Origin: Acetobacter thailandicus
GTDB lineage: Bacteria > Pseudomonadota > Alphaproteobacteria > Acetobacterales > Acetobacteraceae
NCBI RefSeq assembly: GCF_011516655.1
Contig: NZ_WOSV01000003.1
Span: 124,001 to 188,000, forward strand
DNA length: 64,000 nt
Reading direction: 5' to 3'
Under the pieces are notes generated by a model that worked only from the letters and a program-made list of their open reading frames with translations, was not told where the DNA came from and made no database searches. The position numbers and the translations under genes are program-made. Every line of letters begins with the position of its first letter. Positions within the stretch are counted from its first letter, which is position 1. Positions 1 through 64,000 of this stretch are shown piece after piece.

Positions 1-2692
1 CAAGATTGCGGAGCGCTTCTTCACCAACGTTAGGAATATCGCGGGTAATCTCTTCCTGACCCAGCTTCGTATCACGAGCCATGACTTCAAATTCCTCGAT
101 ATGAATCGAGGTGAAAACGTCATCTTTCGCAATACGCTCGGAGATCAGAATTGAATCTTCGAAGTTGTAACCATTCCAGGGCATAAACGCGACCAGAATA
201 TTACGACCCAAAGCCAGTTCACCAAGCTCGGTTGACGGACCGTCAGCAATAATATCACCAGCTTTTACCAGATTACCTACGTGCACCAGCGGACGCTGGT
301 TAATGCAGGTTGACTGGTTAGAGCGCGAGTATTTGCGCAGACGGTAAATATCTACACCCTGTGTCGCACCAGAAGAATCTGTTGCACGCACAACGATACG
401 GGCACCATCAATCTGGTCAACGATACCATCACGTTTTGCAACGATCGTGGCACCTGAGTCATGAGCTACAGCAGCTTCCATACCCGTACCAACCAGAGGC
501 GCATCAGAACGCACCAGCGGCACAGCCTGACGCTGCATGTTTGATCCCATCAGTGCACGGTTTGCGTCATCGTTCTCAAGGAACGGAATGAGCGCAGCAG
601 CAACTGAAACCAGCTGTTTTGGCGAAACGTCACAGGCTGTCACGTCAGTTGGCGCCACCAGACGGAAGTCACCACCACGACGAACAGAAACCAGCTCATC
701 AGTCAGTGCACCAGCAGCATCCTGCTTCGCATCAGCCTGTGCAACGACCAGCTTTTCTTCTTCCATAGCGGAAAGATATTTCCAGCCATCCTGAAGAACG
801 CCATCTTTAACAAGACGATAAGGTGTTTCAATAAAGCCGTACTTGTTCACTTTGGCATAAGTTGCCAGAGAGTTAATCAGACCAATATTCGGGCCTTCAG
901 GCGTTTCAATCGGGCAGATACGACCGTAATGTGTTGGATGAACGTCACGCACCTCAAAGCCGGCACGCTCACGGGTAAGACCGCCCGGGCCAAGCGCTGA
1001 AAGACGACGCTTGTGCGTTACTTCTGACAGCGGGTTGGTCTGATCCATAAACTGGCTGAGCTGCGATGACCCAAAGAACTCACGCACAGCAGCCGCAGCT
1101 GGCTTTGCGTTAATAAGGTCATGCGGCATAACAGTGTCAATATCGACTGAGCCCATACGCTCACGGATCGCGCGCTCCATACGAAGCAGGCCGATACGAT
1201 ACTGGTTTTCCATAAGCTCGCCAACAGAGCGAACACGACGGTTACCCAGATTATCAATATCATCAATCTGACCGCGACCGTCTTTAAGGTCGCACATCAC
1301 TTTAATGGTGCGCAGAATATCTTCTTTACGCAGCACACGCAGATCATCCGGAGCATCCAGATCAAGACGCATGTTGAGTTTTACACGACCAACAGATGAC
1401 AGGTCATAGCGATCAGCATCAAAGAAGAGACCACGGAACATAGCCTCAGCGGTTTCAGCCGTCGGCGGCTCACCTGGACGCATAACACGATAAATATCGA
1501 TCAGCGCTTCATCACGTGAACTGTTTTTGTCAACTGTGAGCGTGTTGCGGATCCACGGACCATTCGCTGCATCAATTGCCAGCACAGGGAATTCGGTAAT
1601 CCCGGCTTCTTCAAGAGCTGCGAGACGTGCCTCGGTGATTTCTTCACCGGCTTCGCCGTAAATTTCACCGGTTTCATAATTGACGATATCACTGGCGATA
1701 AAACGACCGATCAGATCAATGTCACCGACAAGAACTTCACGTGTTTTTTCAGCAATTTTACGAACAGCACGGGCTGTCAGCTTAGCTTCTGCCTCAGCAA
1801 CAACCTCACCCGTCTCGGCGTCAACCAGCGGTGCAAGCAGCTTAAGACCACGGAATGATTCCGCATCGAAAGGACGTGCCCAGCCTTTAGGGGTTTTGGT
1901 GAATTTCACCGTACCATAGAAGCTTGCCAGGATCTCGTTGTCGTCCATCCCCTTGATATCGAGAATGTCAACATCACCACCTTCAGCCAGCTTAGCTTCA
2001 CGTGCAGCAACAGAACGATCGCTCTCAAGCGCATAAAGCAGCGTGGTAACAGGCAGCTTACGTTTACGGTCAATACGAACGTAAATCAGATCTTTTGCGT
2101 CAAATTCGAAGTCAAGCCATGAACCACGGTAAGGAATAACACGCGCTGCAAACAGATATTTACCTGAAGAGTGCGTTTTACCTTTATCGTGATCAAAGAA
2201 CACACCTGGTGAACGGTGCATCTGACTGACGATAACACGCTCTGTACCGTTTACGATAAACGTACCGTTATCGGTCATCAGCGGCATGTCACCCATATAC
2301 ACGGGCTGCTCTTTAATATCACGAATAGAACGTGAGCCGGTATCTTCATCAAGATCCCAGACAATAAGACGCAGAATAACTTTCAGGGGCGCTGCATAAG
2401 TCAGGCCACGCTGAATGCACTCTTCAACATCATATTTTGGTTCTTCAAATTCGTAATTTACAAACTCAAGACGCCCCCGACCTGCGAAGTCATTGATCGG
2501 AAATACCGACCGGAAAACTTCCTGCAAACCAGTCGGTGTGCGCGAATCAGGCGACACATTAGCCTGAAGAAATGCTTCATAGGACGCACGCTGTATGTCG
2601 ATCAGATTCGGCATCGGAGCGACTTCGGGAATCCGCCCGAAACTCTTGCGAATCCTCTTCCGTCCTGTGAACGATTTAGTAATTGCGTTCAT
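1..2692 (-). CDS. rpoB: RNA polymerase beta subunit, N-terminal part (cut by window edge)
   Basis: Beta subunit of the core RNA polymerase, part of the catalytic centre. The reading frame is open on the minus strand from an ATG at 2692 to the left edge, giving about 897 residues; alphaproteobacterial RpoB is usually near 1,390, so roughly the last third is outside. The N-terminus [20 protein letters not shown] followed by [16 protein letters not shown] is typical of the family. The start is preceded by AGGAG at a normal distance. It is the last visible gene of the rplKAJL-rpoB cluster, separated from rplL by 211 bases holding an AT-rich hairpin. rpoC is expected beyond the edge. Confidence 0.97.
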
Positions 2693-2872
2693 CTTCGCTC
2701 CTGCCCGCCGTTGCTCTCGGATCATCAGATCTGCCCCGAAGACAGATCAGAGGGTCCGACCGCCCTTGTGTTACCACAAAAAGAACTACCATACCCAATC
2801 AGACTCAATAAAGATCTGAACAGGCAAACGGGCAGAGGCCAAAGCCCCCACCCGAAAGTCTTTTCCAGTTAC

Positions 2873-2893
2873 TTTACTTTCAGAGAAAGTAAA
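2873..2893 (-). promoter_or_regulatory. AT-rich stem-loop in the rplL-rpoB spacer
   Basis: A perfect 9-bp inverted repeat (TTTACTTTC / GAAAGTAAA) with a 3-base loop lies 10 bases after the rplL stop. It has no GC-rich stem and no clean U run, so it does not look like a strong terminator. Spacers between rplL and rpoB in other bacteria hold a partial attenuator or an RNase III site that lowers rpoBC expression relative to the ribosomal proteins. That role is inferred here. Confidence 0.35.
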
Positions 2894-2903
2894 ATACAGG
2901 AAA

Positions 2904-3275
<372 letters not shown>

Positions 3276-3379
3276 AGATTTAGACTCTCTATATAAATAC
3301 TGGTTTACAAAATGCGACCTCAGCATGAGGGAGGCCACACTTCAGAAAAAAGACATCACACACCAGACGGCGTGTAATT

Positions 3380-3904
3380 TCAGGCAGCTTCCGCCTCACC
3401 CGTTTTGGCATAGGCCCCAAAAACCCGAGCAAGCTGGCCAGCCGGTGCCTGAGTGACACCAGCAATACGTGTAGCAGGCGTGGAGATAAGACCCACGAGC
3501 TGTGCACGCAGCACATCCAGAGATGGCAGCTCAGCAAGAGCCTTGATTCCATCGGCCCCAAGGACCTGAGAACCAAGTGATCCACCAAGCACCACAAGCT
3601 TGTCATTGGTTTTGGCGAACTCAACGATCACCTTCGCTACAGCGACCGGATCTTCTGACCACGCAAGCGCGGTAGGACCCTTCAGCAGCGAGCTGATTCC
3701 GTCGAATTGGGTACCAGCCAGGGCGAGTTTTGTCAGCCGGTTCTTCGTGACTTTGTACGAAGCACCCACTTCACGCACCTTGCGTCGCAGATCAGTCACA
3801 TCAGCTACGGTCAGACCTTTATTTTCGGTGACCACAACCATTGACGTTTCGGCAAACACGGTGGCGAGGGAAGCAACGAAGTCCCGCTTTTCCGTACGGT
3901 TCAA
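3380..3904 (-). CDS. rplJ: 50S ribosomal protein L10 (TTG start)
   Basis: L10 anchors the L7/L12 stalk to the ribosome and usually represses its own operon by binding the mRNA leader. The family N-terminus NRTEKRDFVASLATVFAE is preceded in frame by TTG at 3904, and GGAG lies seven bases upstream of that codon. This gives 174 residues, the usual length. The frame can be extended 24 codons to an ATG at 3976, but that adds a basic sequence (GGTRRRRD) foreign to the family and falls in the leader. The choice of TTG rests on the ribosome-binding site and family length. Confidence 0.93.
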   Translation of the reverse strand: MNRTEKRDFVASLATVFAETSMVVVTENKGLTVADVTDLRRKVREVGASYKVTKNRLTKLALAGTQFDGISSLLKGPTALAWSEDPVAVAKVIVEFAKTNDKLVVLGGSLGSQVLGADGIKALAELPSLDVLRAQLVGLISTPATRIAGVTQAPAGQLARVFGAYAKTGEAEAA

Positions 3905-4184
3905 ATCCCGTCTCCGTCTTGTTCCGCCTGACACATGTTCAGTCAGAACGGGTTGCCCATAGAGCTTTACGACCACCGCAAAGCTCTGCTCGCCTGCCCT
4001 CTAAACGGAATCCCGGAGCTACCGTAAAAAACGATAGACAACCAGCATCCCCGTCTTACCACCTGCAGGCCTCAGGGCCTATTAAGGTCTAACCACATGC
4101 GGTCTCGGACAGGTCAGGAAGCTGAATATACCAGCTTCCCTGAGATGTCACGCCAGATATACCGACGCAACGTCATTCTTTTAC
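3905..4184 (-). promoter_or_regulatory. rplJ leader, probable L10 autoregulatory RNA
   Basis: This 280-base spacer between rplA and rplJ is much longer than the other gaps in the cluster. It starts with a stem-loop at 4114-4143 (TCAGGAAGCTG pairing with its complement, one bulged base, 7-base loop). Further on, several GC-rich segments could pair. Leaders of this kind before rplJ bind the L10-(L12)n complex and feed back on translation (Rfam L10_leader). I recognise the position and length, and do not claim a verified covariance match. Confidence 0.45.
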
Positions 4185-4874
4185 TCAGCCAGCGAAAGCT
4201 GAAACATCAAGGCTGACACCAGGACCCATTGTAGAAGACAGACCTGCCTTCTTAAGGTATGTGCCTTTAGCACCTGACGGACGCGCTTTCTGAACAGCAT
4301 CAACAAATGCACGAACGTTTTCAGCAAGCTTCGCTGCATCAAAAGATGCTTTACCAACGCCAGCATGAACAATACCAGCTTTCTCAGCACGGTATTCAAC
4401 CTGACCAGCTTTAACAGCTTCGATAGCACCTTTAACGTCCATGGTAACCGTACCCAGTTTTGGGTTTGGCATCAGACCACGTGGACCGAGGATTTTACCA
4501 AGACGGCCAACCAGAGCCATCATGTCAGGCGTTGCAATGCAGCGGTCGAAAGCAATTTCGCCTGCCTGCACTTTTTCCATCAGGTCTTCTGCACCGACAA
4601 CGTCAGCACCGGCAGCCTGAGCTTCGTCTGCTTTTGCACCACGGGCAAAAACACCAACGCGCAGCGTTTTACCTGTGCCATTTGGCAGAGAAACAAAACC
4701 ACGGACCATCTGATCAGCATGACGCGGATCAATCCCCAGATTCAGGGAGATCTCAATTGTTTCGTCAAACTTAGCTGTTGCATTGCCTTTTACGAGAGCA
4801 ATAGCTTCATCCAGACCATAAGCCTGATCGCCGTTTACTTTTGCCTGAGCAGCTTTGAGACGCTTATTAGCCAT
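4185..4874 (-). CDS. rplA: 50S ribosomal protein L1
   Basis: L1 forms the mobile stalk near the E site of the 50S subunit and in many bacteria represses its own rplK-rplA mRNA. 229 residues, full length. Conserved segments are seen in order: [20 protein letters not shown], the nucleic-acid-binding [12 protein letters not shown], and KLGPRG-type [15 protein letters not shown]. It follows rplK by only four bases, so the two are co-transcribed and probably translationally linked. The spacer to rplJ after it is long. Confidence 0.97.
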
Positions 4875-4878
4875 AATC

Positions 4879-5310
4879 TCAGCCCTCCACCGTCAGACCA
4901 ATGGAACGAGCAGAACCAGCAAGCATGCTTACTGCACCGTCGATGTCATTAGCGTTCATGTCTTTAAACTTCTGCTCCGCAATTTCACGAAGCTGCGCCA
5001 TCGTCACTTTACCAACATTGGCTGATCTACCAACAGTCTGGCTACCTTTTGAAACCTTTGCAGCTTTCAGCAGGAAGTATGTGTTTGGCGGCGTTTTTGT
5101 AATAAAGCTGAACGTACGGTCTGCATAGGCTGTAATAACAACCGGGATCGGCATACCTGGCTCAAGACCCTGGGTCTTGGCGTTGAACTCTTTACAGAAC
5201 TGCATGATGTTCAGACCGCGCTGACCGAGCGCTGGACCTACTGGCGGTGAAGGGTTAGCCTTACCAGCAGGAATCTGAAGCTTGATGTAGCCAACAACTT
5301 TTTTGGCCAT
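4879..5310 (-). CDS. rplK: 50S ribosomal protein L11
   Basis: L11 binds 23S rRNA in the GTPase-associated centre and is needed for RelA activation. 143 residues, full length. The proline-rich N-terminal motif [20 protein letters not shown] is intact, and the C-terminal domain carries the [21 protein letters not shown] ending. The ATG at 5310 has AAGGAG upstream. It is the first gene of this cluster here. The secE-nusG pair that precedes rplK in most bacteria is absent, and an RND efflux gene ends 128 bases upstream on the same strand. Confidence 0.97.
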
Positions 5311-5340
5311 ATCCGGGACTCCTTATCGTTGAACCCGAAC

Positions 5341-5383
5341 CGTGGTCAGCGGCTCAGCGCATACCGCGCACGAGCCTCCCACG
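5341..5383 (-). promoter_or_regulatory. rplK leader hairpin resembling the L1 site of 23S rRNA
   Basis: Read on the minus strand, the leader folds with CGTGG pairing to CCACG at its ends, a small asymmetric loop (GA against GCTGA), GGCTC pairing to GAGCC, and an apical GCGC/GCGC hairpin. The strand GTGGGAGGCT and its partner GAGCCG match what I recall of 23S helices 76-77, where L1 binds. L1 represses rplK-rplA in Escherichia coli through such a mimic, so autogenous control by L1 is the likely role. The structure was found by eye. Confidence 0.6.
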
Positions 5384-5396
5384 TTCCGTTGAGAGT

Positions 5397-5416
5397 GCCG
5401 CCCTTAGCGGCTTTTT
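5397..5416 (+). terminator. Short terminator-like hairpin pointing rightward
   Basis: GCCGC, loop CCTTA, GCGGC, then TTTTT on the plus strand. The stem is only 5 bp but GC-only and the T run follows directly. No plus-strand gene precedes it, so it would stop antisense transcription coming out of the rplK leader. Read on the minus strand it has A residues before it and no T run after it. It also overlaps a possible -10 element for rplK. Confidence 0.35.
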
Positions 5417-5429
5417 GAAAACAGGTCAA
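5401..5429 (-). promoter_or_regulatory. Possible rplK promoter
   Basis: On the minus strand TTGACC (5424-5429) is followed after 17 bases by TAAGGG (5401-5406). The -35 matches 5 of 6 consensus positions, while the -10 is poor. A promoter is needed somewhere in 5311-5440 unless rplK is read through from the efflux operon, whose last stop codon is at 5439. Confidence 0.3.
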
Positions 5430-5438
5430 GCAAATCTG

Positions 5439-7010
5439 CTATTTTTTTTCACCAGTAAGATCAGCAGAGCGTGCATCTGTCTGCGTGCCAATACCGCCGA
5501 CGGGCGTTGCGTGATGAAGCTTTTCATACTGCAAAACGCCAAATGGCATCAGCTCATGAGAGCCAGGCAGTTCGCTCCGTGACCAGCCCCCGCCCAGCGC
5601 ACGAATTAACTCTACACGCGCATCAAAGGCCCGGGTCTGAACCTGCACAAGTTTAATACGCGCCTCAAGTGCTGCAATCTGCGCGACCACTGCATCCAGA
5701 TAGTTTGTAAGGCCACCTGTATAAAGCGCCATTGTCATCGTCTGCGTGCGCAACGCGGCATTAACCGCGCCACTCTGCTGCTGCTGCTGTACCTTCAGGC
5801 GCGTTGTCCTGGAAAGATTATCCTGCACTTCCTGAAAAGCGCTCAGCACAACGCTTCTGTACAGATCTTCCTGCTGGCGATACTGCGACCAGCTACGCTG
5901 CAGCTCAGCCCGCCGCGCCCCGCCGGTAAACAAAGGTAGCAATGCCTGCACAGCATACTGGTACATAGAGTTAGACAGAGACGCGAGGTCAAACCCGTTA
6001 TCCATAAATCCGGTCATCGCGTTAAATGACACATCAGGATAAAATGCAGCCCTTGAAATACCAATCGCCCTGTTCGCCTGGGCCATGCCCCGCTCAGCTG
6101 AGGCAACATCGGGACGACGCTCCAGCAGTGTTGCAGGCAAGGCAACGGGTGGTTCAACATCAGCAAAAGCAAACTTATTCACCGGCGCAATATGAAACGT
6201 TGCCGGAGCCTTATTCACAAGTACGGCTATAGCATGCTCAACAATCTCACGCTGAGTGAGAATGTCTGTCTCCTGCGCCTGGGTCGTGAAAAGCTGTGTC
6301 TCAGCACGTGACACATCCATACCAGGAGCGATAGAACCAACAAGACGCAGCTTAGTAATCTGCACCGCTGTTTTATAGTAACCTATCGAATCCCTGTACA
6401 CCGCATCCTGCACATCAAGCCCGCGCAACAGAACATAATCACTGGCCAGTTCAGCCTGAAGGCTGAGACGTGCCAGCGCATAATCTGCGGCTATAGCCTG
6501 CGCGCGCTGCTTGGCAACCCGGGTTCTGTTACGGATAGCCGACCAGAAATCAGGCTCCCATGTCGCCACAGCTGAATATTGCTCAGACGACATATAGGTA
6601 GGACCGGTGGCAGTTCCACCACGCCAGAGCCTGTGATGAGAGCTTTTGTTTTTCTGTGCACTCGCACTGCCATTGAGCTGCGGGTACAAATGCGATTTAG
6701 CCTCAGCAACAGCGTCACGCGCCTGCAAAAAAGCCTCAGCCTGCGCCTGCAAGTCAGGGTTAAGGCGCATAGCCTGAGCCTCAAGTTCATTCAGCTGCGG
6801 ATCACCAAACATGACCCACCAGTCAGAACGAAGAGCTGCGTCAGACGGACGGGCATCCGTTAAAAACTTCGCATCCCCCCAGCCTGCCGGCAGCTTCAGA
6901 GGTTCAGGCTTATAACGGGGAGCAAGGTCACAGCCAGACAAAGCCGTTGTCAGTGACAGAGCAGCAAGCCCCCACCGCATCATTTTATATGACCTTCCGC
7001 CCCATTTCAT
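5439..7010 (-). CDS. RND efflux outer-membrane lipoprotein (NodT/OprM family)
   Basis: Outer-membrane channel of a tripartite efflux pump. 523 residues with a signal peptide ending in the lipobox LSGC (Cys27), then the paired outer-membrane-efflux-protein repeats rich in long Ala/Gln helices. The C-terminal motif MALYTGGLTNYLDAVVAQ is typical of NodT-type proteins. The ATG at 7010 overlaps the adaptor stop codon by four bases (ATGA) and has GGAGG upstream. It is the last gene of the permease-adaptor-channel operon. The substrate cannot be told from sequence. Confidence 0.93.
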   Translation of the reverse strand: MKWGGRSYKMMRWGLAALSLTTALSGCDLAPRYKPEPLKLPAGWGDAKFLTDARPSDAALRSDWWVMFGDPQLNELEAQAMRLNPDLQAQAEAFLQARDAVAEAKSHLYPQLNGSASAQKNKSSHHRLWRGGTATGPTYMSSEQYSAVATWEPDFWSAIRNRTRVAKQRAQAIAADYALARLSLQAELASDYVLLRGLDVQDAVYRDSIGYYKTAVQITKLRLVGSIAPGMDVSRAETQLFTTQAQETDILTQREIVEHAIAVLVNKAPATFHIAPVNKFAFADVEPPVALPATLLERRPDVASAERGMAQANRAIGISRAAFYPDVSFNAMTGFMDNGFDLASLSNSMYQYAVQALLPLFTGGARRAELQRSWSQYRQQEDLYRSVVLSAFQEVQDNLSRTTRLKVQQQQQSGAVNAALRTQTMTMALYTGGLTNYLDAVVAQIAALEARIKLVQVQTRAFDARVELIRALGGGWSRSELPGSHELMPFGVLQYEKLHHATPVGGIGTQTDARSADLTGEKK

Positions 7011-8347
7011 TGACGACCTCCGGCTTCAGGTACTGGTGCATTATCATCAGGCAGAGCTCTTACATTTTCTGTCTGCTTTGCCGCATTAGCCTTTGCCGCA
7101 GCGGAGGCCGCCACGGGCTTAACCGGAGGAGCGTTATACCCTGGCGTGCCCTGAACAACACGCACCTCCTGCCCGTCAAGAATGCCGGCAGAAGGATTAT
7201 TAATGACACGATCGGTCTTTTTAACACCGCGTAAAATCTGCAGGGTAGACCCAAGATTTGTACCCACTGTAACGCTTACAAGATGCACATGGTTGGTATC
7301 ATCAACCAGCGCAACCTGCGTACCCTCCGCGCGGAAAATAAGCGCACCCAGCGGCAGGATCAGAATATTTGAATCTCCCGGAGCACGGAATGTCGCTGTC
7401 GCATACGAATTAGGCCACAGTTCACGGGTTTTATTATCAATTGTGAGCTCAGTGGTCACGGTACGGGTAGAAGAATTAAATGCCGTCGCTGCTGTGAGAT
7501 ATTTTGCTTTAAACACTTTATCAGGATACTGCGGCAGAACCAGATCAGCCTGAAGGCCTGGCCCTATAACATCAGCGTAATCCTGCGGGACAGCGACGAA
7601 AACACGCATAGCATGCACATCAGCAACACTGAAAAGTTCTGTCGCCTGCCCCTGTGAATCCACATCACCGCGGCCGGCATTAACATAATCACCTACGTTA
7701 GCAAAACGCGATGTAACGACACCATCAAACGGGGCGACAATACGCTTAAAGTTCTCCAGCGCGGCAAAGCGCTCGACATCGAAGCCCGCGGCCTCCATCT
7801 CAGCTTTTTCAGCCGCAGCATTCGCGGCCTGCACGTCAACCTCCTGACGTGAGACGGCCTGCGTACCCTGAAGAGCCTTCCAGCGGGCAGCTGTAATTTC
7901 AGCAAGTTTATACCGGGCTTTGGCAACATTCAGCCGGGCCTGCGCTGCGGAATACTGCGCATCAAGACCTGGCGTGTTAATTTCAGCAAGTACGTCACCT
8001 GCCTTCACAACAGCACCGAAATCCTTATACCACATTTTCACGTAGCCCGAGACCTGGGCATAAATAGGAGCCTGATACCAGGCCGAAACATTAGCGGGCA
8101 GAGACAACGTACGCTCTGACGGCCCCTCCTGCGGGTAAATAACCTGTATAGCCGGCACAGCCTGATGAATTGTTTCATCAATCAGTTTTGAATACTGCAT
8201 ATGCCGCTGCACAAGGCCGATAACGACCAGCCCCACAGCAACACCCCCGACAACAAACACCCAGAGCCGGCGTTTTGCAGGGGAAACTGAATGCTGCCCC
8301 GGGTTTGAGTCATGTCTGCCGTGCGGCCCCTGATCATGCGCACTCAT
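7007..8347 (-). CDS. RND efflux periplasmic adaptor (membrane fusion protein)
   Basis: Links the inner-membrane permease to the outer-membrane channel. 446 residues: a His/Gly-rich cytoplasmic start, one membrane anchor at about 27-47, a lipoyl-like domain around 95-140 (VSGYVKMWYKDFGAVVKAGD), an alpha hairpin with ALQGTQAVSRQEVD, and the beta-barrel with FDGVVTSRFANVGDYV. The start overlaps the permease stop by one base and has GGGAGA upstream. The C-terminal 35 residues are Ala/Pro-rich and probably disordered. Confidence 0.93.
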   Translation of the reverse strand: MSAHDQGPHGRHDSNPGQHSVSPAKRRLWVFVVGGVAVGLVVIGLVQRHMQYSKLIDETIHQAVPAIQVIYPQEGPSERTLSLPANVSAWYQAPIYAQVSGYVKMWYKDFGAVVKAGDVLAEINTPGLDAQYSAAQARLNVAKARYKLAEITAARWKALQGTQAVSRQEVDVQAANAAAEKAEMEAAGFDVERFAALENFKRIVAPFDGVVTSRFANVGDYVNAGRGDVDSQGQATELFSVADVHAMRVFVAVPQDYADVIGPGLQADLVLPQYPDKVFKAKYLTAATAFNSSTRTVTTELTIDNKTRELWPNSYATATFRAPGDSNILILPLGALIFRAEGTQVALVDDTNHVHLVSVTVGTNLGSTLQILRGVKKTDRVINNPSAGILDGQEVRVVQGTPGYNAPPVKPVAASAAAKANAAKQTENVRALPDDNAPVPEAGGRQ

Positions 8348-11300
8348 CAGCTCTCTCCCTCGCTCTTCAGCTCTGTCTTTTTATGATTGTGTAACAAGGC
8401 AAAAACGCAGGGGACGAACAGCAATGTCGCAACAGTTGCAACAATCAGCCCGCCCATAACGGCTTTACCTAAAGGCGCATTTTGTGAATTACTCATAGAC
8501 ATCGGCAACATACCGATAATCATGGCCAGTGCAGTCATCAGCACAGGGCGAATACGCTCATACCCGGCTTCAAGAGCAGCCTTAACCGCGTCACCATGCT
8601 CATCAAGCCTTTCACGGGCAAACGCTACAACCAGAATAGCATTTGCGGTGGCCGTGCCCATGCACATAATCGCCCCGGTCAGAGCCGGCACAGACAATGT
8701 TGTATGCGTGAGAAACAGGCTCCATGAAATGCCAGCCAGCGCCCCCGGGAGGGCCATGATGATGATAAACGGATCAAGCCATGACTGAAAGTTAACAACG
8801 ATCAGCAGATAAACCAGCAGAATGGACATCGCCAGACCAGCAATCAGCTGCACATATGCACTGTTCATTGTAACTGCCTGCCCACGCACAACGAGAGATG
8901 AACCATGAGGCAGATTGATCCGCTCCTGGTCAACAATCTGCTCGACATCACGCGAGGCTTTACCCAGATCAACTCCCTCATTTGAGGCATAAATATCAAA
9001 AACGGGCATAATATTATAATGCGCGACCTCACCCGGGGTGCCTGTCTGCTCAATATGGCTCAGCCCTCCCAGAATCTGCATATTTTTACCTGAAGGGTTA
9101 CCGTCACCTTTATCAACCGGTGTAAGCTCCAGGTCATTCATGGTCTGCAAAAATGCAGCCGGCGTCTGAATATCAATCAGATGCGAGACACCAGTCGTAA
9201 CATCAAGCCAGTAAACCTGACCGACCTGTGAACTGCCTGAGAGTGACACCAGCGCATTGTTAGCGACATCAGATTCCGTAATCCCTGTACCAAGGGCATA
9301 TGTACGCCGTGCGTTAATGCGCAGTGTAGGCGTTGTCATAGGCTGCTGCACCGAAATATCCGTCAGCCCCGTAACATGGCGCAAACGCTCAGCCAGCCGG
9401 TTAGCAAACTTAAAATTATCCGTCAGATTACGACCGACGATCTGCACATCAATAGGTGACGGCAAACCAAAATTCAGAATTTTTGAGGTCAGATCACCAG
9501 GCATGAAAGAAATTTGTGTACCGGGAAATTTCTCCATCAGATTGCGACGGATCAGACGACGATACTCAGCAACCGGGGCCTCAGAGTTTTTCAGTGATAC
9601 CGTCAGGTCACAGTCCTGTGTACCAACCGTAGGTGTAGGGATAAATGCCTGGTTCAGCGCACTGAAGGGAAGACCGCAGTTATCAACGATACCCTCAACC
9701 TGACCAGGCAGTGTGCGCTCGATCTCCTGATTAATAAGCTCGGAAATTTTTCCGGCTTCCATCAGCCTTGTGCCCAGCGGCGCACGCATATGAATAGCCA
9801 GCGCGTCAGAGTTCACTTCAGGGAAGAAGTCCTGCCCGACAGCCAGCAAAAGCCCCATTGACAGCACAGAGCACAAAACAAAGATCGGTATAAAACTGGT
9901 ACGCACGCTCACCAGATATTTCAGCAGGCGGTAATAGGCGTGACGAAAAGCTTCAAAACGACGCTCAAAGCCTTTCTGAAAACGACCGAAAAACGTTTTC
10001 GGCGCTTCACCCGCATGTGCACGGTGGGCTTCAACCTGAGCCGCCAGCATGAACTTTGCCATAGTTGGCACCAGCGTTCTGGACAGAATGAACGAGGCGA
10101 TCATGGCAAACACAATGGCTTCAGCCATTGGCATAAACAGCCAGCCGGCAACCCCCGTCAGCTGGAACAGCGGTGTCCACACAATACAGATACACAATGT
10201 CGAAACGAATGTCGGAATAACAATCTGGTTAGCCGCGTCGATAATAGCGGTTTCCAGATCTTTATTCATTTCAAGATGCGCATCAATATTCTCAATCATC
10301 ACGGTGGCATCATCGACAAGAATACCGACCGCGAGCGCCAGACCGCCAAGCGTCATAACGTTAATGGTCTGCCCCGCCCAGCCAAGGCAGATAATCGAGC
10401 ACAGCATTGCCAGCGGAATTGACGTGGCAATAATCACTGTCGAACGCCACGATCCGAGGAACAGCAATACCACAAGGCCTGTCAGACACGCTGCTGTGAA
10501 CATTTCACGCAACACATCCTGAACAGATTCCTTCACAAATGTAGAGGCGTCATTGAGGATTTTGATACTAACACCCGGCGGCAGGGTTTTGACAATCCCC
10601 GGCAGCAGGGCCTTCACACCCGCAACCACCTCAAGCGTAGAAGCATCACCACTTTTCATAATAACGATCAGAACACCCTGCTGCCCTTTAACAAGCACCA
10701 GGTTGGTCTGAGGCGGACCACCTGAATGAACCCAGGCAACATCCTGCAGGCGCACTACAGCGTTTCCGACCTGCTTGATCGGTATCATATTAAGTTCATC
10801 AAGCTCACGGGGGGACGCGTTAGTCTGAACCATCCAGTCAAATGGCCCGATACGCTGATCACCTGCAGGCAGCACAATATTCTGACTACCCAGAGCTTTT
10901 GAAACGTCAACCGGCGAAAGCTTATGAGCCAGCAGCTTAATCGGGTCGAGGTCAACCATTATATTGGCTGGCTGACCACCATAGGGATTGGGAATAGCTG
11001 CACCCGCCACCGACACCAGAGCCGGACGGATATAGTTTGACGCCATATTGTAAATTTCTGACGCCGTCATCGAGGTTGAGGCAACCTGAAGGGTAATAAC
11101 CGGCACCGAAGACGCATTATACGTCAGAATCAATGGGGGCGTTGACCCCGTCGGCATCTGCTTAATCACAGTCTGCGAGACGGAAGTAATCTGCGTTTGT
11201 GCAACGGCAGTATCTGTTCCGGGCTGGAAGAAAATTTTAACAATACCACGCCCGTAATAGGACTGACTCTCTATGTGCTCAATATTGTTAACGGTAGCAG

Positions 11301-11517
11301 TCAGCGCACGCTCGTAATAATACACGACACGACCCGACATATCTTCAGGCATTAAGCCGGTATATGTCCAGACAACTGCAACAACCGGGATGTTAATACT
11401 TGGAAAAACGTCAGTAGGGGTTTTGAAAATTCCCCTTATACCAAAAACAACAATGAGAATAGAGAGCACAACAAAAGTATATGGCTTTTTAAGCGCCGTA
11501 ACGACGATTTCATTCAT
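8347..11517 (-). CDS. RND efflux permease subunit (AcrB/MdtB superfamily)
   Basis: Proton-driven inner-membrane pump of the resistance-nodulation-division superfamily. 1,056 residues, the usual size, with one N-terminal membrane helix, two large periplasmic loops and clustered helices. The proton-relay motif is present as GILVDDATVMIENI in the fourth-helix region, and GALAGISWSLFLT occurs in the C-terminal half. It is the first gene of the operon, transcribed leftward from the 341-base region shared with dctA. Drug, solvent or metabolite export is possible; the sequence does not decide. Confidence 0.95.
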   Translation of the reverse strand: MNEIVVTALKKPYTFVVLSILIVVFGIRGIFKTPTDVFPSINIPVVAVVWTYTGLMPEDMSGRVVYYYERALTATVNNIEHIESQSYYGRGIVKIFFQPGTDTAVAQTQITSVSQTVIKQMPTGSTPPLILTYNASSVPVITLQVASTSMTASEIYNMASNYIRPALVSVAGAAIPNPYGGQPANIMVDLDPIKLLAHKLSPVDVSKALGSQNIVLPAGDQRIGPFDWMVQTNASPRELDELNMIPIKQVGNAVVRLQDVAWVHSGGPPQTNLVLVKGQQGVLIVIMKSGDASTLEVVAGVKALLPGIVKTLPPGVSIKILNDASTFVKESVQDVLREMFTAACLTGLVVLLFLGSWRSTVIIATSIPLAMLCSIICLGWAGQTINVMTLGGLALAVGILVDDATVMIENIDAHLEMNKDLETAIIDAANQIVIPTFVSTLCICIVWTPLFQLTGVAGWLFMPMAEAIVFAMIASFILSRTLVPTMAKFMLAAQVEAHRAHAGEAPKTFFGRFQKGFERRFEAFRHAYYRLLKYLVSVRTSFIPIFVLCSVLSMGLLLAVGQDFFPEVNSDALAIHMRAPLGTRLMEAGKISELINQEIERTLPGQVEGIVDNCGLPFSALNQAFIPTPTVGTQDCDLTVSLKNSEAPVAEYRRLIRRNLMEKFPGTQISFMPGDLTSKILNFGLPSPIDVQIVGRNLTDNFKFANRLAERLRHVTGLTDISVQQPMTTPTLRINARRTYALGTGITESDVANNALVSLSGSSQVGQVYWLDVTTGVSHLIDIQTPAAFLQTMNDLELTPVDKGDGNPSGKNMQILGGLSHIEQTGTPGEVAHYNIMPVFDIYASNEGVDLGKASRDVEQIVDQERINLPHGSSLVVRGQAVTMNSAYVQLIAGLAMSILLVYLLIVVNFQSWLDPFIIIMALPGALAGISWSLFLTHTTLSVPALTGAIMCMGTATANAILVVAFARERLDEHGDAVKAALEAGYERIRPVLMTALAMIIGMLPMSMSNSQNAPLGKAVMGGLIVATVATLLFVPCVFALLHNHKKTELKSEGES

Positions 11518-11858
11518 TGCGCGCCTATCCTCAGATGATCACTAACAAACAACAGACATCCTTCCCTCGCATACAGCTATCCTGTGATGACGCAAATAAA
11601 AATACCTTTAACAGGCCTAAACTTACGTTCATATTCCCTGTAAAAGCAGGACATAATTACTCCACACCTGATACTTACGTACCTTTTCTCAGAACAGTTC
11701 ATTACCCTTAATAAACGTATTCGCTCACAACGAAATTAACACACATTTCCGCGTGAAATGATACCATGCAATGACAGGGATTTTTTTAGAGATTATACTG
11801 AACCATCCGGCACAGAACCGTTCAACAACAATAACAATTCACAACAGGAACTTTCCGC
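11518..11858. other. Divergent intergenic region between the RND operon and dctA
   Basis: 341 bases without a gene. It must carry the leftward promoter of the efflux operon, which I could not identify, and it contains a good rightward promoter for dctA at 11771-11799. The short reading frames in it have no ribosome-binding site and no protein-like composition. No regulator gene lies beside it, so neither operon has an obvious local repressor. Confidence 0.6.
11771..11799 (+). promoter_or_regulatory. Sigma70-type promoter of dctA
   Basis: ATGACA (11771-11776), a 17-base spacer and TATACT (11794-11799). Each hexamer matches the consensus at 5 of 6 positions and the spacing is ideal. Transcription would start near 11806, about 53 bases before the dctA start codon. 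No sigma54 motif is seen, unlike rhizobial dctA. Confidence 0.6.
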
Positions 11859-13175
11859 GTGCATCTGCCTGACCCCGCCGCTCTTTCGGCACCGTCTTCG
11901 TCTCGTCATAAAATGCTTTACCTTCAGGTTGTCGCAGCTGTGATAGCCGGTATCGTTGTTGGCTACTTTTTTCCCGGTTTTGGCACATCATTGCGGCCAC
12001 TGGGTGACGGATTTGTTAAACTCATCAAAATGGTGATCGCCCCTGTCATTTTTCTGACGGTCAGCACCGGCATTGCCGGCATGGCAGACCTGAAACAAAC
12101 CGGGCGCGTTGCCGGCAAAGCTATGAGCTATTTCCTACTCTTTTCCACGCTAGCACTGATTATTGGCATGATTGTGGCCAATGTTGTCCGCCCGGGCAGC
12201 GGCCTCAACATCGACCCGGCATCTCTTGATGCCAGCAGCATCAGATCATTTGTTACTGAGGCACACTCTCACACATTTACCGAATTTCTGATGCACATTA
12301 TTCCCACCACAACGGCGGGAGCCTTCACATCAGGCGAAATTTTGCAGGTGCTGCTCATTTCCATTCTTTTTGGGATCAGCCTCGCGCAAATGGGCAAAGC
12401 CGGCGAAAAAATACTCGATTTTTTCAAAAGTCTGACCGAACTGGTCTTTGGCGTCGTCAGACTGGTGATGTACGCTGCTCCTGTTGGTGCTTTCGGGGCA
12501 ATGGCTTTTACAGTTGGTCGTTTTGGCGTCAGCTCTATTGGCAATCTTGTGCTGCTTATCCTCACCTTCTACCTGACTGCTATTTTATTTATTGTCCTCA
12601 TTCTCGGTGTTGTTGCCCGCCTGGTGGGCTTTAACATTTTCAGTCTGCTGCGTTACCTTAAAGAAGAGCTGTTAATTGTTCTGGGTACCAGCTCATCTGA
12701 ATCAGCCCTCCCCGGCCTGATCTCAAAACTCGAAAATGCAGGCTGTCCGCAGGGTATTGTGGGGCTGGTCGTGCCTATGGGGTATTCCTTCAACCTTGAT
12801 GGTACCAATATCTACATGACCTTATCCGCCCTGTTCATCGCTCAGGCGACAAATGTTCACCTTGGCCTGGGTGAGCAGGTTGCTCTTTTGCTTGTCGCTA
12901 TGGTCAGCTCAAAAGGAGCCGCCGGCGTTACTGGTGCGGGATTTATTACTCTTGCCGCAACACTTTCTGTCGTACCTTCTGTTCCCGTTGCTGGTATGGC
13001 GCTGATTTTAGGTATTGATCGCTTCATGTCAGAGTGCCGGTCACTGACAAACCTGATTGGCAATGCTGTCGCCGCGATTGTTGTTTCACGATGGGAAAAT
13101 AGTCTCGATAAACAACAACTGCGCAATGCACTTGAAAATAAAAAAATATCCCACCAGGCACCTGAAATTTACTGA
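11859..13175 (+). CDS. dctA: C4-dicarboxylate transporter DctA
   Basis: Inner-membrane symporter for succinate, fumarate and malate, of the dicarboxylate/amino acid:cation symporter family. 438 residues with the family hallmarks [35 protein letters not shown] and the re-entrant [11 protein letters not shown] segment. The start is GTG at 11859, with AGGAA eight bases upstream. The KgtP-like gene follows after 22 bases, so the two form an operon for organic acid uptake, driven by the promoter at 11771-11799. Confidence 0.95.
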
Positions 13176-13197
13176 GATTAAAACGGAACAGTATGTG

Positions 13198-14478
13198 ATG
13201 AATACAGTGCAGCGCATAAGAGGTATTATTGCGGGATCAGCCGGCAACCTTCTGGAGTATTATGACTGGTACGTTTATTCATCTTTCGCAATTTATTTTG
13301 CCCATGCTTTCTTTCCCCACGGGGATCAGACCGCTGAACTTTTAAAAAGCGCTGCAGTATTTGCCATTGGCTTTTTTATGCGCCCTGTCGGGGGCTGGCT
13401 TCTTGGCTCTGCTGCTGACCGTTATGGCAGACGAACAGCCCTGACTGTTTCAGTCACAGCAATGTGCGCCAGTTCGCTTATTATAGCCTTCTGCCCTACC
13501 TATGATCAGATCGGCCTTATGGCACCTGCTATTCTGCTCATTGCCCGCCTCGTTCAGGGGCTCAGCCTTGGTGGTGAATACGGAGCTTCTGCCACCTATC
13601 TGGCTGAAATGTCATCTGCACATAACAAAGGCTTCTGGTCAGGCTTTCTCTACGTCACGCTGGTGATGGGGCAACTGCTGGCTCTTATTATCCTGCTGCT
13701 CATGCAATATGTTTTTCTGACACCAGAGCAGATTTCCGCATGGGGCTGGCGCGTGCCGTTTTTTCTTGGCGCTGTTGGCGGCCTGCTGATTTTCTGGATG
13801 CGGCGAAACATGGAAGAAAGTGAAAACTTTAAATCCAGCCACAAGAAGAAAGAAAAAGGTGGCCTGAAGGTACTCTGGAAATACAAACGGGCTATTATGA
13901 CCGTATGTGGCATGACGCTGGGCGGCACGGTCATTTTTTATACCTACACAATTTACATGCAAAAATACCTTGCAAATACGGTAGGCTTTCCAAAAGACAC
14001 CGCAACTCTGATCTCCTCAGCTTCGCTTGTCGTCTTCTCTCTTCTGCAACCTGCCTTTGGTGCCTTATCTGACCGCATAGGCCGTAAACCCCTGCTTATC
14101 TATTTTGGTGTTATGGCAAGCCTTTGCACACTTCCCGTTTTTTCAATGCTGTCAGAAATCAAATCCCCCTGGCTTGCCTTCCTCCTTATCGTTTTCGCCC
14201 TGAGCATCGCCTCAGGCTACACGTCTATCAATGCCATTGTTAAAGCCGAACTTTTTCCGACACAGGTCAGAGCCCTTGGCGTTGCTCTGCCATACGCCAT
14301 CACTGTATCGGTCTTTGGTGGCACGACAGAATATATTGCTCTGTGGTTTCGCCAGATCGGCCACGAATCCTGGTTTGCTGTATATGTTTCGGCCTGTGCG
14401 TTTGTCACTTTCCTGACGGTTCTGACACTTCCCTCAGGGAGCCAGATCGACACATCCCCGGAAAATACGGCAAACTGA
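13198..14478 (+). CDS. kgtP: 2-oxoglutarate permease-like MFS transporter (MHS family)
   Basis: Proton symporter of the metabolite:H+ symporter branch of the major facilitator superfamily. 426 residues from ATG 13198 (an in-frame GTG is directly before it), close to the 432 of E. coli KgtP, which it resembles throughout: GNLLEYYDWYVYSSFAIYFA, FFMRPVGGWLLG, ADRYGRRTAL, LVQGLSLGGEYGASATYLAE and KAELFPTQVRALGVAL. Twelve membrane helices are expected. Substrate assignment rests on this resemblance and on pairing with dctA; related members carry other organic acids. Confidence 0.85.
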   Translation: MNTVQRIRGIIAGSAGNLLEYYDWYVYSSFAIYFAHAFFPHGDQTAELLKSAAVFAIGFFMRPVGGWLLGSAADRYGRRTALTVSVTAMCASSLIIAFCPTYDQIGLMAPAILLIARLVQGLSLGGEYGASATYLAEMSSAHNKGFWSGFLYVTLVMGQLLALIILLLMQYVFLTPEQISAWGWRVPFFLGAVGGLLIFWMRRNMEESENFKSSHKKKEKGGLKVLWKYKRAIMTVCGMTLGGTVIFYTYTIYMQKYLANTVGFPKDTATLISSASLVVFSLLQPAFGALSDRIGRKPLLIYFGVMASLCTLPVFSMLSEIKSPWLAFLLIVFALSIASGYTSINAIVKAELFPTQVRALGVALPYAITVSVFGGTTEYIALWFRQIGHESWFAVYVSACAFVTFLTVLTLPSGSQIDTSPENTAN

Positions 14479-14588
14479 AGAGTTCATAACAAAGGCAAAT
14501 GCTGTCAGAATCAGGCCTTCAAAAAGCCATGAGTCAGGTCTTTTCTATACGCATAGAACAGTTACAACGCTGAACAGGGAGTGTTCTC

Positions 14589-14993
14589 ATGCGGTCTGTT
14601 ACAAAGCTCTTAATTGCTCTTCCTGCTGTCATCGGAACTCTGATGACGACCGTGCCTGCTGCACATGCTTATCCTTATGGCCGGGGCGGCCCTCCTCCAG
14701 GCGGTGGATGGGGAGGTCCCGGCCCGGGTGCCTATCGCCACCATCACCATAGCAATGGCGGCGCTATCGCCGGTGCTCTGATTGGCGGGCTTGCTGTCGG
14801 CGCCCTCGCCGGAGCGGCGATCGGTACTCCCGTAGCTCAGCCGGCTCCACCGGTTGCTTATATTCCACCAGCACCGCCAGTCTACGCTGTGCCAGTGGTA
14901 CCGGTAGCACCACCGCCACCACCACGCCCCGTTTATTATGCTCCTGGCGGGTATTATGCACCCGGCTCTTACTACGCTCCGGGCGCTTATTAA
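14589..14993 (+). CDS. Secreted Gly/Pro/Tyr-rich protein with a glycine zipper
   Basis: 134 residues. A signal peptide ends around AHA (residue 27). A Gly/Pro-rich segment and a HHHH run follow, then a glycine-zipper helix at about 57-79 (GGAIAGALIGGLAVGALAGA). The C-terminal half is Pro-rich and ends in three YYAPG-type repeats. GGGAG lies before the ATG. I do not recognise a named family. Glycine-zipper proteins often sit in the outer membrane or oligomerise in it. It stands alone between kgtP and the convergent bcp gene. Confidence 0.75.
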   Translation: MRSVTKLLIALPAVIGTLMTTVPAAHAYPYGRGGPPPGGGWGGPGPGAYRHHHHSNGGAIAGALIGGLAVGALAGAAIGTPVAQPAPPVAYIPPAPPVYAVPVVPVAPPPPPRPVYYAPGGYYAPGSYYAPGAY

Positions 14994-15018
14994 GCTTTCA
15001 GGCAAACAGCCAGAGCAT

Positions 15019-15495
15019 TTACAGTGCCGAAACAGCCTCCACAACTGCATCGGCATGGCCGTCAACTTTAACTTTATGCCATATGCGCGCAATTTTTCCT
15101 TCAGCATTAATCAGGAAAGTTGTGCGCTCTATACCCATGTATGTTTTGCCATAAAGCGACTTTTCGACCCAGGTACCATAGGCTTCGGTCACCTGACCAT
15201 CTGCATCTGATGCCAGAGGAAAAGCCAGCCCGTATTTTTCTGAAAAGCTTTCGAGCTTTTTCATCGGGTCACGCGAAACGCCAATAATATTAAGTCCGGT
15301 TTTATCAAAAGCCTGCAAAGCATCGTTAAAAGCGCAGGCTTCCTTCGTGCATCCTGGCGTATCAGCTTTCGGATAGAAATACAGAACAAAAGCCTGCCCT
15401 TTAAGGCCCTGAAGGCTAACGTGCCGGCCGTTCGTAGCATCCATCGAAAAGTCGGGAGCTGTATCTCCCTCTTTCAAAACATACGTCTGCGACAT
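15019..15495 (-). CDS. bcp: Thioredoxin-dependent peroxiredoxin, Bcp/PrxQ type
   Basis: Reduces hydrogen peroxide and organic peroxides using thioredoxin. 158 residues from ATG 15495. The peroxidatic Cys49 is in DTPGCTKEACAF, with a second Cys at 54, the five-residue spacing of the atypical 2-Cys BCP group. The start was moved from an upstream in-frame GTG because AAGGAGAG lies just before ATG 15495 and the GTG falls in that region. It follows glnE by 27 bases on the same strand. Confidence 0.93.
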   Translation of the reverse strand: MSQTYVLKEGDTAPDFSMDATNGRHVSLQGLKGQAFVLYFYPKADTPGCTKEACAFNDALQAFDKTGLNIIGVSRDPMKKLESFSEKYGLAFPLASDADGQVTEAYGTWVEKSLYGKTYMGIERTTFLINAEGKIARIWHKVKVDGHADAVVEAVSAL

Positions 15496-15522
15496 AACAC
15501 TCTCCTTTTTTGACACTATACG

Positions 15523-18500
15523 TTACTGACTGCTTTCTTCACCTACGATGCCAGCAATACGCTCAAAACATGCTCTGACAGCATGTGCCAGTTCACTGGT
15601 TTCACTCAGCACATCAGACAAACTACCCATCTGTAAAGCACGCAGCAACACAGCCTGAGCACCGGCTGAAAGTTCCTTTTCCAGATCCTGTGGCGGCACG
15701 GGTCCACACAACAGACGTAGCAGACACTGCAGACGCCGCCAGATACGGTCAGCCTTCAGCAAAAGTGTCACATCATCGTGCGACAATACGCCTGCCCGGC
15801 CAAGCTGTGTCAAAGCACGTCGCGTGCATGTGTCTCTTACCGACGAATCAACTGCCTCCAGCTGCAGACTCTGAGCCAGAAACTCGACTTCCATCAATCC
15901 GCCGGAACGCCTTTTAACGTCCCATGGGCTTGATGCGGGCAAATCCCGCTCAAGTCTCGCCCGCATGCTCCGTGCGTCTTCAAGAACACTCCCCGCACTG
16001 AATGGAATTTCCTTTACCGAACCATCAAGAATATGGTTCAGGTCCTCCTGCAAAACACGACGCAGGGCCGGAGGTGCCGTGATAATGCGTGCACGGGTTA
16101 AAGCCATACGCTCCCATGTCCATGCCTGTTCACGGTGATAACGCATAAAAGCAGCACGTGACACCGCAACCGGACCAGCGGCACCTGACGGGCGCAGCCG
16201 CATATCAACAGCATAAAGCGGCCCCTCTGGCCCCGGGGCTGTCAGTGCTGCAATAAAGGCGTGGGCCAGCCTCGTGTAATATTGTGATACCGTCACACTC
16301 CGGGGGGCAGAATAAAATGCACCCTCTGCTGCTGCCGCAGCCCGTTCAGGAATAATGCTGTTTAGCTCTTCTTCCGGGTGATCAAAGACTAAGAGCAGAT
16401 CAAGGTCTGAACCAGGCATCATTTCACGAGAGCCTGCTTTACCCATTGCAATGACTGCCATGCTGCCGCCAGGAACACGACCATACCGGCGGGTATGGTC
16501 TTTCTCTACAGCACGCCACAAAGCAATCATCACCGCATCAGCGAGAATAGTGCGGATACGCTCTCCCTCATCTTCATCCATCCGCCCTTCAAGAACAGCG
16601 ACAGAAAGACGAAACTCCTCACCACGCAGAAGCGGACGGAGCATTGTCACGAGCATTTCAGTATCTTCTGCTTCACGGGCCAGCTGATGCAGGCGCTCGC
16701 GAACATTACGCCCGGATTCAGGCTCAGGCTCCAGTATACCCTCAAGAGCAGAAGGGGTATCGGCAAGATGATCAGCAAGAAAAGCCGAGGCATCAAATAT
16801 GTCTGCAATGCGATCAATCAGAACCGGGTTTTTCTCAAAAAGAGAAAGCAGCTGCACCCCTGCATGCTGACGCGCCAGCAACGTGTCAAAACGCCGCAGA
16901 CATGCCAGAGGGTTGCTACGGGTTACAAAGCTGCCCAGCAGAGCAGGCAGCAGCTTACGCAGCAACGCCTGGGCACGCTCTGAGCGCAAAGCCCTCATGC
17001 TATGTTTCTGCCAGCGCGCCAGAATCTGGGCAGCCTCAACAGCCTGATCAGCACTAAATCCCTGCTCGTTGAGATAATCAACCGTTTTTTGATCGTTCGG
17101 GTCAACAACCAGAAAACGTGCATCCTCCGCTTCGGGGCTTCCTGAATGCGTCACAAAGTGGCGTTCAAAAATACGGCGCGTTTCACGCATGCGTGGCAAC
17201 AGATCGAGCACCATTGTCTCAGCATCTGAGTAATTCATAAAGATAGCGAACGCCTCAAACGCCTCACGCTTATCTGGCAAAGAATGCGTCTGCTGGTCTG
17301 AGCGCATTTGCAGACGGTGCTCAGCGTCACGCAGCAGACGATAGGTACGAGCCAGTGTCTCTGCCTCTTCACGCGGCAGATAAGCCGAACGCACAAGCTT
17401 TTTAAGCGCACCAAATGTTGTTTTATCCCGCAAGGCGGGGTCTCGCCCGCCCCAGACGAGCTGCATCGCCTGAACAATAAACTCAATTTCGCGAATACCG
17501 CCCTGCCCCAGTTTCAGGTTGTGCCCAAGCAGCCAGCTGATACCTGCCTGTGCATCTGCCATCATTGTGTCAGGCTGTGAGGCAAGGTCCGTCCGCCCGG
17601 TTTTACGGTAGTGGTCTATACGGGCCTTCATGATGTGAATATCATCAATCAGAGCGAAATCGAGATGGCGCCGCCAGACAAAAGGACGAAGCCCATCCAG
17701 AAATGACCGCCCCAGAGCCAGATCACCAGCAACAGGGCGCGCTTTTATCATAGCCGCCCGCTCCCATGTCTGCCCCAGGCTTTCATAATAAACCATCGCG
17801 GCCTGCACAGAAACAGCAGGCGGCGTTGATCCCGGGTCGGGCCTCAGACGTAAATCAGTACGAAAAACATAGCCATTTGCATCGCGCGCTTCCATCAGAC
17901 TGACTAAATCGCCGGTCATGCGAATAAAAATGCGTCTTACACCGTCTGATTGCTTGTATAATGACGGATCATACAGCACCATAAGGTCAATATCAGAGGA
18001 GAAATTAAGTTCACGTGCTCCGTGTTTTCCCATTGCCAGAACAAAAATTCCACAGCGGAAGGTCGGACGCTCCGGGTTTTTCAATTCTATCTGACCTGAA
18101 TAGTGGGCAGCGCGTAATAAATGCCTGAGAGCAACCTCCAGAGTCATGTCAGCAAGACGGCTCAGCGTCTGAGTAACTTTTTCAAGCGACCAGAAGCCAC
18201 CCAGATCAGCAACTGCGGCCAGAAGCGCAATACGTTTCTTAGCCTGACGCAGAACAGCCGCAATATGCTCTCGCTCACGGGTAATGTCACAGGCATCGAG
18301 CTCAGCAAAAACATGTGCCGCACTTTCTGCCGGCCCCTGCCGCATCAGTGCCACAAAGAATGTGATATCCTGGAAGGCAAGATCAGACAGGTAGGGGCTG
18401 TTGCCACCAAGACAGGCAAGCAAAGCCATGACACCCGGCTGATCAAGGACAGCCTGATAACCAGCCTCACGCAGGGCATCAGCCATGTCTGTGCAAAAGC

Positions 18501-18612
18501 GGTCCGCGGCCTGCGGTTCAGCTGCCGCCGGCCACCTGGCATCGGGCCAGACGCTGGAACCACGCAACTGACGGATATCATGAAACAGAATTTGTGGAGC
18601 GGGTTGTATCAT
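15523..18612 (-). CDS. glnE: Bifunctional glutamine synthetase adenylyltransferase/deadenylase
   Basis: Adds AMP to, or removes it from, glutamine synthetase according to PII state. About 1,029 residues. Two nucleotidyltransferase domains are visible. The N-terminal one has MGKHGARELNFSSDIDLMV (about residue 195-212), and the C-terminal one has MGKAGSREMMPGSDLDLLLV; each is followed by GlnD-type helical regions. I chose ATG 18612 (AGGA upstream). The frame remains open to 18684, which would overlap the divergent gene. bcp lies 27 bases downstream, probably co-transcribed. Confidence 0.92.
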   Translation of the reverse strand: MIQPAPQILFHDIRQLRGSSVWPDARWPAAAEPQAADRFCTDMADALREAGYQAVLDQPGVMALLACLGGNSPYLSDLAFQDITFFVALMRQGPAESAAHVFAELDACDITREREHIAAVLRQAKKRIALLAAVADLGGFWSLEKVTQTLSRLADMTLEVALRHLLRAAHYSGQIELKNPERPTFRCGIFVLAMGKHGARELNFSSDIDLMVLYDPSLYKQSDGVRRIFIRMTGDLVSLMEARDANGYVFRTDLRLRPDPGSTPPAVSVQAAMVYYESLGQTWERAAMIKARPVAGDLALGRSFLDGLRPFVWRRHLDFALIDDIHIMKARIDHYRKTGRTDLASQPDTMMADAQAGISWLLGHNLKLGQGGIREIEFIVQAMQLVWGGRDPALRDKTTFGALKKLVRSAYLPREEAETLARTYRLLRDAEHRLQMRSDQQTHSLPDKREAFEAFAIFMNYSDAETMVLDLLPRMRETRRIFERHFVTHSGSPEAEDARFLVVDPNDQKTVDYLNEQGFSADQAVEAAQILARWQKHSMRALRSERAQALLRKLLPALLGSFVTRSNPLACLRRFDTLLARQHAGVQLLSLFEKNPVLIDRIADIFDASAFLADHLADTPSALEGILEPEPESGRNVRERLHQLAREAEDTEMLVTMLRPLLRGEEFRLSVAVLEGRMDEDEGERIRTILADAVMIALWRAVEKDHTRRYGRVPGGSMAVIAMGKAGSREMMPGSDLDLLLVFDHPEEELNSIIPERAAAAAEGAFYSAPRSVTVSQYYTRLAHAFIAALTAPGPEGPLYAVDMRLRPSGAAGPVAVSRAAFMRYHREQAWTWERMALTRARIITAPPALRRVLQEDLNHILDGSVKEIPFSAGSVLEDARSMRARLERDLPASSPWDVKRRSGGLMEVEFLAQSLQLEAVDSSVRDTCTRRALTQLGRAGVLSHDDVTLLLKADRIWRRLQCLLRLLCGPVPPQDLEKELSAGAQAVLLRALQMGSLSDVLSETSELAHAVRACFERIAGIVGEESSQ

Positions 18613-18647
18613 ATGACCATCCTGGAGAAGAACAAAGGGTTGCTGCG

Positions 18648-21600
18648 TTGACTTCAACTGGTCAAGACCTGCCTCGTCCCGCAAAGAAAAAATTACGTTT
18701 TGCGCTGCTTATTACAGCGCTTGTTGTCCTGCTTATTCCGGTCTGCGCAGTGGCCAGCCTGCTGTGCTATATGCTCTTTAAACCTTTGAATATAACACCA
18801 CTGGCCAGACCTTTTTTGCCTGTGGTCTTACAAAAAGATAAAGCACATCCTGAAAATAAAACCACCCTTGACTTTGGCAGAATTGAGCTGAGGTGGAACA
18901 GCCTGCACGATGGTTTTGCCATTCCACTCAGACTTAAAATTTATAACATCAGTCTCATCCCCGGTGCCCCGACAGCACCGGCCGACACTATTAAAGAGGC
19001 TGAAGCGACACTTAGCCCGCTATCATTAATACATGGTCAGATCAGATTACATACTCTTGCCGTTACAGGTGCGCATCTGAATCTCAGCCGCACACCGGAT
19101 GGTGATATTAACCTGACCGGAGCACCAGACGGCACACACCATCATAATAAAAAACATTCACACTCATTCAGCTTCAGCAGCATCCGGCATGTAAGGCTTC
19201 ATGATACTGTTATTAAGCTCGACGACAATAAAACAAACACACGGTGGACACTCTCCCCCGCAGAAGCTGATCTGAATGTCCAAACCCTGCACGGAAAAAA
19301 CGCTGTAACCGGTTCACTCTCCTTACAGATTACCAGTCAGGATACACCTCAGACACACCTGGCTATAAACGCAGGCGGCGTTGTTACCAAAAATAATAAT
19401 GCAAGATGGCATATTGCTCTCACACCGGTCCGTCCTTCGGCATTTGCTTCACTTGCACCAGAACTGACCCAGATTAACAACACCGTAAGTCTGGGTGCTG
19501 ATATCACTCTCTCACCTGTTAAGCACAGCATCTGGCTAGTACCTGGTGCAGTTGACCTGACGACCGATATTGGCGCAGGCACGATAGAAGTAAAGAAACT
19601 ACCTTATCTTCTCACGCACGGTACCGCCACACTGCATGCTGACCTGCTTCATCACTCAGCCAGCGCAGTCGGAGCAAAACTAAAATTAAAAGAACTGACC
19701 CTTAACCTCCTTAACCCTGCCGCACCTGATCAGCCCGATCAGGGCCTTACGGTCACAGGTCAGGGTTATTTTGATATTTCCGATCTGTTAAGTCCCACAG
19801 GCCTGTCAGGCGGAGCAACGCTTTCTATCCCCGGCTTACAATTTGCGCAGATAGGTAACTACTGGCCTATACGTGCGGCCAAAGGCGGACGCCTGTGGGT
19901 AATGAAAAATATTACATCAGGCACAGCCCGAAACCTGCATGTCTCTCTGGATTTACAAAGCAAAACCGGCTGGAGTGCTCTGAAAGTCAAACATATTGAC
20001 GGCGGGGTCGATGGCACAGGGCTAACTGTTCACTGGCTGCGTCCGGTTTCGCCTTTTCATGATGTTAGTGCACATCTGGCAATTAATAACCTTAAAAGCA
20101 TCACTATTACGTTTACCCAGGGCTACCAGATCGCAACGCTCAAAAATGCTGCGCTGGCAACAACCGGAACAGGACGCATCACAATTAACTCCGGCACAAT
20201 GGTCATCAACGGGCTTGATCAAAAAGATCAGACGAGCGTGATCAATGCCAGTATGCACGGCAAGGTGCAGGATATTTTGTCTCTGCTGTCTGAGCCACGT
20301 ATGCACCTCCTCTCGCGCCACCCGCTCAGTTTCAGCCACCCGTCAGGCAGTGCAGATATCTCGCTGATGCTGGGTCTTCCTCTGGAAAGTCACATTACAG
20401 CCGATCAGCTTGTCGTTGATGCCAGAGCAGCTCTGTCACACGTACATCTTGAAAACGTTGTGCTGCATCACTCCGTCAATGATGGTCAGTTTAAACTCCA
20501 GGCCACAACAAAAAAACTCAGCCTGTCAGGGCACGCACTGGCTGGTGAGCAGCCATCTGACGTTTCCTACATGATGAATTTTGTACCTGGCAGCCCGACT
20601 GATATTGCTGAAACACTCCACCTGAATGCACATATCACACCAGATTCTGCTCTGGCTGCGGGCGTTGTAACGGGAAACCATTTCGAGGGCATGGCTAACC
20701 TGAAAGTTGATTATACGCGTTTTTTTAATAAACACGCCATCGTCAACCTCAACCTTGACCTGAAACATGCAAACATCTTCATTCCCATGTGGCATAAAGC
20801 CGCAGGGCAGCCTGCCACACTCTCTGCCACACTCAACATGGCTGATGGTCATATGGTCAGTGTCGATAAACTCGCCGGGGACGGACCTGATCTGAATATT
20901 CGCGGGCAGATTAATCTGCGCTCTCAGACAGCACCCAGGCTGGTTGTATCCTCTTTCCATATAGGGCGTTCCTCAGGACACGCTGAACTGTCTCTTCCTT
21001 TTCTGTCCAGAGACAAAACGATTGATGTCAGCGTTGTTGCTTCACAGCTTGATCTTTCCCCCCTGCTGGACTCAGCTTTTGCCTCCGCGCCATCTTCTTC
21101 TCCTGATACGAAAAAGAAAGAAAATGATGGATATTCTATCCCCACAGCAGCGAATGGGAAATTACATGGCCCTCCGGGGAATGCGTGGAGAATAAATCTG
21201 CAGGCTGACTCACTGATTTATAATGAGACCAAGCCTGCTCTGCACAGCATTAACGCCCGTTTTTTTCATAATGGCCTGCGGCTTGAGAAAATGCTTTTCA
21301 CCATGAAAGCTCCCTCTCCCATTACAATTCAGATGACCCCCGCACCTAAAAACCGGCATTTATCTGTGAATATCCCTGATGCCGGTGGTTTTCTCAAAGC
21401 CTTTAACATTATTCCTGATGTCGAGGGCGGACATGCGACCCTGGAAGGAACATTTAACGACGCTTTGCCGGCAGCACCTTTTGATGGTGTTATTAATGTC
21501 AGCACATTTTCAGTAACTAAAGTACCAGGTATCGTTCTCGCAGCGAGAAACATCTCTCTCTATGGCTGGATTAATAGTAAAAAGGCCTCTTCATTTGCAA

Positions 21601-21935
21601 TTACGCACCTTTCGGTGCCCGTGTCGTTATCAGATGGCATTATCAATATTCATGATGCCAATGCTGGTAACGGTGCACTGGGGGCGACGATGAAAGGAGA
21701 CATTAATCTGAAGCAGGGTACACTGGATATTGATGGTACGGTTATACCGCTATTTGCCCTGAACAGTCTGCTTGGTAAAATACCGGCTATCGGACAATTA
21801 TTCAGCCCCGAAAAAAATGGCGGCCTGCTGGCAGTAACATTTTCACTGTCCGGGAAACTTAAAAACCCTGATTTCCACGTTAACCCGTATGCCATCCTGT
21901 TACCCGGAGCGCTGCGGGCGGTTCTCCCTGACTAA
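18648..21935 (+). CDS. Large AsmA-like / DUF3971 protein (YhdP/TamB-like)
   Basis: About 1,095 residues: one N-terminal membrane anchor (FALLITALVVLLIPVCAVASL) and a long beta-rich periplasmic region. Signatures of the DUF3971/AsmA class include the repeated pattern of amphipathic strands and the ending GQLFSPEKNGGLLAVTFSLS. AsmA-type proteins are thought to bridge the inner and outer membranes and conduct phospholipids. The start is uncertain. TTG 18648 has AAAGGG upstream; an in-frame GTG at 18594 would overlap glnE and lacks a binding site. It is divergent from glnE. Confidence 0.8.
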   Translation: MTSTGQDLPRPAKKKLRFALLITALVVLLIPVCAVASLLCYMLFKPLNITPLARPFLPVVLQKDKAHPENKTTLDFGRIELRWNSLHDGFAIPLRLKIYNISLIPGAPTAPADTIKEAEATLSPLSLIHGQIRLHTLAVTGAHLNLSRTPDGDINLTGAPDGTHHHNKKHSHSFSFSSIRHVRLHDTVIKLDDNKTNTRWTLSPAEADLNVQTLHGKNAVTGSLSLQITSQDTPQTHLAINAGGVVTKNNNARWHIALTPVRPSAFASLAPELTQINNTVSLGADITLSPVKHSIWLVPGAVDLTTDIGAGTIEVKKLPYLLTHGTATLHADLLHHSASAVGAKLKLKELTLNLLNPAAPDQPDQGLTVTGQGYFDISDLLSPTGLSGGATLSIPGLQFAQIGNYWPIRAAKGGRLWVMKNITSGTARNLHVSLDLQSKTGWSALKVKHIDGGVDGTGLTVHWLRPVSPFHDVSAHLAINNLKSITITFTQGYQIATLKNAALATTGTGRITINSGTMVINGLDQKDQTSVINASMHGKVQDILSLLSEPRMHLLSRHPLSFSHPSGSADISLMLGLPLESHITADQLVVDARAALSHVHLENVVLHHSVNDGQFKLQATTKKLSLSGHALAGEQPSDVSYMMNFVPGSPTDIAETLHLNAHITPDSALAAGVVTGNHFEGMANLKVDYTRFFNKHAIVNLNLDLKHANIFIPMWHKAAGQPATLSATLNMADGHMVSVDKLAGDGPDLNIRGQINLRSQTAPRLVVSSFHIGRSSGHAELSLPFLSRDKTIDVSVVASQLDLSPLLDSAFASAPSSSPDTKKKENDGYSIPTAANGKLHGPPGNAWRINLQADSLIYNETKPALHSINARFFHNGLRLEKMLFTMKAPSPITIQMTPAPKNRHLSVNIPDAGGFLKAFNIIPDVEGGHATLEGTFNDALPAAPFDGVINVSTFSVTKVPGIVLAARNISLYGWINSKKASSFAITHLSVPVSLSDGIINIHDANAGNGALGATMKGDINLKQGTLDIDGTVIPLFALNSLLGKIPAIGQLFSPEKNGGLLAVTFSLSGKLKNPDFHVNPYAILLPGALRAVLPD

Positions 21936-21944
21936 GATTATGCC

Positions 21945-22505
21945 TTACGGAACAGGAGGGGCATCCGGATCTTCTATGTCGGCATTACTTTCTGTGAGAT
22001 AAATTGTATCATGCAGGCGATCAAGAACATGCGCCGTAACAGCGCCTGAAGCGATAAGCCTGCGGAAACCAATATCTTCCTCTTCAAAGCCTGTATCAAC
22101 ACCGTTGCCACTTGTCTCACCTACAGGCTGAAACAGCGTATCAAACTGCGGAAGAACCTGCGGTGTCAGCCAGTGGCGCGTATGTGATACAACAGAAGAG
22201 GCATCGGCGACGTCACAGGGTCTGTCAGCAGTGAGCACCACAGTCTGTGTTGTAATAAATGCCTGACCCGGAGTGTAGTCGGATATTGCGTCTGCAAATA
22301 TTGTACCAGCAGGAATGATAAGAGGGAAACCTTTTGCCCCAGCAGGCGACGCAACACAAATACTTACTCCACCCTGCCCTTTAGGCACCTGTTGTACGAC
22401 ACCAAGGCCGGCAGCATAATCATGACCGGTCTGAGCAGAGGCATATGAAAAACACAACAACGCCACTACCCCGGTCCAGGGCAATAACCTGGTAAACTTC
22501 CCCAT
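21945..22505 (-). CDS. Secreted protein of unknown function
   Basis: 186 residues with a signal peptide (cleavage near ASA-QT, residue 24). The mature part is acidic toward the end (NADIEDPDAPP) and has two Cys residues that could form a disulphide. No family is recognised. It lies 68 bases after the paralogous pair 22574-24048 on the same strand and ends ten bases before the convergent AsmA-like gene. Its position suggests co-transcription with aat and the pair. Confidence 0.6.
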   Translation of the reverse strand: MGKFTRLLPWTGVVALLCFSYASAQTGHDYAAGLGVVQQVPKGQGGVSICVASPAGAKGFPLIIPAGTIFADAISDYTPGQAFITTQTVVLTADRPCDVADASSVVSHTRHWLTPQVLPQFDTLFQPVGETSGNGVDTGFEEEDIGFRRLIASGAVTAHVLDRLHDTIYLTESNADIEDPDAPPVP

Positions 22506-22573
22506 CGTACAATCCAGCCCTGCTACGCGTTCTTACACACACTACCCAAACAAAGGCATATATTCAAAAATTC

Positions 22574-23215
22574 TTACGGCGTAGCAGGGGCGACCTTACT
22601 AAACCCCTCCGGCACTCTGAAGATACTATCAGGTTGAGCCGCGCGGTCTACTCTTACAGCCTGAACCATAATTTTTTGTTTGCGCGAAACCTGAAGCAGT
22701 AAGCCATCGGCCGTATAACAGGCATCCGTGACAAAACCATCTGAATCTTTTGTGCGCCAGAGCGTGCAATGCTCACCAGCGACAACTGAAGAACCAAGAC
22801 GTGCATAATGCCCCATCATCGCCGGATGTCCAGGAGGGGTCAGCTCATGTGACGGAGCAGGCATAACACTCTGAGTATGACGCACCAGATCCACCACTGT
22901 CAGGGTATGATCAGGCCAGGAGGTTAACATGAAAAGTGCGTTCCCCTCAGGGTCAATACGCTGACGCAGCGTGGCAACCTGCCAGCGCATCCGCTGCTTA
23001 AGCAGGCTTCCGTTTTGCGGAGACGTTAACTCATAATCTATGTCAACATCAGTTCCTGGCGTAATACACGGCGCATTCTGGTCACATACAGCCTCATGCT
23101 TTCCTGCCGCAGCAGACGACGCAACTGCAGGCGTCTGTGCATATACTGCAACAGAAAACATGCTGCCCAGCAGCACCCCAAGGCCTGCTATAACCTGACC
23201 AGATACCTGCCTCAT
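22574..23215 (-). CDS. Secreted protein, paralogue of the adjacent upstream gene
   Basis: 213 residues with a signal peptide (cleavage near VYA-QT). The middle region reads VVAGEHCTLWRTKDSDGFVTDACYTADGLLL. The neighbour at 23212-24048 carries the matching VIAGQPCTLWGVVSTQG and VCVTADGLILDY. Both share the two Cys residues, the order of elements and a final P-x-G-F motif, so they are diverged tandem duplicates. The pattern resembles DUF4412-type periplasmic proteins, but I do not assign a function. The start overlaps the upstream stop by four bases. Confidence 0.65.
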   Translation of the reverse strand: MRQVSGQVIAGLGVLLGSMFSVAVYAQTPAVASSAAAGKHEAVCDQNAPCITPGTDVDIDYELTSPQNGSLLKQRMRWQVATLRQRIDPEGNALFMLTSWPDHTLTVVDLVRHTQSVMPAPSHELTPPGHPAMMGHYARLGSSVVAGEHCTLWRTKDSDGFVTDACYTADGLLLQVSRKQKIMVQAVRVDRAAQPDSIFRVPEGFSKVAPATP

Positions 23216-24048
23216 TGCCCCTCTCTTTCTCCTGTCTCTGACGCGGCCTCTGACCCTGTCGCACCCGGCCCGGTTCCTGTTATACCTGCGCTGCCGGCTG
23301 AACTGTCCGGAGATGATGGCTCACCGCCCCCTTCACCTCCGCTTGCTTCAGCATTACCTCTGTGCGGTACAAACTCATGAAAACCAGCAGGCGGCTCAAA
23401 AGCACTTGCAGGAACAGGATCGTAAGATATTTTTTCAGCCTTAAGGTGACCATTAAGGCCGTCAACATCAACCCCTTCATAGTCAAGAATAAGACCATCT
23501 GCTGTCACGCAGACCTTACTCTTACCCTGCGTTGAGACAACACCCCATAATGTGCAGGGCTGCCCCGCGATAACATCCTGCCCCTGGCGAGTAAACTTCA
23601 TTGATAAATCAAGAAAAAATGGATTTCTGATCGCTTCCTGCTGTACAAGGCGCGTGTAGATTTTACGGGCATCCAGCGTAATAATAATTTCCTGCGCACT
23701 ACGGTTCATAATAACTGAACCACGCTCCTCATCACCCTTGCTGTCCTGAAGGTAGCGAATGCGCATCAGCCCGCCATCACCTGAAAACAAAAGCTGCACA
23801 TGACGGTTTGTCAGTGGCGGAACCGTATTTTTCTCAGCCTCAGACATACCAGCCGGAGGGCGGGGCTGAAAAACGTAATCAATTGTTGCATCACGAGCAG
23901 GTGTAAGAGGCGGATGCTCCTGCGAAGCAGCCTCTGCTCCCACAGCGCGGGCTCTCCACATATCACAGCTCACAATATTCAGACTTGTCAGAAAACATGC
24001 CGCCACAGCTGGCAGAAAAAATTTACAGCCTGACAGGCGACGTATCAT
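23212..24048 (-). CDS. Secreted protein, paralogue of the adjacent downstream gene
   Basis: 278 residues. A hydrophobic N-terminus (residues 9-26) acts as signal or anchor, followed by a domain with GQPCTLWG, VCVTADGLILDY and PPAGFHEFVP. The last 50 residues are a low-complexity Gly/Ser/Glu tail (GGEGGGEPSSPDSSAGSAG) missing from the paralogue. It starts 21 bases after aat and overlaps the next gene by ATGA. The two conserved cysteines probably form a disulphide in the periplasm. Confidence 0.65.
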   Translation of the reverse strand: MIRRLSGCKFFLPAVAACFLTSLNIVSCDMWRARAVGAEAASQEHPPLTPARDATIDYVFQPRPPAGMSEAEKNTVPPLTNRHVQLLFSGDGGLMRIRYLQDSKGDEERGSVIMNRSAQEIIITLDARKIYTRLVQQEAIRNPFFLDLSMKFTRQGQDVIAGQPCTLWGVVSTQGKSKVCVTADGLILDYEGVDVDGLNGHLKAEKISYDPVPASAFEPPAGFHEFVPHRGNAEASGGEGGGEPSSPDSSAGSAGITGTGPGATGSEAASETGEREGQ

Positions 24049-24069
24049 AACGATCCTCGTTTTTTCATC

Positions 24070-24729
24070 TTACACTGCGGTGCCACGCAACGCACGAATT
24101 GTGTTTCGTAATTCCTCTTGAGGGATATTACTACGCCAACATGGCGACATATGGACAGCACCCGACAAAGTCGCCTTATAATCAGCGGCAGGGATCTCAA
24201 GCCCGCCAAAACGCGCCAGATGTTCTGTGCCAAATTGTGTATCAAGCACAATAAAGCCAGAAATCTGTAGCCGCGCGACCAGGTGCACCAGAGCAACTTT
24301 TGAGGCATCCCGCTCACGGCTGAACATGCTCTCACCAAAAAAAGCACCACCCAGAGCAACACCATACAAGCCGCCCACAAGCCGGCCATCCCTGCGGCAT
24401 TCTACACTATGAGCAAACCCCTGATCGTGCAGAGCACAAAACAGACGAAAAATTTCTGCATTAATCCAGGTCTCTTCACGCCCGGGTGCCGGAGCAGCAC
24501 ATCCTCTCATCACGCCGGGAAAATCCTGATCAACAGTGACATCAAAGGTATCTGAAAGCACCGTACGCATCAGACGGCGTGGCAGATGAAATGTCTCCAG
24601 CGGTAAAACTCCGCGTGGGTCAGGGTCATACCATGCCAGCTCGTCCCCTTGTGCACTGTCAGCCATAGGGAAAAAACCTGCAGCATAAGCACGCAGCATA
24701 ATCTCAGGTGTCAGAACCTGTCTGGACAC
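24070..24729 (-). CDS. aat: Leucyl/phenylalanyl-tRNA--protein transferase
   Basis: Transfers Leu or Phe from tRNA to N-terminal Lys/Arg of proteins, marking them for ClpS-ClpAP. 219 residues, normal for the family. Conserved segments: YAAGFFPMAD at the start, WYDPDPRGVLPLE, TWI, HSVECRRDGRLVGGLYGVALGGAFFGESMFS and FIVLDTQ. The start is GTG 24729 with GGAG about eight bases upstream. It is the first gene of a leftward group that continues into three secreted proteins with no obvious link to protein turnover. Confidence 0.95.
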   Translation of the reverse strand: MSRQVLTPEIMLRAYAAGFFPMADSAQGDELAWYDPDPRGVLPLETFHLPRRLMRTVLSDTFDVTVDQDFPGVMRGCAAPAPGREETWINAEIFRLFCALHDQGFAHSVECRRDGRLVGGLYGVALGGAFFGESMFSRERDASKVALVHLVARLQISGFIVLDTQFGTEHLARFGGLEIPAADYKATLSGAVHMSPCWRSNIPQEELRNTIRALRGTAV

Positions 24730-24861
24730 ATCAGAGCTCCTTTATAATTTAACTGTTAATTCCTTTGCAGGACGGTCACTAAAAATTTTATTTTTCAACG
24801 CAGGATGACCCTTCCTTTTATTCTGAGCCCATTCCATGATCTCCTGCTCAGGTCATACTGC

Positions 24862-24877
24862 TATAATATGGTATAAT
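24862..24877 (+). promoter_or_regulatory. Two overlapping -10 elements upstream of the dehydrogenase gene
   Basis: TATAAT occurs at 24862-24867 and again at 24872-24877, about 31-46 bases before the start codon at 24909. No good -35 hexamer sits 16-18 bases before either, so the promoter would depend on an activator or an extended element. The dehydrogenase has AGGGG at a normal distance from its ATG. Confidence 0.4.
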
Positions 24878-24908
24878 TTTACCGCTTTCTTATCTGTCAG
24901 GGGTCAAT

Positions 24909-25883
24909 ATGTCTGCTGAAAAACCTCGTCTTATCCGCTCAGTTCGTCTGCTCGACGCTGCAGAGCGACGAATCCTGTCTGAATTTTCAGCACCTGCGGC
25001 ACCAGCTCATCCGCTCAACACCGCAGAGCTGATTGAACTGGCACATAGTTTTCAGGCACAGGCCTTACTTGTAACACATCACACACCTTTAAAAGGCGAT
25101 GATGTTGCAGCCCTGCCAGACTGCGTCAAGCTGGTTGCGACCGTTAGCGTAGGCCTTGATCACCTTGATGTCGCCGCTCTTAACGCGCGTGGTATTGCTG
25201 TATCGAATACACCCGGCGTGCTGACTGACTGCAATGCCGACCTGACCATGATGCTGATTATCGCAGCATCACGCCGGGCGGCAGAATACTACAACATTAT
25301 GAAAAAAGGCTGGGGCCATTCTCTGGAAATGGATGAGATGCTTGGCCACAGAGTCAGCGGTAAAACTCTGGGCATTATTGGCATGGGGCGCATTGGTCAG
25401 GCCGTAGCACAGCGCGCACGCGGTTTTTCAATGAATGTGTTGTATCACAACCGCCGTCAGCTGGACCCCTCGCAGGAAGAAGGCGCTACATATTATGCAT
25501 CTCTCGAAGAGATGCTGCCAAAATGTAATATTCTCTCGCTTCATCTGCCCGGATCATCAAACGGCCAGCCCATCATTACAGCCCGTACACTGAGCTTGCT
25601 GCCGCGCGGGAGTATTCTGGTCAATGCGGCCCGTGGCTCTCTTGTTAATGAAACAGCTCTGATTGATGCTCTTCGTTCAGGTCAGCTGGCAGGAGCAGGT
25701 CTTGACGTATATCAGAATGAACCTAATCCTGACCCACGCATTCTTGCCCTGCCAAACGTCTTCATGACACCGCATACCGGCAGCGCAACGATTGAAACAC
25801 GCACAGCTATGTGTATGCTGGCACTTGATAACGCAGCAGCTATTGCTGCAGGCACGCCTTTACCATCACCCGTAACGGCCTGA
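24909..25883 (+). CDS. D-2-hydroxyacid dehydrogenase, glyoxylate/hydroxypyruvate reductase type
   Basis: NAD(P)H-dependent reduction of 2-oxoacids. 324 residues. Nucleotide-binding motif GMGRIG at 158-163; catalytic Arg242 (NAARG), Glu271 (QNEP) and His289 (PHTGSAT) are all in place. After GMGRIGQAVAQRARGFSMNVLYHNRRQ the NRR at the end of the second Rossmann strand favours NADPH over NADH. Substrate is uncertain: glyoxylate, hydroxypyruvate and 2-ketogluconate reductases look alike, and the last would fit an acetic acid bacterium. A small membrane-protein gene follows after 28 bases. Confidence 0.88.
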   Translation: MSAEKPRLIRSVRLLDAAERRILSEFSAPAAPAHPLNTAELIELAHSFQAQALLVTHHTPLKGDDVAALPDCVKLVATVSVGLDHLDVAALNARGIAVSNTPGVLTDCNADLTMMLIIAASRRAAEYYNIMKKGWGHSLEMDEMLGHRVSGKTLGIIGMGRIGQAVAQRARGFSMNVLYHNRRQLDPSQEEGATYYASLEEMLPKCNILSLHLPGSSNGQPIITARTLSLLPRGSILVNAARGSLVNETALIDALRSGQLAGAGLDVYQNEPNPDPRILALPNVFMTPHTGSATIETRTAMCMLALDNAAAIAAGTPLPSPVTA

Positions 25884-25911
25884 CCATAATCATATTAAGG
25901 AGAGACCCGTT

Positions 25912-26061
25912 ATGACAATGCGCCTTTTTTGTGTCATTGGCATTGGCCTGAGTGGCCTGGTGTCACTCTTTGCACCGCATTATCAGGTAACAGCTGAAGT
26001 TGTATCGAGCGGCTTTATGATACTGGCCCTGGCAGGCACGCTGCTCATACAGGAAGACTGA
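25912..26061 (+). CDS. Small two-helix membrane protein, 49 residues
   Basis: ATG 25912 to TGA 26061. AAGGAGA lies nine bases upstream, one of the best ribosome-binding sites in the area. The peptide starts MTMRLFCVIGIGLSGLVSLF and contains two hydrophobic segments (about 4-20 and 34-47) joined by a short polar stretch, ending in QED. I do not recognise it. It may be co-transcribed with the dehydrogenase gene, and a perfect hairpin follows it. Confidence 0.6.
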   Translation: MTMRLFCVIGIGLSGLVSLFAPHYQVTAEVVSSGFMILALAGTLLIQED

Positions 26062-26074
26062 CAGGTAATTCTCA

Positions 26075-26108
26075 AGCAGGAGCGCATGACGTCACGCGCT
26101 CCTGCTTT
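26075..26108. terminator. Long perfect hairpin between convergent genes
   Basis: An 11-bp perfect stem (AGCAGGAGCGC / GCGCTCCTGCT) encloses ten bases that include the self-complementary TGACGTCA. It lies between the small membrane protein (plus) and the EcsC-type gene (minus). Only three T residues follow on the plus strand, so it is probably a bidirectional terminator or an mRNA 3'-end protector. Confidence 0.55.
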
Positions 26109-26118
26109 AAGTGCGGGC

Positions 26119-26940
26119 TTATTTTTTAACCTGCTCACGCAGTGCCAGAGCTGTGTCACGCACCACAGGGCCATGTTCACGCTCAAGACGGCGAATGGTG
26201 AAATGTGCTCTTGCGAGTGCTCTGTAATGATTCAAAAAAGCAGTATTCAGGGATGCACCACAAAGCGCACCAGCGACAGGCATAAGCTGCAAAGAGACCT
26301 TTTGCCCCAGAGCCAGACCATAATGTGAAGCTACTTCAGCGATCAGCATAACAACCGGGCGACCACGTAACAACGCCCGTGCCGAGAAATAGCCCAGTTC
26401 ATTTTCATCCCCGTCGCGCACATTAGGGAAGGCTCTCAGCGCAAAAACTTCCAGACAGGCAGCACGGGCATCTTCCTGCGACAGATCTTCACCCTCTTCA
26501 CGGGCAATATGTGCAATCTCGCGCATAATTGTCAGAGTTGTAAAAGCAATATCGGGGGCAAGGCCAGCCAGACCTGTAAAGCCACCGACAGCTCCCGAAA
26601 CTGCAACTGCAGCCTGCGTTACCGGTTTACGCCAGCTTTGCTCATCACCCGCCACGGCATCACTACCGGAGCGCAGCCCGACAACAGCAATATCAAACGC
26701 ACGGGTCACAGCACTTTCTGCCAGAGCACGCAGCTTCTGCTCCATACCAGGGGCCATACCAAGTCCACGCAGGCCAAGACGCGCGGCATGGCCGACAGCT
26801 CCGCCCATCAGGTCAGCAAGGCGCACAAGCACACCTTTCCCGGCCTCAACCTGTGTCAGGGCATGCTCCAGCTCGCCCAGATCCTGAGTGCTCAGAGCCA
26901 GAGGGACAACATCACTGCCGGCCTTGTCATTGTTCGTCAT
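26119..26940 (-). CDS. EcsC family protein
   Basis: 273 residues from ATG 26940. The EcsC domain covers most of the protein, with the characteristic AVGGFTGLAGLAPDIAFTTL-type hydrophobic segment followed by MREIAHIAREEGEDL. In Bacillus, EcsC is associated with an ABC transporter, but its role is unknown and here it stands alone. AGGAGG is present 14 bases before ATG 26940; an upstream ATG at 26979 is in frame and would place that motif inside the gene. Weak membrane association is likely. Confidence 0.75.
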   Translation of the reverse strand: MTNNDKAGSDVVPLALSTQDLGELEHALTQVEAGKGVLVRLADLMGGAVGHAARLGLRGLGMAPGMEQKLRALAESAVTRAFDIAVVGLRSGSDAVAGDEQSWRKPVTQAAVAVSGAVGGFTGLAGLAPDIAFTTLTIMREIAHIAREEGEDLSQEDARAACLEVFALRAFPNVRDGDENELGYFSARALLRGRPVVMLIAEVASHYGLALGQKVSLQLMPVAGALCGASLNTAFLNHYRALARAHFTIRRLEREHGPVVRDTALALREQVKK

Positions 26941-27020
26941 TTGCGGTCTTTCAGCCTCCTGCATGCACGCCACAATCAACGGTGGCGAAACTGGTCACGC
27001 TGTTCTTTCGGATCGATGGC

Positions 27021-27026
27021 ATTATA
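27021..27026 (-). promoter_or_regulatory. -10 element of the EcsC gene
   Basis: A perfect TATAAT on the minus strand, about 80 bases before the ATG at 26940. TTGTAC lies 15 bases upstream of it, a short spacing. It gives a leader of about 74 bases. Confidence 0.4.
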
Positions 27027-27203
27027 ACACAGAACTTTCGGGTACAACACAACCCCGGTGCCTGCACATCAGACACCAGAAAGATATGGTTATTGTCGTG
27101 CCCTGTAATAAGGTCCATAAATATGCCCTGCCAGTGCCTGTGAGACATACTCTTCAGGCACCCTCCATACAGGCCAGTTCAGTTTTTATACGGAGCTTTG
27201 TTT

Positions 27204-27542
27204 ATGTCACACTACAAAAAACTTTCTGAGGATTTTGCAGTTGCCCCTCAGATCTCACCTGATGACGTGCCAGCTATTCGTGCTGCAGGCTTTAAAAGCA
27301 TCATCTGCACACGTCCCGACAACGAAGATCCAGGCCAGCCTTCAGCTGAAACCATTGCAAACGCGGCCACACAGGCAGGCCTGTCTTTTTATGCTATTCC
27401 TGTGATGTCAGGTGTGGCTCCCTCTTCCGATGCTGTTATCGAAATGCAGGAAGCCCTGAATACACTGCCAGGACCAGTATTCAGCTATTGTCGCTCTGGC
27501 ACACGTGCGGGTGTTCTCTGGCAGCTGGCGACACAGAAATAA
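27204..27542 (+). CDS. TIGR01244-family protein (Blh phosphatase-like domain)
   Basis: 112 residues. The fold is that of cysteine phosphatase/rhodanese relatives. KSIICTRPDNEDPGQPSAE corresponds to the conserved first half, and SYCRSGTRAGVLW holds the active-site Cys and Arg. In other alphaproteobacteria this domain is found alone or fused to a persulphide dioxygenase-like metallohydrolase (Blh), hence the usual name sulphur transferase or phosphatase. Start ATG 27204 has CGGAG eight bases upstream; a TTG six bases earlier is less likely. The only neighbours are an EcsC gene behind and a convergent EVE gene ahead. Confidence 0.8.
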   Translation: MSHYKKLSEDFAVAPQISPDDVPAIRAAGFKSIICTRPDNEDPGQPSAETIANAATQAGLSFYAIPVMSGVAPSSDAVIEMQEALNTLPGPVFSYCRSGTRAGVLWQLATQK

Positions 27543-27551
27543 GCCGGAGCC

Positions 27552-27974
27552 TTATTCTTTCCAGCCACCCATACTGCACAGCGCCTGCCAGTGCTGTGCA
27601 GACACCGGACAGACTGAAAGCCTGGACTGCCTTACCAGAGCAAGGTCCTCCAACGAGTCATCAGCCTTAATTTCAGCAAGGGTCACCGGCCTGGGCATAG
27701 CACCCACTGTTTTAACATCGACACATACCCAGGAACCAGACTCTGCGCTCGGGTCGGGGTAAGCCTCACGCACGATTTCAACAATACCAACAATCGCGCG
27801 CTGCACATTTGAGTGATAAAAGAAAGCGCGGTCACCCAGGCGCATTGCGGCGAGGTTTTTCTTTGCCTGATGGTTACGCACCCCGGTCCAGGGTTCTGTA
27901 CCATTGGCAACCTGCTCCTGCCAGCTAAATGCATCTGGTTCACTTTTAATCAGCCAGAACGCCATATTTTTCAC
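27552..27974 (-). CDS. EVE domain protein
   Basis: 140 residues, a single EVE domain, related to PUA and YTH folds that bind modified bases in RNA or DNA. Hallmarks: MAFWLIKSEPDAFSW at the start, WTGVRNHQAKKNLAAMRLGDRAFFYHS and ASVE-like VGIVEIVREAYPD. It overlaps the YciI gene by four bases if ATG 27974 is used; ATG 27965 gives the more usual family start. The EVE-YciI pairing is common in alphaproteobacteria; its purpose is unknown. Confidence 0.88.
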   Translation of the reverse strand: MKNMAFWLIKSEPDAFSWQEQVANGTEPWTGVRNHQAKKNLAAMRLGDRAFFYHSNVQRAIVGIVEIVREAYPDPSAESGSWVCVDVKTVGAMPRPVTLAEIKADDSLEDLALVRQSRLSVCPVSAQHWQALCSMGGWKE

Positions 27975-28264
27975 TCAACCCTGTTGCCATCACGAAAAAC
28001 TGTTTTCACAGCCCGGATAATAACACTCTCAAAAAGGCCTGCTTTGGTGTAAGGATCAGCCGCAGCGAAAACATCAGCTGCCGATGGGTTGTCAACATCA
28101 ATCATAATCAGGCTACCGCATGGCTTTTCTTCTTCATCAAGCATAGGTCCTGCAAACCGGATGATATTTTTATGTTTTTCAAGATGAGCAAGGTGCTGAG
28201 CACGTGTTGCCAGGCGGGTCTCAAAACCATTCTGACGATCTGTGCACACAATAGAAAACAGCAT
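27971..28264 (-). CDS. YciI-like protein
   Basis: 97 residues. MLFSIVCTDRQNGFETRLATRAQHLAHLEK and GSLIMIDVDNPSAADVFAAADPYTKAGLFE are typical of the YciI family, whose His-Asp pair suggests an enzyme of unknown substrate. I chose ATG 28264, which has CAGGAG eight bases upstream; the frame is open to 28354 but the extra 30 residues are not family sequence. Divergent from ccmC. Confidence 0.85.
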   Translation of the reverse strand: MLFSIVCTDRQNGFETRLATRAQHLAHLEKHKNIIRFAGPMLDEEEKPCGSLIMIDVDNPSAADVFAAADPYTKAGLFESVIIRAVKTVFRDGNRVE

Positions 28265-28399
28265 ATCTTTTTCTCCTGATAATTGCCTGCTCAGATCGCC
28301 CACGAATAATGGCCTCGTGTCAAGGGGAATAAAATGATATAACGCCCCCTGCACGCGAGTTGCTATTTTTTTCCTGACACAGAAAAGATACTTCGTTAT

Positions 28400-29221
28400 G
28401 TGCCTTCAATGTTCCTTCATTCAGTATGCGAAACGAACAAACCATTGAGTGCCTCACATTCTTCTGCCTCACGTCTCAGCAGCTTTTTTCACCGCTACGC
28501 TAACCCGGGCCGCTTTCTCAGGCTGGGCAAAGTGCTTCAGCCATGGCTCACCTGGCCTGCTATTGCCCTGACCCTGACCGGGTTGATCTGGGGGCTGTTT
28601 TTCTCTCCTGCTGACTGGCAGCAGGGAGATAGTGTGCGCATTATGTACATTCATGTACCCACAGCCATTCTGGCATCAGCAGGATATGCCGCTCTTGCTC
28701 TTTGCAGCGTGCTGTCTCTGGTGTGGCGTCACCCGCTGGCTGACCTGGCAGCGGCAGAAATCGGCCCTGTCGGGGCCTGTATTACCGCTCTGTGCCTTGC
28801 GACGGGGTCCTTGTGGGGCAAACCTATGTGGGGCGCCTGGTGGGTATGGGATGCCCGCCTGACATCAGTACTTATTCTGTTCTTTCTCTACCTGGGGCAT
28901 ATCACGCTTATACGTGCTTTTGACGACCAGCAGCGCGGCTATCGTGCCGCAGCCATCCTGGCAATTGCGGGCGCAGTTGATCTGCCTATTATTAAATTCA
29001 GTGTACAATGGTGGAACACCCTGCACCAGCCTGACAGTATCACTCTGACCAGTGCTCCCACCATGTCTGGCAGCATGCTCTGGCCTCTCGCTCTGTCAAT
29101 GCTGGGTATTTCCCTGGGGTTTGCAGCCATCGTACTGGCACGTCTGCGCGCTTCTGTAATGGAGAGCCGTATTCGCAGCCTGCTTTCAAACCAGCGCCGC
29201 CACAATGGTGATCTCTCATGA
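28400..29221 (+). CDS. ccmC: Cytochrome c maturation haem exporter subunit CcmC
   Basis: Membrane protein that hands haem to CcmE. 273 residues, longer than the usual 240-250 because of about 30 extra N-terminal residues before HRYANPGRFLRLGKVLQPWL. The tryptophan-rich haem-handling motif is intact (WGKPMWGAWWVWDARLT), with His ligands in YIHVPTA and in GHITL. Six membrane helices are expected. The start is GTG 28400 or ATG 28409, neither with a clear binding site. It is the first of seven ccm genes, with ATGA overlap to ccmD. Confidence 0.93.
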   Translation: MPSMFLHSVCETNKPLSASHSSASRLSSFFHRYANPGRFLRLGKVLQPWLTWPAIALTLTGLIWGLFFSPADWQQGDSVRIMYIHVPTAILASAGYAALALCSVLSLVWRHPLADLAAAEIGPVGACITALCLATGSLWGKPMWGAWWVWDARLTSVLILFFLYLGHITLIRAFDDQQRGYRAAAILAIAGAVDLPIIKFSVQWWNTLHQPDSITLTSAPTMSGSMLWPLALSMLGISLGFAAIVLARLRASVMESRIRSLLSNQRRHNGDLS

Positions 29222-29379
29222 CACATCTGCCATTTATTATCGCCAGTTACGGACTTTTTATTGCTCTTGCCCTTTACCTGAGTGCGGGAGCTGCCCTACG
29301 TCTCAGAACTGCTCGTTTGAAACTGCTGTCACTTGAGCCGGCTAAACCCAGTTCGCCAGGAAAAAAATCCGTCTCATGA
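29218..29379 (+). CDS. ccmD: Haem exporter accessory protein CcmD
   Basis: 53 residues: one membrane helix (PFIIASYGLFIALALYLSAGA) followed by a basic cytoplasmic tail (LRLRTARLKLLSLEPAK), the normal form of CcmD. In the CcmABCD complex it promotes release of haem-loaded CcmE. It overlaps ccmC and ccmE by ATGA at both ends, which together with the position makes the assignment safe despite low sequence conservation. Confidence 0.88.
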   Translation: MTHLPFIIASYGLFIALALYLSAGAALRLRTARLKLLSLEPAKPSSPGKKSVS

Positions 29380-29909
29380 CCCGTAAAACACGCCGTCTCT
29401 GGCTGGTTATTATCTGCGTAGCATGCTTTGGCACAGCCGCGGCTCTGATGCTGCGTGCCTTTTCATCTGACATTGTTTTTTTTGTCACGCCCTCACAGCT
29501 CACACAGAACGCACAGCCAGCTGACCGTACAGTTAAGCTCGGCGGCATGGTTGTCGCTAATTCGGTTAAACGTGAAAAGCATGGGGACACACCTGTTTCC
29601 AGCTTTGAAGTCACCGATGGCCAGTCAGCCGTCACCGTGAACTATGAAGGCGTATTGCCTGACCTGTTTCGCGAGGGGCAAAGTGTCGTGGCAATTGGCT
29701 CGATGAAGAACGGTATCTTCATCGCCAGTGAAGTTCTGGCCAAGCACGACGAAACCTATATGCCCAAAGAAGTGGCTGAAGCCCTGAAAAAATCGGGCAA
29801 ATGGGACCCACGCTTTGGCCCGCCGCCTGATGCCGCCAGCTGGAACAGTATGACGGTTAAGGATGCAAAAAAATCTCTCCTGCCGCCGCCAGCTCCTGCT
29901 GCACAGTAA
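29376..29909 (+). CDS. ccmE: Periplasmic haem chaperone CcmE
   Basis: Binds haem covalently and passes it to CcmF/CcmH. 177 residues: a membrane anchor (about 8-27), an OB-fold domain and the haem-binding HxxxY motif as His124-Asp-Glu-Thr-Tyr128 in LAKHDETYMP. The C-terminal tail is Pro/Ala-rich. Translationally coupled to ccmD. Confidence 0.95.
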   Translation: MTRKTRRLWLVIICVACFGTAAALMLRAFSSDIVFFVTPSQLTQNAQPADRTVKLGGMVVANSVKREKHGDTPVSSFEVTDGQSAVTVNYEGVLPDLFREGQSVVAIGSMKNGIFIASEVLAKHDETYMPKEVAEALKKSGKWDPRFGPPPDAASWNSMTVKDAKKSLLPPPAPAAQ

Positions 29910-29948
29910 CATACCACCACACAGTTAATCCGGGAGTGCCCCACTGAT

Positions 29949-31934
29949 ATGCTGAGCCCCGAACTCGGACATTACGCCCTTGCCCTGGCCTGTGTTCTTG
30001 CCTTTGCACAGGCGGTTGTGCCGCTTATCGGCGCCTCAACTCGCGACATCCGCCTCCTGACGCTGGCGCCTGCCCTGGCTCTGGGACAGCTGCTTGCGCT
30101 TCTGGTATCCTTTCTGTGTCTGATCAATGCCGCAGTAACTGATGACTTCTCGGTTCAGAACATTGTCGCAAACAGTGCTGTCTCTAAACCTCTGCTGTAT
30201 AAAATAACCGGTGTATGGGGCAACCACGAGGGCTCAGTGCTTTTGTGGATCCTTATCCTGGGTATCTGCGGGGCTGCGGTTGCGGCGTTCGGGCGTAATC
30301 TGCCTGGTATTCTGCGGGCACGGGTTATTGCCGTACTGGGCATTATCGCCGCAGGTTTTGAACTCTTCTGCCTGACAACATCTAACCCCTTTGCGCGTGT
30401 ATGGCCCGCCCCGATGGATGGACAGGGTATGAACCCCCTGTTGCAGGACCCCGGCCTCGCCTTTCACCCGCCCATTCTCTACACAGGCTATGTTGGCTTT
30501 GCCGTACCGTTTGCTTTTGCTATCGCCGCTCTGATCGAGGGCCGGGTCGATGCAGCATGGGGCCGATGGGTCAGACCCTGGGCTGTTGCGGCATGGTGCT
30601 TTTTAACCTGCGGGATCGCACTGGGGTCATGGTGGTCTTATTATGTGCTGGGCTGGGGCGGCTACTGGTTCTGGGACCCGGTTGAAAATGCCTCTCTCAT
30701 CCCCTGGCTGACTGGTACGGCACTCATTCATTCCGCCACAGTTGTTGAAAAACGCGAAAGCCTGAAGATCTGGACCGTACTCCTCGCTATCGCCACATTC
30801 TCCTTCTCTCTGTCAGGTACATTTCTGGTACGCTCGGGCATCCTCAACTCAGTTCATGCTTTTGCTAATGACCCGGCACGTGGCATTTTTATTCTTGCTC
30901 TGCTGGCCCTGGTTATTGGTGGCTCACTGGCTCTGTTTGCCTGCCGCGCACCGGCTCTGACATCAGGTGGTTTTTTTGCACCGGTCTCCCGCGAGGGGGC
31001 ACTTGTGCTCAACAATATTTTCCTGTGCTCCATCTGTGCCGTTGTCGTAACCGGCACGATGTATCCTCCCTTTATGTCATTGCTGTTTGACCGCACAATT
31101 TCGGTCGGTAAACCTTTTTTTGACGCAACAACAATCCCCCTTGCTCTCCCTTTATTTATGTTCATGGGGATCGGGCCAATGCTTCCCTGGAAACGGGCTC
31201 AGCTCTGGCCGGTGATACAGCGACTATGGATTACCCTCATCCTGACAGGACTGGCTTTTGCTATATCTCTCTGGGGGGTTGCAGGTGTTTTCCCCGCTCT
31301 GTCATGTGGTGCTGCTGTATGGGTTATTCTGACAAGCATTACCGATGTAACAGAACGTATCAGGCTGTTTCGCATGCCCTTAAGTGGCAGCCTGCAACGC
31401 GCACGTGGTCTGCCCCGCTCTGTCTTTGGCACCGCCCTGGCACATGCAGGTGTGGGCATCAGTGTTCTGGGGCTCGCTGTTATGTCTCAGGCGCAGCACA
31501 AAATTACCGAAATTACACCTGGCACTACGCAGCATCTGGCAGGTTATGACTGGACGCTTGAAAAGGTGGAGCAGGCACCCGGCCCTAACTACACCGCCAT
31601 GACAGCAACAGTTAAAGTCAGCCGCAATGGTCATCTGGTCGCCATGATGCACCCGTCACGTCGCAGTTTTAACGCACAGCATCAGACAACAACCGAAGTC
31701 TCTATTCACACCAACCTGCTGGCAGACCTGTATTGTGTGCTCGGAGACCAGCACGGAACAGATGCTAACCCCACCTATGTGCTGCGCCTTCATTATAATC
31801 CTCTTGCACCATGGATGTGGCTTGGTGCTCTGATTATGGCTGTGGGTGGTATACTCTCTCTCTCTGACAGACGGATAAGAGTCGGTGCACCGCGACGCGC
31901 TCAGTCTGCAGCCAGAACGGTGACATCACCATGA
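29949..31934 (+). CDS. ccmF: Haem lyase subunit CcmF
   Basis: Core of the haem-ligation complex for c-type cytochromes. 661 residues, full length, with about 15 membrane helices. The WWD motif WGGYWFWDPVENASLIPWL is intact, as is WGNHEGSVLLW. The periplasmic C-terminal loop is also present. It starts 39 bases after ccmE and overlaps ccmG by ATGA. Confidence 0.95.
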   Translation: MLSPELGHYALALACVLAFAQAVVPLIGASTRDIRLLTLAPALALGQLLALLVSFLCLINAAVTDDFSVQNIVANSAVSKPLLYKITGVWGNHEGSVLLWILILGICGAAVAAFGRNLPGILRARVIAVLGIIAAGFELFCLTTSNPFARVWPAPMDGQGMNPLLQDPGLAFHPPILYTGYVGFAVPFAFAIAALIEGRVDAAWGRWVRPWAVAAWCFLTCGIALGSWWSYYVLGWGGYWFWDPVENASLIPWLTGTALIHSATVVEKRESLKIWTVLLAIATFSFSLSGTFLVRSGILNSVHAFANDPARGIFILALLALVIGGSLALFACRAPALTSGGFFAPVSREGALVLNNIFLCSICAVVVTGTMYPPFMSLLFDRTISVGKPFFDATTIPLALPLFMFMGIGPMLPWKRAQLWPVIQRLWITLILTGLAFAISLWGVAGVFPALSCGAAVWVILTSITDVTERIRLFRMPLSGSLQRARGLPRSVFGTALAHAGVGISVLGLAVMSQAQHKITEITPGTTQHLAGYDWTLEKVEQAPGPNYTAMTATVKVSRNGHLVAMMHPSRRSFNAQHQTTTEVSIHTNLLADLYCVLGDQHGTDANPTYVLRLHYNPLAPWMWLGALIMAVGGILSLSDRRIRVGAPRRAQSAARTVTSP

Positions 31935-32518
31935 ATGACACACACGACGCTCCTCCCTCATCGCCGCTGCGCCGCAGACTGCTTATGGGTGTTCCTCTGG
32001 CGGGTGCTGCAATCGTTGGGGTCGGTTTCGCCAGAATGCTCTCTGGCATGCAAAAAGGCTCCTTCGATCCGCACAAAATTAATACACCGGTGATTAACCG
32101 CCCCGTTCCCGATTTTACCCTGGCTGCGCAGCCGCCTGGTACAGGCTTTTCAGCGCAGGACCTGCGGACCATGACCAAACCTGTTCTGGTCAATTTTTTT
32201 GCCTCATGGTGCATCCCCTGCCTGGCAGAAATGCCGGTACTCATGACCATTAAAAAAGACATCGAACTCTGGGGTATTGCCTATAAAGACCGTCCTGAAA
32301 ATGCTGAGGGCTTTCTGCGTCATTCAGGTAATCCCTATACACGTATCGGCAGTGACCGTGAGGGACGTACAGGCATTGACTGGGGCATTTCCGGCGTACC
32401 CGAAAGTTTTCTCGTCACCCCCGGTGGGATCATCCGCTGGCACACAGCGACACCCCTTGCCCCGGATATTTTGCAAACGACCCTGCTTCCCCTTCTGGCA
32501 AAACTGAACAGCCCATGA
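31931..32518 (+). CDS. ccmG: Thiol:disulphide interchange protein CcmG/DsbE
   Basis: Membrane-anchored thioredoxin that keeps apocytochrome CXXCH cysteines reduced. 195 residues: anchor at about 17-33, then a thioredoxin fold with the active site ASWCIPC (Cys94, Cys97) and the cis-proline motif GVPESF. It overlaps both ccmF and ccmH by four bases. Confidence 0.94.
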   Translation: MNDTHDAPPSSPLRRRLLMGVPLAGAAIVGVGFARMLSGMQKGSFDPHKINTPVINRPVPDFTLAAQPPGTGFSAQDLRTMTKPVLVNFFASWCIPCLAEMPVLMTIKKDIELWGIAYKDRPENAEGFLRHSGNPYTRIGSDREGRTGIDWGISGVPESFLVTPGGIIRWHTATPLAPDILQTTLLPLLAKLNSP

Positions 32519-33012
32519 GACATATGCTTTCAGCCCTGAAACGCCGTTTAATCACCGTAGTTTTTGCTGCTGTTATAGTTGTCATTGCAACGCCTGCCCT
32601 GGTGCTGGCCGTTGATGACCCGTCAGAAATGCTGCCTGACCCAAAGCTGGAAGCACGGGCTGAGCATATCGGTTCACAGCTGCGCTGCCTTGTATGCCAG
32701 AATGAGTCGATCGAAGACAGTAGCGCCGGTCTGGCCCGCGACCTGCGCCGCGTTGTGCGTGAACATGTAGCGCAGGGGCAGAGCGACGGGCAGATTATAG
32801 AATGGATGGTCAGCCGCTATGGCAACTTCATTCGCCTGGCTCCCCCCCTTACACTGGCAACGCTGTTGTTGTGGGGGATGGCGCCTCTGGCCCTGCTGTG
32901 CGGATTTGTGATTGCTTTTGTGGTCAGAAGCCGCCGCGTGAAGATACAGGTTACGCCATCACCTCTCACAGAAGAAGAAAAAGCCAGACTGGCAGAACTG
33001 ACAAAGGACTAA
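32515..33012 (+). CDS. ccmH: Cytochrome c maturation protein CcmH (CcmL type)
   Basis: Reduces or holds apocytochrome for haem ligation. 165 residues: a signal peptide, the active-site motif LRCLVCQN (Cys58, Cys61), a helical bundle with YGNFIRLAPPL, and one C-terminal membrane helix. It corresponds to the N-terminal half of E. coli CcmH; the other half is the separate next gene. Confidence 0.94.
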   Translation: MRHMLSALKRRLITVVFAAVIVVIATPALVLAVDDPSEMLPDPKLEARAEHIGSQLRCLVCQNESIEDSSAGLARDLRRVVREHVAQGQSDGQIIEWMVSRYGNFIRLAPPLTLATLLLWGMAPLALLCGFVIAFVVRSRRVKIQVTPSPLTEEEKARLAELTKD

Positions 33013-33016
33013 ATGC

Positions 33017-33748
33017 ATGATCTGGCTTTCTATCCTGCTTTTAAGCCTGCTGGCCCTGGCTCCGGCGGCTGTACAGCTCTGGCGACGTTCTCAGCAGATT
33101 AAAGATGAACGCGGTTCAGCGCTCGCTTTGCATGAGGCTCAGCTCTCAGAAATTGACCGTGACCTTGCCGCTGACCTTATTGCACCTGCTGAGCATGATA
33201 TTGCACGCCTTGAAATTCAGCGTCGTATACTCGCAGCTGATCGTCCTGCCCCGCAGGCAAGTCCGCGCCTTTCGGCTCCCCTTGTCTGGTGCGGCCTGCT
33301 GCTTCTGCCAGCAGCGTCGATCCTGCTTTATCTTTGCAACGGTATTCCTTCTCTGCCACCTCAGCCACTCGGCCAAAGGCTGGCTGCAGAGCACGCACAG
33401 AATGTGCGCAATGATGCTGTTCTGGATCGTATGAGACGGACCCTTGCACAAATGTCAGCAGATGACCCCAGCCTGAGACAGGGGTACCTTCTGCTTGGCC
33501 AGGCTGAAGCCTCACGAGCCCGCTATGCAGATGCAGCTGATGCCTGGAACCACGCGCTCAGTCTGGGCTTTGAGCCTGAGCTGGCGGCCCGCACGGCTGA
33601 AGCCATGACACGCGCCAGTGACCATGTCACACCGCAGGCCCTGGCTCTTTTTCGTAAAGCTATGGATGCCGCACCGGCTGATGCTTCGTGGCGCAGTGCC
33701 GTACAGGCACGCATAGCTGAAGGAGAACACGAGCAGGATAACCCCTGA
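33017..33748 (+). CDS. ccmI: Cytochrome c maturation protein CcmI
   Basis: Apocytochrome chaperone. 243 residues: a first membrane helix at the N-terminus, a Leu-zipper-like cytoplasmic loop (HEAQLSEIDRDLAADLI, with the EIDRDLA-type signature), a second membrane helix (APLVWCGLLLLPAASILLYL) and a TPR region. It is shorter than the 350-400 residue rhizobial CcmI, with only a small periplasmic TPR part. It starts four bases after ccmH and ends the ccm operon. Confidence 0.88.
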   Translation: MIWLSILLLSLLALAPAAVQLWRRSQQIKDERGSALALHEAQLSEIDRDLAADLIAPAEHDIARLEIQRRILAADRPAPQASPRLSAPLVWCGLLLLPAASILLYLCNGIPSLPPQPLGQRLAAEHAQNVRNDAVLDRMRRTLAQMSADDPSLRQGYLLLGQAEASRARYADAADAWNHALSLGFEPELAARTAEAMTRASDHVTPQALALFRKAMDAAPADASWRSAVQARIAEGEHEQDNP

Positions 33749-33786
33749 GGGCTCCTGCCGCTATACACTATACAAAGACAGTAAAA

Positions 33787-34311
33787 TTAACGGATGCCGT
33801 TTTTTTCCATATGGCGGCTCCATATATCCTTTTTAAAACTGGCCTGTGGCGGGCGAATTTCACAGGAAATTAGATAAAGGCCAATCACAAAGACAAGGTT
33901 TGAAAGCGCGTTAAACCACATCGCCTGAAAAAAGGGAGGAGCGGTTACGTTTGCCTGCCACATTGTGTAAATTGTAAATGGTATAGAAACGATCCTGACC
34001 CCGCGCAGTACATGGCGCAGCGGATTAGCATAACCTGGTTTAACCAGTGCGCGCATACGACAAAGGCCTATAAAAAACGTTACGCACAACGCCCAGATCA
34101 GAATATTAAACACCATCGAACTAAAATCTTCGATGCCGTTAAAAATAAAAACAGCAATAATTGAAGCCGCAGAAAAAAGTAGTGACCCCAGCTGAAAACT
34201 CATACCGACATCAAGAACATTCATCCTCTCCGGCAGCCGGTCGGCCAGAGGCTGAAAGACTTTATCAAGAAGCCAGGCATCAGCCTGTGTAATACGTTCA
34301 CCTAAACCCAT
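33787..34311 (-). CDS. Membrane protein of unknown function
   Basis: 174 residues with about four hydrophobic segments (for example GSLLFSAASIIAVFIFNGIE and WFNALSNLVFVIGLYLI). The N-terminus MGLGERITQADAWLLDKVFQ is amphipathic. I recognise no family. It follows the YidB-type gene on the minus strand, with a terminator between the two, so it probably has its own promoter in the 83-base gap. It converges with the end of the ccm operon. Confidence 0.6.
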   Translation of the reverse strand: MGLGERITQADAWLLDKVFQPLADRLPERMNVLDVGMSFQLGSLLFSAASIIAVFIFNGIEDFSSMVFNILIWALCVTFFIGLCRMRALVKPGYANPLRHVLRGVRIVSIPFTIYTMWQANVTAPPFFQAMWFNALSNLVFVIGLYLISCEIRPPQASFKKDIWSRHMEKNGIR

Positions 34312-34330
34312 CTGCTCTTCACAATATTAT

Positions 34331-34377
34331 ATAAAAACTCTCTGCCCGCCGGTCCTGCTTATTTATCCGGCAGGCAG
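34331..34377 (-). terminator. Rho-independent terminator after the YidB-type gene
   Basis: On the minus strand CTGCCTGCCGG pairs with CCGGCGGGCAG (one mismatch, 14-base loop), and a run of five T residues follows four bases later. It lies 18 bases after the stop of the gene at 34395 and before the start of the gene ending at 33787. Confidence 0.7.
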
Positions 34378-34394
34378 ATCGTTTACGTTAAAAA

Positions 34395-34766
34395 TTAAAC
34401 GCTGCTGCTTTCAGATTTGTCGGCAATATTACCGTCTGGTGTTGCTTTGTGCACAGCCTCAGGCAGAAATTGTGCCAGAGCACCCAAAACTGCATCTGCC
34501 GGCAGGCCTGAGCGATCGACCAGATTGTGTAATGTTTCGCTACCAAGCATCTCTCTGATTTCATCAGCTGTTACAGGCAGATTATCACCCTGGCCAATCC
34601 ATGAACGGACCTTATCGCCCAACCCGCATTCGTCAGCTTTTGCCTGAATTTTAGCAATCATTTCCGGCTGCAAAAAGGACTGAAGCTGCTGCTGCATCAC
34701 GCCAGACAGGCTGCTTCCAATCGTGCTTTCAACTTTATTTACAAGGTTGGCTAAAAAACCAGACAT
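34395..34766 (-). CDS. YidB family protein (DUF937)
   Basis: 123 residues. The conserved DUF937/YidB core is clear: NLPVTADEIREMLGSETLHN, then SGLPADAVLGALAQFLPEAV, ending in a KATPDG motif. Function is unknown in all members; the fold is small and helical. ATG 34766 has GGGGA eight bases upstream. The open frame extends 17 codons further but without family similarity. Confidence 0.8.
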   Translation of the reverse strand: MSGFLANLVNKVESTIGSSLSGVMQQQLQSFLQPEMIAKIQAKADECGLGDKVRSWIGQGDNLPVTADEIREMLGSETLHNLVDRSGLPADAVLGALAQFLPEAVHKATPDGNIADKSESSSV

Positions 34767-34915
34767 CTGCAGATCCCCAATGTCGCTGCAAAATAAAAAT
34801 ACAGCAGGTTGCGTCACCCCGAAAAAAGGCCGACGATCTGCTTTGTTATGGACCAGATAAGCAACTTATGCGAGCTTTATGCGGTTGTGCCTCTCTGCCC
34901 TCCCCTCTTTTCAGA

Positions 34916-35005
34916 ATGGATATAGCTGATATGCGCTGGATACCCGGAGGAAATTTTCAGAATTCAGGCTACTTTACCGGCGAATCCTTTATTCCTCAGC
35001 CTTAG
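34916..35005 (+). pseudogene. Possible remnant of a formylglycine-generating enzyme gene
   Basis: A 29-codon frame whose residues DMRWIPGGNF match the N-terminal signature of the FGE-sulphatase/SUMF1 family (usually MVWIPGGxFxMGS). Similarity ends after about ten residues and a stop codon follows at 35003-35005. It lies in the 256-base spacer before the FUSC gene. The motif is short, so chance similarity is possible. If real, it is the last trace of a deleted gene. Confidence 0.3.
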
Positions 35006-35022
35006 AATAAAAGCCTCAGGTC

Positions 35023-37203
35023 TTGCCAGACATTCTTCCCTTTCTTCTGAAGCACATAAAGCCGCTGGAGCGTCTGAACGCCTTCAGTCAGTCTGAAAAT
35101 AAGTTACTGGCAAAATGGAAATGGCTGTTTGCGCCATCATTGCCAGCGCTTAGCTTTGCCATTCGTACCACCGTAGCCTCCCTGATCGCACTGTATCTTG
35201 CGATGTGGATGGAAATGGCTGATCCGCAATGGGCGGCTATGACTGTGTGGATTGTAGCACAGGGCTCACGAGGTGAATCCCTCTCCAAAGCCAGATGGCG
35301 TCTTGTTGGTACAGCTGTGGGCGTAACCATGGCTATTACGCTCATTTCGTCTTTTATTCAGCAGGCCTGGCTGTTTTTCCCTGCACTGGGCATATGGGTG
35401 GGGTTATGCTGCACGCTGGCTACATTAGTACGTAATTTTCGCTCTTATGCTTTGGTGCTGGCCGGGTACACCTGCGCCATTATTTCCATCGGCTCCATTC
35501 AGACCCCTCAGAATGTCTTTATGATTGCCATGTCACGTGCCACGTACATTGTTCTTGGTATCGTTTGTGAAAGCACCATCGCAGGTCTTTTCAGTTCAAA
35601 CCTGGCAACCACGGCACGCCGCAACATCCGTGAAAAACTGCATACAGCACTGGGTAGCGTGTCTGTGTCAGTAGCCGGCCTTTTATCCGGCTCTGAAAAT
35701 GCAATGATCCGTTCACGAGAGATGTTTGGCCCACTGCTCTCGATCAATGATCAGATAGAGTTTTCAGAAGTGGAAATGGGGCCACATGGCCATGAGGGAG
35801 ACCATGCACGCGCTGCCCTTGCTGCAGTTTCTGTTTTGCTCTCCCGCGGGCTAGGCATGGCGGTGCGCCTGCAGTACCTCGACAGTGACCAGCCTGCATT
35901 TCAGAAAACCGCAGCACAGGTTAGCAGCTTCCTTAATACTGTCACTCAGAACCTCGATACTGATGAACATGTCCAGGAGTTGCTGCATGACCTGCAACAT
36001 TTGCGCGGCGAATGCCGCCAGCAGATTGTCGATGCGCTGACGCAGGAAATCAGTACGCCCAATGAAGAACAAAGCGTCGAAAAGGTACAGGCCTTACTTG
36101 ATAACCGTATTCTGCATAACGCGCTTGATGAATTGTTGCTGGAGCTTGAGCAGGCCATTAAAGAATATGATGCCAGCCATCATGTCATACGCGGTGACCA
36201 CTTCCATTTTCGTATGCAGGCACATAACGACCAGCGGGAAGCACTGTATAACGGAATAAGAGCTTTTGCCGCTATTACCGCCGCAGGCCTGATATGGGAG
36301 ATCACTGCCTGGCCATCAGGACTGACTTTCATTACGTTTGTGGCTATTGTCTGCGGGCTGTTTGCCACGCGTGAAAACCCTGTTCTGGCCAGTACGCATT
36401 TTCTTTACGGCACATTATGGGCCGTTGCGATCTCTGCCATCCTTGTTTTTATTGTCATACCCCCTCAGGCTGACTACGAAACGCTGGCAGCTACATTTGC
36501 GCTTCCGATGATTGCTGGCGGGCTGGCTGCGCGTAATGCAGCGACTGCCTTACCTTCAGCTGCATACACACTCTTGCTGCCAAACTTTGTCGCTCCCAGT
36601 AACCATGGCCGGGAAAATGAACTCGCCTGGTTTAACTCAACAAGCAGCGTTATCCTTGGCATTGCGTTTGCTATTATCGTGTTTAAAATTGTTCTTCCCT
36701 TCGATAATGCAAGTGAACGCTGGCGTATGCGCCGCAGCATGCTTAACGAACTGCGCTTTCTGGCCTCCGCACATCCTATTCCGGAGACAAGGGACTGGAT
36801 TGGTCGTAACATTGACCGCTTTTCACGGCTGATCCGTCATGCCGGACCAAAACCTTCAGCTACCATTGAAGGCTGCCTTCAGGGCACTCTGGCAACCATG
36901 ACTATAGGTCTCAACATTATACGCTTGCGAAACCTGCTCGCGCGGCAGCAAATTCCTCCACAGGCCCGCCGCACGATAGAAGTCGTCATGCTACGTATGG
37001 AGCGTTTTACAGGTAAATATGACCGCACAGCGCAGACCGCACAGCGTGCAACCAACATTCTGCGCCGTCTGGAGGCAACCGAACCCAATATTACAACAAG
37101 GATCGAGCTGACGCGTGCCATTGCCTATCTGATTGTTGTGTCGCACGAGCTCAGGGCTAATGCTGTTTTCCTCGACACATCAAAGCCCTTCAAGGTCAGA
37201 TAA
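35023..37203 (+). CDS. FUSC family exporter (aromatic acid exporter AaeB-like)
   Basis: 726 residues arranged as two repeats of a membrane-helix bundle (about 50-190 and 405-545), each followed by a cytoplasmic helical domain. FAIRTTVASLIALYLAMWMEMADPQWAAMTVWIVAQ and GIRAFAAITAAGLIWEITAWPSG are typical FUSC repeats. Members export aromatic acids or confer resistance to such compounds. The only possible start is TTG 35023 without a proper binding site (a stop codon lies 15 bases upstream), so the N-terminus is uncertain. Confidence 0.85.
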   Translation: MPDILPFLLKHIKPLERLNAFSQSENKLLAKWKWLFAPSLPALSFAIRTTVASLIALYLAMWMEMADPQWAAMTVWIVAQGSRGESLSKARWRLVGTAVGVTMAITLISSFIQQAWLFFPALGIWVGLCCTLATLVRNFRSYALVLAGYTCAIISIGSIQTPQNVFMIAMSRATYIVLGIVCESTIAGLFSSNLATTARRNIREKLHTALGSVSVSVAGLLSGSENAMIRSREMFGPLLSINDQIEFSEVEMGPHGHEGDHARAALAAVSVLLSRGLGMAVRLQYLDSDQPAFQKTAAQVSSFLNTVTQNLDTDEHVQELLHDLQHLRGECRQQIVDALTQEISTPNEEQSVEKVQALLDNRILHNALDELLLELEQAIKEYDASHHVIRGDHFHFRMQAHNDQREALYNGIRAFAAITAAGLIWEITAWPSGLTFITFVAIVCGLFATRENPVLASTHFLYGTLWAVAISAILVFIVIPPQADYETLAATFALPMIAGGLAARNAATALPSAAYTLLLPNFVAPSNHGRENELAWFNSTSSVILGIAFAIIVFKIVLPFDNASERWRMRRSMLNELRFLASAHPIPETRDWIGRNIDRFSRLIRHAGPKPSATIEGCLQGTLATMTIGLNIIRLRNLLARQQIPPQARRTIEVVMLRMERFTGKYDRTAQTAQRATNILRRLEATEPNITTRIELTRAIAYLIVVSHELRANAVFLDTSKPFKVR

Positions 37204-37208
37204 TACCG

Positions 37209-37244
37209 CGCCTGCAGGCAAAGTATCATTTTACTGCGCAGGCG
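37209..37244. repeat. Inverted repeat between convergent genes
   Basis: CGCCTGC (37209-37215) and GCAGGCG (37238-37244) flank 22 bases at the junction of the FUSC gene (plus) and the lipoprotein gene (minus). There is no T run on either side. It may mark the 3' ends of both transcripts. Confidence 0.3.
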
Positions 37245-38097
37245 GGGCCAGAGGATGCAATAAAACGCCACCTGCGAGCTGCCCCCACTGATCGGCATCT
37301 TTTTGCATCTGACTGCCAGATTGCGCTGCAGCACTCTGAGCCGCACGAGCCCATAAAGAGGCTGCACCTGCATGATCGCCCGAGATGCTGGCCGCACGCG
37401 CTGCCAGAGCCAGAGCTCTCGACATTTCGTTATACGAACCCTCATCTCGTCTCAGGTCAGCAACCTCACGGGCAAGAGACATAGCCTGAGCCGGGTTGGT
37501 TTTAATGAGAGACAGTGCCTCAATCTCTTTTTTATCAGCCAGCACAGAAACAGAAACCGGCTTTTTCATATTATGAAGGCGTGTATATGCACGTTGTAAA
37601 GCGGCATTATCACCACTGTCATACCCTGCCAGCCCCATAATAAGCGCTGCACGACCTGCAAGGTCTTTATCAGCCTCAGCCATAGGCGCCGCAGCATCCT
37701 CTATCGCCTGCGTATAATTTTTCAGCTGATAGTAAGCAGCTGCCTGGACCAGCTTTAACGATACGACTGACGTATCATGGCGAATAAGAAGTGTCTGACT
37801 AACGTCCTGAACTGTCTTTAAAGCATCCTGCGGCTGACCCGCCGCGAGCTGAGATACAGCAAGGTTATAACCAGCCTCGGCCATTGCCGGACCGTCATCA
37901 CGCTTAAGAGCCTGCTGCCCGGCCGTGCGATATTCACTCATCGCGACCTTATAGCGCTTCAGGTCAAAAGCGCTCTCACCCGTGTCCATTGCCTGAGCAT
38001 AAACAGGATCATCAAAAGCTATTGGTGCCGGCTGTGACGTACTACCGCAGGCGGCGAGAGACATCAGCGCGGCGGATGAAAGAATTATTTTTTTCAT
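37231..38097 (-). CDS. Lipoprotein with TPR-like repeats, last gene of the MCE operon
   Basis: 288 residues. The signal peptide ends in the lipobox LAAC (Cys17), followed by GSTSQP. The mature part is helical and repeat-like (AFDLKRYKVAMSEYRTAGQQAL, AGYNLAVSQLAAGQPQDALKT, LKNYTQAIEDAAAP), consistent with TPR or Sel1-type units. MCE systems often include an auxiliary lipoprotein (PqiC or Mla-associated), but those are not TPR proteins, so this may be a different partner. The start overlaps the MCE gene stop by four bases. Confidence 0.75.
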   Translation of the reverse strand: MKKIILSSAALMSLAACGSTSQPAPIAFDDPVYAQAMDTGESAFDLKRYKVAMSEYRTAGQQALKRDDGPAMAEAGYNLAVSQLAAGQPQDALKTVQDVSQTLLIRHDTSVVSLKLVQAAAYYQLKNYTQAIEDAAAPMAEADKDLAGRAALIMGLAGYDSGDNAALQRAYTRLHNMKKPVSVSVLADKKEIEALSLIKTNPAQAMSLAREVADLRRDEGSYNEMSRALALAARAASISGDHAGAASLWARAAQSAAAQSGSQMQKDADQWGQLAGGVLLHPLAPPAQ

Positions 38098-39053
38098 GGC
38101 TGCACCCTGCGTGGTGGCAACCAGCCTTTTTTACTGTTTTTTGGCTGCCCTGAACCGCCAAGTAACCACATGCCACGCAGCTGGTTTGTAAGTTTCTGAA
38201 GGCTGTAAAGAGTTGTCTGAGCCTGGGTCAGCAACGCAGGCAGATCAGCTGTACTGTCCTGCACACTGGCCGCGATTGCCGGCAGATGCGGTGTCGTTTT
38301 TGCCAGGTCACCCGACATCGACTTTACATTTCCCATTGTTGCGTCAGCTTTACTCATGATAGTCGCCATCTGATTTTCTATCGGCTTCAGCTGACTAATG
38401 ACCGTATTGAGTGATACGATTGTTTTCTCTGCATCTTTAATCAGTGCATCATTGGTCAGAAGCTGGCCAACAGAGCCTTTTCCTTCGTGCATAGCCGTCA
38501 TAGTGGCATCAAGCTCAGCCATCATATGACGCGCACTCTCCAGTGTAGGAACAATCTGCGTCTTAATATCATTCAGCGTTGCTGTGATCATATCACCAGG
38601 ATTAGGAGCCGGCGTCGCACTGATAACAGCATAATCCCAGTTCATCGGGGCACCATATCCCCGGTTCAGATCAAGATAAGACGACCCTGCCACAATAAAC
38701 TGCTTGCGAATAACTGCCGTACTGTCACGACGGATAAAGGGCTTAGCCTGCAGGTCAAGGTCAACAATTACATACATATCGCCTGAAGGGTTCAGCTTGA
38801 TGGAACGAATAGTGCCAGCATGCGCCCCCAGTAACTGAACATCACCCCCGACGGTCAGCCCCTCAACACCACCTGCGGGCAGTGTAACGCGTAAGATAGC
38901 CGGTGGCGTCAGCCAGTCACGCAGCACCCCGGCCTCGACGATAACCCCACCGAAGGCTACCAGGCTCAGTATTACAAGGAGCCCCACCCACTCGTCCGTA
39001 TATCGGAGTGAGATTAATGGCTTAACTTTCTGTCGTAAACGAATCTGAAACAT
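38094..39053 (-). CDS. MCE/MlaD family substrate-binding protein
   Basis: 319 residues: one N-terminal membrane helix (about 24-43), a single MCE domain at roughly 54-130 (LTVGGDVQLLGAHAGTIRSIKL, IVAGSSYLDLNRGYG), and a long helical C-terminal part ending in a basic tail (KKGWLPPRRVQP). MlaD-type proteins form hexameric rings that bind phospholipid in the periplasm and contact the MlaE-MlaF transporter. The start overlaps the ATPase-like gene by one base. Confidence 0.87.
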   Translation of the reverse strand: MFQIRLRQKVKPLISLRYTDEWVGLLVILSLVAFGGVIVEAGVLRDWLTPPAILRVTLPAGGVEGLTVGGDVQLLGAHAGTIRSIKLNPSGDMYVIVDLDLQAKPFIRRDSTAVIRKQFIVAGSSYLDLNRGYGAPMNWDYAVISATPAPNPGDMITATLNDIKTQIVPTLESARHMMAELDATMTAMHEGKGSVGQLLTNDALIKDAEKTIVSLNTVISQLKPIENQMATIMSKADATMGNVKSMSGDLAKTTPHLPAIAASVQDSTADLPALLTQAQTTLYSLQKLTNQLRGMWLLGGSGQPKNSKKGWLPPRRVQP

Positions 39054-39754
39054 TAGCCTGCCCGCACCGCCACGAGTCCATCATCCACAAGGCGCCACAT
39101 ACTGGTGGCTAACTGACGATAGCGCCTTTGCACTGTATTATTACGCACCAGCCAGATTACTCCAGCTTCTTTATTTCGGGCTGCAACAACAGCACCAACA
39201 AAAGCCTCTTCAAGATCAGCAGGGCATGCCTCCAGCAGATTTTCGAGAAGAAGAATCTGAGGGTTACCTAAAAACGCCCTGACACAGGATGCCCTGATAA
39301 GGTCTGTCTCAGAAAGCATATCCGGACGCAACACTGGCAAACCTGGCAAACCAAACCAGCTGCTCAGCTGTGTTGCCTCAATAACAACCTCACTCATATC
39401 ACGCGTCGTATGATGTAGCTGCTGCAGGCCTATTCCCATATAAGTGCCGAGAAAATCAGGCCAGCTGGAGCGGTGTGACATCCGGCCAATCCGTCCGCGC
39501 AGAGCATTTTTCTCCCGGTCGCGTAAATCTGCCCAGTCAAGCCCCATAAATTTAACGGCACCATCAACCAGCGGGACAAGCCCTGAGCACATATCTGCAA
39601 AAGCAGTAGCCCGGCTGTTGTCACGCACTTCTATGATAGCACACTCACCAGGCATCAGTTTCATACTGAATGGTACAGGTGGTAACCCACTCTCATCAAA
39701 TGACGGAACAGCTTTATTCAGCTCTAAAACCGGACCTGTTGCACGTGTGTACAT
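39053..39754 (-). CDS. Degenerate ABC ATPase (MlaF-like) lacking all nucleotide-binding motifs
   Basis: 233 residues with the overall layout of an MCE-type ABC ATPase, but every catalytic element is replaced. Walker A is EVRDNSRAT (42-50) instead of GxxGxGKST. The Q-loop region reads GRMSH. The signature is LSETD (147-151) instead of LSGGx. Walker B is ILLLENLL (167-174) without the Asp-Glu pair. The H-loop region is WLVRNNT. The frame is intact and coupled to both neighbours, so it is probably an expressed pseudo-ATPase rather than a decaying gene. A partner ATPase elsewhere could energise the permease. Confidence 0.75.
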   Translation of the reverse strand: MYTRATGPVLELNKAVPSFDESGLPPVPFSMKLMPGECAIIEVRDNSRATAFADMCSGLVPLVDGAVKFMGLDWADLRDREKNALRGRIGRMSHRSSWPDFLGTYMGIGLQQLHHTTRDMSEVVIEATQLSSWFGLPGLPVLRPDMLSETDLIRASCVRAFLGNPQILLLENLLEACPADLEEAFVGAVVAARNKEAGVIWLVRNNTVQRRYRQLATSMWRLVDDGLVAVRAG

Positions 39755-39756
39755 AT

Positions 39757-40659
39757 TCAGAAATCCAGACTAAACAAAACGCTGACAGCCATAACAATCA
39801 ACATACCGCGGGAAAATCCGCGAGGTAAAAGCGTACGAAGGTTATCCTGACTGGTCGCAGTCAGCCCTGTAATACAGGAACCAACCCCTACCACAAACCC
39901 GACAGTAACAAATTTCAGAGGGATCATAATATAATCTGCCGTAGACATGGCAGAAATAACATCATTAAAAAAAGACCATACCGGACTTGTCACAACTCCC
40001 GAAACGCGACTGATAATATACCCGGTCAACAGTGACGCGATTGAAAAGACTATGCCCAGCGTAAAACCGGCAACGGTGAACGCAAGGGTACGAGGCATAA
40101 CAAGCAGCAAAAACGGGTCGATGCCCTGTGCCTGAAATGAGCGGATCTGCCCGCCTGTTGTCAGAAGGCCAAGCTCTGTTACAGACAGCATGCCATTACG
40201 ACCGAGTAGCAAAATACCGACCAGAATAGGCGCTATCTCACGGACAACCACGTTAATCAGGATAGAGCCGGTCATTTTGGCCATACCAGCCACACCAAGC
40301 CAGTATATTGTTTGTGAAACCGCAGCGACGCCGGTAAGTGTTCCTGCAAAGAGCGTTGCAATTAAACCACCACCAATCACGCTGTTCATGGTCGTGCCAA
40401 ATTCATAACGCACTGTACGTCGCCAGGCATTCTGACTGATACTCTCAAACAGAACCCCCCAGCAGGCCCCCAGCATCACCAGAAAAAACCAGACCTGATG
40501 GCGCACAAGCCGCCCAAGCGCCCCTGTTTTTTTTACCAGCCACAAAAAAAGACGCAGCAGGAGGCTCTGCTTCTGATGCATCTGAATGCTATCGCTAAGA
40601 ATAGCATCATTTTCATCACCACCACCCTGTGCGGGCAGTTTGCTCTCCCCCCCGCTCAT
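39757..40659 (-). CDS. MlaE-type permease of an MCE transport system
   Basis: 300 residues. A polar N-terminus of about 45 residues is followed by the MlaE domain with five or six membrane helices: GGGLIATLFAGTLTGVAAVSQ, the conserved REIAPILVGILLLGRNGMLSVTELG (compare REx3P-type motif of MlaE) and VVGVGSCITGLTATS. In Mla systems this subunit moves phospholipid between membranes. The start overlaps the sensor stop by four bases; the ATPase-like gene begins two bases after its stop. Confidence 0.87.
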   Translation of the reverse strand: MSGGESKLPAQGGGDENDAILSDSIQMHQKQSLLLRLFLWLVKKTGALGRLVRHQVWFFLVMLGACWGVLFESISQNAWRRTVRYEFGTTMNSVIGGGLIATLFAGTLTGVAAVSQTIYWLGVAGMAKMTGSILINVVVREIAPILVGILLLGRNGMLSVTELGLLTTGGQIRSFQAQGIDPFLLLVMPRTLAFTVAGFTLGIVFSIASLLTGYIISRVSGVVTSPVWSFFNDVISAMSTADYIMIPLKFVTVGFVVGVGSCITGLTATSQDNLRTLLPRGFSRGMLIVMAVSVLFSLDF

Positions 40660-42992
40660 CGGTGTGCTGCCAGAATGTAAGCGCGGCTCAGACCGAGGTG
40701 AGGCGCAAAGAAGGTTCCTCTGCTACGGAACAGATAACGGTCACGCAACACAGTATAAACACGTTCTGTCACCTGAACGGTACCCGCGCCCGCTGCCCCC
40801 TGCGCCATCAGTTCGGCGACTGAAACTGTCTGCCCCCAGAGGTTAAACACTTTGGGCTCATGTCCGACCTCACGGCCAAAAGCAGCCCCGTAATCAAGAC
40901 CCATCGTAAAGACAGGTTCAAGGTTAGCGCCGGCCAGGGCGGCCATAAATGCCTCACGCATTGACAGGGCTGCATTGGCAATGCGCAGCAGAGCCGTTGG
41001 GTCTTCTGCATCTGTACAGCCTGCCGTACAGATCATACGATGCCCGGCAATTTTTACGGCAAAAAGCTGCTGTTCTGTAGCGATACGCTGCACTTCACAG
41101 GCAAGACGATCTATCAGCTGAAGCAGTTCTACTGTTTCTGTATCATTGTGTAAGACAGGGTCGGTGAAAACAACAACCAGCACGGCAACGTGATGATAGA
41201 CACCTGAAGTCTCAGCCAGAGCAGCCTTTGAATCTGCATTCAGCACGGTGTCAAAATGTGGTTTCAGCCCGGAGACCACCTGTGGCACATCATTATCACC
41301 AGCAATAATTTTGCCAGTGTCAGCATCGTTAAACCCTGTTGTACGGTCACCGTACAAACTGGCAAAGCGCACAGCAACAATAGAAGATATCAGATCAACA
41401 AAATAAAGAAGGTGACCAACAGATGACGCATCTTCGAGAACTATTGCGCCAACAACTTCACCGGCTCCGCGCGCAGGATGAACCACGACCCGCTCAGTGC
41501 CGATCTCTCGCATAACCAGCCTTTCAAACTGTGTTGTGCGTGTATCGCCGGTCGCATCGTCAACGGAGAAATTTTCACCATCTTCGAGGGCCTTAAAAAA
41601 CTCCTCCATATCCTGACGAAACATTTCAAATCCGCCGGAATGTGTATCCTGCTTGCTGTCATAGGAATCTTCACAGATCATCGCTGAGCCATCATGCAGA
41701 AAACGCCAGACACTCACACGACGTGCACCGGTAATGTCAGCCAGCTGCTCAGTCAGGACCAGAGGTTCACTGGGGTCATCAAATAAATGCGGCGTTGATG
41801 ATATCTGCTGAACTGAAGCGGCCTCACGCGCGACCTGTCGTTGCTGCGCGACAAGTAATCGGTCTGTACGATCTGTTCTGCGCACCTGGCGGGCCAGCAA
41901 CCCGGCAAGAATTAAAGAGAAAACAATAATAACAGCAGCAAACTGCAAACTCTGTTTGCTACTCTGACGGGCAAAATTCGAAAAATCACTCTCAGGTGCA
42001 GACAACAGCAGCACCCAGCTTTCTGACGAATTCTTAAGAGGAGACGTCATCGTAACATACGGCTTACCATCAACCGTGAAGCTACGAGGTCCGAACCCCC
42101 GCACACGATAATGATCAAAACCCATAGCCAGAATAGGCGAGGTTTTGGCATTAAGTACCATCTTTGCCGGGTCCCAGTCAGCTTCCTTAGCCAGCTTCAT
42201 CAGATGCCGGCCAGCGATGACCCTCCCCTCCGTATCCAGAATGATAGCATTGCCGGTTTTACCGACCTTCATTCTATCAAGAAAACCGCTTAGCTCATTA
42301 AGTGAAATATTTGTAGCGAAAACAACAGTCTGACTATCAATCCCCTTAAATCTCAAAGCACTGGTCATAATAAACTGACCACTGGACGGAAAGAGATACG
42401 GCTGTGTCCACTGCACTGCATCTTTATGCTCCGTCACTTTATACCAGGGACGCAGACGCGGATCATACTCACCTGCCGGATCACTTGCCTCACCGATCTG
42501 CACACCGTCATTGTTATAATAAATGTGATGAAAAACTTTATGCCCCTGAGTTCCCTCAAGAGTTGTCTGCTCAATATTTTTTCTGTCTTTCGTCCGGGCA
42601 ATCATCGTAAAATTGCCCCTGGCGTCGGCCAGGTAGAATGACTCAATTTGTGGTATATTATGCAGCATTGCGCTGCCATATGAAAAAAAGACACGCTTCT
42701 GTACAGCAACAGGCACATGCTCGATCATCCCGCTGGCAACAATATTACCAGCTGAGGCAGGCATGATATAATCTGAAACTTCCTGAGAAATATAACGCTG
42801 CACGGCATCCAGCAGCTCATGCGTCAGCGTTCGCACCCCTGTTCGCGTGGTGTTATACGAGTGCATGCCAATAACGACAATAGCAAGAACACTGAGCACC
42901 AGAGCAAGGCCTGGCAGCACAAGATGAAATAATATACGCCTGACAGAAAAATCGCTTTGTTTCGTCGGGTCAATTATTTCTTCAGAAGACAC
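40656..42992 (-). CDS. Membrane sensor: dCache, GAF and degenerate class III cyclase domain
   Basis: 778 residues. Membrane helices at about 20-42 and 350-367 enclose a periplasmic dCache domain (RPWYKVTEHKDAVQWTQPY is typical). A GAF-like domain follows at about 400-545, then a nucleotide-cyclase homology domain at about 600-755. In that domain the metal-binding Asp of the first strand is Val (VLVVVFTD), KxxGD is KIAGH, and the transition-state Asn and Arg of xNxxxR are Ser and Glu (LWGQTVSVAELMA). Catalysis is therefore unlikely. It overlaps the MlaE gene by four bases. Confidence 0.78.
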   Translation of the reverse strand: MSSEEIIDPTKQSDFSVRRILFHLVLPGLALVLSVLAIVVIGMHSYNTTRTGVRTLTHELLDAVQRYISQEVSDYIMPASAGNIVASGMIEHVPVAVQKRVFFSYGSAMLHNIPQIESFYLADARGNFTMIARTKDRKNIEQTTLEGTQGHKVFHHIYYNNDGVQIGEASDPAGEYDPRLRPWYKVTEHKDAVQWTQPYLFPSSGQFIMTSALRFKGIDSQTVVFATNISLNELSGFLDRMKVGKTGNAIILDTEGRVIAGRHLMKLAKEADWDPAKMVLNAKTSPILAMGFDHYRVRGFGPRSFTVDGKPYVTMTSPLKNSSESWVLLLSAPESDFSNFARQSSKQSLQFAAVIIVFSLILAGLLARQVRRTDRTDRLLVAQQRQVAREAASVQQISSTPHLFDDPSEPLVLTEQLADITGARRVSVWRFLHDGSAMICEDSYDSKQDTHSGGFEMFRQDMEEFFKALEDGENFSVDDATGDTRTTQFERLVMREIGTERVVVHPARGAGEVVGAIVLEDASSVGHLLYFVDLISSIVAVRFASLYGDRTTGFNDADTGKIIAGDNDVPQVVSGLKPHFDTVLNADSKAALAETSGVYHHVAVLVVVFTDPVLHNDTETVELLQLIDRLACEVQRIATEQQLFAVKIAGHRMICTAGCTDAEDPTALLRIANAALSMREAFMAALAGANLEPVFTMGLDYGAAFGREVGHEPKVFNLWGQTVSVAELMAQGAAGAGTVQVTERVYTVLRDRYLFRSRGTFFAPHLGLSRAYILAAHR

Positions 42993-43013
42993 GATTTTTT
43001 TCCACTAAAATCT

Positions 43014-43052
43014 GAATACTCTTTGCTGATGCAAAGAGGGTATTCTTTTTTT
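43014..43052 (+). terminator. Strong stem-loop with T run on the plus strand
   Basis: GAATACTCTTTGC, loop TGAT, GCAAAGAGGGTATTC, then seven T residues on the plus strand. Both flanking genes (ppx and the sensor) are on the minus strand. In their direction the hairpin is followed only by AGATTTTAG. It may act weakly for ppx mRNA and strongly against antisense transcription from the sensor region. Confidence 0.65.
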
Positions 43053-43105
43053 ATAAAAACACACCATAATCTTGCACAAAAAAGATCAGATTAACCAAAT
43101 ATTTT

Positions 43106-44593
43106 TTATGAATCTGCTTCTTCAATGCGCACTGGCAATGACATAGCCTGACCAACCCTGGCCAGTCCACGCCTTACACTATCCCCTTTTACTGCCACAC
43201 ATGACGAACTCAGCCGCAAAACAAGTTCTTTACGCTGGCTGACAAGTTCCGTCCCCTCAAGCAGAGCTGCGGTTCCACCTGCAACAGAATATGCAAGCCG
43301 CAATGCCTGCCCAAGTATTATCGCACGATTCCACTCATCATCTTCGAGCAAAATTCGTGATGTTGATAAATATGCCTCATCAGAAACAGCAGAATATCTG
43401 ACCGCCAGGGCCAGGGCCAGCCATGCACGGGCCTTATGATCAAAGCCGGTACCCTGCAGCCTTAATACACGCCAGTATGTCTGCTCGGCACGATATTCAG
43501 GATGATCATGACTACCAACATCTGAAATACGACAGGCAATACGGCGCAGTCGATTCTGGCGTTTTGTTTCTTTTATAAACAAAGAATCAGTCCACCGCAG
43601 CAGCACGCCTGGCATCTTCATGCTTCGCCCGAGCCGCAGACACATATCCTGCGCCACAACCTCCATAGGGTCCTGCTCAAGGCAGTCAGGGGCGACATTA
43701 AGCATGTACCACCCCTCACGCAGACCATCGACACAAAACACAACCCGCTCAGGCTGTATTTTTCTCAGCAGACGGCGCAGCACAGTTGCGGCAAAAGGTA
43801 TATCTGACAAACGCTTTTTAGGAGATCCTGACAACCGCTCAAGCCCGCGGCGTGGTGCATGCAACAGCCAGCCGGTCATCTCGCGTGCCTCTTCAGCATC
43901 AAGCGTATAGTAATGAATAATATTAAGAGGATACTGCATACGGGCAATATGCAGGCGGGCCAGTGCACGAAATGCCCCGCCGACCAGATAAAGGGTGCTG
44001 CCTTTAAGCTTACTCAGCCATCTTACATTATCAATATCGTCATCGGCCAGCTGCTTGGCTATTTTGATATCACCCTGAGAGCGGTCTCCTAATCTGATTA
44101 CACCAAGTGGTAACGTACTTGCATCATGACGACCTTTACGCGTCAGATTAATCAGCTCCAGAGAGCCCCCTCCGATATCTGCGACAATACCTGAAGCACC
44201 CGGGATGCCACACATCACACCGATGGCAGAATGGTCAGCCTCTTCTTCGCCCGAAAGAATGCGAATGGGCACGCCAGGCATATGGCTACGCAGCGCATCT
44301 ATAAATCCCGGGCCATTTCTTGCATCACGCACGGCAGCCGTTGCCAGAATTTCAAACGGATCAGCATGCATAGCACGGGCAATGGCATGAAAACGCTTCA
44401 GCACGTCCAGCGCAAGCGTTACACCCTCCTCATTGAGCATACCTGTCTGTGTCAGCCCTTTACCAAGGCGAAGCACTGCTTTTTCGTTAAAAATCGGAAC
44501 AGGGTTGCGTGATACCCCTTCGAACACAACGAGACGGACGGAGTTCGACCCGAGATCGACTACAGCCGAACGACGAGGAATATCATTCTGCAT
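43106..44593 (-). CDS. ppx: Exopolyphosphatase (Ppx/GppA family)
   Basis: Releases phosphate from polyphosphate; members may also hydrolyse pppGpp. 495 residues. The actin-like ATPase fold shows the two phosphate loops: AVVDLGSNSVRLVVFE at the N-terminus and GIVADIGGGSLELINL near residue 140. ATAAVRDARNG and RILSGEEEA are also conserved. It starts 15 bases after ppk1, and the pair forms the polyphosphate synthesis/degradation operon. Confidence 0.92.
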   Translation of the reverse strand: MQNDIPRRSAVVDLGSNSVRLVVFEGVSRNPVPIFNEKAVLRLGKGLTQTGMLNEEGVTLALDVLKRFHAIARAMHADPFEILATAAVRDARNGPGFIDALRSHMPGVPIRILSGEEEADHSAIGVMCGIPGASGIVADIGGGSLELINLTRKGRHDASTLPLGVIRLGDRSQGDIKIAKQLADDDIDNVRWLSKLKGSTLYLVGGAFRALARLHIARMQYPLNIIHYYTLDAEEAREMTGWLLHAPRRGLERLSGSPKKRLSDIPFAATVLRRLLRKIQPERVVFCVDGLREGWYMLNVAPDCLEQDPMEVVAQDMCLRLGRSMKMPGVLLRWTDSLFIKETKRQNRLRRIACRISDVGSHDHPEYRAEQTYWRVLRLQGTGFDHKARAWLALALAVRYSAVSDEAYLSTSRILLEDDEWNRAIILGQALRLAYSVAGGTAALLEGTELVSQRKELVLRLSSSCVAVKGDSVRRGLARVGQAMSLPVRIEEADS

Positions 44594-44608
44594 TTCTGCT
44601 CTTTCTCT

Positions 44609-46873
44609 TTATGCGTCAAACATCAGGTTCTGAAAGGAAGACAACGTGGCAGGAGCCCTCACCCCTCCCTCATGAGCTGCCGAACCGCGCCCGGAAAGAG
44701 AAGAGTTTGTCATAAACCATTCATGCGCCGAGAAGGGCTTTCTGCCAGGAGCAACTCTGCGCCATTTACCATTGGGTTCAAGCATCCATGACTGAAGTGT
44801 ATCTTTTATATTAGATACCATAATCTGACCGACAACCTGAGCATGCACCGTCGGGTTTGTGATCGGCACCATACTCTCAACCCGCCAGTCCATGTTACGT
44901 GTCATCCAGTCAGCGGACGAAATATAAACCCGGGCATGACGCGACGGCAGACGATGACCATTACCAAATACAAAAATACGGGAATGCTCAAGAAACCGCC
45001 CGACGATCGATTTCACCCGTATATTGTCTGAAAGACCAGGGACACCAGGGCGCAGACAACACATACCGCGCACAACAGCCGAAATTTTCACCCCTGCCTG
45101 TGATGCACGATACAAATGATCAATCAGCTCAGGGTCGACCAGTGAATTCATTTTCAGCCAGATACTGGCCTGCTTCCCTGCTTTAGCCAGGCTGATTTCA
45201 GCATTAATCTGCTCAACCAGTGTCTTACGGATTGTAATAGGGGAAAATGATATTTCCTCCATTTCAGCCGGCAGCGCGTAACCCGTAACATAGTTAAATA
45301 ACCGTGCAGAATCACGAGCCAGCTCTGGCTTGCAGGTAAAGAAAGACAAGTCTGTATAAATTCTGGCCGTAATGGGATGATAATTCCCCGTGCCAAAATG
45401 TGCATAAGAACGAACCTGGTTCCCTTCCCGCCGCACAACCAGGCTGAGTTTCGCATGTGTTTTCAGGTCAGCAAACCCAAAAACAACCTGCACACCGGCA
45501 GCCTCAAGCGCCCGGGAGAGGCGAATATTCGCCTCCTCATCAAAACGGGCCCGTAGCTCAACCATTGCTGTCACTGACTTGCCTGCTTCAGCCGCTTCTA
45601 TCAGAGCCTTAACAATAGGAGAGTCACGGGACGTACGGTACAGAGTTTGCTTAATTGCAATGACATTAGGGTCAAGTGCAGCCTGCCGCAGAAACTGCAC
45701 CACCACATCGAAGCTTTCAAACGGGTGGTGTACCAGCAGATCTTTTGCACGAATAGCAGCGAAACAATCGCCGTTAAAATCAAGAATACGCTCCGGGAAG
45801 CGTGGCGTATAAGGCGGGAAAAGCAGATCAGGCCTGTCATCAACTATCATCTGCTTCAGGTCAGAAACACCTATGATACCCGGGTGCACAATAATCTCTT
45901 CATCCGGCAGATCGAGGTCCGCCGCAATAGCAGATGCAAGCTCTCTGGGAACGCACGCTTCCATGTCGAGATGGATAACCACACCACGGCGGCGGCGTTT
46001 TAATGCACTTTCATATGAGCGCACCAGATCTTCGGCTTCATCTTCAAACTCGACATCCGTGTCACGCACCACACGTAACATGCCGCTTTCGCCAATAACC
46101 AGACCGGGAAACAGCTTGTCGATGCACAGCGCTATCATATCTTCAAGGCGAATGAAGCGCACTTTACGGCTACCATTACCATCCCTGACAGGCAGACGAA
46201 TAAAACGCTCAACCTGCGCAGGCAGAAGAATAAGCGCATTCATCACGAAATCGTCAGTTTCACAATTCAGCAGACGCAGGGCCAGAGCAAGACCCATATT
46301 GGGGATGAATGGTAACGGATGCGCTGAATCAACAACCAGCGGTGTCAGCACCGGAAAAATCCGGTCCATAAAACAGGAAACAAGCCAGGCACGATCGGCG
46401 TCATCAAGCTCTGGTATATCCTGCAATATAACATCAGACTCAGCGAGCAACGCTCTGAGCTCAAGCCATATACGCTGCTGTTCATGCAGCAGCACAACAG
46501 AGCGTTCACGCACAGCATTTAACTGCTCTGCGGGGGTCAGACCATCGGGAGAGAACGCCGCAAGCCCTTCTCTTACCTGACCAACCAGACCAGCAACACG
46601 AACAGAATAAAATTCATCGAGGTTACTGGCGCTGATAGAAAGAAAGCGAAGCCGCTCAAGCAAGGGGTTACGGGGGTTATCTGCCTCCTCAACAACGCGC
46701 TGATTAAAATCAAGCCATGAGAGCTCACGATTAATGAAACGCTCAGGAGAATCAGACGCGATCTGAGGCTTTACGGGTTTTTTTTTAGAAGGCGCAGTGG
46801 CACCAGGAGGGCGTTTTGCACGGCGTCTTATAGCAACACCGGTTTTATTGTCCTGCCTGCTCCGCACCACCAC
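44609..46873 (-). CDS. ppk1: Polyphosphate kinase 1
   Basis: Makes polyphosphate from ATP reversibly. 754 residues with a basic Lys/Arg/Pro-rich N-terminal extension of about 40 residues. [17 protein letters not shown] opens the N domain. The catalytic His is in [15 protein letters not shown] (His473) and the second active-site His in [15 protein letters not shown] (His630). [15 protein letters not shown] is intact. The ATG at 46873 has AAGGAGA upstream. A perfect terminator stem separates it from the S46 peptidase gene. Confidence 0.95.
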
Positions 46874-46934
46874 TGCTGTCTCCTTATTTTATATCGTCCT
46901 GACACTACCGCGCAGAACGTATAAATACAAAATA

Positions 46935-46968
46935 TTTCAGCAGGATAAAATATGACATCCTGCTGAAA
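46935..46968 (-). terminator. Terminator after the S46 peptidase gene
   Basis: A perfect 12-bp stem (TTTCAGCAGGAT / ATCCTGCTGAAA) with a 10-base loop, followed on the minus strand by TATTTTGTATTT. It starts 22 bases after the peptidase stop codon and precedes ppk1. Confidence 0.7.
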
Positions 46969-46990
46969 CAGAGATCAGAAGCAAACTATT

Positions 46991-49078
46991 TTACAGATGT
47001 CCCTTTACCAGCTCATCTGCCAGCGCCTGATCTTTATAAACAACCTTCAATGCCTCGATAATAGCAGCACTATCAACAGCGACTGCTCTGTTATTACTTT
47101 CATCATAGAAGAAATCTCCACCCAGAGAGTGAATATTCCCGTCAAAAATCAGGCCAACAGCATGTCCCTGAGTATCAATAACCGGAGAACCTGAATTACC
47201 GCCGATAATATCGTTGGTCGAAACAAAATCAAACGGCGTTTTCATGTTCAGATGCGCTTTAGCGTCAACCCATGGCTGGCTCAGCTTGTAGGGATCTGCG
47301 CCGGTGGCACGCTCATACAAGCCGGAGAAATACGTAAATGGCGGAATAGCGCGACCATCCTCGTTCCAGCCTTTAACCTGCCCAAAGGACAGACGCTGTG
47401 TAAAGGTTGCATCAGGATATGATGCCATACCGTCACGGGCAAAACGTGCTTTTGCCATTGCTTCAGAAGCCTGACGTGATGGAGCAAGCACATCATCATC
47501 CATCTGATGGCGCAGATTACGAGCTTCTGGCTCAATTTTTCTGGCCAGAACAATCATCGGATCATCAGATGCAGCAATCGCTTTTACTCCACCTTTCCAC
47601 AAGGCAAGACGCACAGCAGGGTCAGCAAGCTTTGTGCCTCCGACAAGCTCATTCGCCAGCTCTTCAGGAGATGATTTGGCCAGGACGAGCTGTGTCAGCT
47701 TGCTGTCAGCGCCAAGAACCTGACGCAGTCTGGTCAGAGAGAATGCAAGTTCTGTTTTTTCCAGTTCAGGATACACAGGAGCCACTGACGCCAGTTCTGC
47801 CTCAAGAGCAGGAAGGTTAGCATCATGATACGCGCTCAGACGGCTGGCATCTGGCTTCTGACGCTCATCAGCAGCACGCACCAGCAGTTTTGCATAAGCA
47901 AACAGATCACCACCAAGACCAGAAGAGCGCTCAAGCATCATATAAGGCTTAAAAATCTGCTCTTCTACAGCTATAGCCTGGGTATTTTTAGCCCATGGAT
48001 CGCCATAAAGTTTCTGACGTTCAGGGTCTGCATTGATCCAGTTCTTCAGTTCGGTTTCGCTTTTAACCTTTGCCATCAGAAACTTTGAATCAGCCAGCAC
48101 AGGCACTCGTCCACGGAAAACTTTAAGGCTGTTTTCTATGCCAAAAATACGCTCCTGCGCTTCCTGGCGATGACTGGCACTTTCACGACTATACTGCCAC
48201 AGCACACCATCAAGTGCTGAGTAAGCATCTGTCACGAACGGAACCATCACATTGCGACGAAATTCCAGATCAGCCAGAGGCAGCTCGCGCTCGGTCGAAC
48301 CAGGGTTGCCTGAGGTAAAGACCAGCTGCCCTGCTGCCGGGCCGACCGGATCAAATGGCAGGTAAGAAGAAACTTTGGCAGGCTTGCCATTTTCATAAAC
48401 CCGCAAAAACGCCATATCGAGGTCATAACGCGGGAAATTAAAGTTGTCCGGGTCACCACCAAAGAATGCCGCATTCTGGTCAGGAGCCATAACCATACGG
48501 ACATCCTGATAACGGTGGTATTTATACAGCGCAATGCGACCACCATGATACAGGCTGACAACCTCACAGCGCCAGGTTTTGGCATCTGTGCCGGCACATT
48601 CTTTTTCAATAGCACTCTCTTCAGCCTGACGAGCCTTTGTATAAGCCTCACCATCTTTGCCTTTGAGCGCTGCCTGCATCCGGTCTGTTACGTCCGTAAT
48701 ACTGTCAAGCTGATTAAGTTCCATCGCCGGGCAGTTCTGCTCCTGAGCCGGAGAGGCGGTATAATAACCATCCTGAAAATAATTATGTTTTGAATCAGAA
48801 AGCTGCTGCAGGCAGGTGTTCGCACAGTGATGGTTGGTCATTACGAGACCATCTGCTGACACAAAAGAGGCTGAGCACCCAAGCGCCAGTCGCGCAGAAG
48901 ATTTAGTGACGTGCTCAATCCATTTTTGTGTGGGCGTAAAATTATACCGCTCTGCCAGTTGTCTGACGGGCAGATTATCCATCGTCCACATGCCTTCATC
49001 GGCACGGGCGTCTGACAGCATCACAGACCCGCAGGCCAGAATGCCGAATAACGACGCGTATTTTACAATTCCTGCCAT
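46991..49078 (-). CDS. S46 family serine dipeptidyl-peptidase (DPP7/DPP11-like)
   Basis: 695 residues with a signal peptide (cleavage near ARA-DE, residue 27). Chymotrypsin-like double beta-barrel catalytic elements: His in VMTNHHCAN (81-87), Asp in FFGGDPDNFNFPRYDLDMAF, Ser in GGNSGSPVID near residue 650. Members release dipeptides from N-termini in the periplasm. Near the S1 pocket the sequence is GNIHSLGGDFFYDE, lacking the Arg that gives DPP11 its acidic preference, which suggests DPP7-like specificity; this is an inference. It stands alone between terminators. Confidence 0.88.
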   Translation of the reverse strand: MAGIVKYASLFGILACGSVMLSDARADEGMWTMDNLPVRQLAERYNFTPTQKWIEHVTKSSARLALGCSASFVSADGLVMTNHHCANTCLQQLSDSKHNYFQDGYYTASPAQEQNCPAMELNQLDSITDVTDRMQAALKGKDGEAYTKARQAEESAIEKECAGTDAKTWRCEVVSLYHGGRIALYKYHRYQDVRMVMAPDQNAAFFGGDPDNFNFPRYDLDMAFLRVYENGKPAKVSSYLPFDPVGPAAGQLVFTSGNPGSTERELPLADLEFRRNVMVPFVTDAYSALDGVLWQYSRESASHRQEAQERIFGIENSLKVFRGRVPVLADSKFLMAKVKSETELKNWINADPERQKLYGDPWAKNTQAIAVEEQIFKPYMMLERSSGLGGDLFAYAKLLVRAADERQKPDASRLSAYHDANLPALEAELASVAPVYPELEKTELAFSLTRLRQVLGADSKLTQLVLAKSSPEELANELVGGTKLADPAVRLALWKGGVKAIAASDDPMIVLARKIEPEARNLRHQMDDDVLAPSRQASEAMAKARFARDGMASYPDATFTQRLSFGQVKGWNEDGRAIPPFTYFSGLYERATGADPYKLSQPWVDAKAHLNMKTPFDFVSTNDIIGGNSGSPVIDTQGHAVGLIFDGNIHSLGGDFFYDESNNRAVAVDSAAIIEALKVVYKDQALADELVKGHL

Positions 49079-49241
49079 ATGCTCACCCGATTATCCTGTT
49101 TTGTACAAAATACGTTACAATATTACATTCGCGGCTATCCTGACCTGAATACCCCCTCAGAGCAAGACTACAGGCAAACCATAAAACCCCTGATTTTCAC
49201 CTACAAAAGCTCCGTCCCAAAGGTGGTTTTTGCACTTCATG

Positions 49242-49266
49242 CGTAAAAACAGGCCGGGCTTTTACG
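49242..49266. repeat. Small inverted repeat CGTAAAA/TTTTACG
   Basis: CGTAAAA (49242-49248) and TTTTACG (49260-49266) form a 7-bp stem; a third CGTAAAA lies at 49280-49286. They are in the 273-base spacer between hdaA and the peptidase gene. They could be an operator for the leftward peptidase promoter. I see nothing else in this spacer apart from the hdaA terminator. Confidence 0.25.
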
Positions 49267-49334
49267 TTTATTTCGCATTCGTAAAATTTACTGATATCTT
49301 CATTACGCAAACAGCATTACGGTCGAAGAAACCA

Positions 49335-49367
49335 GAAAATAAAAAAAATTCTCAGAATGTATCTGAG
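49335..49367 (-). terminator. Terminator overlapping the hdaA stop codon
   Basis: On the minus strand CTCAGA and TCTGAG pair around TACAT, directly followed by AA and eight T residues, then ATTTT. The hdaA stop codon lies inside the second arm. Confidence 0.6.
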
Positions 49368-50170
49368 TGGCCATTTATCTGCTCAAGAACCTCCTGAGCC
49401 AGCTTACGGGTCACCTTCCCTCCGGATTCCAGAGCCAGATTATCCAGCCGCTCTGTCATATCTCTGATCACACCGGCATTGCGTGGCAGGCGCCTGAGCA
49501 GCCAGTCTGTAACTGACTGCCCCACCACAATTTGACGTTCAGCCAGCAAACGCAAAAATAAACGCCGCAGCAAAGCCTCTTCTGCCGGACCAATGGGCAC
49601 AGAAGTCGTGGCACGCAAACGACTCACCAGGTCTGGCAGAGCGACAGACCAGCGTGCAGGAGGTGTACGGGCAGTCATTAAAAGAGAAATGCGCCGCTCA
49701 CGTGACATATTAATAAGGTGCAGCAGGTCACGCTCCTGCGACACACAATCTGCATTATCAAGTGCCAGAGCACTCAGCTTTTCATGCGAAAGAGCAGCAA
49801 CATCTGCATTACAGAGACTGGTTCCATCGATAACGGGTGCACCGTGCCGCCCTGACCAGACCGAAAGCAGATGCGTTTTGCCTGTACCCTCATCACCCCA
49901 CAGCACCAGACGACCCTCTGGCCACTGCCACCGGGCCTCCGGATCCAGAACCCAGATACGCGCCGCTGCATTAGAGGGAGCCGCAACAAAATCAGATCGT
50001 TCGAATCGGGAATGACGCATAAATGGCAACGCTGTCTGCCCGTTTCCTCTTACTGACGATGCTGTCTGAAAAACTTCCTGAGCTGATTTCACCCCGCCTT
50101 CTTTGGCCAGTTTTTCCTTCTGATCGAAGGTTTTTCCCTGCCTTTTCAGAAATTCGGGGTTATCATGCAC
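49352..50170 (-). CDS. hdaA: DnaA homologue HdaA/Hda (regulatory inactivation of DnaA)
   Basis: Works with the beta clamp to stimulate DnaA-ATP hydrolysis after replication starts. AAA+ domain with Walker A GDEGTGKT (92-99), a Walker B-like LSALALDNAD and a sensor region (LLMTARTPPARW, LVSRLRATTSVPIG). The clamp-binding motif QTALPF is at 45-50, whereas it is usually near residue 5-10, so translation may begin later, for example at GTG 50092, which has AAGAAGG upstream. The DNA-binding domain IV of DnaA is absent, as expected. Divergent from purM. Confidence 0.85.
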   Translation of the reverse strand: MHDNPEFLKRQGKTFDQKEKLAKEGGVKSAQEVFQTASSVRGNGQTALPFMRHSRFERSDFVAAPSNAAARIWVLDPEARWQWPEGRLVLWGDEGTGKTHLLSVWSGRHGAPVIDGTSLCNADVAALSHEKLSALALDNADCVSQERDLLHLINMSRERRISLLMTARTPPARWSVALPDLVSRLRATTSVPIGPAEEALLRRLFLRLLAERQIVVGQSVTDWLLRRLPRNAGVIRDMTERLDNLALESGGKVTRKLAQEVLEQINGHSDTF

Positions 50171-50297
50171 TGATTTTTATTCCGTTATTCCGTTTCAAGC
50201 CGCTTTGCGTGTCGCGCGACCTGCCGTAAAGACTTCCTCACAAATCTGTACACTCTGTACCATCACATCGATTCCTTAGCAAAGTAAGTGTGCCATT

Positions 50298-51377
50298 ATG
50301 ACGTCTTCTTCCAGTTCATCCTCCGGTCTGACATATCGTGACTCTGGTGTGGATATTGAAGCAGGAGAAGCCCTGATCGATGCCATCCGCCCGGCTGCCA
50401 GCGCGACCGATCGTCCTGGCACCATGGGTGGTCTTGGCGGCTTTGGTGCATTATTCGACCTGAAGGCTGCCGGCTTTAAAGACCCTGTTCTCGTTTCATG
50501 CACCGATGGTGTCGGCACGAAGCTGACCCTCGCCATTGAAACCGACCTGCATGAAACAATCGGCATTGACCTGGTTGCTATGTGCGTCAACGACCTGATT
50601 GTACAGGGTGCTGAACCTCTGTTCTTCCTTGACTATTTTGCAACAGGCCGCCTCTCCGTTGATAACGCAACACGCATTGTCAGGGGCATTGCCCAGGGCT
50701 GTAAAGATTCCGGCTGTGCGCTGGTTGGTGGCGAAACTGCTGAAATGCCAGGGATGTATGCTGATGGTCATTACGATCTCGCGGGTTTCTCAGTCGGTGC
50801 GGCAGAGCGTGATAACCTGCTGCCCCGTAGCATCGCAGCAGGCGACACACTGATTGCCCTGCCTTCATCAGGCATTCACTCCAACGGCTACTCACTTGCA
50901 CGCCGTATAGTTGCTGATGCACATCTGACCTGGACAGACCCGGCGGCCTTCGCTCCCGGCCAGTCACTGGGTGAGGCACTGCTCACACCAACACGCCTGT
51001 ATGTAAAACCTGTTCTGGCTTTACATCGTGCAGGCCTTCTCCACGCGGCTGCCCACATTACCGGCGGCGGCCTGCCTGGCAATCTGCCTCGTGTTCTGCC
51101 CAATGGCCTTGACGCCGTTATTACTGCAGAGTGGCCGGTTCCTGGTGTATTCAGCTGGCTTGCCCGCACAGGCAATGTCGAAAATGAAGAGATGCTGCGC
51201 GTCTTTAACTGTGGCATTGGTATGGTGCTGATTACCGACAAACCTGATGACGTTCTGGCCATGCTCAGAGAGGCAGGAGAGCCTGCCACGGTAATCGGTC
51301 ATATTGAGCAGGCCGCCGACAGCACCGCTAAAGCAGGTCTGAAAATGCAGGCCTGCCCTGATTTTCACCAGGTTTAA
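50298..51377 (+). CDS. purM: Phosphoribosylformylglycinamidine cyclo-ligase
   Basis: Fifth step of purine synthesis: FGAM plus ATP gives AIR. 359 residues. [20 protein letters not shown] opens the PurM fold, followed by [14 protein letters not shown] (ATP-binding region), [29 protein letters not shown] and the C-terminal [17 protein letters not shown] Ser-rich start of about ten residues is extra. purN follows after two bases. The divergent promoter region with hdaA is 127 bases. Confidence 0.97.
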
Positions 51378-51379
51378 AA

Positions 51380-51997
51380 ATGACTAAAACACCTGTCGCA
51401 TTACTTATCAGTGGCCGGGGCAGCAATGCCACGGCTCTGATTGAAGCCTGCAAAGCAGAAAATTTTCCTGCGCGGGTCTGCATTGTTATCAGCAACAACC
51501 CTGAAGCTCCCGGCCTTGAAGTTGCACGTCAGGCCGGCTTGCGCACCCAGGTTGTTGACCACCGCCCGTTTGGTAAAAACCGTGAAGCACATGAGCAGGC
51601 TTTGCATGCCTGCCTGACTGAAGCGGGAGCTGAACTGATATGCCTTGCCGGGTATATGCGTCTGCTCACCCCGTGGCTGACAAGCACCTGGGCCGGCCGG
51701 ATGCTCAACATCCACCCCAGTCTTCTGCCTTCTTTCCCTGGCCTGCATACACATGAACGTGCTCTTGAAGCTGGTGTACGCTTACATGGCTGCACCGTTC
51801 ATATCGTAACAGAAGGTATGGATGAAGGACCGGTTCTTGGTCAGGCGGCTGTACCTGTCCTGCCAGGCGACACGGCAGACGCTCTTGCCGCACGTGTTCT
51901 GAAGCAGGAGCACCGCCTTTACCCGGCAGTTGTGAAGCATTTTCTGGACAAAACTGCTCCGGCCTGCCAGGGCGGGGAAGCATTACTGGTAGGCTGA
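51380..51997 (+). CDS. purN: Phosphoribosylglycinamide formyltransferase
   Basis: Third step of purine synthesis, using 10-formyltetrahydrofolate. 205 residues. ALLISGRGSNATALIEA binds the phosphoribosyl group. The catalytic region has NIHPSLLPSFPGLHTHERAL, with the Asn and His in NIH, and the Asp in EGMDEGPVLGQ. It lies directly after purM, as in many proteobacteria. Confidence 0.96.
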   Translation: MTKTPVALLISGRGSNATALIEACKAENFPARVCIVISNNPEAPGLEVARQAGLRTQVVDHRPFGKNREAHEQALHACLTEAGAELICLAGYMRLLTPWLTSTWAGRMLNIHPSLLPSFPGLHTHERALEAGVRLHGCTVHIVTEGMDEGPVLGQAAVPVLPGDTADALAARVLKQEHRLYPAVVKHFLDKTAPACQGGEALLVG

Positions 51998-52049
51998 CCG
52001 CCCGCCCTTCGACATACTTCGCGCAGTTGCGCAATCTGATAGTGAGCTG

Positions 52050-53384
52050 ATGACAGCAGAATCCCGCCGCCCTCATGGAAAACGCCCCCCTGCGCGCAAG
52101 AAAAATATACAGCCGCAGCCTGACCCGACGCGTGATGTCGCCTTTGATATCCTTTGTGGCGTAGTCGAGCACAGACGCATGCTTGAGGGTTCTCTCTCAA
52201 AGTCTGCAACGCAACATAATGCTGAACCCCGTGACAGAGCAGCAGCCCACCGCCTGGCGGCAGCAACCTTACGCCATATGGGTACATTGCGGGCTGTGCT
52301 GGAACCCTTTTTACGCAAAGAGCCGCCTGAACCCGTACGTATTGCTCTGATGATGGGCTGCGCACAGCTTCTGTTCCTTGATGCGCCCCCTCATGCTGCT
52401 GTTGGCACAACTGTCTCTCTTCTGCGCCGTCGCAAGCTGGCTCCTTTTGCTGGTCTGGCAAATGCCGTACTACGTAAAGTTGCTGACCAGGGCAAAACGC
52501 TGCTGGATGGTATTGATCAGGAACGCCAGAACATCCCTGCGTGGCTCTGGACAGCATGGAACAAACTGGGAAAAGGTACCCCGCGTGCTATTGCCCGTGA
52601 ACTGTGTGATGAGGCACCTCTCGACCTGACATTGCGCCCTGGCATAACCTCCCCGCTGACAGAGATGGGGGTTGTATTGCCAAACGGTTCTGTACGCCTG
52701 CCTGCCGGCACGCGCGTCAGCGAACTTCCTGGTTATGATGAGGGCACATTCTGGGTACAGGACGCCGCAGCAACCCTGCCCGCACGGCTGCTTAATGCAC
52801 AGACCGGCGAACTGGTGGCAGATTTGTGTGCCGCACCGGGTGGTAAAACAGCTCAGCTCGCTTTTACTGGTGCAACAGTTACCGCTGTTGAACAAAACAC
52901 CAGCCGCCTGAACCGCCTGCACGAAAATATGGAGCGTCTGGCATGCCCGGCAACCGTTATTCAGGCTGATGCCACCACATGGCAGCCTGACGCGTTGCAG
53001 GATGCTATTTTACTTGATGCTCCGTGCTCTGCTACCGGCACCATCCGCCGACACCCTGATGTACTGTGGGTCAAACGCCCGCAGGACCTGCCTGCCCTTA
53101 CCAGGCAACAGGACCAGATGCTCGAAGCAGCCAGAACTATGCTCAAACCTGGCGGTCGCCTGATCTACGCGGTCTGCTCCCTCCAGGAAGAAGAAGGACC
53201 AGCAAGAGCACGCGCCGCCGTAGCCATGGGCTGGAAACCATCTCCGTTTACGGCTGAGGAACTCAGCTTTTTACCTGAGGCCCTGACGCCTGAAGGCTGG
53301 CTGCGCACCCACCCGGGTCTATGGGCTGATAAGGGTGGTATGGACGGATTCTTTGCCGCACGTTTTATCTGTCCTGAAAGGTAA
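52050..53384 (+). CDS. rsmB: RsmB/NOP family rRNA cytosine-C5 methyltransferase
   Basis: 444 residues. An N-terminal NusB-like RNA-binding domain (VAFDILCGVVEHRRML, AHRLAAATLRHMGTL) is followed by a Rossmann methyltransferase domain. S-adenosylmethionine is bound by LVADLCAAPGGKTAQLA. The two catalytic cysteines are in LLDAPCSATGT and IYAVCSLQ. It has the RsmB architecture, so 16S C967 is the likely target, but other members modify different positions. The gene lies between purN and rpe with no terminator. Confidence 0.9.
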   Translation: MTAESRRPHGKRPPARKKNIQPQPDPTRDVAFDILCGVVEHRRMLEGSLSKSATQHNAEPRDRAAAHRLAAATLRHMGTLRAVLEPFLRKEPPEPVRIALMMGCAQLLFLDAPPHAAVGTTVSLLRRRKLAPFAGLANAVLRKVADQGKTLLDGIDQERQNIPAWLWTAWNKLGKGTPRAIARELCDEAPLDLTLRPGITSPLTEMGVVLPNGSVRLPAGTRVSELPGYDEGTFWVQDAAATLPARLLNAQTGELVADLCAAPGGKTAQLAFTGATVTAVEQNTSRLNRLHENMERLACPATVIQADATTWQPDALQDAILLDAPCSATGTIRRHPDVLWVKRPQDLPALTRQQDQMLEAARTMLKPGGRLIYAVCSLQEEEGPARARAAVAMGWKPSPFTAEELSFLPEALTPEGWLRTHPGLWADKGGMDGFFAARFICPER

Positions 53385-53438
53385 ATTCTTTATCAGCGAG
53401 AGTTGCAAGTTGTCGTTTTATTGCCAATACTTCAATGC

Positions 53439-54098
53439 ATGACAGCACTGACACGTACTCTTATCGCACCGAGCATCCTCTCCGCTGACTTTGCCCGCCT
53501 GGGTGAGGAAGTACAAGCCGTTGATAAAGCTGGCGCAGACTGGATTCATCTTGACGTGATGGACGGGCACTTTGTGCCCAACCTGTCGTTTGGCCCGCCT
53601 GTTGTCAAAGCACTGCGCCCTCACAGCACATTGCCATTTGATGTGCACCTGATGATTGAGCCAGCTGACCCCTACCTTGAGGCCTTTGCAAAAGCCGGAG
53701 CCGATCACATTCTTGTGCATGTTGAAGCCGGTCCTCATGCGCATTACCTGCTTCAGCGCATACGAAAAATGGGCGTTAAACCAGGTATTGTTCTCTGCCC
53801 TGCGACCCCGCCTGAAGCGGTCAGTGAACTCCTCGATATTACTGATATTATTCTGGTCATGACGGTTAACCCAGGTTTTGGCGGCCAGGAATTTCTTCAG
53901 AGCCAGCTTGGGAAAATACGGCGTATACGTGACATGATCACGCACTCAGAGCGTGATATCAGACTATCTGTTGACGGTGGTATAAACCCGGAAACTGCAC
54001 GACTGGCGGTGAATGCTGGCGCCGATACGCTTATTGCCGGCAGCTCCGTTTATAATCAAAGTGATTATGCTAAGGCCATCGCAGCATTACGCGTATAA
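53439..54098 (+). CDS. rpe: Ribulose-phosphate 3-epimerase
   Basis: Interconverts ribulose 5-phosphate and xylulose 5-phosphate in the pentose phosphate pathway. 219 residues from ATG 53439, normal for the family. TIM-barrel motifs in order: [30 protein letters not shown] (metal ligands), [25 protein letters not shown] and [11 protein letters not shown]. The TTG 36 bases upstream would add 12 residues of no family similarity. Confidence 0.96.
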
Positions 54099-54148
54099 CT
54101 CTTATTTAAGTCTTTCTGTTCTCTAACCTCCGGAGCATATTTCCTCAG

Positions 54149-56221
54149 ATGCCACTGCGCCGCTGGACCCGCGATACCCGCCTTGCTTTTGCCATGCGCA
54201 ATCCGGTCAGGTGGAGAAAGCCAATGCCGGAGTCCCCGGCTCAGACCCTGCGCGACCCATGGCCGGGAAACCCCGCTACAGGCGAGCGTCTGGTCCATAA
54301 CCAGACATATTTTGAGGGAGTAACCCGTAAGCTTCACTATGGCATCTGGGATGATTCCTCATGGCCCGAGACCTACCGCAGGTGGCTTCAGAGCTTTGAA
54401 TGGCTGCGTGACCTGCGTGAACTGGGAGCCGAGTCAGCCCGTATCAAAGCGCGCAGCCTGGTCTCATCATGGATCCATATTCCTGCTGCTGAGCGCCAGG
54501 TTTCAGACCCGTCAGTTACCGGCACCCGCCTGACAGCCTGGCTTTCATATTACGATTTTTTTGCAGCGACTGCTGATGAACCTTTCCGTGAGGCTCTTAT
54601 CAAAGCCCTGATTATGGAAGGGCGTTCTGTTATCGCTCTGATGCCCGAATATGCCAAAGGATGGCATGCACTCACGGCCATGAAAGGGTTACTGGGTGTT
54701 GCTATCGCTCTGCCTCAGTTTAAAGAGTTTCTCGCATGTTACCTGAAGCTAAGCCCACACCTTATTACACAACAATTTCTGGCTGATGGCACTCATATTA
54801 CGCGCAACCCTGACCATCAGCTCAAAGCTGTCAAAGAAATAGCTGAAATTCTGAGCTTTCATCAGACGGCGCGCCTGTCTATCCCCCCCAATCTGACCGC
54901 CATGACAGAACGTGCCGTCGCAGCCCTGCGCACTATGCGTCATAATGACGGCGGCCTTATGCTTTTTAATGGTAGTTCAGAGCATGATTCTGCGACAATT
55001 GAGCATATTCTGAACCGTGCCTCACGCTCACGTATTATGGCATCAAGCCTGGCTGATGGCGGCTATACCCGCATGGCAAGTGGCCGTGCTTTGCTGATTG
55101 CTGATACTGCGACCTGCGCTCCTTCAGGCCATGACAAAACAGCCCATGCCGGTATGCTGTCATTCGAATTTGCATCAGGCCGCAGTCGTATCATCGTCAA
55201 TTGTGGCTCCAGCACACAGCCCGGGTGGAATAAAGCGCTGCGACAGGCTGCTGCCCACTCTGTTCTTGAATTTCCGGATATCTCACCTGTCGATATCCAA
55301 AAAGATGGCAGCATTGCCCATCGCCCTAAAATTACAGCAGCCCAGGCCAGCCAGAGTGGAGCCAGCTGGCTCCACATGACGCATGATGGTTTTGAATCCC
55401 GGGGGGGTGGCATTTTTACACGCCTGCTTTATCTCAGCGCTAATGGTCAGAGTCTGCGCGGAGAAGACTCTCTACCTGGCGGCACCAGGACTGATTTCTG
55501 CGTGCGCTTTCATCTGCACCCCAATGTTACAGTTGAAAAAACCAGTCATGGGCTCCTGTTACACACAGATGAAGAAAGCTGGCTGTTTCAGTCTGATGCT
55601 CTGGCAACAGTGGAAGAAAGCGTCTACCTTGGCACGTCACAACGACAGCCGACCCTCCAGATTGTACTGACTCCTTCTGTTCCTGAAAAAACACAGCCAG
55701 AAGAAAAAACAGAAGCTGTAGAAAACAGAGAAATACTTGTCTCTGACAATACAGATCTGGCTCTTACGGAATCTGACGATACGGTCCCTGCCTTCCTGAA
55801 TATGGCTCCGGTCAGTCCCGCTCCACAGGTTGCAGCAGAACAACAGGTCAGTATTCCTGAGCAGGAAGCACTTCTCTCCTTCGCAGAAAACTCAGTGCCT
55901 GAAACCGGGGAAGAGGATGATTACGCACCAATTCCGCGTGATCCACCCCCGGCAGACAGCATCCCGACACTGTTCGAAGGCGTTACACGCCTGCAGTACG
56001 ACCATACCCGCGCACGCAACCATGCCGCAGCCTCTCAGACCACGCTCAGCCGGGCAGAGGCCACTGCTGCACTCCATGCTCGTCGATTAGAAAAAGAAAG
56101 ACAGATTACCCCTCAGGACACACCTTTGTCGGCTGAGTTCCTGGCCCGCCGGGGCCAGCAGACACAGCCTGTGCCGTGCCCCCCCATAAAATGGGCTCTC
56201 ACACTGGTGAGTGAGCCGTAG
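54149..56221 (+). CDS. Heparinase II/III-type protein with long acidic C-terminal tail
   Basis: 690 residues. The first 510 form the alpha-helical toroid plus beta-sandwich architecture of the heparinase II/III family: GIWDDSSWPETYRRWLQSFEWLRDL, RLTAWLSYYDFF, LNRASRSRIMASSLADGGYTRMASGRALLIAD and AHAGMLSFEFASGRSRIIVNCG. Members act as polysaccharide lyases on uronic acid polymers. No signal peptide is seen. The last 180 residues are a Glu/Pro-rich, probably disordered tail, then a basic helix. The neighbouring glycosyltransferase begins four bases after it, so an exopolysaccharide role is likely. Confidence 0.82.
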   Translation: MPLRRWTRDTRLAFAMRNPVRWRKPMPESPAQTLRDPWPGNPATGERLVHNQTYFEGVTRKLHYGIWDDSSWPETYRRWLQSFEWLRDLRELGAESARIKARSLVSSWIHIPAAERQVSDPSVTGTRLTAWLSYYDFFAATADEPFREALIKALIMEGRSVIALMPEYAKGWHALTAMKGLLGVAIALPQFKEFLACYLKLSPHLITQQFLADGTHITRNPDHQLKAVKEIAEILSFHQTARLSIPPNLTAMTERAVAALRTMRHNDGGLMLFNGSSEHDSATIEHILNRASRSRIMASSLADGGYTRMASGRALLIADTATCAPSGHDKTAHAGMLSFEFASGRSRIIVNCGSSTQPGWNKALRQAAAHSVLEFPDISPVDIQKDGSIAHRPKITAAQASQSGASWLHMTHDGFESRGGGIFTRLLYLSANGQSLRGEDSLPGGTRTDFCVRFHLHPNVTVEKTSHGLLLHTDEESWLFQSDALATVEESVYLGTSQRQPTLQIVLTPSVPEKTQPEEKTEAVENREILVSDNTDLALTESDDTVPAFLNMAPVSPAPQVAAEQQVSIPEQEALLSFAENSVPETGEEDDYAPIPRDPPPADSIPTLFEGVTRLQYDHTRARNHAAASQTTLSRAEATAALHARRLEKERQITPQDTPLSAEFLARRGQQTQPVPCPPIKWALTLVSEP

Positions 56222-56224
56222 CAG

Positions 56225-57340
56225 ATGAAAATTCTTGAAGTCACAAATGTTGATTTCGCTCTGAACCACTTTCTCCTGCCATTAATGAGACGCTTAAGAG
56301 AAGAAGGACATGAGGTGGTCGGTGTGTGTGCCGATGGGCCCCTGCTCGACAGACCTCGCGCTGAAGGCTTTCGAATTGAAACTCTCCCCTTTGTCCGCTC
56401 TTTTTCTCTGCCTGGGCAACTCAAAGCTTTCTGGAGCCTCATTCGCCTCATAAAACGCGAAAAACCCGATATGGTACATGCTCATATGCCCATTAGTGGC
56501 ATACTTGCGCGACTGGCTGCTGCCATATGCCGTGTTCCTGTCGTCGCCTATACATGTCATGGCTTTCTCTTTAATCAGCCAGGGTCAAAAGCACGCCGCA
56601 TGCTGGCGGTTATGCTTGAAAAATTATGCGGACATCTGACTGATATCTATCTGACAGTGTCCTCAGAAGAAGCAGAAGATGTCCGACGGCTGCGAATCCA
56701 TCCGCAGCCACACGCAGTTGGAAACGGGCGGGACAGCAGCGTTTTCAGGCCAGCCCCTGAAGCAAGACAACGCATACGTGACAGTTTAATGACAACGGAA
56801 AACACACCGGTTATCATCGCAGTGTCACGCCTGGTACGCCACAAAGGTTACCCCGAGCTGCTGGCAGCTATGGCCTCTGTACCGGATGCAGAGCTCTGGA
56901 TAGTTGGAGAGCGCCTCCCCTCAGATCACGGTGCTGATTTAGAGGCAAACTTTGAACAGGCACGCAATATTCTGGGAAGCAGGCTGAAATGTCTGGGATA
57001 CCGCACTGACATTCCCGCTCTTCTGGCTGCAGCGGATATTTTCACACTACCCAGCCATTTTGAAGGCCTGCCAATGTCGGTTATTGAAGCTATGATGACC
57101 GGGCTGCCTGTTGTCAGCACAGACATCAGCGGCCCCCGTGAACAGGTTATTCAGAATGTTACTGGTCTTCTTGTTCCGCCAGGCACGGCAGAACCCCTGG
57201 CGAAGGCTCTGAAAACACTCTCAGAAAACAGCACGCTGCGTCATCAGATGGGACAGGCCGGCCGACACAGAGCACTGGAATATTTTGAAGAAAAAAATAT
57301 CATCAGCCACACTGTCAGACTACTGCTCTCAGGAGCCTGA
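56225..57340 (+). CDS. Glycosyltransferase family 4
   Basis: 371 residues of GT-B fold. The N-terminal domain has DMVHAHMPISGILARLAA and a CHGF motif. The C-terminal nucleotide-sugar domain has IIAVSRLVRHKGYPELLAA and the conserved E-x7-E region FEGLPMSVIEAMMTGLPVVSTDISG. Donor and acceptor are unknown. It is coupled to the heparinase-type gene by a four-base gap. It closes the plus-strand run that begins with purM and converges with the next gene. Confidence 0.9.
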   Translation: MKILEVTNVDFALNHFLLPLMRRLREEGHEVVGVCADGPLLDRPRAEGFRIETLPFVRSFSLPGQLKAFWSLIRLIKREKPDMVHAHMPISGILARLAAAICRVPVVAYTCHGFLFNQPGSKARRMLAVMLEKLCGHLTDIYLTVSSEEAEDVRRLRIHPQPHAVGNGRDSSVFRPAPEARQRIRDSLMTTENTPVIIAVSRLVRHKGYPELLAAMASVPDAELWIVGERLPSDHGADLEANFEQARNILGSRLKCLGYRTDIPALLAAADIFTLPSHFEGLPMSVIEAMMTGLPVVSTDISGPREQVIQNVTGLLVPPGTAEPLAKALKTLSENSTLRHQMGQAGRHRALEYFEEKNIISHTVRLLLSGA

Positions 57341-57353
57341 CTATAGTGTATTA

Positions 57354-57893
57354 TTACTGCGCAGCAGAGGCCGGCTGAGATTTATCTGTAACCGCAGCTG
57401 GTGGCGAAGCGGGTTTCTTATCACCCTCCTGCAGAGCAGGCTGTTTCAGTAATCTGACTGTAAAACGTGAAGGAGACGCCGCCAGACGCGCACCGCTGCG
57501 CGCAATATAATCGAGGCGTATTCTGACCCCGTTATCATTTTCCATCAGAAGACCGCTCACCCCGCGCCCCAGGGTTGCCTCTCCGCTCAGAGCCCAGAAG
57601 GTGCCGGCAAAATCTTCAATACGCTGAAGGTTATATACCTGCCCGACACTCTGGCCACTCGAGTAACCAACTGCCGCGGCAGAGGCTCCCTTAATACTAA
57701 AGGGGTAAGAACGGCCACCATAATTGAGAACGCCCCCACCCCAAGTGTACCCTACGCCAAGATCAGCTGATTTTGTATGAAATGTCACTTCACCCGTTTT
57801 AGGGCCAAGAGGTGACTGCGCACACGCAGAAAGAGACCATAAAGCGCAGCAAACTGCAGCAGAAAAAACATGAACAGATGCAACACGCATCAA
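57354..57893 (-). CDS. Small probable lipoprotein of unknown function
   Basis: 179 residues. The signal peptide ends at a possible lipobox LSAC (Cys24). The mature domain is Gly-rich and beta-like (LGVGYTWGGGVLNYGGRSYPF), then GQVYNLQRIEDFAGTFWALSG. The last 35 residues are Lys/Pro/Ala-rich and disordered. AAGGAG precedes the ATG. The pattern resembles small periplasmic proteins found across alphaproteobacteria, but I cannot name the family. Confidence 0.65.
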   Translation of the reverse strand: MMRVASVHVFSAAVCCALWSLSACAQSPLGPKTGEVTFHTKSADLGVGYTWGGGVLNYGGRSYPFSIKGASAAAVGYSSGQSVGQVYNLQRIEDFAGTFWALSGEATLGRGVSGLLMENDNGVRIRLDYIARSGARLAASPSRFTVRLLKQPALQEGDKKPASPPAAVTDKSQPASAAQ

Positions 57894-58069
57894 ATGGCTC
57901 CTTATATGAAAACCAGCCTGTCCATCGTTCCTGGATCACAGAACAGATTCAGACTATCCGCATTTTAACATGCGCCAACAAAAGAAAAAACTGAACTATT
58001 CCAGAGAAAGAGATAATTTATAAAAAAAAGAAAAAATCTTTTTGATTTGAAACCAATAGAATGTTGTTT

Positions 58070-58747
58070 TTATCTGCTCCACAAAGGATTGTCCAGCTTT
58101 TCAAGAAAGGCGTGATGTGCTGTCAGCTCCTGTTCTGACGGCACAATCCTAATCACCCGACGATGAGCAGGTCCGCTGTAGACTGCACCAGCCAGCTGCT
58201 GCTCGTCATCTGCTGTGAGCCCCAGACCACGCTGCCGCCCTCCCATAAGCTCAACATAAACATCTGCCAGAAGTTTACAGTCGAGCAGAGCGTTATGTGT
58301 TGTTCTGGCAGACAGGTCGACCCCAAAACGACGACACAGAGCATCAAGACTATTGGGCATGCCGGGAAAACGCTCACGGGCCATATCAAGCGTATCGACC
58401 ATACGGCTCATATCAAGTGTCGGGTACCCTGCCTTTTTCAGCTCTGCATTCATAAACTTAAAGTCAAAGCGGGCATTATGCGCGATGAGCGAAGAATCCT
58501 TTACGAACTCAATAAAGCCCTCAGCAACAGCTGCAAATTTTGGCTTTCCGGCAAGGTCTGCCGCTGTAAAACCATGCACCCGGGTTGCTTCCTCGGGCAC
58601 ATCACGCTCAGGGTCAATCAGCACATGAAATGCTTCGCCCGTAGGCATATCATCAATCAGCTCAAGAGCGGCAATCTCAATAACCCGGTCGCCTTTTTCG
58701 GGGTCAAATCCTGTTGTTTCTGTATCAAACAGAACTGAGCGCTTCAT
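58070..58747 (-). CDS. dnaQ: DNA polymerase III epsilon subunit (proofreading exonuclease)
   Basis: 3'-5' exonuclease of the replicative polymerase. 225 residues. DEDDh motifs are complete: FDTETTGF (Asp8, Glu10), HNARFDFKFM and ARTTHNALLDCKLLADVY. The C-terminal end includes a polymerase alpha-binding segment. The start overlaps the coaE stop by four bases. The long A/T-rich spacer after it has T runs but no convincing stem. Confidence 0.95.
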   Translation of the reverse strand: MKRSVLFDTETTGFDPEKGDRVIEIAALELIDDMPTGEAFHVLIDPERDVPEEATRVHGFTAADLAGKPKFAAVAEGFIEFVKDSSLIAHNARFDFKFMNAELKKAGYPTLDMSRMVDTLDMARERFPGMPNSLDALCRRFGVDLSARTTHNALLDCKLLADVYVELMGGRQRGLGLTADDEQQLAGAVYSGPAHRRVIRIVPSEQELTAHHAFLEKLDNPLWSR

Positions 58748-59331
58748 TGTTTCATCATCCTGATTAACGACTGTACCTGCTGTATAGTCTGCCGCACTGT
58801 ACCTCCCGTTCTGATAACACGATCAGCACGTCGCCTTTTTTGCCGGTCAGGCATTTGCCTGGCAATGAGCCTGCGGGCCTCAGCTTTAGTTATACTGCGC
58901 CGCAGAGCAACTCGCCCGGCCTGAATGCGTGCAGATGCAGAGACAACGACAATATAATCACATAATCTCCAGGCACCGGCTTCAAACAGGAGTGGAATAT
59001 CTAACACTACCCAGCGGGCTCCCTGCTGCCTGTGCCTGCGCAAAAATTGCGTACGCTCAGCCCATACCATCGGATGAATTATCTTCTCAAGCTGCCGGAG
59101 AAGAGCAGGCTGCTGCACAACAGCGCGCCTTAATGCCCCCCGGTCCAGATGACCATCACTCACCGATTCAGGCACCAGCTGCGCGATAAATGGTAATGCC
59201 TTACCATGATCAGCCTGCAGGGCGCGTACCGTCGCATCAGCATCAAACACGGGAAAACCTGCACGGGACAGAAAAGCTGCCACCGTAGTTTTTCCCATCC
59301 CCATACCACCGGTCAGACCAAGAACGCGCAT
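58744..59331 (-). CDS. coaE: Dephospho-CoA kinase
   Basis: Last step of coenzyme A synthesis. 195 residues. P-loop GGMGMGKTT (8-16), DADATVRALQ lid helix, VLDIPLLFEAG and the ending RRADRVIRTGGT typical of the family. It lies between aroE (21-base gap) and dnaQ (overlap), the usual alphaproteobacterial order. Confidence 0.95.
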   Translation of the reverse strand: MRVLGLTGGMGMGKTTVAAFLSRAGFPVFDADATVRALQADHGKALPFIAQLVPESVSDGHLDRGALRRAVVQQPALLRQLEKIIHPMVWAERTQFLRRHRQQGARWVVLDIPLLFEAGAWRLCDYIVVVSASARIQAGRVALRRSITKAEARRLIARQMPDRQKRRRADRVIRTGGTVRQTIQQVQSLIRMMKQ

Positions 59332-59352
59332 CGGAACCCTGTATTTTTCCTG

Positions 59353-60216
59353 CTACAAACTCTGACGCACAAAAGCTTCAAGCTGTTCATCAACCTGCGG
59401 GTCCTGACCAAACCACTCACGAAAACCAAGCCGCGCCTGATGAAGGAGCATACCCAGCCCGCCTGCAGTTTTCAGTCCCTGTTTTTGCGCCTGTGCCAGC
59501 AAAGGTGTCAGCAAAGGAACATAAACAATATCGGCAACAATCAGAGACGATGATGCCTGAGCCAGAGAGGGACAGAATAACGGGTCAGGCCCACCCTCCA
59601 TACCAAGAGAGGTGGTGTTAACCAGCAGGTCATATGCTCCAAGCCTGCTCTCCCATTCATCCCATGCCACCCTTTCAAGCCCCGGAAGAGCCTGAGCCAG
59701 AGCTTCTGAGCGGGCCTCTGTGCGGTTTGTTACTGCGACATGCAAACCTGCATCCTGCAAAGCTGCTGCAACAGAGCGTGCAGCTCCTCCTGCCCCCAGC
59801 AGCAGAGCTTTTCCCTGCGGCGCATGACCCGCGGCTTTCATACTGGCAACGAAACCGCTGCCATCTGTTGACACCCCTCTGATACGCCCGTTCTTTTCAA
59901 AAATCAGCGTATTGACCGCCCCTGCACGTTTTGCCGAGTGATCAAGCTCATCCACCAGGGCGTAAGCTGCTTCTTTATGGGGGATAGTAACATTGGCTCC
60001 TTTGAATCCGGCGGCCTGAAGCCCCCTCACAGCTAATTCGAACTGACCAGGCTGAACAGGCAGCGGTACATAAGCACCATCAATACCATAACGGCGCAGC
60101 CAGTAATTATGCAGCAAAGGAGAGCGTGAATGCTCAACAGGCCAGCCAATGACACCGGCTATACGGCCATGACCTGTAAGGATAGCTGAGGGAATATCTG
60201 TTTTAACGCTGGACAT
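59353..60216 (-). CDS. aroE: Shikimate dehydrogenase
   Basis: Reduces 3-dehydroshikimate with NADPH in aromatic amino acid synthesis. 287 residues from ATG 60216. GVIGWPVEHSRSPLLHNYWL binds shikimate, NVTIPHKEAAY contains the catalytic Lys, and GAGGAARSVAAAL with NRTEAR binds NADPH. The frame is open upstream to 60315, but ATG 60216 overlaps the preceding stop codon by one base (TAATG) and gives the normal length. Confidence 0.95.
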   Translation of the reverse strand: MSSVKTDIPSAILTGHGRIAGVIGWPVEHSRSPLLHNYWLRRYGIDGAYVPLPVQPGQFELAVRGLQAAGFKGANVTIPHKEAAYALVDELDHSAKRAGAVNTLIFEKNGRIRGVSTDGSGFVASMKAAGHAPQGKALLLGAGGAARSVAAALQDAGLHVAVTNRTEARSEALAQALPGLERVAWDEWESRLGAYDLLVNTTSLGMEGGPDPLFCPSLAQASSSLIVADIVYVPLLTPLLAQAQKQGLKTAGGLGMLLHQARLGFREWFGQDPQVDEQLEAFVRQSL

Positions 60217-61022
60217 TATGAAACCTGTTCGCATGCAGAGGCTGTTTCGCCCCCGTATTTCTGGCAAAAGATGCTCCATGCCTGCGGCAGCAGACGGGCC
60301 AGGCGCTGTGCCCATTCGAGCTGCCCCTGCGGACTGGTGATCAGATCCTGACGAATTTCAAGCTCGATATAAGGCAGGCTACGCTGCTCACCATGTTTTG
60401 GCACAGTATAGTCAGAGGTATCTGTCAGAGCATAAGGCTCATTATCCCCTACAGTCAGTCCCTCTTCACGCAAAAGCGCGATCATAATATGTGCCAGACG
60501 TGAATCGTGATTATGCAGCAAACCAGCATGCCAGGGCCGCTTTACGCCATTCATTTCAGGGGTGAAGCTATGCAGGGCAACAATAACTGAAGGCAGAGCT
60601 GCGGCCTGACGTGCATCCAGCTCGCGGGTAATACGATCATGATAAGGATGCAGGATAGTCTCTTCACGCTCTTTGCGCTGCGCGGGCGATAAATTCTGGT
60701 TCCCTGGCACCAGCGTACCATCACTAACTGTCACAACAGAAGTACGATGTCCGGGAGCACGATTACAGTCGATCACCAGGCGAGAGCACACCTGTTCTAT
60801 CAGCACGCACTCTAACAAGCCTGATAAAATACGGCCGACACCATCAATGCCAATATCCCATCCGATATGCCGCGCACGCTCTGCCGCACTCAGCCCCAGA
60901 TCCTGCAGATGAGACGGAATTACCTGTCCGGCATGGTCACTAAGCAGAACAAACGGTGCCCCCCCTCTTTTACCAGAGACGGCAACCCATTTGCTCTCAG
61001 CCTCTGCCGCTTTTGTCATCAC
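60216..61022 (-). CDS. N-formylglutamate amidohydrolase family protein
   Basis: 268 residues. SDHAGQVIPSHLQDLGLS and GWDIGIDGVGRILSGLLE open the domain, followed by RLVIDCNRAP, VIVALHSFTPEM and YIELEIRQDLIT. The His and Glu residues that bind zinc in this family are visible in SDHAG, LHSF and ELEIR. The substrate is uncertain. Many such genes outside histidine operons are annotated only by family, and no hut genes are present here. It overlaps aroE by one base. Confidence 0.85.
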   Translation of the reverse strand: MMTKAAEAESKWVAVSGKRGGAPFVLLSDHAGQVIPSHLQDLGLSAAERARHIGWDIGIDGVGRILSGLLECVLIEQVCSRLVIDCNRAPGHRTSVVTVSDGTLVPGNQNLSPAQRKEREETILHPYHDRITRELDARQAAALPSVIVALHSFTPEMNGVKRPWHAGLLHNHDSRLAHIMIALLREEGLTVGDNEPYALTDTSDYTVPKHGEQRSLPYIELEIRQDLITSPQGQLEWAQRLARLLPQAWSIFCQKYGGETASACEQVS

Positions 61023-61218
61023 CCCATACCCTCTCTGGCTGCTGTCGTGTTCTGCCAGACACTATAATGGACAAATGCAGAGAGAGCACCCTTATGCCAG
61101 GAAAAACTTTCATGACATTTGCACTGTCATTAGCATGAAAAGTGAAGAATATTACGATTAATTAAACAACCCTCGCAATCCATCCTTATTTTAACTATCA
61201 ATTTGAAATATCAGATAA

Positions 61219-62224
61219 TATAAAATATTTTTACATTATTTTATTGCAGAAAGAAACAATATTACTCAGGAGCGTGTAAATAAAGCGATTGATTTTTTAA
61301 AGGAAGCGACAGACTATTTAAAAAATCACCCTGAAAAAGTCAAAAATAATAAAGATTCATCATCAGAAACAAAATACAACGATATCGAAAGTAAAATCAA
61401 AGATTTTGTAAATTTAAAACCGTCTGAATCTATAAAATACAAACCAAAAATAGGCGTCTTCGGAAAGACCGGTGCAGGAAAATCATCTCTCTGCAATGCT
61501 GTTTTTGGTAAAAAAATATCTGAAGTATCTGATATTAAAGCCTGCACCCGGACACTTAATGAAATACCAGTCGGCAACATGACTCTGGTCGACGCGCCTG
61601 GCATTGGTGAAACCATAGAGAGACATATAGAATACAGGAATCTCTATAAAGAATTCGCTCAGCAATGTGACCTTATTTTGTGGGTTATGAAAGCTGACGA
61701 CCGTGCTTATGCCGAAGCTCAGGATATATATGAAAATGATCTGAAGTCTGGGTGTCCGGTATTTATTGTTTTATCTCAGGTAGATAAAATCGCTCCCCAT
61801 CGGGAGTGGAACTGGGACACATTTGAGCCCGGACCTAATCAGATTAAAAATATTGAAGAAAAAATTAACGAGGTCAAAGATGCCTTTCGCATTGATCCCT
61901 CGCACATATCGTATGTCTCGATCGATACCGAGGCGTCGGAAACAGATATCAATTTTAATCTGGAAACGTTACTTGAAAGAATAATATCTACTATACCCAA
62001 CAAAAAAAAGAATCCATCTTCAGAGAGATAAAAAAAGAAATAAGAACTGAAAAATAGAAAAAAGTAGAAAACGTATTTATAGAATACGCTCTCAATACAG
62101 CTAAATAGTTTGCCTACAGGTATTTTCCTGTTCTTAAAACGCCTTTTTTAAAGAACAAATTCGCAAAATGAAAGAATATATAGAAAACGGAGCGAAATCT
62201 CTTTTTAAATCGATTTTTGGTTAA
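61219..62224 (+). pseudogene. Decayed YeeP/YfjP-like GTPase gene
   Basis: In one frame from 61219 to 62031 the sequence encodes a P-loop GTPase: IGVFGKTGAGKSSLCNA (G1), a switch region ACTR, TLVDAPGIGE (G3) and LSQVDKI (G4). This is the YeeP family common on genomic islands. No ATG, GTG or TTG precedes the P-loop in frame; the first ATG (61576-61578 region) is after it. The C-terminal part continues in a second frame from about 62005 with two TAG stops, and the last 20 residues ([18 protein letters not shown]) in a third frame ending at 62224. The region is visibly AT-rich. Confidence 0.72.
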
Positions 62225-62349
62225 ACAGACGACACATCTTCGCATCAAATCTTCAGGCATTTACATCTGCGGGAATTTGCACCACAGCCTCTGCATCAGT
62301 AAACTACATGTCCGATCAGGACTTCAGGGATACAGGCAGGGGCTGGATA

Positions 62350-63786
62350 ATGTCTGCGGACAAGACAAACAACACAAACACCTCATCACAGGCAAACACC
62401 AACGCACAATGGGGCGGGCGGTTTGCTGGTGGTCCATCAGACATTATGCAGGCGATTAATGCCTCTGTCAGTTTTGATAAGGCCTTATGGAAACAGGATA
62501 TTGAAGGCTCGCTCGCTCATGCGGCCATGCTGGCTCACACCGGCATTATCACCCGTGAGGATGAAGCTGCCATTCGTGATGGCCTGGCTGCCATTCGCGG
62601 TGATATTGAAGCGCAGCGCTTTGATTTCTCTGAAGCACTGGAAGATATTCATATGAATATTGAAGTGCGCCTGTCTGAACGTATTGGCGAAGCAGGTAAA
62701 CGCCTGCACACAGCCCGCTCACGCAATGATCAGGTGGCTACGGACTTCCGCCTTTGGGTGCGCGATGCCATTGACGGTCTCGACCAGCAGGTCGCCTCGC
62801 TCATGCGTGCACTGGCAACCCGCGCTGAAGCACATGCAGCTGACCCCATGCCCGGCTTTACGCATCTGCAAACTGCACAGCCCGTTACCTTTGGCCACCA
62901 TCTGATGGCCTATGTCGAAATGCTGGCCCGTGACCGGGGCCGCCTGAGTGACACACGCAAACGCCTCAACGAGTGTCCACTGGGTTCAGCGGCGCTGGCA
63001 GGAACATCCTTTCCGATTGACCGTCAGATGACAGCACGACTGCTTAAGTTTGACCGGCCTACAGCAAATTCACTCGACGCAGTCTCTGATCGCGACTTTG
63101 CTCTCGAGTATCTGTCTGCTCTCTCCATCATGGCAATGCATCTCTCACGCCTGGCCGAAGAAATCGTCATCTGGTGCTCGTCTCCCTTCTCATTCATTCG
63201 CCTTTCAGATGCTTTTACAACCGGCTCATCCATCATGCCGCAAAAGCGTAACCCTGATGCCGCAGAGCTTATTCGCGCAAAAACCGGGCGGATGACTAGC
63301 AGTCTGGTCGGCCTGCTGACCGTGATGAAAGGTCTGCCGCTGGCTTATGCAAAAGACATGCAGGAAGATAAAGAGCCTGTTTTTGCAGCAACTGACGCGG
63401 CTGTGCTGTCACTGGCTGCCTGCGATGGCATGATACGTGACATGACGGCCAATACAGAAAAAATGCGCGCACTTGCCGGCTCTGGCTTCTCAACCGCAAC
63501 AGACATCGCCGACTGGCTGGTACGTGTACTTAAAGTACCTTTCCGCACAGCGCACCACATTACCGGCCGGCTGGTTGCCAGAGCGGAAGCAAAAAATATT
63601 GGCCTGTCAGAACTTTCTCTTGCTGAAATGCAGGAAGAAGAAGCCGGGATCACCGATGACATTTTCTCGGTTCTGACGGTTGAAGCCTCCATTGCCTCAC
63701 GCACCAGCGAAGGCGGAACAGCAGCATCTAACGTCAGTCGTGAAGCAAAGAAATGGCTGGCTGCACTGAACAGAGTCTCAGCATGA
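62350..63786 (+). CDS. argH: Argininosuccinate lyase
   Basis: Last step of arginine synthesis: argininosuccinate to arginine and fumarate. 478 residues from ATG 62350 (AGGGG upstream); the frame is open 14 codons more. [41 protein letters not shown] and the superfamily signature [12 protein letters not shown] are intact. The AT-rich GTPase remnant ends 125 bases upstream, so the promoter lies in or next to that foreign segment. It overlaps the small lipoprotein gene by ATGA. Confidence 0.96.
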
Positions 63787-63923
63787 AACGTCTCCTCTGC
63801 GGCTTAATAGCCGTGACTTTTCTGGCGCTTCCACTTAGCGGGTGCGGTAAAAAAGGTTCACCGCATCCCCCGGGGCCGGCAAAAGATGTTATATACCCCC
63901 GCATCTATCCACCCAATGATTAA
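63783..63923 (+). CDS. lptM: Small lipoprotein, LptM (YifL)-like
   Basis: 46 residues: a signal peptide with lipobox LSGC (Cys21) directly followed by GKKGS, then a Pro-rich tail ([18 protein letters not shown]). LSGCGKKG is the hallmark of LptM, which assists LptD assembly with LPS translocation in E. coli. The gene commonly sits between argH and lysA in proteobacteria, and the overlap with argH here fits. The short length keeps the orthology inferential. Confidence 0.75.
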
Positions 63924-63931
63924 CCAATAAT

Positions 63932-63959
63932 GCGAAAGACATGAGTATATGTTTTTCGC
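63932..63959 (+). terminator. Stem-loop after the LptM-like gene
   Basis: GCGAAAGACAT pairs with ATGTTTTTCGC (one G-T pair) around a 6-base loop. No clean T run follows (TCTCTGTG), so termination is probably incomplete. The remaining 41 bases to the edge are AT-rich and contain no gene. Confidence 0.45.
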
Positions 63960-64000
63960 TCTCTGTGATTATATAAATTAAATTTAAGGTTTTAAGACAT

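Follow-up and report, generated by a model that had tools for sequence, protein, structure and literature searches.

The window analysed here (64,000 nucleotides of Acetobacter thailandicus DNA, contig NZ_WOSV01000003.1) encodes a five-gene MCE transport unit, conserved in composition and order, in which both enzyme-like parts have lost their catalytic residues, the ATPase-docking motif of the permease is changed, and purifying selection acts on the three genes tested. Instead of being driven by ATP, the unit may open in response to an outside signal. It is read here, at about even probability, as a lipid conduit that works independently of ATP, has a pseudo-ATPase as its scaffold and is gated by a ligand sensor. 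Its features, by position in the window, are as follows.

40656..42992, minus strand, sensor, 778 aa (ORF call)
39757..40659, minus strand, MlaE-family permease, 300 aa (ORF call and Pfam)
39053..39754, minus strand, pseudo-ATPase, 233 aa, ABC nucleotide-binding fold (AlphaFold model and fold search)
38094..39053, minus strand, MCE (MlaD-type) protein, 319 aa (ORF call and Pfam)
37231..38097, minus strand, TPR-like lipoprotein, 288 aa (ORF call and weak TPR Pfam matches)

All five open reading frames lie on the minus strand (43.0-37.2 kb) in the 5' to 3' order sensor, MlaE, ATPase-like protein, MlaD-type protein and lipoprotein. They were found where the original prediction had placed them, with the same junctions: a 4-base overlap between sensor and MlaE, a 2-base gap between MlaE and the ATPase-like protein, a 1-base overlap between the latter and the MlaD-type protein, and a 4-base overlap between the MlaD-type protein and the lipoprotein. 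The expected lack of MlaB and MlaC was borne out, as no Pfam match to MlaB (STAS) or MlaC was obtained in the five genes; nor was a known output domain or regulator detected among them by Pfam. None of the window proteins (0/5) reaches the cut-off of a curated NCBI family (MlaE, MlaD, ABC subunits and others). A promoter scan was at chance level (8 sites found, 6.3 expected). Terminator-like sites were above chance (14 found, 6.8 expected, sd 2.3) and fell mostly within genes.

The ATPase-like protein has no Pfam match at E 1. Its AlphaFold model (pLDDT 93.3) is an ABC nucleotide-binding domain, with a best Foldseek E of 7.8e-15; MlaF (6xbd_I) is matched with a TMq of 0.78 at rank 20, and among the PDB scores those of DppD, MacB, BceA and LolD each exceed that of MlaF, so that it may derive either from MlaF or from a different ABC protein. 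The window protein is without Walker A, signature and H-loop, and its Walker B Asp is changed to Glu. The degeneracy proposed for this single protein extends to 60 aligned proteins from 39 genera: the Walker A Lys and the signature glycine pair are kept in none (0/60 each), the H-loop His in 2/60, and the Walker B Asp in 1/60, with Glu instead in 57/60. The position of the catalytic Glu is still Glu in 11/60. W74, R86 and G90 are invariant across 35 pseudo-ATPase rows and, together with the Walker B Glu, are newly fixed residues. No internal stop was found in the pseudo-ATPase (76/76 matches), and its dN/dS is 0.046-0.277. Transitional forms with an intact ATPase were not found; MlaE scores are bimodal in 385 genomes of the class, as are the scores of the pseudo-ATPase profile. 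A search of 72,556 plasmid records at 1e-5 gave no relatives of the window protein. An ABC ATP site is made of the Walker A of one subunit and the signature of the other. Since both motifs are lost and each site pairs the two, both sites would be broken even in a heterodimer with a normal MlaF.

The permease matches MlaE (PF02405) with 109.7 bits (cut-off 22.5) and keeps the conserved membrane core (R-E-x-x-P, G-R-x-G). An EExDA motif has been suggested to be the site at which YrbE/MlaE proteins contact the ATPase (PMC1810536). The window protein has GQIRS in place of the EExDA-type docking motif of other MlaE proteins. Among 60 MlaE proteins of the unit the Asp is kept in one and is Arg or Lys in 51, and the second position is still Glu in 12; the same Asp is kept in 5/5 other MlaE proteins (two of this genome, and L157, L160 and L161). 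The docking-motif argument rests on the Asp, because the first Glu is missing in other MlaE proteins too. The MlaE branch is isolated, with 305-399 bits for 6 members and at most 101 for the other matches listed in the 385 class genomes. The best non-member scores of the MlaE profile mostly belong to MlaE proteins in open frames of ~380-450 aa, a length consistent with an N-terminal domain fused to the permease, as Mpc has it. No STAS match was obtained for the N-terminus of the window permease at E 10, a weak test, the permease of the Mpc-like locus L090 itself giving only STAS_2 at E 0.023 (15.3 bits, cut-off 29.2). The dN/dS of MlaE and the MCE protein is 0.017-0.261.

The MlaD-type protein (PF02470, 44.4 bits, cut-off 25.1) has one conserved MCE domain (56-132) and a long C-terminal part; it scores 44.5 bits with Mtu_fam_mce and 39.2 bits with MlaD, both far below the curated cut-off. 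The TPR matches of the lipoprotein are weak, none being above the Pfam cut-off, and no match to PF03886 (PqiC-like) was obtained for it. Its lipobox Cys17 is invariant in 19/19 aligned sequences.

The sensor consists of an N-terminal helix, a periplasmic dCache_1 domain (~60-335; 41.1 bits, below its Pfam cut-off of 45), a membrane helix and a coiled helix (~335-399), a GAF domain (~411-540; 29.6 bits) and a class III cyclase domain that has lost the catalytic residues (~598-777; Guanylate_cyc, 51.8 bits). The Cache and GAF parts had been predicted in front of the unit and are present; the description was incomplete in that the degenerate cyclase domain had been missed. The last 180 residues of the sensor form an adenylate/guanylate cyclase domain of class III, with a profile E of 1e-32 to solved adenylate cyclases. 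The metal Asp residues, the transition-state Asn and the Arg act in class III catalysis. Across 58 sensor rows, at most two of these four residues (two metal Asp, Asn, Arg) occur in any one sensor, the first metal Asp being uncertain in the alignment, with a gap there in the L058 row. The second metal Asp, the Asn and the Arg are each found in 3/58, in nine different rows. In the part of the dCache_1AA motif that was compared, with positions set by alignment to PctA, the carboxylate-binding Arg (R126 of PctA) is present in 46/58, and the ligand-binding Asp (D173 of PctA) is Asp in 19/58, for instance in the outgroup L117, and Asn in 37/58, including the window (Asn228). A single change of this ligand-contact residue seems to have taken place, at the base of the acetic acid bacteria. 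In two genomes of one genus no sensor is detectable while the other four genes are kept; in that genus at least the sensor is accessory, and sensor gating is therefore not universal.

The unit is not specific to this strain. The ATPase-like protein was found in 76 of 249 Acetobacteraceae genomes (35 of 102 genera), and the strict five-gene order in 53 of the 60 regions examined, a recurrence that is more than chance and bears out conservation of the unit as a whole. A pseudo-ATPase match adjoins MlaE in 60/60 regions (in L088 in remnant form). The unit is also present in two genomes of other families. Within Acetobacter, A. malorum and A. orientalis are named carriers of this MlaE. In an order-level sample, 169 of 299 genomes matched the pseudo-ATPase profile at 1e-20; 16 genomes with a best E of 1e-22 to 1e-20 were left out as ordinary ABC proteins, and 153 remained with E ≤4.5e-48. 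Relaxed selection, with which the original prediction would not have been compatible, is ruled out in the three genes tested (pseudo-ATPase, MlaE and MCE protein; dN/dS 0.017-0.277). The unit is dispensable in places, since it lies in broken remnants in G126 (L088), the sensor and MlaE frames are split in G136 (L058), and a real in-frame stop interrupts MlaE in G142 (L019).

In the preferred reading, a path for lipids would run from the inner membrane through the MlaE permease and an MCE hexamer, extended by a helical stalk, towards the outer-membrane TPR lipoprotein; this assembly and its copy numbers are proposed by analogy with MlaFEDB and Mpc. The ATPase-like protein would be a fixed pseudo-ATPase that retains the ABC fold and sits on a remodelled MlaE coupling helix (GGxxRxL), with no binding or hydrolysis of ATP. 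The sensor would fill the regulatory place held in Mla by the STAS protein MlaB. A periplasmic ligand, bound by the sensor, may control the unit directly; it would switch the pseudo-ATPase and MlaE, as a pair, between a closed and an open state, and lipids would then move down their gradient without ATP. The cargo would be phospholipid, judged by family, and transport would run from the inner membrane towards the outer membrane. We infer both the ATP independence of the unit and its gating by the sensor, and the contacts among sensor, pseudo-ATPase and MlaE are guesses. As a counterpoint, another motor could still move a protein that lacks a P-loop, and coupling with the proton gradient may occur.

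The window genome has two further mlaE loci with intact ATPases, one of them Mpc-like (L090: a 420-aa permease, an intact ATPase, an MCE protein and a lipoprotein matching PF03886 with 100.7 bits), and also mlaA and mlaC (MlaC on contigs C1 and C8). Absence of a functional MCE ATPase is not borne out, the two MlaF proteins having Walker A and B, signature and H-loop all intact. A catalytic MlaF from one of these loci might replace or pair with the pseudo-ATPase, the permease then still being ATP-driven; MCE ATPases unlinked to their operons are known in mycobacteria, where Mkl serves the Mce systems (PMC1810536). Such borrowing is unlikely here: the pseudo-ATPase stands beside MlaE in every region, its gene is under purifying selection, a heterodimer with MlaF would have no complete ATP site, and the docking Asp has mostly given way to a basic residue. 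The unit might instead serve for sensing or signalling and transport nothing, its MCE protein and lipoprotein detecting the lipid or envelope state and its pseudo-enzymes relaying this to partners. The sensor architecture and the two pseudo-enzyme domains, as in scaffolds, suit this proposal, but we consider it quite unlikely, as the unit has no known output domain or regulator, the MlaE membrane core and MCE domain are conserved, and the two genomes without sensor keep the four transport parts, the opposite of its prediction.

A static tether between the membranes, without transport, would account for the dead motor and for the layout from inner membrane to lipoprotein; it is very unlikely, since a tether could do without a conserved permease and without a ligand sensor, and the permease and the MCE protein have similarly low dN/dS. 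The probability that the operon is decaying, its degeneration being ordinary gene decay, is close to negligible. The remnants, split frames and MlaE stop described above are of this kind, but the same losses occur in all 60 proteins across the 39 genera, residues have been newly fixed, dN/dS is low and the pseudo-ATPase matches are free of stops. Decay of a single operon was likewise rejected on the conserved order, the shared losses and the low dN/dS.

MlaE-type systems are taken to be ATP-driven. The unit is a naturally occurring MlaE system with a dead motor in all members examined here, and it poses directly the questions whether lipids can pass through MlaE and an MCE protein in the absence of ATP and whether an external signal controls that passage. 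It also provides a pair of pseudo-enzymes that probably have a physical target. According to a 2007 genomic survey, the ATPase gene is never missing from Gram-negative operons that carry DUF140 (MlaE) and mce genes, and the ATPases that it checked have Walker motifs and the signature (PMC1810536).

No described system of the same composition was found among the literature matches listed, most subscription papers lying outside their coverage, which agrees with the original prediction. The C-terminal domain of the sensor shares sequence and fold class with class III adenylate cyclases (4p2f and 7yz9, which we take to be of the Mycobacterium intracellulare Cya type; profile E 1e-32), but the sensor domain is without the catalytic set (58 rows). 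The Pqi and Let systems (PqiABC, LetAB) are MCE systems without an ATPase, as the unit is without working ATPase motifs; their inner-membrane part is PqiA or LetA, not MlaE, and we know of no pseudo-ATPase or sensor in them. The components of PqiABC are given in PMC10897342. Mycobacterial Mce systems (YrbE, Mce, Mkl) share the MlaE-type permease and the long MCE protein. Unlike the unit, they are encoded in operons with two yrbE and six mce genes, and Mkl ATPases keep Walker A, Walker B and the signature (PMC1810536). Mla (MlaFEDB-C-A) has in common with the unit the MlaE permease, the MCE protein and the ABC fold of the cytoplasmic subunit; the unit differs in having no catalytic MlaF, MlaB or MlaC, in its altered ATPase-docking motif, and in an MCE protein of 319 aa against 183 aa for E. 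coli MlaD (PMC12436622). Mpc (mpcEFDA; Brucella and other Hyphomicrobiales) shares the order permease, ATPase, long MCE protein and lipoprotein, is also without MlaC, and has an MCE protein of similar length (MpcD, 331 aa) (PMC12436622). The Mpc complex spans both membranes; its purification by way of the tagged lipoprotein MpcA is described in PMC12436622. On one point the original prediction needs correcting: absence of MlaC together with a terminal lipoprotein is not in itself unusual, as Brucella Mpc has both (PMC12436622). Mpc has a catalytic-type ATPase homologous to MlaF in place of the pseudo-ATPase, a STAS domain on the permease (none found here, by a weak test) and a PqiC-like lipoprotein instead of the TPR-like one (PMC12436622); the unit has in addition the dCache-GAF-pseudo-cyclase sensor in front. 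It is possible, at somewhat under an even chance, that the unit arose from an Mpc-like ABC system and became a ligand-gated bridge for lipids across the diderm envelope that needs no ATP. Its clade-wide pseudo-ATPase would then lock or unlock an MlaE channel, to be opened by the periplasmic small-molecule sensor with its pseudo-cyclase, and in the acetic acid bacteria the ligand of this sensor would have switched a single time, an amino acid giving way to an acid that has no amine.

The five genes of the unit occupy 42992-37231 on the minus strand of the window, and the original prediction had read their joins correctly: the sensor gene overlaps the next by 4 bases, 2 bases then separate the second gene from the third, and the last two joins are overlaps of 1 and 4 bases. 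In gene order, they encode the following:

42992-37231, minus strand, the five-gene unit as a whole
First gene, minus strand: sensor with dCache_1 (below its cut-off), GAF and Guanylate_cyc domains (Pfam)
Second gene, minus strand: permease of the MlaE family
Third gene, minus strand: ATPase-like protein (pseudo-ATPase), for which no Pfam match was found
Fourth gene, minus strand: protein with an MCE domain followed by a long C-terminal part
Fifth gene, minus strand: lipoprotein with weak TPR matches

None of the five window proteins reached an NCBIfam cut-off. The model of the sensor (pLDDT 80.7, pTM 0.43; the relative placing of its domains is unsure) runs from a long N-terminal helix through a periplasmic dCache domain, a membrane and coiled helix, a GAF domain and a low-confidence linker to the cyclase domain. 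The ATPase-like protein is modelled as an ABC nucleotide-binding domain (pLDDT 93.3), and its profile, built from 35 relatives, found 265 distinct sequences in the PDB with E of 0.001 or lower; the 60 of them that were listed are ABC proteins. The lipobox cysteine of the lipoprotein is invariant (19/19 aligned). Upstream of the unit, 113 bases off and in the same direction, lie ppx and ppk, and downstream is a convergent FUSC gene. The ppk-ppx pair (43106-46873) is directly upstream of the sensor gene and codirectional with it; among the regions compared, matches to the pair were reported in only three, all of the same genus (L034-L036). A hairpin at 43019-43038, T-rich on its plus side, lies between ppx and the sensor gene and is perhaps a terminator dividing ppk-ppx from the unit.

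The composition of the unit and its catalytic loss are nearly certain. Residues were counted in 60 aligned pseudo-ATPases (the window and 59 loci, 39 genera; the broken locus L088 excluded). None of the 60 retains the Walker A lysine or the first signature glycine. The second signature glycine persists in four, the H-loop His in two and the catalytic Glu in 11; the Walker B Asp is present in one, with Glu instead in 57. Other residues have become newly fixed: W74, R86, G90 and D151 are among those that never vary across 35 aligned rows. In an ABC dimer every ATP site is composite, one subunit supplying Walker A and B and its partner the signature. Since the pseudo-ATPase lacks both Walker A and the signature, both sites would be spoiled in a homodimer and equally in a heterodimer with a normal MlaF. 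At 233 residues the protein is shorter than both MlaF proteins of the genome (258 and 260), and it also seems to lack the MlaF-type C-terminal extension, which is described as required for assembly of E. coli MlaF (PMC7367683).

Casali and Riley proposed the EExDA loop of YrbE/MlaE as an ATPase contact (PMC1810536), and in the MlaFEDB structure this contact is described as made by the coupling helix (PMC7790496). At this docking motif the two other MlaE proteins of the genome read DQIDA and EEIDA, and three from further loci outside the unit (L157, L160, L161) read QEIDA, REVDA and QEVDA, so that the Asp is present in all five outside proteins compared; in the MlaE proteins of the unit it is kept in 1/60, with Arg or Lys in 51/60. 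The first position of the motif is Gly in 54/60, being variable in other MlaE proteins too; the second is Gln in 35/60 and Glu in 12/60, and the Ala is kept in 22/60. The contact between MlaE and ATPase seems to have been re-made jointly with the partner. Taken with the composite-site argument, the changed motif makes ATP-independent transport likely, as judged from sequence.

The sensor cyclase domain was aligned to adenylate cyclases (58 rows, in which L058 appears as gaps). It retains the WG motif and the GxDxG region, and the active site is lost: the second metal Asp, the Asn and the Arg occur in 3/58 each, in nine different rows, and at most two of the four catalytic residues occur together in any row. 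The first metal Asp column holds Asp in 36/58, its equivalence being uncertain with the HMMER alignment shifted by two residues. The dCache domain retains RxWY. R126 of PctA is described as the Arg binding ligand carboxylates, and D173, where the text names PctD, as the motif-end Asp (PMC10104139). The former position is Arg in 46/58 sensors, with Trp in 56/58, and the latter, set by alignment to PctA, is Asp in 19/58, Asn in 37/58 (the window sensor included) and Ser in 2/58. The motif-end Asp holds the amino group of amino acid ligands. In the tree (midpoint root, no support values printed, three loci left out) the Asn sensors form one clade, with the two Ser rows within it and the Asp sensors outside, which by parsimony implies a single Asp/Asn change. 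A change of ligand, amino acids giving way to amine-free acids, would fit the lifestyle of acetic acid bacteria and is our guess. The sensor would gate the transporter, by analogy with MlaB, which is described as binding and stabilising MlaF (PMC7367683); this analogy, the operon position and the tight gene joins make such gating plausible.

The strict synteny test (all five genes codirectional and in the right order, with less than 300 bases between aligned parts) was passed by 53 of 60 fetched regions. In L053 and L060 the order is preserved, with the aligned parts lying further from one another. In the single genome of L060, about 1 kb (4643-5634) without a recognised gene lies between sensor and MlaE, and the lipoprotein frame has 616 aa. 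L058 (G136, 7218-10373) keeps the order with sensor and MlaE frames each in two pieces, either by genuine decay or by sequencing error, and in L066 the contig breaks off within the MCE gene. In L083 and L120 of genus g95 the four-gene core stands without a sensor, and none was found elsewhere in either genome at 1e-10. In L088 (G126, 4489-8912; a small genome of 2.0 Mb) the unit is reduced to broken remnants, and it is intact in the congener G046 (L078); L088 probably represents a recent loss. In L019 (G142, 2984-2193) the MlaE frame is interrupted by a stop codon within the coupling helix, and this copy may be inactive or misread; three other same-genus copies are stop-free over the stretch compared. 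Nei-Gojobori dN/dS (own script; four genomes from each of four genera, six pairs for every gene; dS near saturation in genus g85) was 0.046-0.277 for the pseudo-ATPase (one pair saturated), 0.024-0.261 for MlaE (partial sequence) and 0.017-0.218 for the MCE protein.

Searching with the ATPase-like protein of the window at 1e-15 gave a single match per genome in 76/249 family genomes, from 35/102 genera. In the order sample 153/299 genomes match the profile at E 4.5e-48 or less, 16 weaker matches being set aside. The class sample (385 genomes) gave two strong matches outside the family, G740 and G425, and the phylum sample (398 genomes) G425 again; all other strong matches in both are family members. 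The complete unit is present in G740 and G425. Their congeners in the same sample (G663; G552, G649, G725) have ordinary MlaE scores only, and the 58-row tree, built on MlaE, pseudo-ATPase and MCE protein, places G740 and G425 among Acetobacteraceae, which together suggests transfer out of the family.

A search of the genome for further mla loci found two more, on contigs C4 and C9, each with an intact ATPase, so that normal systems exist beside the unit. The genome has three MlaE genes, two MlaC, one MlaA and seven MCE domain matches at five places. The C4 locus is mlaF-mlaE with intact ATPase motifs, and the MCE domain search gave no match on C4. At the C9 locus, permease, ATPase, MCE protein and PF03886 lipoprotein are arranged in Mpc order. 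An open frame of 573 aa, also on C9 and with MCE domains at three places, looks PqiB-like. In 385 class genomes the MlaE profile scores six members at 305-399 bits, against at most 101 bits for the other matches listed, and no intermediate form was seen. The best non-members listed are mostly open frames of ~380-450 aa, the size of Mpc-type permeases with a fused N-terminal domain; in the sole permease of this type tested, that of the Mpc-like locus of the window's own genome (L090), this domain gives a weak STAS_2 match (E 0.023). The literature matches listed include no description of the five-gene unit. The closest described system among them is Mpc (PMC12436622; no word in its main text begins with Acetobacter or Rhodospirillales). 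Sequence comparison favours descent of the unit from an Mpc-like system, in which the N-terminal domain and ATP use would have been lost and the sensor gained.
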